From positions 1 through 21,151 of IMG/VR virus record IMGVR_UViG_3300042448_000420: 21,151 nt of DNA. One strand, 5' to 3'. The translations under genes and the position numbers were made by a program. The notes beneath the pieces were generated by a model, which did no database searches, had not been told where the DNA came from, and saw only the letters and a list, made by a program, of their open reading frames with translations. Source of the DNA: a virus. Below, one piece after another: positions 1-21,151 of the stretch. Within the stretch, counting starts at the first letter, position 1. The number at the start of each line of letters is the position of its first letter.

Positions 1-678
1 ACTATTAATATCTACAACTTTTGCAATGTAGAATAACTTAGTACTGTTTTTGTCAAATAATTTCTGAAGTTCAGAAAGTGCTTTATTACGCAATTTCTTA
101 TATTCAGTTCTAACCATAACTGTTTCTTCTTCTTTGTCTAAGTAAAACTTAGGAGGAACAGCTTTTGATCTAGCATCATCAAAACTTTTTGCTACAATTG
201 AAAACCCTCCGGCTTCAATAGCATAAAGTTTAATTCTATCAAATGGATCTTTAGGATCCAAGTATAAAGGTTCATTTCCACATGAAATTGCAATCTTATT
301 CCAAAAATCTGCATTATCTGGTTTAAGTAATTTTACTTTATTCCAGAACTGTGGATCATCAATCTCAATATAATTAGCAGCAAGTTCTTTTTCTAGTTCT
401 GCAATAGCAGTTCTAATTTGATTTATTCTTGCTTCTTTTTCATCTTTTGGTAAATGATTAATCTCTGGAGAAAACTCATTTAATCCAGTAATATACCTTA
501 CTACCCCATTTATTTCTAAACAAGATAATTGTTCATTATGGGTAACTCCATCAAATAGAGTCATACCATATTCTTCTAATCCCATGTTAGAAGTTCTACT
601 GTCAAAGAACGGTCTGATAGCAATTGCCGTCTTTCTTACTGAGCCCTTACCGGTCTCAACCATTGTGAAATTTTCCAT
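1..678 (-). CDS. Partial unknown phage protein downstream of the capsid gene (N-terminal 226 aa)
   Basis: The frame opens with ATG at 676-678 and stays open to the window edge, giving 226 residues with no stop, so the C-terminus is missing. The leader before the ATG is A/C-rich (AAAAACCAACAACA), like that of the scaffold-like gene, which supports this start. I do not recognise the family. Visible features are an N-terminal part with a PFFDSR stretch, a Lys/Glu-rich helical segment around residues 80-100, and a charged C-terminal part. It has no signal peptide or membrane segment. It follows the major capsid gene across a strong terminator hairpin, so it may be transcribed at a lower level than the capsid or from its own start. 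By position it is probably another virion or head-associated protein; that is inference only. Confidence 0.8.
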   Translation of the reverse strand, partial: MENFTMVETGKGSVRKTAIAIRPFFDSRTSNMGLEEYGMTLFDGVTHNEQLSCLEINGVVRYITGLNEFSPEINHLPKDEKEARINQIRTAIAELEKELAANYIEIDDPQFWNKVKLLKPDNADFWNKIAISCGNEPLYLDPKDPFDRIKLYAIEAGGFSIVAKSFDDARSKAVPPKFYLDKEEETVMVRTEYKKLRNKALSELQKLFDKNSTKLFYIAKVVDINS

Positions 679-724
679 TGTTGTTGGTTTTTATTTTGTT
701 GGTTAAATTTAATACTTTTTAATT

Positions 725-752
725 AAAAAAAGGGAGGAGTTACCCCCTCCCT
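725..752 (-). terminator. Rho-independent terminator after the major capsid gene
   Basis: On the minus strand a perfect 7-bp GC-rich stem (AGGGAGG pairing with CCTCCCT, plus-strand arms 731-737 and 746-752) with an 8-nt loop is followed directly by a run of T (positions 730-725). It lies about 20 nt past the capsid stop codon. It is the strongest hairpin I noticed in the window. T-rich sequence also occurs on the other flank, so it could act in both directions. Confidence 0.88.
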
Positions 753-770
753 GTTTTTTATAGTGTCTGG

Positions 771-2390
771 TTAGAATGATCCACCAGTGATTGGGTTTCT
801 CATAACAATCTTAAGGACTTTAGTAGGATCCTTAACCCAGATAGCTGGCATTGTTTGAGACATCATAACACGGTACCCATTGAATTGTCCAGAAGACTGG
901 AATCCTTGTGTACGTCCCATGTAGTCCATAGTACCATTTTGATACCACCATTTCAATTGATTATCCCAAGACAATTTCAATAAGAAGATGTTGTCATTAG
1001 TATTGTCAGTGATATCAAAGATAATGAATGAGTAAGAAGATAATGGGAAACCATCAATGATTGGGTTCTCAATATCATTAGTATGAACATTGTCAAATGC
1101 TGGGTTAAGAACAAACTTAACATTTGCCAAGAAAGGAATCACATAAGAAGTGTATGCAAATCCAAAGTTCAAGTCCATACCTTTACCAGTGATTGCACCG
1201 ATATCAGCAGCCTGAATCAATAGACCTGAAGATACTGCTTCTCTTTTGATAGCTTCATTTACCATACGCATACCACCCATACCAGTTTGTACAACTAGTG
1301 AGCGTTTTGGATCTGGACCTTGGAACTCAACTTTACCATTGAAGAAGTTGTAGATCTCTCCACGGAACAAATCAAGTGTAAAGTTATTTTTGTTGTATAC
1401 TCTTTTGAATGAGTTATCCAACTGTCTCCAAAGACCTACAGACAATCTTACATCATCTGGACCATCTTGACGAACTCTACCACCATGTCCCCACATTAAG
1501 TAAGTCTCAATGTCAGTTGCAATTTTGCTCAAGTGAGCAGCTTCCATACTAGTTAAGAAAGTTCTAGATAAGTCACCATTATCAAATGCACGTTTAACTT
1601 TGTCTTTTCCAAGAACTTTAACCATGTCATCCAATGATGTAATTGAAGGATCAATTGATTTGTCAAATGTTCTCCAGATCTCAGTTACAGGAACTGTACC
1701 ATCTGCATTCATTCCACCTTTGATCATTAAGTCAGCACGGCTAGAGATTGAATAGTGTACATGAGCTTCAGCACCACCAACAAAGTTATAGAACTCACGG
1801 AATCCTGTTCTTGTTTGGATGTCAGAAAATCTTTCACCATATTCTCCACGGGCAGAACCTTTACGGAAAACTTTAGTACCATTAGCCAAGTACTTGTTAT
1901 CCAAGTATTTGTAGTTGTCATTATCAACTAATTGTACTGTATAGATGTATCCATCTCCAATAGGAAGGATATCTTCTGTTGGTACAATGTATAATTCAGC
2001 CCCATTGTATTTGTCATATGTGATGATATCACCATGTCCAAATTCTCTACGGCTTAATTTAATGCGGAATGTAGTTCCATCTACACCTTTGAATGTATTG
2101 TCTGGTTCAATATCCTCAATGATGTAAGGTAAGTCTACAGACACTGGAGTCTGCCACTTATACTCACCACGAGCATTATCAACCATAATTACATTCTTGC
2201 CACCAAATGAAGACATTTGATAAAGTGGCATTTCAACTTTCTGAGCCATAGCCCATAGGTCAACTGGGCCTAAGTCCATAGGCTCAGCATCTTTCAGCAT
2301 GTTAACCAAGTGGTAAGAATCCACATGGGAACTTGCGTTGTAAGCGGTATCTCTGAGGAATATACCATTGTTTAAAACTGGAGTTGCCAT
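771..2390 (-). CDS. Major capsid protein (crAss-like, putative HK97 fold)
   Basis: This 539-aa protein is the best candidate for the main capsid subunit. It comes after terminase, portal and a scaffold-like gene, the position expected for the major capsid protein in crAss-like and other tailed phages, and a strong terminator follows it. The sequence is a soluble mixed alpha/beta protein rich in Gly, Asp, Asn and aromatic residues, with no signal peptide, membrane segment or long coiled coil. Its length is near what I recall for crAss-like capsid proteins (about 500 aa). The ATG at 2388-2390 follows an A-rich leader (ACAAAAACAAATAA). The HK97 fold is expected from the phage type, not seen in the sequence. 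Confidence 0.82.
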   Translation of the reverse strand: MATPVLNNGIFLRDTAYNASSHVDSYHLVNMLKDAEPMDLGPVDLWAMAQKVEMPLYQMSSFGGKNVIMVDNARGEYKWQTPVSVDLPYIIEDIEPDNTFKGVDGTTFRIKLSRREFGHGDIITYDKYNGAELYIVPTEDILPIGDGYIYTVQLVDNDNYKYLDNKYLANGTKVFRKGSARGEYGERFSDIQTRTGFREFYNFVGGAEAHVHYSISSRADLMIKGGMNADGTVPVTEIWRTFDKSIDPSITSLDDMVKVLGKDKVKRAFDNGDLSRTFLTSMEAAHLSKIATDIETYLMWGHGGRVRQDGPDDVRLSVGLWRQLDNSFKRVYNKNNFTLDLFRGEIYNFFNGKVEFQGPDPKRSLVVQTGMGGMRMVNEAIKREAVSSGLLIQAADIGAITGKGMDLNFGFAYTSYVIPFLANVKFVLNPAFDNVHTNDIENPIIDGFPLSSYSFIIFDITDNTNDNIFLLKLSWDNQLKWWYQNGTMDYMGRTQGFQSSGQFNGYRVMMSQTMPAIWVKDPTKVLKIVMRNPITGGSF

Positions 2391-2417
2391 TATTTATTTG
2401 TTTTTGTTTGTTACTAA

Positions 2418-3689
2418 TTAAAATCTCTTGAACAGATTATTCTGTCTAGGGATTGTTCTTTGTGTTGATCTTTGAGGAGTTGCTGTTCTTCTTACCTCTT
2501 CATCATTAGAAGATGATGATGCAAGTTTTCTAGACTCTTCAGTTTTCAACTGTCTTACTACTTTCTCAGTAGCTGCTTTAGATCCTTGCTCTCTCACTTT
2601 ACCTTTATATCCTTCCGGATCTGCAAGTAACCAAAGTGCTTCTGCAATAAGATCATGTCTTGGTTCTACAAACTGATATTTCTCAATTAAGTGTCCAAAT
2701 AGGTTTGTAGGTTTACCAGAAATTGAAGGGTAACTAGGTTGTACTAATCCTGAATAAAGTAAACTTTGAATTTTTTTATCCAGTTTAACACCTCCAAGTT
2801 CACCAGCAGATAGTGTGTTAAATACATTATCTGTATAGGCCTTAGCTTGGTGTGCCTGTTGTTCTTTCTTTTGTTCTTGTTCTGCCAATTGTCTTGCAAC
2901 AATTTCTTCTTGCATTCTATCTAACTTAGGTTTAAACTGGTTAGCTTTTTGCCCAAGTTTATCCATATCTTGCCAGTCATTGATTTCATCTTCAATTTCT
3001 TCTGGAGTTCCAAAGTTAGTAGCATATAAGTATTGTCTTGCAATTTCTGCTTGGTCATTCTCATCAGCTGGATCCAATTGACGAATCTCTTCCACATGAG
3101 CAAGAGTTCTAAACAAACCTTTTAAGTCTTGACCACCGTCAGCAACATACTTTGCAGCATATTGTAATTCTTCAGGAAGAGAATTAAAAAATTCTTTTGG
3201 AGTATTTTCTCTAATTGCATTCTCTCTTTCTTGAAAGTTTGCTTCAAATAACTCTCTGAAATCTTTAGTAGTATAATCTTCTAATGGTTTATCATCATCA
3301 AAAGGTACCAAAGAACCTTCTTCAATCATTTTAGATGCTAACTCAGCAAGACCAGATTTATCAACTTTCGGTCTTCCTTTGTTACCTGCATCTTCTTCTT
3401 GAGTAATTAACTCATTAAGCTCATTGATAGTTTCTTCAACTTCTGCTTTCTTTTCTCGGGCTTCTTCTTTTTCTTTAGGAGTAGCCGTTGAGTTGTCAAG
3501 GAACGATGTGTCTATGTTTTCTTTTGAAAATACAGACTTAGGTTTTTCTTCGGTTTTACCATCTTCAGGAAGCATGATACTTTCTGCTCCAGGCATTCCA
3601 AAGATCTCATCAATATTAATATCTGCTTGACCTACCGTTGTAGTGTCAAGAACCTGAGTTTCCCCAGTTACTTCGTTTGGATTCTCCAT
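2418..3689 (-). CDS. Putative head scaffolding or assembly protein
   Basis: A 423-aa charged, mostly helical protein sits between portal and capsid genes, the usual place for a scaffold or prohead core protein. The first ~130 residues are acidic and low in complexity (many Glu, Asp, Thr, with Glu/Lys runs near residues 70-95). The middle holds helical segments with an LPEEL stretch and a Gln/Glu/Lys-rich coiled-coil segment around residues 255-285. The last ~60 residues are Arg/Ser/Gln-rich and basic, ending NNLFKRF. An acidic helical body with a basic C-terminal tail is typical of scaffolds that bind capsid subunits, but no family signature is certain. I see no protease motif and no separate prohead protease gene in the window. 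The start follows an A/C-rich leader (ACAAAAACCAACACAC). Confidence 0.6.
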   Translation of the reverse strand: MENPNEVTGETQVLDTTTVGQADINIDEIFGMPGAESIMLPEDGKTEEKPKSVFSKENIDTSFLDNSTATPKEKEEAREKKAEVEETINELNELITQEEDAGNKGRPKVDKSGLAELASKMIEEGSLVPFDDDKPLEDYTTKDFRELFEANFQERENAIRENTPKEFFNSLPEELQYAAKYVADGGQDLKGLFRTLAHVEEIRQLDPADENDQAEIARQYLYATNFGTPEEIEDEINDWQDMDKLGQKANQFKPKLDRMQEEIVARQLAEQEQKKEQQAHQAKAYTDNVFNTLSAGELGGVKLDKKIQSLLYSGLVQPSYPSISGKPTNLFGHLIEKYQFVEPRHDLIAEALWLLADPEGYKGKVREQGSKAATEKVVRQLKTEESRKLASSSSNDEEVRRTATPQRSTQRTIPRQNNLFKRF

Positions 3690-3779
3690 GTGTGTTGGTT
3701 TTTGTTATACTTTAATATAGTGATAAATTTTTAAAATTTAAAGCTTACACATTAATTTTATCTACTATATGGCTAAGTG

Positions 3780-6527
3780 TTATTTCTTTTTTGCAGATGA
3801 TTTTTGATCAAACTTGTTTTTGTTGACCTCAGCAATCTGTAATTGTTTTTCAGCTATATCTCTTTGAGCTTGAATTTTCTCTCTTTCAATAATATTCTTT
3901 TCTCTGTCAACAGTCATTCTGTTTGCATCTTTTTCTCTTTGAAGATTAGTTTGCTCCTGATATTGTTCAGTTGCTCTAATCTCTTTCATAGCATCAGCAT
4001 AATCAGACATTTGATTCTCATTAACATCCACAGCAGCACCATAACCAGCAGCTCTGATTTCAGCAACAGTAATATTATTTTGAAGTTGTCTTTCTTGTTT
4101 TTCAGCTTCAGCTTGAATCATTGCCTGTTGTTGTTTCTCAGTAGATGCAATTTGTTCTTGTTGCATTTGTTGTTGCTGTTGCATTTCTTGATCTTTCTGC
4201 TGTTTTTGTTTAGCTTCAGAATCTTTGAGAACTGTATTAAGTTGAGCAATTGAATCAGATTGAATAATTTGACCAAGATCATAGATACTTGCACCTGCTG
4301 TGTTATTAGACATTGCAAGTTGTTTTAATTGTTCAAGTACTGCTCTATGATTTGCTGTAGTACTACAGAAGATATTTAAGTCTCTAAGAAGTAATTCTGT
4401 TCCATTGATTTGGAAGTTTACTTTCTCATCAGCAGATGTAACATAAGTTAATCTTGCAGATGGATTAGTAGAGTGATAGTACTGAGCCAAGTCTGTACGC
4501 ATTTGGTGCACCCTAGGCATTAGATAATCACAGTGTTGGATAAAGAATACCTCTGTCTGTGCATAAGATGCTGAGGCAGCTTGTTCTACTCCTGTAGCAG
4601 TCATCTGAGATAACTGTTGTCCCATTCTTTGTGGATTCAATCCAATTACTTCAAATGCTTGTTGTTTAAAGTGATTGGCTAATTGAATCCTTGACATCAA
4701 TCTTTCTGTTTGGGAAAGATCAAGTTTTTGGAAATGTTGAAAGTTTAATGGGTTTTCAGTGTTAGTAATGGAAGTATCCAATGGTAACATCTGAAAGTTC
4801 TTCATTGCAACATATGCTTTAGCCAAGTTACCTTTACCCCAATCTTCTCCTAATGAGTGTCTTGGTAAAGAGTTTTGATCTAACATAATTACAGTACCAA
4901 GTTCATCTACTAGGATATCTGCAATCTGATTGTTTACAATGTTGTATCCAATCTGATATGGTTTCATTAAGTCAATAAGTGCTGTTGACTTAGTATTTCT
5001 ATCTGAGAATACTGCTCCTTCTACAGGAAGCTTACAACCATATAGAGTATTATCTCCTTTAAATTGAAATTTAAGAGGTCCTAGATTATTCTTTTCAATA
5101 CCTAAATAAATAGGAGAGAAACCACCAGGGTTATTCATACCCCAGAATGAAGGAATGTTAGGTCCAATTTTTACACCGCCCCATACTTCATTAATCCAGA
5201 TCCAATCCAGATGCTCTCCATATACCAATGTATCCTTTGTTTTATTTTTAAACAAACGATTATCATAGATAGGTTTATCAGTGACTTTATATTCTTCTGT
5301 AACTATCTCAGTAGTTACTTCTCCTAGATCTGTAATCTTAGTAAGGTGACCTATTTTCTTTTGTGACTTCCAATATACTGTAGATACTCTTAATAAGTAT
5401 GCAGTACCTTGATCATAGTAGTCTTCTCCTTCTGCTATGATTTGAGCAACTATATCTCCACCGTCTAATACAGTTCCAGACATAGCAGTAGTGTATTGTC
5501 TGTATGCTAATGATGGCATATTAGTATTCCATTCATGAGATTTAGTACCATCATAAAAGGATCCGTCATTTTGTAAACCTCCAATTGTATAACCAGCAGA
5601 TCTAATCGGATATACATTTTCTAATGCTTCAAGTTGATCTTGAGTCATAAGATATCCAAACTTATCAATAACATCAGATACGGTCATCATATCTGTTTTA
5701 CCTACCCAGTTACCTTGAGAAATATATCTTGCATCCGGAGACTTATGATAAAATGTTAATGCAGGATTCCAGAGTTCAATCTCATAATCATCCTCCATCA
5801 TCTTCATATGCCAGAACTCACGGTCTGTAATAAGCATATCACGGAATCCTCTTTCTTCAAGTTCATCCATTTTGAATCTCTCAACATCAACTCTATGTTG
5901 GTGAGCTGCCCATTGTTCTGTCATTGATTGATAGTCCTTCTTAAAGAACTTCTCAATTTCTGGTAATGATTTTAATTTGTCAGGAGAAGTTTCTTGTTGG
6001 AACTCAGGTGATTCAGGATCCATACCTTGAGCTACTAATGCTTGAGTGATTTTCATTTGAGCATCAGAAAGTAAAACTTCTTCCACCATTGCTCTTTTTT
6101 GTTCTAACATCTCATTGTATGAGAAATCATCAACAGCTCTATATGTAAGTTTAGTAGATCTTTTAGCAAATTCACCTACAAGAACATTAATAACATTTGG
6201 AATAATAGGATAGAATTTAAGTTCTAATGCTGATACATCTTCTTTAGTCAAAACCTCAACAATATCTCTATAGTCATTATCTTCTTCAACTATATAGTCT
6301 GTCTTATCAATAATACCTTTTGCAAGTTTATAGTTCTTCATTAACCTGCGGGCATTTCTTCTAAGTTGTTTTAGTCCTTGCCACTCTAACCAGTCAAGGT
6401 TCCATGCAGCCCATTGTTGATCTTTTTCTGATTTAGGAAGAAACTGCAATGGTTGTGTAATACTACCCAATTTATTTTGAGTAGTCTTAGCTCCATTTTT
6501 TGCTTGAATAGCATTTATTATTTGCAT
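3780..6527 (-). CDS. Portal protein with long Gln-rich coiled-coil C-terminus
   Basis: This 915-aa protein follows the large terminase by 7 nt, the standard place for the portal, the dodecameric ring through which DNA enters and leaves the capsid. Residues 1 to about 760 form a soluble mixed domain with an RRNARR basic stretch near the N-terminus and many aromatic residues, consistent with a podovirus-type (P22-like) portal of crAss-like size. From about residue 773 the composition changes sharply: a Gln/Glu/Lys-rich stretch with a five-Gln run is followed by predicted coiled coil to the lysine-rich end. Such a tail may form the barrel that projects into the capsid, as in P22-type portals. 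The portal call rests on context, size and composition; the barrel is inference. The ATG lies at 6525-6527. Confidence 0.8.
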   Translation of the reverse strand: MQIINAIQAKNGAKTTQNKLGSITQPLQFLPKSEKDQQWAAWNLDWLEWQGLKQLRRNARRLMKNYKLAKGIIDKTDYIVEEDNDYRDIVEVLTKEDVSALELKFYPIIPNVINVLVGEFAKRSTKLTYRAVDDFSYNEMLEQKRAMVEEVLLSDAQMKITQALVAQGMDPESPEFQQETSPDKLKSLPEIEKFFKKDYQSMTEQWAAHQHRVDVERFKMDELEERGFRDMLITDREFWHMKMMEDDYEIELWNPALTFYHKSPDARYISQGNWVGKTDMMTVSDVIDKFGYLMTQDQLEALENVYPIRSAGYTIGGLQNDGSFYDGTKSHEWNTNMPSLAYRQYTTAMSGTVLDGGDIVAQIIAEGEDYYDQGTAYLLRVSTVYWKSQKKIGHLTKITDLGEVTTEIVTEEYKVTDKPIYDNRLFKNKTKDTLVYGEHLDWIWINEVWGGVKIGPNIPSFWGMNNPGGFSPIYLGIEKNNLGPLKFQFKGDNTLYGCKLPVEGAVFSDRNTKSTALIDLMKPYQIGYNIVNNQIADILVDELGTVIMLDQNSLPRHSLGEDWGKGNLAKAYVAMKNFQMLPLDTSITNTENPLNFQHFQKLDLSQTERLMSRIQLANHFKQQAFEVIGLNPQRMGQQLSQMTATGVEQAASASYAQTEVFFIQHCDYLMPRVHQMRTDLAQYYHSTNPSARLTYVTSADEKVNFQINGTELLLRDLNIFCSTTANHRAVLEQLKQLAMSNNTAGASIYDLGQIIQSDSIAQLNTVLKDSEAKQKQQKDQEMQQQQQMQQEQIASTEKQQQAMIQAEAEKQERQLQNNITVAEIRAAGYGAAVDVNENQMSDYADAMKEIRATEQYQEQTNLQREKDANRMTVDREKNIIEREKIQAQRDIAEKQLQIAEVNKNKFDQKSSAKKK

Positions 6528-6534
6528 AATCCTT

Positions 6535-8736
6535 TTACTTTAAATTTTTAAATGGTGATCTGCTAAAAGACTGTCCATTTGAACGTTGACCACCACCAAT
6601 ATGACGGAATGGGCTTCTATTTAATTTAAACAAATTATCTGACTTTTGCAAGTTTTTAGCCGCATCATCCATAATTGTTCTTTTAGCATAACCTCTGTTT
6701 GATTGTTGAATTCTCATGAAAGCAACTAATGCACAGAATGCTACCAGTCTATCCACGTTGACTCCTGCAGAATACTCTCGCATTTCAGTTAACAGCATCG
6801 GATCTGGAATTCTTTCTATACCATACTTAGTTCTTACAATAGTACCATCAGATTTTGTCTCTACATCTAATTCTTCTTTAGTATACTCAATAGCATAATT
6901 AAGAAGATGCTGTTTAAACAATGTTCCGGTATTTTTCCAACCATATTCCTGGAATACATTGTTGTTAGAACCAAGATCTTTTAAGAACATTATCTGACTC
7001 TTAGGAACCAGATACTTTTGTTTTTTCCTAGAGATCATATACTGAATGAATAATGAGATGTTATTCTCAATTACTGTCCAGGCATTATACCATTCAATGA
7101 TTAACTCTAGTCTCTGGTGAGTTTTGTTAAGGTCATCAAATCTACCACACCAAGCAGCTACAATTTTATCTGGCTCTATATATGTTTCAGTTTCAACACC
7201 AGTAACCTTGGTTACTTCAACTGGAGCTTTCATTACATATATAGAACATAGTGATTCTGAGGTAGTTGTCTTACCCTCTGATACGGGGTCAATAGATGCA
7301 TAGTATTGCCCAAAGGTAGGGTCCTTAACAGGTCTTTCCCATACTACTAAACATCCTGTCTTATCTTCAGTCTTTTTAGTAATTGGGAATTCTTTAATAG
7401 GTTGTTTATTAGAAGTTTTAACAGTTGGCTTACCGTTCTCATCTGTACTAATATCTAAGAACTCATAACCATATTCTTTTTCTTCTATTCTTCTAGATTG
7501 TGCCGCTACAAGATGTGGAGGGAACACAGATACAGATCTATGTGCAAAAGCTTCTTCAATGTTTCTAGGATGCTGAGATATCCTTAACTGGTAATCTTCT
7601 GGAGATAACTCATCCTTCCATTTTGCAAACTGTTCATCTAATGCTTTTAATGCTTCTTCTACAAGTGAATTACCATATTCATCAATGTGAGGAGGCATTG
7701 ACCACTGTTCAGGAATAAACAAACCTGACAAACCTATAGTTCCTTTTGCATCTATTAAGTTTGTTTCTACAGCATAAATGTCTTTAGATGTAGGATTAAG
7801 AATCATATCTCTCAATGGGTTGCACTGAGATAAATCACCCACAGATCCTGCTGCAATAAACATTCCTGTAGTAATTAAACCAGATCTCATGGCCGGGCGC
7901 ATGTACTCATATGTCAAGTCCATCTTTGGTGCAATTCCAGCCTCTTCATGAAAGAAGTATTTTACCGGACCCCCTACACCATTTGTAGGATCTTTCTCAA
8001 ATGACATGCCCTGCATGGTACCCTTTAGACCCACTTCTGTTTTTCTGTCTCCTTTTCTTACTTCAATCTTCTGCTGCCACATTAAGACTTTGTCTGGAGA
8101 CATTGGACGATACCATGCAGTGTGTTCATTCAAGAATGCAGCATATTCCGACATGAACTTCCAAGAACCTTTCTCATTGATATAATCTTTGAGACTGGCT
8201 CCCATCTTTAAAGTTACCCCTGCTTCAAACCAAAGTTGATTGAGTAATTTAGAGATGTGAAAGTATGAAGATGCTATCTGACGTTTCTTCAAGATAGCAA
8301 CATGTTTATAGTTAAGTTCAGCAAGTAGTTCATATAGGGCCATATGATACTGTGCATCCCTGATTTTTGCAAAGTCAAACTTTTGTTGTTCCTTATCAAA
8401 GATAGGTAAGAAGTTTAACCACATGTAGTAGTCTCTGGTAAGATACCACTTCTTATTCCCATTTATATAAAATACTCCTTTTCTACATTTGAGTTTTTGA
8501 TCATCCCAGTAGGATACAAAATCTCTTGATCTAAAAGGAGCAATACAATAAACATTCTGATCTCTAAATTTTACAGCTTCCTGATTAAAAAGTAAACTTG
8601 TTTTATCAAATCCATATTTACCAGGTTCAGAAAATATATTTGCTATTGCACCAGAAAATTCTTCTCTAGACTTAAATGATACGGTTGTCCATGTACCATT
8701 ATCCCAACAAGGTATATCTTGATAAATTTCACTCAT
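6535..8736 (-). CDS. terL: Terminase large subunit (packaging ATPase and nuclease)
   Basis: This 733-aa protein would cut concatemeric phage DNA and pump it through the portal. An N-terminal ATPase shows a degenerate Walker A at about residues 147-157 (ILKKRQIASS), a Walker B at about 258-266 (hydrophobic strand then FFHEEAG, with Glu-Glu where Asp-Glu is common) and a coupling-motif-like strand near 291-301 (FIAAGSVGD). The C-terminal RNase H-like nuclease shows candidate acidic residues D483 (ASIDP), E557 (VIENN) and D662 (NVDRLVA). The order and spacing match large terminases. The extreme C-terminus is Arg/Ser/Gly-rich and may contact the portal. It is preceded by a 171-aa gene 2 nt away and followed by the portal, supporting one packaging operon. 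The Walker A lacks the classical Gly-Lys-Ser/Thr. Confidence 0.93.
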   Translation of the reverse strand: MSEIYQDIPCWDNGTWTTVSFKSREEFSGAIANIFSEPGKYGFDKTSLLFNQEAVKFRDQNVYCIAPFRSRDFVSYWDDQKLKCRKGVFYINGNKKWYLTRDYYMWLNFLPIFDKEQQKFDFAKIRDAQYHMALYELLAELNYKHVAILKKRQIASSYFHISKLLNQLWFEAGVTLKMGASLKDYINEKGSWKFMSEYAAFLNEHTAWYRPMSPDKVLMWQQKIEVRKGDRKTEVGLKGTMQGMSFEKDPTNGVGGPVKYFFHEEAGIAPKMDLTYEYMRPAMRSGLITTGMFIAAGSVGDLSQCNPLRDMILNPTSKDIYAVETNLIDAKGTIGLSGLFIPEQWSMPPHIDEYGNSLVEEALKALDEQFAKWKDELSPEDYQLRISQHPRNIEEAFAHRSVSVFPPHLVAAQSRRIEEKEYGYEFLDISTDENGKPTVKTSNKQPIKEFPITKKTEDKTGCLVVWERPVKDPTFGQYYASIDPVSEGKTTTSESLCSIYVMKAPVEVTKVTGVETETYIEPDKIVAAWCGRFDDLNKTHQRLELIIEWYNAWTVIENNISLFIQYMISRKKQKYLVPKSQIMFLKDLGSNNNVFQEYGWKNTGTLFKQHLLNYAIEYTKEELDVETKSDGTIVRTKYGIERIPDPMLLTEMREYSAGVNVDRLVAFCALVAFMRIQQSNRGYAKRTIMDDAAKNLQKSDNLFKLNRSPFRHIGGGQRSNGQSFSRSPFKNLK

Positions 8737-8738
8737 GG

Positions 8739-9254
8739 TTACTGATCATAAGCCATTCCAATACCACCTCTAACTTTACTTGATTGTTCTTCTTGAAGGT
8801 CTTTGTATACACCTTTAAATGAAGCTCTAATCTGATCAAAGTTTTTAGCAGCTGCAACTAGTGAATTAATATTACCATCTCTACCAGCAGTAATGGTAGT
8901 GGTTTCCATATATCTAGCTAATCTATCTAACATAGATGCCATTCCTTTATATGCTCTAGACGTAGGTGTTTCATACATTCTTCTACAGAATTCTAATGCA
9001 ATATGAATATCATCATCTTCTGGAGAAAACTCTGCTTCTATTTCTTTTAGTATAATGTATTCTTTATCTATATCAGGAGTATTAAAAAAAGGATTCATAT
9101 CTGGATTAGGACATGTCATGTAGAACAGATACAAGTAAATCTTTAAATGATCTTCAGGATAGTTATCCATAACATCTTTAAGTGCCTTTAATGTATAACA
9201 ATGTTCAGTAGGAACTACAATTCCATTTTGAACATCAAATAGTCTTGCTATCAT
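8739..9254 (-). CDS. Unknown 171-aa protein upstream of terL; small-terminase candidate
   Basis: A 171-aa, mostly helical soluble protein. Its start overlaps the stop of the nuclease gene as ATGA, and its stop lies 2 nt from the terL start, so these three genes are probably translationally coupled. The first half is rich in Tyr, Pro and acidic residues (a PNPDMNPFF stretch near residue 50). The second half contains a MASMLDRLARYM helix and a basic C-terminal part. Small terminase subunits are often 120-200 aa, helical, and encoded just before terL, so that role is possible. However, I see no clear helix-turn-helix, and crAss-like small terminases are poorly defined as far as I recall. The function is unproven. 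Confidence 0.7.
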   Translation of the reverse strand: MIARLFDVQNGIVVPTEHCYTLKALKDVMDNYPEDHLKIYLYLFYMTCPNPDMNPFFNTPDIDKEYIILKEIEAEFSPEDDDIHIALEFCRRMYETPTSRAYKGMASMLDRLARYMETTTITAGRDGNINSLVAAAKNFDQIRASFKGVYKDLQEEQSSKVRGGIGMAYDQ

Positions 9255-10084
9255 TTCTTTTTTACTTTATGTTTGTTATCATGAAGATAGTGCATTATTG
9301 CAATAACTTCTTCTTGTAAGTAAGGTATTGCAATAGGAATAACTTCTTTTACAACAGGATCTCCATTAGAATCATACTTAGTTACAGGGTAACCATATTC
9401 ATCTTTAGACTCTTCCTCAAAGGTAACATGATGAATATACATTTTACCAGGTCTTAATTTAGGATTATGCTTGAGAATAATGTACATGTATACACTAAGT
9501 TGCAATGCATAATGATTATAATTACAATCATCAAGGCTGCTAACCGGTTCCATTAGTTTATCTGATTTACCTTCCCAGTCAACGTAGGATTCCATTTTGA
9601 TCTCTTTATTAGTCTTATAGTCAATGATATTTACCACACCATTGACTACTTCAACTAAATCTGATTGACCGCAAATCCCTACAGACTTAAGATAAACCAT
9701 ATGTTCTGGATACACGCCTGGTTCTAACTTTTGAATAGGAGCAATTTTTAATCCGTTCACTTCATCCACCGGTGCTATAACTGGTACAGTAATACCATCT
9801 CTTTCCATAGATGCTAGTGAACAGATGTCTGATTCTCTCTGATTATGGTAGTAAGTTCCTAATGTGACTGCTCTAAGTGATTCAGAATCCCAAATCTTTA
9901 GAATTTCTTTAGGGTCAAGCCCATACCACTTAGATCTTTTATTTTTAGAAACTTTCTCAGCAACCTTTTTTGCATCAAATGGTTTCTTAAAATGACTGAT
10001 TAAGGTAGTTACACTTATCCAATCAATTGACTCACCATGCAGACTTACATATGTATGATCTTCTGCTTTAAATGCTATGCTCAT
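9251..10084 (-). CDS. PD-(D/E)XK nuclease, RecB/Cas4-like
   Basis: This 277-aa protein carries a good set of RecB-family nuclease motifs. There is a G-x-x-x-H element near residues 76-80 (GTYYH) and an acidic residue in YPEH at about 127. D142 lies in a GQSDLV strand, and the core D155-x-K157 in a hydrophobic strand (NIIDYKTNKE). A final QLSVYMYI motif near residues 195-202 supplies the Gln and Tyr that help bind DNA in this family. The expected activity is metal-dependent cleavage or end processing of DNA. Its place between small structural-block genes and terminase suggests work on replication intermediates or on concatemer ends before packaging rather than early host DNA degradation; that is inference. 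Its start overlaps the preceding gene by 17 nt and its stop overlaps the next start as ATGA. Confidence 0.85.
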   Translation of the reverse strand: MSIAFKAEDHTYVSLHGESIDWISVTTLISHFKKPFDAKKVAEKVSKNKRSKWYGLDPKEILKIWDSESLRAVTLGTYYHNQRESDICSLASMERDGITVPVIAPVDEVNGLKIAPIQKLEPGVYPEHMVYLKSVGICGQSDLVEVVNGVVNIIDYKTNKEIKMESYVDWEGKSDKLMEPVSSLDDCNYNHYALQLSVYMYIILKHNPKLRPGKMYIHHVTFEEESKDEYGYPVTKYDSNGDPVVKEVIPIAIPYLQEEVIAIMHYLHDNKHKVKKK

Positions 10085-10340
10085 TTGTCATTTGTTCTAT
10101 GGCTAATAATGCCAGGTTAAAATTATCATGATCTGGAGAGTTTAACATTTCTATTAAACTCTTACAAGTTTCTTTGTCAATCCGGTTTCGTTCCATTGCC
10201 CATTCTAAATAACCAGTAGCATTATTTACAGCCATTGCATGAGAAATCATTTCCATACCATATGCACCAGTATACATGTGTACATTTCTTTCCTGCATGT
10301 TATGCATGTTTCCGAATATTTCTTCTAGTGTATTAAGCAT
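10068..10340 (-). CDS. Unknown 90-aa acidic helical protein
   Basis: A 90-residue soluble protein, rich in Met and acidic residues, predicted mostly helical. It has no Cys cluster, membrane segment or signal peptide. It overlaps the upstream 104-aa gene by 8 nt and the downstream nuclease gene by 17 nt, so it is part of a tightly coupled run. I recognise no family. Its place in the packaging operon suggests an accessory role in head assembly or DNA processing, but nothing in the sequence shows this. Confidence 0.7.
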   Translation of the reverse strand: MLNTLEEIFGNMHNMQERNVHMYTGAYGMEMISHAMAVNNATGYLEWAMERNRIDKETCKSLIEMLNSPDHDNFNLALLAIEQMTNEHSI

Positions 10341-10647
10341 TTTCTATAATTGTATAAGCTAAATTTCTAGATCCTTCATCTTCAGACATTAACATTTTAC
10401 GGATATTAGTAACTTCATCTTTATCAAACTTACCTTCAAGACCAAGTATCTTTAGTCTTAGTAGTTTTTCATTAAGTTCTAACTTATCTAATCTTGCATA
10501 AAGATCTGCATATGGATCCCTGATGGTATTGTTAGCCGTAGTTATTTGATTCCATAAACTATTTCCGGAAGATGGGAGTACAGTTGTTAATGGATCATAT
10601 TTTGCCAAATCTATATACCCACCATACATATTATTTTCTGGTTCCAT
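10333..10647 (-). CDS. Unknown 104-aa protein of the packaging operon
   Basis: A 104-residue protein with a Pro/Tyr/Asn-rich N-terminal part (about residues 1-45) and a charged helical C-terminal half with regular Leu spacing (LDKLELNEKLLRLKILGLEG, about residues 51-70), which may form a short coiled coil. The ATG is at 10645-10647, four bases after the stop of the cysteine-rich gene. It has no membrane segment or catalytic motif that I can identify. A small structural or assembly role is possible from context only. Confidence 0.7.
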   Translation of the reverse strand: MEPENNMYGGYIDLAKYDPLTTVLPSSGNSLWNQITTANNTIRDPYADLYARLDKLELNEKLLRLKILGLEGKFDKDEVTNIRKMLMSEDEGSRNLAYTIIENA

Positions 10648-10651
10648 ACTA

Positions 10652-10960
10652 CTAGTCTTTAAGGTTATCTAATGCATCTTCTTCTTCTTCTGTAGCAATA
10701 GCATTCCATTTACCTTTAGGACACTCAGAAGATAGTGAGCGGGTTTTAAATGCTAGTGAACAACCACATTCTGCACAACAAGGTTTAGTACCTTTTACTG
10801 CACAATCTTTTCCTTTCTTGTCTATATGTTCACATCCATCACAAATATCATGACGCATTCTAGCAATGTCTTCTACAAACTCATCTCTAATTACAGAGTT
10901 TTTAATACCTTCTAAGATTCCTTTTCTATTCTCCCAGATTGTTTTCAGAACTGTTTTCAT
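10652..10960 (-). CDS. Cysteine-rich, probably zinc-binding 102-aa protein
   Basis: This protein has eight cysteines in its central and C-terminal part (C40, C43, C53, C61, C62, C65, C67, C80), arranged as CxxC, Cx9C, CCxxCxC and a single late Cys. This looks like one or two zinc ribbons. The N-terminal ~35 residues form a basic helix and the last ~15 are acidic. Its ATG lies inside the end of the IHF/HU-like gene (35-nt overlap), and the leader AAAACAACCAAAA resembles those of other starts here. Zinc ribbons in phage packaging blocks may bind DNA or protein; no specific role is visible. It ends in TAG. Confidence 0.78.
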   Translation of the reverse strand: MKTVLKTIWENRKGILEGIKNSVIRDEFVEDIARMRHDICDGCEHIDKKGKDCAVKGTKPCCAECGCSLAFKTRSLSSECPKGKWNAIATEEEEDALDNLKD

Positions 10961-11315
10961 TTTTGGTTGTTTTAAATTCGTCCTTTTTAATTTCTTGTAG
11001 TAATATTTTGTGCTCTAACTGAATTAGCAATTCTAGTTTTGTCTCTATCATCTTCTTATTAAAATATGCACCATAAGTAGATGTATCATGATTCTTCAAT
11101 ATATTAGTATATTTAGGAATAGACTTTCTTACTAATCCAGTTTTAGCAACAAAATGTCCAAGACCCTCTACGTTGATTCTTGGATGTGTTAAATTACTTA
11201 ATGTTTTTCTTAACTCACTATAATAGAATTCAACAATGTCTTCTACTAGTGACTCATCTTGGTTAAGAGCTTCTGATACTTCTTTGTATAGACTACTTGA
11301 CTTCTTTGGTATCAT
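10926..11315 (-). CDS. IHF/HU-like DNA-bending protein
   Basis: A 129-aa protein whose residues ~8-70 fit the HU/IHF fold: two N-terminal helices, then the beta-turn signature INVEGLGHFVAKTG (about residues 47-60), which matches the family pattern of a Gly-aromatic strand, followed by LVRKSIPKY in place of the usual DNA-contacting arm. After residue ~75 there is an extra helical Leu/Lys-rich extension to the C-terminus, longer than ordinary HU (about 90 aa). IHF-like proteins are recurrent in the structural block of crAss-like phages as I recall, which supports the phage assignment. It may bend DNA for packaging or transcription. It overlaps its neighbours on both sides (23 nt upstream, 35 nt downstream). 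Confidence 0.82.
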   Translation of the reverse strand: MIPKKSSSLYKEVSEALNQDESLVEDIVEFYYSELRKTLSNLTHPRINVEGLGHFVAKTGLVRKSIPKYTNILKNHDTSTYGAYFNKKMIETKLELLIQLEHKILLQEIKKDEFKTTKNENSSENNLGE

Positions 11316-11673
11316 CTCCTAGAAATTTGTAATCTAATAAAATAGTTCCTTCTGTTTGAATCTTAAGTAATGGGTTCAGTTGTATCTGCTTTTTACTATC
11401 AACATGTCTAACAACTAATCCATTTTTCTCAGCTTTATTTACACAGTTTCTTACTGTTTGAGGTGATTTAAATATCCAATCCTCTTCAGATGAAGCATCA
11501 TAACAAAAGTGTGTGAGTTCAATTGGTTCATTAAAACTTAATAAAGTCAAACAGTTTAGATCAGATTCACTCATTGCTATACGGTTAATATAACAATGAG
11601 TCATTATCTGAAACTTTACTATGTCCCATTTGGGCATTCTAACACGTTTCTGTACTTGATTGACAAGTGCCAT
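11293..11673 (-). CDS. Winged-helix-like putative DNA-binding protein
   Basis: A 126-aa basic protein. Residues ~15-45 form helices. Residues ~70-84 (SPQTVRNCVNKAEKNG) look like a recognition helix, followed by a beta-hairpin wing (LVVRHVDSKKQIQLNP, about 86-101), the order expected of a winged helix-turn-helix. The C-terminus is short and charged. It precedes and overlaps the IHF/HU-like gene by 23 nt, so two likely DNA-binding proteins are co-expressed at the head of the packaging operon. Late-gene regulation or recognition of a packaging site are both possible. The fold is inferred from pattern only. Confidence 0.72.
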   Translation of the reverse strand: MALVNQVQKRVRMPKWDIVKFQIMTHCYINRIAMSESDLNCLTLLSFNEPIELTHFCYDASSEEDWIFKSPQTVRNCVNKAEKNGLVVRHVDSKKQIQLNPLLKIQTEGTILLDYKFLGDDTKEVK

Positions 11674-11676
11674 TAG

Positions 11677-11961
11677 TTATGCTTTTTTTAACTTTCTTTC
11701 CTTTGGTGCATTTGGAGAGTCAGTAGTTTCGGGTTCTTCACCTTCTTTAGGTTCTTGCATCATCATTGCAAACTGCATTTGAATATTAGCTCTCTTAAAT
11801 CTTACTTCATCAATCTTAGATAAGATGTTCTCATATTCGTATTGTGCCTGAAGGTATGGTAATGAATCAGTATAAAAAGAAAGCATTTCTTGTTTTCTTT
11901 CTGCTAATTGCTCAGGAGTTAATCCTTCCATTTCAGGTGTTTGTTGGTCTAAATTTTCCAT
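11677..11961 (-). CDS. Unknown 94-aa charged coiled-coil protein, first gene of the packaging unit
   Basis: I choose the ATG at 11959-11961 (start MENLDQQTPE), giving 94 aa. An in-frame TTG 33 nt upstream would add 11 residues, but that TTG lies inside a promoter-like box, so it is not a credible start. The protein has an acidic N-terminus (LTPEQLAERKQ), a helical middle with likely coiled coil (about residues 15-72), a Met-rich stretch and a Pro/Glu-rich tail ending in a Lys-rich cluster. No family is recognised. It is the first gene after a terminator-promoter junction and lies 3 nt before the winged-helix gene. Confidence 0.75.
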   Translation of the reverse strand: MENLDQQTPEMEGLTPEQLAERKQEMLSFYTDSLPYLQAQYEYENILSKIDEVRFKRANIQMQFAMMMQEPKEGEEPETTDSPNAPKERKLKKA

Positions 11962-11983
11962 TGGTATATTTTTTAAGTTTATA

Positions 11984-11994
11984 CAAATATACAA
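11984..11994 (-). promoter_or_regulatory. Promoter-like box for the packaging/head operon
   Basis: On the minus strand the gap reads TTGTATATTTG, containing TATATTTG, which matches the Bacteroidetes -7 consensus TAnnTTTG. It ends 22 nt before the ATG at 11961 and directly follows a terminator. No clear TTTG -33 box is seen at the normal spacing. Confidence 0.6.
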
Positions 11995-12020
11995 TAATTG
12001 TTTAAACTAAATATATTTAA

Positions 12021-12052
12021 AACAAAAATCCAGACACTGTAAGTATCTGGAT
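12021..12052 (-). terminator. Rho-independent terminator ending the lysis cassette
   Basis: On the minus strand ATCCAGA and TCTGGAT (plus arms 12028-12034 and 12046-12052) form a 7-bp stem with an 11-nt loop, followed by TTTTGTTTT. It lies about 20 nt after the stop of the 83-aa gene and just before the promoter-like box of the next unit. Confidence 0.8.
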
Positions 12053-12071
12053 CTCTATAAGTTTAGTATTC

Positions 12072-12323
12072 TTAATACATTCTGTTTCTTGTTTTTCTGC
12101 TCACACCAGCATCTCTCAATCTAGATCTGTTTGCTTTTCTATTTCCTTTATGACAACCACCGCCATCATCTGAAGTACAGTTTGAATCAAGATTCATTCC
12201 TGTTGTTCCACCTACATCAAAACTTTTCATTGAACGTATAATTGGTTTTGGTCCACCTTTCTGCATTGATTTGCAATAATGCATAGCATCTGTTGCTCCT
12301 TTTAATCCTTGTAATTTTTTCAT
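12072..12323 (-). CDS. Unknown small basic Gly/Arg/Lys-rich protein (83 aa)
   Basis: An 83-residue, strongly basic protein with three cysteines (one in CKSMQKGG near the N-terminus, two in the SNCTSDDGGGC region), a Gly-rich middle and an Arg/Lys-rich C-terminal part (GNRKANRSRLRDAG, then RKTRNR). It has no membrane segment. It is the last gene before a terminator. The composition suggests nucleic-acid or capsid binding, and similar short basic proteins can be minor virion components, but no family is recognised. Confidence 0.68.
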   Translation of the reverse strand: MKKLQGLKGATDAMHYCKSMQKGGPKPIIRSMKSFDVGGTTGMNLDSNCTSDDGGGCHKGNRKANRSRLRDAGVSRKTRNRMY

Positions 12324-12325
12324 TA

Positions 12326-12484
12326 TTATCTATTTTTAAATGTGAAGTTTAATATTGTAATTAAATAAAAATCTCTAGATATATCTATCTCAACTGATAA
12401 GATGTCAATAAATGAAAGTCTTACTTTGATGTTTAGCTTATCCCATTGTTTGGTATAAGAATTCCAACCATTTCTAAATTTCAT
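12326..12484 (-). CDS. Small unknown protein, 52 aa
   Basis: A 52-codon reading frame fills the gap between the endolysin and the 83-aa gene: ATG at 12482-12484, 5 nt after the endolysin stop, and TAA at 12326-12328, 2 nt before the next start. The product begins MKFRNGWNSYTKQW and continues as alternating hydrophobic and charged beta-like segments with many Ile, ending FKNR. The tight fit between neighbours on the same strand supports a real gene. Function is unknown; it is not clearly membrane-spanning. Confidence 0.6.
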   Translation of the reverse strand: MKFRNGWNSYTKQWDKLNIKVRLSFIDILSVEIDISRDFYLITILNFTFKNR

Positions 12485-12489
12485 AAAGT

Positions 12490-12951
12490 TTACTTGAATG
12501 GTAAATACTTAGTTGTTCCTCCAGCTTTAACGGCTTTAAGAATTTGTTTTCTTTGTGGACCATCTGAGTTATAAGATACGTGTACCCAATCAGGATTTGC
12601 ATCTGTTCCAAATTCCCAGATCATTTGATCAAAGTTTACATTTGCTTTAACAAAGTCAAAGATTTGTTTGTTGGTAATTGATGTACCATCCATATCAATA
12701 TCAATTGCTTCACCTTTGCAATGTTGGCTTGACAAACTTCCCCCAACCGCAGTATTCAAGGCTTTGCTTCTATAGCCAGATGAAATGTGAATAGGAACTC
12801 CAAAGTGCTCTCTAATTGGCTGAAATACATTCTCAGCTAACTTCTTAAAGTTCTCAATGTGTTCAGGTGTTGGCATATTGCTAATTCCTTTTCTTTTTGC
12901 AGTTTCACTTCTTGTTACTTCTGCCAGTGATAAATTTTTACTTAATTGCAT
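12490..12951 (-). CDS. Endolysin: zinc D-Ala-D-Ala carboxypeptidase, peptidase M15 family
   Basis: This 153-aa protein matches the M15 fold used by many phage endolysins to cut peptide cross-links in peptidoglycan. Diagnostic segments are SSGYRS (about residues 57-62), SQHCKGEAIDID (75-86) with zinc ligands H77 and D84, and DWVHVSY (121-127) with third ligand H124. The Glu in the IWEFG stretch (about 113) is the candidate catalytic acid. All key residues are present and the length is normal for a single-domain enzyme. There is no signal peptide, so release across the inner membrane should need a holin; the two-TM protein 18 nt upstream is the nearest candidate. A repressor-like or virion role is unlikely. 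The start follows an A-rich leader (AAAACAAACAAA). Confidence 0.93.
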   Translation of the reverse strand: MQLSKNLSLAEVTRSETAKRKGISNMPTPEHIENFKKLAENVFQPIREHFGVPIHISSGYRSKALNTAVGGSLSSQHCKGEAIDIDMDGTSITNKQIFDFVKANVNFDQMIWEFGTDANPDWVHVSYNSDGPQRKQILKAVKAGGTTKYLPFK

Positions 12952-12969
12952 TTTGTTTGTTTTATATGA

Positions 12970-13245
12970 TTAATCTACTACTTCTTCTGAAGTCTCTTCT
13001 TCTTTTTTTGCTTTATTCTTTAAAGCCATAATGCGTCCGGCAGTTGTTATACCAAATGCACCTAATGTAAGTAACATAAACCCATCAAAGATAAATTCTT
13101 TAATGATTAACTCATTGCCAATGATTCCTGTAATTACATCTGTCATTAGTACAAATACCATTGCAAAGAATGATATAACTCCTACAAATGCTTGTTCATT
13201 GATTTCATTATTGTCTGAGATTAACTCTCTAAAAAACTTTTTCAT
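12970..13245 (-). CDS. Holin candidate, two transmembrane segments
   Basis: A 91-aa membrane protein with predicted membrane segments at about residues 19-42 (VGVISFFAMVFVLMTDVITG core) and 51-73, and a charged cytoplasmic-type tail (KNKAKKEEETSEEVVD). Two TM segments, small size and place directly before the M15 endolysin fit a class II type holin. Its ATG overlaps the stop of the 184-aa gene (ATGA), so expression is coupled to the upstream spanin-like genes. No family signature is certain, and other small membrane proteins nearby could be the holin instead. Confidence 0.72.
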   Translation of the reverse strand: MKKFFRELISDNNEINEQAFVGVISFFAMVFVLMTDVITGIIGNELIIKEFIFDGFMLLTLGAFGITTAGRIMALKNKAKKEEETSEEVVD

Positions 13246-13796
13246 AATTTAAAAATATTTAGTTTAGGTCTTTTTGGTTTTACAATGTCAGTGTGCCAAC
13301 CAATAGGCGGTTCTTTTTGTTTATTGTCATCTGGACAATTTTCTTCCCTTTTATAAAAAATTATATCACCTGTATAATCATCCTTTCTTACTACATAATC
13401 AGAGAGGTCTACAGCAACTACTTCTCTATTTATGTAAGAATAGTATAACCATGAGTTCTCTTTTGCTCTATCAATCAACCATCCTCTAATGGTATCAAGT
13501 TTATCTTCACGTACAATCTGTGTCTCAATTATAGTTCTATACTCAGTGTATTTAGATGTATAGTATACTAACAGTGTGTCCCTTAATGATATAATAGAAT
13601 CTTTTACTTTTGTTTCCTGTTTAAACTGTGCAATCTTAGCTTTTTGATTTTCAAATATAGCATTGATTGTATCAGCTTGTCCTTTAGTAAGAATAACTAC
13701 AGAGTCACCATCAATTACCGTCTGAAGTGGGTAACGTGATTGGCTGAAAATCAAACTGCTTACCACTAGACTGCTTACGAACAATATCCTTTTCAT
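13242..13796 (-). CDS. Exported protein, spanin-partner candidate (184 aa)
   Basis: Residues 1-19 form a signal peptide (MKRILFVSSLVVSSLIFSQ), so the protein is exported. There is no Cys after it, so it is not a typical lipoprotein. Residues ~20-55 contain a TVIDGDSVVILTKGQAD segment. Residues ~45-110 are helical and probably coiled coil, followed by a Tyr-rich section and a Pro/Lys-rich end. Its 5' end overlaps the preceding TM-plus-coiled-coil gene by 86 nt in another frame. That arrangement recalls Rz/Rz1 spanin pairs, which fuse inner and outer membranes at the last step of lysis. The missing lipobox argues against a classic o-spanin. Alternatives are a periplasmic tail or envelope protein. 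Confidence 0.72.
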   Translation of the reverse strand: MKRILFVSSLVVSSLIFSQSRYPLQTVIDGDSVVILTKGQADTINAIFENQKAKIAQFKQETKVKDSIISLRDTLLVYYTSKYTEYRTIIETQIVREDKLDTIRGWLIDRAKENSWLYYSYINREVVAVDLSDYVVRKDDYTGDIIFYKREENCPDDNKQKEPPIGWHTDIVKPKRPKLNIFKL

Positions 13797-14091
13797 TTTC
13801 TAGTTCTTTTTTAATATCCTTTACTACAGATCTTGTACTGTCTAAATCCCCAATTACTTCAGAAACCATATTCTCAAGATTAGCTTTATCTTCTGTCAAT
13901 TCTTGATTTTCTGCTTTTAATTGATTTACACTTGTAGTAAGTTTCTTATTTGCTGTAGTAAGTTTCTTGTTCTCTCCTGTGAGATGTATATTGTCTTTTA
14001 CCACAACCACATGCTCTGTACCACTAGAAAATATTTGTATCACTACAATTGTGATAAACAATACTCCAACTATAAGAAGTTTCTTTTTCAT
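13711..14091 (-). CDS. Inner-membrane coiled-coil protein, i-spanin-like (126 aa)
   Basis: Short basic N-terminus (MKKK), one TM segment at about residues 5-21 (LLIVGVLFITIVVIQIF), then a long coiled coil (about residues 38-108) rich in Leu, Lys, Glu and Asn, and a short Pro-containing end. This N-in, C-out topology with a periplasmic coiled coil is that of Rz-type i-spanins. The gene begins in ATGA overlap with the 82-aa gene and overlaps the following exported-protein gene by 86 nt. No sequence family is recognised; the role is inferred from topology and gene order. Confidence 0.7.
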   Translation of the reverse strand: MKKKLLIVGVLFITIVVIQIFSSGTEHVVVVKDNIHLTGENKKLTTANKKLTTSVNQLKAENQELTEDKANLENMVSEVIGDLDSTRSVVKDIKKELENEKDIVRKQSSGKQFDFQPITLPTSDGN

Positions 14092-14336
14092 TTTTTAGTT
14101 TTACCAAATAGCATCAACACAGTTTCTTTTAGACTTTTTGAGCTTTCAGTACTTTCATCTAGTTTTTTTTCTAGATCATCTCTATAATCACCCTCTAGTT
14201 CTTCTACTCTTGCTTTTAATTCTTCCTCACTTTTGAGAAGTTTATTTAAAAACATCCAGCATAAATAACCCAGTGCTAAGACAGCAAAGCCTAGTACTCC
14301 ATACTGTGTTAATACTTCAAAGGGACCAAATGACAT
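14088..14336 (-). CDS. Small membrane protein (82 aa), holin-like, paralogue of the 66-aa protein
   Basis: One TM segment at about residues 10-30 with the sequence YGVLGFAVLALGYLCWMF, then an acidic/basic coiled coil (about 33-75) and a Lys-rich end. The TM segment is nearly the same as that of the next upstream gene product, so the two arose by tandem duplication. TM plus charged coiled coil resembles BhlA/UviB-type holin-like proteins in general build. Its start shares a base with the preceding stop (TAATG) and its stop overlaps the next start (ATGA), so translation is coupled on both sides. Confidence 0.72.
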   Translation of the reverse strand: MSFGPFEVLTQYGVLGFAVLALGYLCWMFLNKLLKSEEELKARVEELEGDYRDDLEKKLDESTESSKSLKETVLMLFGKTKK

Positions 14337-14536
14337 TACTTCTTAGTTTTTCTCTTTACCACTTTCTTTTCTTCAAGCTCTTCTTTCATCTTCTTGTTAT
14401 CATCAAGATGTCTCTTGATAAATAACCAAGCAACATAACCAAGAGCTAGTACTGCTAATCCTAGAGGGCCGTAGTCTGCTAGTTGTCCAAATACACCAAA
14501 ATCTGGTGCTGTTGTTTCTACTGCTGTTGTATCCAT
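14336..14536 (-). CDS. Small membrane protein (66 aa), holin-like, paralogue of the 82-aa protein
   Basis: A short Thr/Ala-rich N-terminus (about 20 residues) is followed by one TM segment with YGPLGLAVLALGYVAWLF (about residues 22-39), then a Lys/Glu-rich charged helix ending VKRKTKK. The TM core matches the 82-aa protein at most positions (YG-LG-AVLALGY--W-F). Both junctions are TAATG. The build is like BhlA-type holin-related proteins; its own role versus the paralogue is unknown. Confidence 0.7.
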   Translation of the reverse strand: MDTTAVETTAPDFGVFGQLADYGPLGLAVLALGYVAWLFIKRHLDDNKKMKEELEEKKVVKRKTKK

Positions 14537-14796
14537 TATCTTTGTAATATTAGTTGTTTGACTGCATCAGATAATTCAGCAACACTCTTAGCTAAGTTTT
14601 TAATCTCAAGTTGAGTCTGTTCCTGAATGGCCTGATATTTTAATCTTGATTCTTGTTCTACAAGTTCAATCTTTCCTTTTAGTTTTCCAAGGCTTTCTGT
14701 ATTGTTTCTAACATCTGAATGAATCATTCTTAGAAAGTAGCCAATAACGCCTGTTACTGCCACTAAACCCCATTGTACAAGTTGTGTTACTTCCAT
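14536..14796 (-). CDS. Small membrane protein with coiled coil (86 aa)
   Basis: One TM segment near the N-terminus (about residues 6-23, VQWGLVAVTGVIGYFLRM), then a charged helical region to the end, with Glu/Gln/Lys and regular hydrophobics typical of coiled coil. The order TM then coiled coil, at 86 aa, again suits a holin accessory or antiholin-type protein, but no family is recognised. It is linked to the genes on both sides by TAATG junctions. Confidence 0.7.
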   Translation of the reverse strand: MEVTQLVQWGLVAVTGVIGYFLRMIHSDVRNNTESLGKLKGKIELVEQESRLKYQAIQEQTQLEIKNLAKSVAELSDAVKQLILQR

Positions 14797-15302
14797 TATT
14801 TTATAATTAATCCTGTAGTTAATATTCCATTCAGTATAAAAGAGATGTTTCTTTGTCTCTTTAATTTCTTGATATCAAAAGCCTGAGCTGTGATGATGGT
14901 ATCCTTACTGTTGATAATATATCTCTGAGCTTGGATAATTGTATCTTGGTTTTTAATTATGATATCTTTCTCCTTGTCTTTTTTGTATAAAACATGGATC
15001 ATAGTATCCTGGATCTGCACAATGTTGAATGTGTCTTTAGCATTCTTGACTAAGTCTAGTTGACTCTGTAAATCAAATAATCCATGGTTAAGTTCTTCAA
15101 TAATCAGTTTGCTATTATCAATTACTTGACCTTTCTCTTTTATTAAAGTCTCCTTACCTTCAATTCTTCTTTCAATAGTCTTTTGCTTACTTACCGGATA
15201 TACTTGTTTAGGACTGCGCATAAGTAAAAACATGCACATTACTATTAGGCATACTTGAAGTACTGTAGAAAGATTAATATTTGAGATCTTAATGTATTTC
15301 AT
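14796..15302 (-). CDS. Membrane-anchored coiled-coil protein (168 aa)
   Basis: An N-terminal TM segment (about residues 11-29, with CLIVMCMFLL) is followed by a long coiled-coil region (about 40-145) containing repeated Ile-rich heptads and the recurring motif DTII/DTMI near residues 98, 119 and 133. A second hydrophobic stretch (about 152-167, FILNGILTTGLII) ends the protein. Both ends could therefore sit in a membrane, with the coiled coil between them. It opens the run of coupled membrane genes. It might be an i-spanin or a unimolecular-spanin-like protein; this is speculation and no family is recognised. Confidence 0.7.
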   Translation of the reverse strand: MKYIKISNINLSTVLQVCLIVMCMFLLMRSPKQVYPVSKQKTIERRIEGKETLIKEKGQVIDNSKLIIEELNHGLFDLQSQLDLVKNAKDTFNIVQIQDTMIHVLYKKDKEKDIIIKNQDTIIQAQRYIINSKDTIITAQAFDIKKLKRQRNISFILNGILTTGLIIK

Positions 15303-15303
15303 A

Positions 15304-15528
15304 TTATTCTGCTCTTAATGCTGTTATGAATAAATTAATATCCGTAAATTCTTCACCATTGATTGCACATGATAAATCAAGCAATATAATACCTCTATCT
15401 GTTCCCATCAATACTTGTGAAGAAGACATGATAGAATATGGAACCATGGTTCCATCCATTTCAAACTCTTGGAATAAGTAGTCTATTCCATTAGTTGAAT
15501 ATCCATTTTTTATTGTAATTAGTAGCAT
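15304..15528 (-). CDS. Unknown 74-aa protein of the tail/decoration region
   Basis: A 74-residue soluble protein with alternating beta-like hydrophobic segments (LLITIKNG, GIILLDLSCAI). It overlaps the end of the 195-aa gene by 10 nt and ends 1 nt before the 168-aa gene. The product is acidic, with no TM segment. It may be a small accessory of the 195-aa surface protein; nothing in the sequence settles this. Confidence 0.65.
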   Translation of the reverse strand: MLLITIKNGYSTNGIDYLFQEFEMDGTMVPYSIMSSSQVLMGTDRGIILLDLSCAINGEEFTDINLFITALRAE

Positions 15529-16106
15529 AATACTTTATATCCTGTGGTGTAAGAAATACTGGTTGTACCTAAGTTATTCATTGCAAAAATGATATATAAA
15601 TTGTCTGTGACCGGATTATATGCATAACTAGTAGGAGGAGCCGGAGTACTATAATCTGTATTCGACAAAGCACTTGGTGTTTGGTTTGTAACTAATGTAT
15701 TGCCGTTCTGAAACAATGTTCTAAAATGTTTACCATTCCAGTTGTTTGAAGTGTAGTTTAATCCAATTGCAAATAATGTTGCTCCAGTTAAAGAATCTGT
15801 ATTATTCAGATACATCTGAGCTTGAACTACCCCACCTGTTTGTGATCTAGCACTCCATAAAATATCAATTAGATTATCAGTTGCAGTAAGGGTATTACTT
15901 GGTATATGCACAAAACTTGAAATGCCAACTCCTGCAATCCCTGTAATTGTTGTACCTTGTGTGCTAGAAATAGCTTTAAATTTAAAAGCATTACTTCCAC
16001 CACTATATTGAGGAATATTAAGATTATTTCCAACTAGAGTAGAAGCTCCACTTGTTCCAGTCGTGGTGAGTGTTAAGTTTTTAGTTATATTGATTTCTGT
16101 GCTCAT
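15519..16106 (-). CDS. Phage surface/tail adhesin, copy 2 of duplicated N-terminal module (195 aa)
   Basis: Residues 1-37 (MSTEINITKN, LTLTTTGTSGAS, then LNIPQYSGG) match the N-terminus of the 216-aa protein at 34 of 37 positions. This Thr/Gly-rich anchor with a (N)IPQY turn is typical of fibre-like proteins in Bacteroidetes phages as I recall. After it the two proteins share nothing obvious. Residues ~38-195 here are beta-rich, with many Asn, Thr, Gly and Tyr, suited to a receptor-binding or decoration domain. The start has an AAGGAG sequence 7 nt upstream, one of the few Shine-Dalgarno-like sites here, though it is also coding sequence of the upstream 51-aa gene. Confidence 0.75.
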   Translation of the reverse strand: MSTEINITKNLTLTTTGTSGASTLVGNNLNIPQYSGGSNAFKFKAISSTQGTTITGIAGVGISSFVHIPSNTLTATDNLIDILWSARSQTGGVVQAQMYLNNTDSLTGATLFAIGLNYTSNNWNGKHFRTLFQNGNTLVTNQTPSALSNTDYSTPAPPTSYAYNPVTDNLYIIFAMNNLGTTSISYTTGYKVLCY

Positions 16107-16107
16107 A

Positions 16108-16263
16108 TCATTCTCCTTTGAGTGCTTTCAGTTCATTGTACATAGCAAGTAACTCTGCTTCCTTTTGAGCAATAAGTTCTTCTTGAGTAGGTTCATCAAC
16201 TTCAATAAACTCTACACGGACCAAGCCGTTGTCATCATATATTTCATTTCTAATTTCTGCCAT
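16108..16263 (-). CDS. Small protein between the two adhesins, XkdW-like (51 aa)
   Basis: A 51-codon frame with ATG at 16261-16263 and TGA at 16108-16110, one base before the next ATG. The product starts MAEIRNEIYDDNGLVRVEFI and continues with an acidic helical half (TQEELIAQKEAELLAMYNEL). A short beta region then a helix is the build of small tail-accessory proteins such as XkdW; the similarity is only in general pattern. It lies 3 nt after the 216-aa gene, so the cassette reads adhesin, small protein, adhesin. It may assist folding or attachment of one of them. Confidence 0.65.
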   Translation of the reverse strand: MAEIRNEIYDDNGLVRVEFIEVDEPTQEELIAQKEAELLAMYNELKALKGE

Positions 16264-16266
16264 GAC

Positions 16267-16917
16267 TTATGCTACTATTAAACCTATTTTAGGGAAATTG
16301 CTATTTAATCTACCTGCTGAACTCGGAACAAATGTTGTTGGAGCTGAACCATAAGTAGCAGATGCTTGTATTGATGTAAATGTTAATAAAAAGGAATCAC
16401 AACCTATTATAAATTGACCAGAAGTAGAAGAAGCTGTAAAAAGTGGAGACCCATTTGAATATACCCCCAACCAATAAGTTGTACCCGCAGTAAATGTTTG
16501 ACTTGTTGTTGCGGTTTTTATTCCAGTTGTTCCGGTGTTTAAATCAGTACTTTCATAAAGTTTGGTTCCTGGCAATCCGGTTGCAATTGAATGTGAATAA
16601 ATCAAAATCCTTGAGCTTGTTGATAGTGCCGCACCGGAAACATTAATAATTATACTTGAAGTGGTAAATGTATTTTGTGGTGTAAATGGCATTAAGTACA
16701 TTTGATTTGCAGAAGGTGTTAATGTAACATTACTTGAACCCAGAGGAATGTTTGAATAAACCAATCCGCTACCTAAAGGTATGGATGCATAAACACCACT
16801 TGCACCTCCACCACTATACTGCGGAATGTTCAAAGTAGAACCTACCAAGGTAGCTGCTCCACTTGTGCCCGTTGTGGTAAGTGTTAAGTTCTTAGTTATG
16901 TTGATTTCTGTACTCAT
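16267..16917 (-). CDS. Phage surface/tail adhesin, copy 1 of duplicated N-terminal module (216 aa)
   Basis: It begins with the same ~37-residue module as the 195-aa protein, then a short Gly/Ala/Ser linker (GGGASG), then a different C-terminal domain of about 175 residues. That domain is beta-rich and Ser/Thr/Gly-rich, with segments such as QMYLMPFTPQNTF and FTAGTTYWLGVYSNG that resemble the beta-sandwich style of surface-binding domains. There is no signal peptide. The gene is followed by the 51-aa gene and preceded within 1 nt by the 117-aa gene. It is probably a tail, head-fibre or receptor-binding component; which one cannot be told. Confidence 0.75.
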   Translation of the reverse strand: MSTEINITKNLTLTTTGTSGAATLVGSTLNIPQYSGGGASGVYASIPLGSGLVYSNIPLGSSNVTLTPSANQMYLMPFTPQNTFTTSSIIINVSGAALSTSSRILIYSHSIATGLPGTKLYESTDLNTGTTGIKTATTSQTFTAGTTYWLGVYSNGSPLFTASSTSGQFIIGCDSFLLTFTSIQASATYGSAPTTFVPSSAGRLNSNFPKIGLIVA

Positions 16918-16918
16918 G

Positions 16919-17272
16919 TTATGATACCCAAATTATTAATAATTCAGTACCTGTAGCATCATAAGGAATTGCATTTAGAGTATTATTTAAAGTTCCCGCA
17001 TCAAAGTTAATTGTCTCTCCTGGTTTAAGTGGTATAAGATTTACTGTAGCATTTGCAGAACCTGTATTAGAAATTGATGCACTAAAGGTTCCTGCAGCTA
17101 CAGTTCCTGTAGAATCAGATCTTTTAATATTAGCTGTTCTTACTTTAGGATTAATAAGAATACTTGTACCAGTCATTGCGGCAAGTATGTTTGTAATACC
17201 TTGTAATACTTTTAACTGGAATGGAAAATTATTTCCTTTATTTCCATAGTCTTTTAAATTTCCTATTGACAT
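16919..17272 (-). CDS. Unknown 117-aa beta-rich phage structural protein
   Basis: A 117-residue soluble protein. The N-terminus (MSIGNLKDYGNKGNNFPFQL) and a helix LQGITNILAAM lead into a beta-rich C-terminal domain with many Thr, Asn and Gly. Such short proteins are frequent in the tail/adhesin clusters of Bacteroidetes phages in my experience of sequences, but I cannot name a family. It sits 2 nt after the 186-aa gene and 1 nt before the 216-aa gene. Confidence 0.7.
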   Translation of the reverse strand: MSIGNLKDYGNKGNNFPFQLKVLQGITNILAAMTGTSILINPKVRTANIKRSDSTGTVAAGTFSASISNTGSANATVNLIPLKPGETINFDAGTLNNTLNAIPYDATGTELLIIWVS

Positions 17273-17274
17273 GA

Positions 17275-17835
17275 TTAATATGTTTTGTTTAATATAAATA
17301 TATCCGAATATATAGAGTTACCAGCATTAGCACTACCCCATTGCACTGTAACATCTAAAGTATTATTAATTGTAGTATTGAAGGTTGTACTGTTTACTGT
17401 ATTGAATGCAAAACCTTGTACTGTAGCATTAGAAGTCTTTGTGTAATGAAATGCTCCTAGAGCTACTATGGATGCTACACCGGCAGTCCCAAGTTGTCTA
17501 ATAGTAAAGTCTATGTTTAAACTAAACACATCATTTGTAATATTAGTAATTGGTTGAACACCACTGTCTAATAAAATAACACTTCCAGATTTTACTTTAA
17601 CTCTAATAGTTTGATTATTAACAGCATTTAAAATTCCTCCAAAAATTGCTCTAAAACTATCCCCTATTTTAAAAGCATTAGCCGGAACAGATAATGATCC
17701 TACACCACCGTTAATAAGAGACCTCTCAACAGTTGTATTAGTAATAGGTATGCTATTAGCCGTCTGAGCAAATAATCCACGGGTATACCCTAAAGGATTA
17801 GTATAATACGAATTTAATTCTATCTCAGTTGGCAT
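17275..17835 (-). CDS. Beta-rich fibre/decoration-like protein (186 aa)
   Basis: A 186-residue protein with an N-terminal PTEIELNSYY segment and then a beta-rich body full of Thr, Asn, Val and Ile strands (IRVKVKSGSVILLDSG, then LDVTVQWGS near the end), suggesting a jelly-roll or similar sandwich. It has no TM segment or signal peptide. It is the first gene after the glycosyltransferase terminator and has a promoter-like box 16 nt upstream, so it may open the tail-adhesin and lysis transcription unit. A tail-tip or capsid-decoration role is inferred from context. Confidence 0.72.
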   Translation of the reverse strand: MPTEIELNSYYTNPLGYTRGLFAQTANSIPITNTTVERSLINGGVGSLSVPANAFKIGDSFRAIFGGILNAVNNQTIRVKVKSGSVILLDSGVQPITNITNDVFSLNIDFTIRQLGTAGVASIVALGAFHYTKTSNATVQGFAFNTVNSTTFNTTINNTLDVTVQWGSANAGNSIYSDIFILNKTY

Positions 17836-17850
17836 AGTAAACTTATATAC

Positions 17851-17867
17851 TATAATATACCAAAAAA
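17851..17867 (-). promoter_or_regulatory. Promoter-like box before the 186-aa gene
   Basis: On the minus strand: TTTTTTGGTATATTATA, 15 nt before the ATG. It shares the core T-rich-K-G-TATATT with boxes upstream of three other genes in this window. It is less close to TAnnTTTG than the boxes at 11984, 18826 and 20288. Confidence 0.45.
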
Positions 17868-17880
17868 TATTCTAATAAAC

Positions 17881-17907
17881 AAAAAAGCCCTAAGTTATTT
17901 AGGGCTT
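17881..17907 (-). terminator. Rho-independent terminator after the glycosyltransferase gene
   Basis: A 9-bp stem, AAGCCCTAA with TTAGGGCTT (plus arms 17885-17893 and 17899-17907), a 5-nt loop, then TTTT(TT)G on the minus strand. It lies about 24 nt past the glycosyltransferase stop. Confidence 0.88.
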
Positions 17908-17930
17908 CATTGTTATATAAGTATCTCTAA

Positions 17931-18800
17931 CTAAGCACTAAGTGACTCAATGATAGCATCTACATCAAAGATTTCATCTTCACTATTATAAGGAAATTCA
18001 AGTAAATCTCCAGCAATATTAAACTTAGATAAGTAAGCATGTCTAAGTTCTGGCTTATTTGTAAACTCATTTGCCTGAATATTAGTATGTAGATCATATC
18101 CAAATACTTCAGGTTTGTTTGTTACCCAACAGACTGTTGATGGTAAATCTAAAGCAGCTGCAGCATGTTGAGCAAAACTATCAATAAATAGTCTTTTCTG
18201 ACTTAAGGTAAGAAGAATGCAAAGTGTTCTAAATGAATCTGTTACAGGAATAGTATTTGGATATTCTTGTTGATCTTCTCTTCTAATATGTGCAATATAG
18301 TAATCATCTTTAAAATGATCAATTACTTTTAACACAGCACTTGTAGGAAGGTCTCTTGCCCAAGAATAATTATGTTCAGTTTGTGCACCACCATTTGTTT
18401 GAATTAACATGATAGGCTTATCAGTTGCAAACTTACTAGTAAAGAAGTCTATCTCTCTTTGGGTCAAGAATAGTTCTGGTTTTTCCTCATCATAAGGAAG
18501 ATCAAACATTTCACACCATGTTTTAATCAGGTGCTCATCTTGTTTAAGGTGTGCTGTTTCTAAATAAGGATCATGGGCAAAAACTAAAAAGTCTTTGTTT
18601 TCTATAAAGTCTGTATAGAAATAAGATGATCCTCCAAATGCATAAGTCTTATCTACATTTGGGTTATTAAAAAATACATCTGCATAAGCAGACATAACAA
18701 TTAAGTTTGACTCTGGATACTTCTTTTTGATAGCAGAGCAAACAGCAGTGGCCATGATACATTTACCAAGGCCACCACTAATTTGAAAAATAATATTCAT
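17931..18800 (-). CDS. GT9-like glycosyltransferase (GT-B fold)
   Basis: The ATG at 18798-18800 gives 289 aa. An in-frame TTG 36 nt upstream lies in the promoter-like box and is not a likely start. The protein begins with a beta strand and glycine loop (IIFQISGGLGKCIMATAV, about residues 3-20), as in ADP-heptose:LPS heptosyltransferases. The C-terminal half has RLFIDSFAQHAAAALDLPS (about residues 213-231) followed by VCW, which matches the GT9 motif of a strand, an Asp/Ser pair and a His in an Ala-rich helix that bind the sugar nucleotide. There is no TM segment. It would transfer a sugar from a nucleotide donor; the acceptor (virion protein, host surface glycan or DNA base) is unknown. The gene stands alone between its own promoter-like box and terminator. 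It ends in TAG. Confidence 0.8.
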   Translation of the reverse strand: MNIIFQISGGLGKCIMATAVCSAIKKKYPESNLIVMSAYADVFFNNPNVDKTYAFGGSSYFYTDFIENKDFLVFAHDPYLETAHLKQDEHLIKTWCEMFDLPYDEEKPELFLTQREIDFFTSKFATDKPIMLIQTNGGAQTEHNYSWARDLPTSAVLKVIDHFKDDYYIAHIRREDQQEYPNTIPVTDSFRTLCILLTLSQKRLFIDSFAQHAAAALDLPSTVCWVTNKPEVFGYDLHTNIQANEFTNKPELRHAYLSKFNIAGDLLEFPYNSEDEIFDVDAIIESLSA

Positions 18801-18825
18801 TGGTTCCTGTTTTTGTTTACAGAAA

Positions 18826-18836
18826 CAAATATACAA
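18826..18836 (-). promoter_or_regulatory. Promoter-like box before the glycosyltransferase gene
   Basis: On the minus strand: TTGTATATTTG, with the Bacteroidetes -7 match TATATTTG, 25 nt before the ATG. The same 11-mer occurs at 11984-11994. It sits in the 39-nt gap between the 103-aa gene and the glycosyltransferase. Confidence 0.62.
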
Positions 18837-18839
18837 AAA

Positions 18840-19151
18840 TTACTCTGCTGCTGGAGTATATGCTTCAATCTCAGCTACAAGTTCTTCAATTGCAGCAATA
18901 TCTAAGTTCTTATACTCAGTTTTCCACGTTTTTACATCATTTGTAGTACAACTACTAAACTTACCATTAACAATATTAATTGTATAATACTCCGCAGTAG
19001 TATCAATCTCTTCTGGTTTAACAGAATATATATTGTCTATTACGGCTTGAGCTTTAGTAATTTCTGAAGTTAAAACTTTTTTATTAAAGTTTTCTCCACC
19101 TAATTCAATTTCATTATATTGAAAAATATGTAATGTTGACCAAGTTGCCAT
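18840..19151 (-). CDS. Unknown 103-aa protein
   Basis: A 103-residue soluble, acidic protein. The N-terminal half has aromatic and beta segments, and the second half a YTINIVNGKF strand with one Cys. The last ~25 residues form an acidic helix (AAIEELVAEIEAYTP). There is no TM segment or signal peptide. It lies 30 nt after the repeat-protein gene and just before the glycosyltransferase promoter. No family is recognised. It could be a small tail or assembly accessory. Confidence 0.68.
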   Translation of the reverse strand: MATWSTLHIFQYNEIELGGENFNKKVLTSEITKAQAVIDNIYSVKPEEIDTTAEYYTINIVNGKFSSCTTNDVKTWKTEYKNLDIAAIEELVAEIEAYTPAAE

Positions 19152-19181
19152 TTTATTTATTTTAAAAGTTATTATTACTAC

Positions 19182-20039
19182 TTATGGTACAATTGTAAGT
19201 ACACCAGCATTTGACCAAACAGATTTTGAAGGTAATCCGGCAGATGATGTTGGAATGTTTATAATTGAAAGATTGTTCACAAATGTTGTACATACTCTAT
19301 CTGTAATAATACATGATCCTACTACAAATGAATCATTACATGTTGCACGATTCATTTGTCCTCCAAGAATACCTGTTCTAGCAGCTGTATTACATGAAAT
19401 GTTACAAAAACCACCGCCTACAATACTCCAAGAAGATGAAGTAGCATTTCGTTCACCACCTATAATACTACTACATGAACCAGCTACATTATTTAGTAAA
19501 CCACCTCCTGTAAAACCATATTGGCCTGTATTTGATGTAACATTTTGTCCTCCTGCAACAATAGCCGACCAGTTTCCAAACATTGAATTCTGAAAACCTC
19601 CCCCAATGAAAGAATTAAGACCCCCTTGGTAATTTGATACACCACCTGAAATTACAGAACATTGTGACTCATTGCAATTAGATTGACCACCTGAAATAAC
19701 ATTAAATGAATTTGTTGAACAGTGTCCAAAACCACCAGTTATAACACTATGGCAAGTAAATGAAGCCATAGTATTTTGAAAACCAAATACTATGCCACAT
19801 GCTCCAGCAGCAGTATTACCAAGACCAGTTCTTACTGTTGAACCAGCTCCAGTACCTACAGCTACAATAGCTGGAGGTGCAACTGAGTTAATAAAGTTTT
19901 GAGCAGTAATTGAACCACTACGGTAACCATCATCCCTTCTTGGGTCTTTAAGACCAAGTGGAATTAATGTTTGTGTTGGATCAACAGTAGTTACTTGTTG
20001 TCCATTTTTAATCCATGATATAAAATTTAGAACGTCCAT
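19182..20039 (-). CDS. Cysteine-rich left-handed beta-roll repeat protein, adhesin-like (285 aa)
   Basis: The ATG at 20037-20039 (MDVLNFISW) gives 285 aa; an upstream in-frame TTG at 20078 lies in a promoter-like box. Residues 1-55 form a distinct anchor (PLGLKDPRRDDGYRSG). From about 97 to 245 there are roughly ten repeats of about 15-16 residues, each with a hydrophobic pair, GG or GGG, then Asn/Gln/Ser (SVITGG, VISGG, FIGGG, IVAGG, IIGG, IVGGG, ILGG). This is the left-handed beta-roll pattern seen in YadA-type head domains and phage fibres. Eleven cysteines lie at related places in the repeats, unusual for such a fold. The C-terminus ends in GVLTIVP. It is probably a trimeric surface protein; the trimer state is inferred. 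Confidence 0.75.
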   Translation of the reverse strand: MDVLNFISWIKNGQQVTTVDPTQTLIPLGLKDPRRDDGYRSGSITAQNFINSVAPPAIVAVGTGAGSTVRTGLGNTAAGACGIVFGFQNTMASFTCHSVITGGFGHCSTNSFNVISGGQSNCNESQCSVISGGVSNYQGGLNSFIGGGFQNSMFGNWSAIVAGGQNVTSNTGQYGFTGGGLLNNVAGSCSSIIGGERNATSSSWSIVGGGFCNISCNTAARTGILGGQMNRATCNDSFVVGSCIITDRVCTTFVNNLSIINIPTSSAGLPSKSVWSNAGVLTIVP

Positions 20040-20062
20040 GATTTTAAATATTTTAATGTATA

Positions 20063-20078
20063 CATATATAATATACAA
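20063..20078 (-). promoter_or_regulatory. Promoter-like box before the beta-roll repeat gene
   Basis: On the minus strand: TTGTATATTATATATG, preceded by a run of T. It shares the TTGTATATT core with boxes at 11984 and 18826. It lies about 24 nt before the ATG at 20039. Confidence 0.45.
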
Positions 20079-20099
20079 AAAAATATTTAAAAAACAAAA

Positions 20100-20270
20100 T
20101 TATTGTTCTGCAGTTTCCTGGGATTCTTGTTCTTTAGCAACTTGAGATAAAAAGTTCAATAATGCCACACCATATTTAGTTGGCATCTCACTGATAAAGT
20201 TTTCTAATACTTCTAAGTGTTGAACTGAAAGAGTGATAGGCTTAGCCTCCGGACGTTGGTTATTTTCCAT
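20100..20270 (-). CDS. Small unknown protein, 56 aa
   Basis: A 56-codon frame with ATG at 20268-20270 and TAA at 20100-20102. The product begins MENNQRPEAKPITLS and continues as an amphipathic helix (VLENFISEMPTKYGVALLNF) ending in an acidic Gln/Glu-rich tail. It is soluble, with no Cys. A promoter-like TATATTTG box lies 17 nt upstream, and the gene fits between the 91-aa and repeat-protein genes on the same strand. Function is unknown; a chaperone-like accessory of the neighbouring adhesin is one possibility. Confidence 0.68.
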   Translation of the reverse strand: MENNQRPEAKPITLSVQHLEVLENFISEMPTKYGVALLNFLSQVAKEQESQETAEQ

Positions 20271-20287
20271 TGTAAACTATTTTCTTA

Positions 20288-20295
20288 CAAATATA
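20288..20295 (-). promoter_or_regulatory. Promoter-like -7 box before the 56-aa gene
   Basis: Minus strand TATATTTG, an exact TAnnTTTG match, 17 nt before the ATG at 20270. A weak TTGG lies 19 nt upstream in place of the -33 TTTG. Confidence 0.5.
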
Positions 20296-20298
20296 TAA

Positions 20299-20574
20299 TT
20301 AAATAAGCACTACTCCAATAGCATCTGCTACATATTGGTTAACTACATTATTATCAGTTCCCCAATTAGCAAATTCTTCTTCAGTTAGAGTATAGTTACC
20401 TTGACGTAATTGTGCTCCTTCTTCAGTTAATAACTGATAGTAAGTAGTTGCTGTTGTAGCATCTGTAGGAAAATTAAGTACTAATACAGTCATTCTAGTT
20501 GCTGTACCTTCATTTAATGGGAATACTACTGGTTCAATAGCTACTCCTTGTGGTTGTGTTGTTTCTGTATTCAT
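20299..20574 (-). CDS. Unknown 91-aa acidic protein of the adhesin region
   Basis: A 91-residue protein with a Thr/Gln-rich N-terminus, a beta segment (MTVLVLNFP), then an acidic part with LTEEGAQLRQGNYTLTEEEF and a hydrophobic end (ADAIGVVLI). There is no signal peptide or TM segment. The ATG is 7 nt after the end of the large fibre gene. I recognise no family; from its place it is likely a small accessory of a fibre or tail protein. Confidence 0.68.
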   Translation of the reverse strand: MNTETTQPQGVAIEPVVFPLNEGTATRMTVLVLNFPTDATTATTYYQLLTEEGAQLRQGNYTLTEEEFANWGTDNNVVNQYVADAIGVVLI

Positions 20575-20581
20575 GATAAAT

Positions 20582-21151
20582 TTAAATTGCTAATAAATGT
20601 ATAGAGGCATATGTTCCAGCATCTGCTGCGCCTTTTTGTAAATTTCTGTTAACTCCTGTAGACTGGTATGCTGTGAAATCTATATAATCTGTTGTTCCGT
20701 TAAAATAGATAAGTTTAGAACCTGTTAATGATTGTCCGGTACCATTATTTATTGTAGGTTGCTGTATAATTAATACAGTGGATGCATTTTTTCTAATTTG
20801 TACATTATACTGTGCTGTAGTTACTGTAGCTGGATCAAACCATACTGTGAAGTCTACATGATAATATCCAGCAATAGTTGGTGTAAATCTTTTAGTAGTT
20901 GGATCATACCAGTTATTGGTATCATCTATATCTACAAAATTAATTTGTGTATCTGACAATGATGGTATAGATTGGTCTGCGGCTAATCCTATATTACATA
21001 CATATGTATTAGCTGTAGGTATTGTAGCTGTTATAGCACCATTAACTTTTAAGTTACTTTCAAAATATCCTCCACCATTTACATTAAGCTTATAACCAGT
21101 ATCTGTAGTTGTTCCTATAAGAACATTGCCTGCAATATAATTTTTTGCAGT
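20582..21151 (-). CDS. Partial fibre-like protein with C-terminal C1q/TNF-like domain
   Basis: The frame is open from the stop at 20582 to the window edge, giving 189 visible residues. A TTG at 20957-20959 is only an internal Leu codon, since the same frame continues 64 codons upstream without a stop, in convincing protein sequence. The visible part starts with NYIAGNVLIGTTTDTGYKL followed by NVNGGG, a motif common in large Bacteroidetes and phage fibre proteins before a stalk. The last ~110 residues have the pattern of a C1q/TNF-like jelly roll (RFTPTIAGYYHVDFTVWF, later DYIDFTAYQ, ending SIHLLAI). This is probably the receptor-binding or trimerising tip of a larger fibre whose N-terminus lies beyond the window. 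Confidence 0.8.
   Translation of the reverse strand, partial: TAKNYIAGNVLIGTTTDTGYKLNVNGGGYFESNLKVNGAITATIPTANTYVCNIGLAADQSIPSLSDTQINFVDIDDTNNWYDPTTKRFTPTIAGYYHVDFTVWFDPATVTTAQYNVQIRKNASTVLIIQQPTINNGTGQSLTGSKLIYFNGTTDYIDFTAYQSTGVNRNLQKGAADAGTYASIHLLAI

Follow-up and report, generated by a model that had tools for sequence, protein, structure and literature searches.

Two neighbouring mini-fibre genes, P1 and P2, share a 37-residue start and carry tips of two unrelated all-β families, and each tip type has its own small downstream gene, coding for 51 residues behind P2-type tips and for 74 residues behind P1-type tips. This tip-partner rule is a more interesting fact than the repeat that the two genes have in common, and it goes beyond what a first reading of the sequence could see. 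We favour, with some confidence, the view that P1 and P2 each encode a minimal, probably trimeric fibre of a Crassvirales-like virion, composed of an exchangeable start, shaft and tip, that their tips belong to tip-partner cassettes, and that the second gene came about via stalk duplication and tip replacement. The preliminary description of this DNA had recognised the common start and explained it as a modular anchor with swappable tips; its observation is confirmed and its interpretation partly supported.

The window and its two mini-fibre genes

The window, i.e. the whole stretch of DNA analysed, is a virus record of 21151 bases, the minus strand of which carries a Crassvirales-like gene set. 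PHROG profiles match its portal (phrog_6547, 2.5e-101), large terminase (TerL; phrog_6681, 1.1e-61) and major head protein (phrog_11589, 1.1e-31), and the phage thus combines a crAss-like portal, terminase and capsid. A tblastn search with the portal matched 134 records, and crAss-like ones form the majority of the 30 matches listed. The best named-phage match of the portal gene (3780-6527), among the matches listed, is Leptolyngbya phage Lbo-JY46 (E 2e-108, 31.5%), the host of which is cyanobacterial according to its record. The fibre-type genes are located upstream of the endolysin and of several small genes.

The genes of the tip locus lie on the minus strand. P2 (16267..16917) is an open reading frame of 216 residues made of an MSTEINI start peptide, a shaft unit and a P2-type β-sandwich tip; its copy of the repeat (codons 1-37, 16807..16917) reads as the start peptide MSTEINITK followed by the shaft unit NLTLTTTGTSGAATLVGSTLNIPQYSGG. 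The 51-residue partner of the P2-type tip (16108..16263) is encoded between P2 and P1, as the preliminary description had it. P1 (15519..16106) is an open reading frame of 195 residues that joins the same 37-residue start (15996..16106) to a P1-type, probably TNF/C1q-like tip, and its end is overlapped by 10 nt by the gene of the 74-residue partner (15304..15528), relatives of which are found behind P1-type tips. On the other side of P2, a virion-type gene (16919..17272) begins with ~26 residues, MSIGNLKDYGNKGNNFPFQLKVLQGI, that are common to proteins with other C-termini: this start heads 21 proteins of 84-439 residues in 19 loci, with differing C-termini, and genes headed by it form tandem pairs in L052, L058, and L063. 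The next gene (17275..17835) has a C-terminal domain that L043 and L024 carry behind another N-terminus. Further along, positions 19182-20039 encode a fibre-type protein with YadA head-like repeats, whose start (MDVLNFISWIK) is common to other fibre genes of relatives. A cut gene at 20582-21151 shows a weak C1q match (E 0.0018, under the cut-off) and contains the stretch NVLIGTTTDTGYKLNVNG, presumably of a kind found in other fibres.

Over their first 37 residues, P1 and P2 are identical at 34 positions without any indel, exactly as first noticed and at coordinates correct within a few bases. The similarity extends to the DNA, with 89 of 111 bases identical over codons 1-37, and the codons differ at 16 of the 34 matching residues. 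Purifying selection acts on this common block (NG86 dN 0.065, dS 1.35). The similarity begins ~5 nt 5' of the start codon and stops at codon 37-38; as a direct repeat it spans 119 nt at 79% (15993-16111 vs. 16804-16922), which makes it the largest repeat of the region searched, and its two copies flank the P2 tip and the 51-residue gene. The longest exact run within it is 12 nt, and significant similarity is gone beyond residue 37. The label "adhesin", given earlier to both proteins, is suggested by the predicted fold and not by the sequence.

Start, shaft and tip as separate parts

The 37 residues are a composite of a short start peptide, MSTxINI, and a shaft unit that recurs within many long fibres. 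A first scan with N-terminal pieces returned 11 relatives, in which the core LTLTTTGTSGAATLVGSTLNIPQY is mostly found inside long fibres, ahead of YadA-head-like, β-helix or other tips. Wider scans afterwards placed the core in 120 open segments from 114 of 277 loci, with 180 copies in total and up to 7 per protein. In L249, it constitutes one segment of a longer fibre repeat, consecutive copies being 105-262 residues apart. The core lies within 25 residues of the first methionine in three of the 120 segments, i.e. the two window genes and a gene of L008. A dedicated N-terminal anchor is ruled out, because the other 117 segments do not carry the core near the first methionine; of the modular anchor with swappable tips, the tips therefore stand, while the anchor becomes an internal shaft unit. 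Likewise, the search for genes starting with the module, as proposed earlier, yields many C-termini, but rarely at a gene start. The 92 distinct complete tails of module-bearing proteins, taken from the 97 of 120 rows having a complete C-terminus of at least 60 residues, fall into 49 C-terminal clusters by single linkage (blastp E 1e-4), a procedure that overcounts families. The repeat is thus found with many other tips.

The start peptide is an element separate from the shaft unit. MSTxINI precedes a different shaft (MSTEINIKKRIDIQEEGV) in L011 and L013, with a variant in L012, a different hairpin (MSTVINIQGQPKLVSGINIKTINGNSLLGSGNLTI) in L293, and a variant of the window hairpin in L356. Genes of the terminase relatives begin with M[SAGP]T.I more often than expected (22 distinct starts vs. 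2.7), two of the 22 being major capsid proteins. The module of L008 displays a 2-residue insertion relative to that of P1 and P2. Structurally, AF2 predicts two short strands over the module (23-25 and 28-30, pLDDT ~55-66), which makes "hairpin" a weak designation for the shaft unit; a triple β-spiral is another candidate fold. A profile search of PDB sequences with the 37-residue module gave a chance antibody match only, and searches of Pfam and PHROGs gave nothing useful. The module is also observed in 18 bacterial contigs (loci L261-L278), mostly from Bacteroidota (Ferruginibacter, Fibrisoma, Flavobacterium, Mucilaginibacter). In the isolated-phage collection, neither the module nor P2, nor the 51- or 74-residue protein, was found (two chance matches at E 8).

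The P1 and P2 tips are two unrelated all-β families: the profile comparison between them (hhalign) gives a probability of 1.2%, the family alignments holding 38 rows for P1-type and 12 members for P2-type tips. The claim that the C-termini diverge completely after residue 37 thus stands, and the two do not share one fold in the sense of one family: although both are β-sandwich domains, their nearest solved structures differ. For P2 (AF2 model, pLDDT 75.5), the top VIA-align neighbour is a cyanophage A4 capsid chain, 9jwb_Z (Z 15.6, rmsd 2.8, 149 residues aligned), followed by the tail tip of Bxb1 (Z 13.5, rmsd 3.1, 156 aligned), the baseplate/central fibre of Douge (Z 11.6, rmsd 3.5, 157 aligned), the baseplate of phi812 (Z 10.3, rmsd 3.2, 138 aligned), and CBM6 domains (Z 5.7-6.4). 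Since the 9jwb entry is titled capsid asymmetric unit, P2-type tips could decorate heads as well as tails. The family resembles the choice-of-anchor R/CBM6-like β-sandwich, with CBM6 domains as structural neighbours and matches of NCBIfam choice_anch_R (NF041539) to 8 of the 12 members; the window copy differs in scoring 21.6 bits, under the curated cut-off of 30.

P1 (AF2 model, pLDDT 81.7) is closest to the C-terminal domain of Pgp3 (Z 9.1, rmsd 2.9, 113 aligned) and to the TNF-like lectins PLTL (Z 8.2, rmsd 2.6, 111 aligned) and Bc2L-C (Z 8.2, rmsd 2.7, 110 aligned). Its fold class is probably that of TNF/C1q-like trimeric lectins (Bc2L-C N-domain, PLTL, C1QL3; Z 7.7-8.2 over 99-112 residues, rmsd 2.4-2.8), at a sequence identity of 4-9% and with Z-scores near the level that a common arrangement gives by itself, and which may mean only that. 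Both tip types are found on unrelated starts, with 93 domain matches in 84 loci for P1-type tips. Profile A4 of the P1-type tip collects 123 relatives, whereas the full-length P1 protein had no match as a viral-contig query, and the P1-type tip is present in Flavobacterium phages of the isolated-phage collection.

Tip-partner cassettes

Across 439 loci, the 51-residue gene follows 112 of 124 evaluable distinct P2-type tip genes, and the 74-residue gene follows 59 of 78 evaluable distinct P1-type ones, identical tips and edge cases (one P1, three P2) having been left out. Cross pairs are absent: the 51-residue gene follows none of the 78 P1-type tips and the 74-residue gene none of the 124 P2-type tips. 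The partner is not directly behind the tip in 19 of the 78 P1-type and 12 of the 124 P2-type cases. Looking upstream, a P2-type tip directly precedes 157 of 161 relatives of the 51-residue gene (two are at an edge, two have something else), and a P1-type tip precedes all 79 relatives found of the 74-residue gene, a count that is biased because the linkage came mainly from loci seeded on the P1 tip. In a scan for the 51-residue gene, the P2-type tip was directly upstream in 81 of 84 cases, the other three being without an upstream frame. In tip-seeded loci, which were not chosen for the 51-residue gene, this gene is found behind 68 of 81 evaluable P2-type tips. The 13 misses comprise three tandem tips ahead of another tip, nine tips of one divergent clade, and L411, in which the 51-residue gene is displaced. 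The one clear exception to the linkage is located in L339 (~2997), where a relative of the 51-residue gene is found behind a 92-residue segment with another ending. The 51-residue gene is hence the partner of the P2 tip and not a chance neighbour, as is the 74-residue gene for the P1 tip.

The two partners evolve differently. The 51-residue protein keeps a median pairwise identity of 0.76 while P2 tips fall to 0.35; the 74-residue protein diverges alongside the P1 tip (0.37 and 0.34, Mantel r 0.66). The 51-codon gene shows a median dN of 0.116 and a dS of 1.2 (48 usable of 60 pairs drawn), therefore the protein is selected and its DNA is not simply young. The P2-51 cassette occurs in different phage lineages, alongside packaging enzymes of both the crAss-like and the Terminase_3 type: among 23 larger contigs carrying the pair, 14 possess a Terminase_3 TerL above the cut-off and one a crAss-like TerL at 63%, and two further ones have weak terminase matches (E ~3e-4).

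Profile searches place neither partner in a known family. The 51-residue protein matched no Pfam family, and representatives of both (four members of the 51-residue and six of the 74-residue protein) matched no tail-fibre-assembly family of Pfam-A; matches to PHROGs were weak (best E 0.036), and those to PDB sequences were at chance level. Titles and opening lines of abstracts disclosed no published tip partner of 51 or 74 residues, and one may exist in print. We propose that they represent two small protein families, so far undescribed, whose role can be tested. By analogy, they behave like cognate fibre chaperones, and are probably tip-specific assembly factors, acting in folding or assembly or possibly as caps. 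The rule that emerges is that tip and mini-partner travel together, while the stalk start remains with the phage lineage. Of practical use, the 51-residue gene shows where a P2-type tip gene ends and provides an annotation handle for receptor-binding proteins in uncultured Bacteroidota phages.

Origin of the second gene and known systems

A recent intermediate is found in the relative L411. Its genes follow each other as a P2-type tip gene, a second gene with a P1-type tip, the 74-residue gene, a 35-base copy (97%) of the 3' end of the P2 tip, and the 51-residue gene. The first ~143 bases of the second gene are 94% identical to those of the first gene (135/147 in a second measure). Such an arrangement would be expected if stalk and tip had been duplicated in tandem and a P1-74 cassette had then replaced the second tip; the locus is known from one metagenomic contig, in which an assembly error is possible. 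Five loci carry both tip types (L314, L411, L378, L291, and the window). In L314, L411, L378, and the window, the P1- and P2-type neighbours have a matching N-terminus, a different one per locus; in L291, the two tips are ~3 kb apart and their N-termini differ. The observed N-terminus pairing score over the five loci is reached by one of 120 permutations, the observed one. More broadly, 19 of 4061 neighbour pairs examined have a common start, several of them being low-complexity sequence or paralogues over the whole gene; a P1- or P2-type tip takes part in 10, of which four join different tips. Duplication followed by tip replacement, as suggested in the preliminary description, gains from the many other stalks that carry each tip family, from the many tips that follow the module, and from the fresh state of L411 with the same tip types.

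The window event itself is old, because exact identity extends over at most 12 nt and the module core DNA of P1 and P2 (65/84) is no closer than that of P2 and L008 (66/84). The terminase of L008 is 69% identical to that of the window, and its locus harbors P2 and a 52-residue gene without P1. In L052, the orthologous flanking genes enclose no tip gene at all, and no module was found in the 122 kb of L016, a 91% relative. A ~740-residue gene beginning with MNNLCQLALANGGSVNYL is observed at the tip locus of terminase relatives (L051 1683-3899, L042 876-3068, L016 196-2421) and also behind the P2-51 cassette in L294, L344, L351, and L354; its C-terminus has what we take to be the look of an FkbM-type methyltransferase.

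Other histories of the gene pair have been weighed against stalk duplication and tip replacement. A plain tandem duplication, in which both C-termini come from one ancestor and have diverged beyond recognition while selection kept the start, would agree with two all-β tips and with the purifying selection on the shared block (dN 0.065 vs. dS 1.35). It is nevertheless very improbable given the 1.2% profile probability between tip families that each are large on other stalks, the separate partner genes with cross pairs at 0/78 and 0/124, and the L411 stalks, ~92-94% identical in DNA under unrelated tips. The window event could alternatively consist of two independent acquisitions of a common module, without duplication in this phage, as the abundance of the core (120 segments) and the equal distances P1/P2 (65/84) and P2/L008 (66/84) would allow. 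We regard this as improbable, though less so than a plain duplication: few proteins open with MSTxINI joined to this hairpin (twice in the window and once in L008 among the 120, with L356 later), 34 of 37 residues agree between P1 and P2 with no gap, compared with a 2-residue insertion in L008, and other P2/P1 neighbours likewise have their own, different common N-termini. Least probable of all, by a small step, is that the repeat acts as a recombination switch by which tips are exchanged or deleted within the population, as the preliminary description had envisaged. The two 119-nt direct repeats do flank the P2 tip and the 51-residue gene, and L052 lacks the tip genes between orthologous neighbours; against this, the two copies are nowhere identical over more than 12 nt, synonymous divergence approaches saturation (dS 1.35), and no near-identical deleted or exchanged contig was found, the best viral-contig match being 60% for P2 and none for P1. 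Ongoing recombination at the window repeat is therefore unsupported.

As for the partner proteins, they could be structural subunits of the mature tip, such as a cap or clamp in the virion, instead of assembly chaperones. Their strict tip specificity would suit such a role, as would the divergence of the 74-residue protein with its tip (Mantel r 0.66), whereas the 51-residue protein, at 76% median identity against 35% for P2 tips, is a better fit to a general helper than to an exposed specificity part. This alternative is rather unlikely, yet carries more weight than any of the three other histories above.

Under stalk duplication and tip replacement, P1 and P2 would each consist of the MSTxINI start peptide of this lineage, which probably serves for attachment, a single shaft unit, probably a β-hairpin, that derives from a widespread fibre repeat, and a tip of the receptor-binding type. 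The tips sit in two-gene cassettes, P2-type with the 51-residue gene and P1-type with the 74-residue gene. A tip gene already present would have undergone tandem duplication of the part that encodes its stalk, and another tip, arriving with its own partner gene, would have taken the place of the one behind the new copy; a single attachment site could thereby display two tips. The analysis demonstrates the parts, the way they recombine independently of each other, the linkage of tip and partner, and a recent intermediate in L411; we infer that both proteins are displayed on the virion and that their tips bind host glycans. With their common start, they would either share a single docking site or compete for it while presenting two tips, by analogy with phage crAss001. 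A second specificity would in this way be gained without losing the first. As each kind of tip moves between phages with its own tiny partner gene, the virus seems built to collect tips. More tentatively, and with less than even probability, Bacteroidota phages may draw on a common pool of tip cassettes, each a variable tip with a dedicated mini-protein of 50-75 residues from an undescribed family, any tip being mountable on the lineage stalk by duplication and tip replacement; the near-invariant 51-residue protein would then serve an entire, highly diverse tip family as its universal assembly factor, and would be unusually small for a chaperone of fibres.

In the published description of crAss001, the head fibres gp21 and gp29 are docked in capsid hexons by their residues 1-38 and 1-58, respectively, the tail fibre gp22 is docked in the tail hub by its residues 1-26, and two binding specificities are suggested by its authors for the two head fibres (PMC10172136). 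Like P1 and P2, these proteins possess short N-terminal segments followed by different distal domains; in contrast, the two crAss001 head fibres differ in their N-termini, while in the window one N-terminus is common to two tips (PMC10172136). A blastp comparison of 14 window proteins with crAss001 gp20-gp29 revealed no relation (best E for P1/P2 0.17), and homology of P1 and P2 to these fibres finds no support at the sequence level.

The partner genes bring to mind Tfa-type modules. Alteromonas phages A5 and V22 are reported to share a module of fibre and cognate Tfa-type chaperone between distant phage families (PMC10579305), and in cyanophage Pam3 the fibre gp24, with a TNF-like domain, has a cognate helper, gp25, of 162 residues composed of a β-sandwich and a trimerising helical domain (PMC9608196). 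As in these modules, fibre and cognate helper travel here as a pair between phage families (PMC10579305, PMC9608196), and both partner genes lie directly downstream of their cognate fibre gene, although their proteins lack a sequence match to any Pfam tail-fibre-assembly family. The helpers described are larger than the 51- and 74-residue partners, as exemplified by Pam3 gp25 (PMC9608196), and in the window cassettes the linkage tracks the tip domain only, the stalk being free to change.

Finally, modular receptor-binding proteins with a constant N-terminal anchor and variable tips have been documented in Klebsiella phages (PMC12692247) and in E. coli tailspikes (PMC10408124). Their constant start, variable distal part and horizontal exchange have counterparts here. 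The window departs from them in that most of its 37-residue module is a shaft unit from the interior of long fibres, and in that the start is common to two adjacent genes of one genome.
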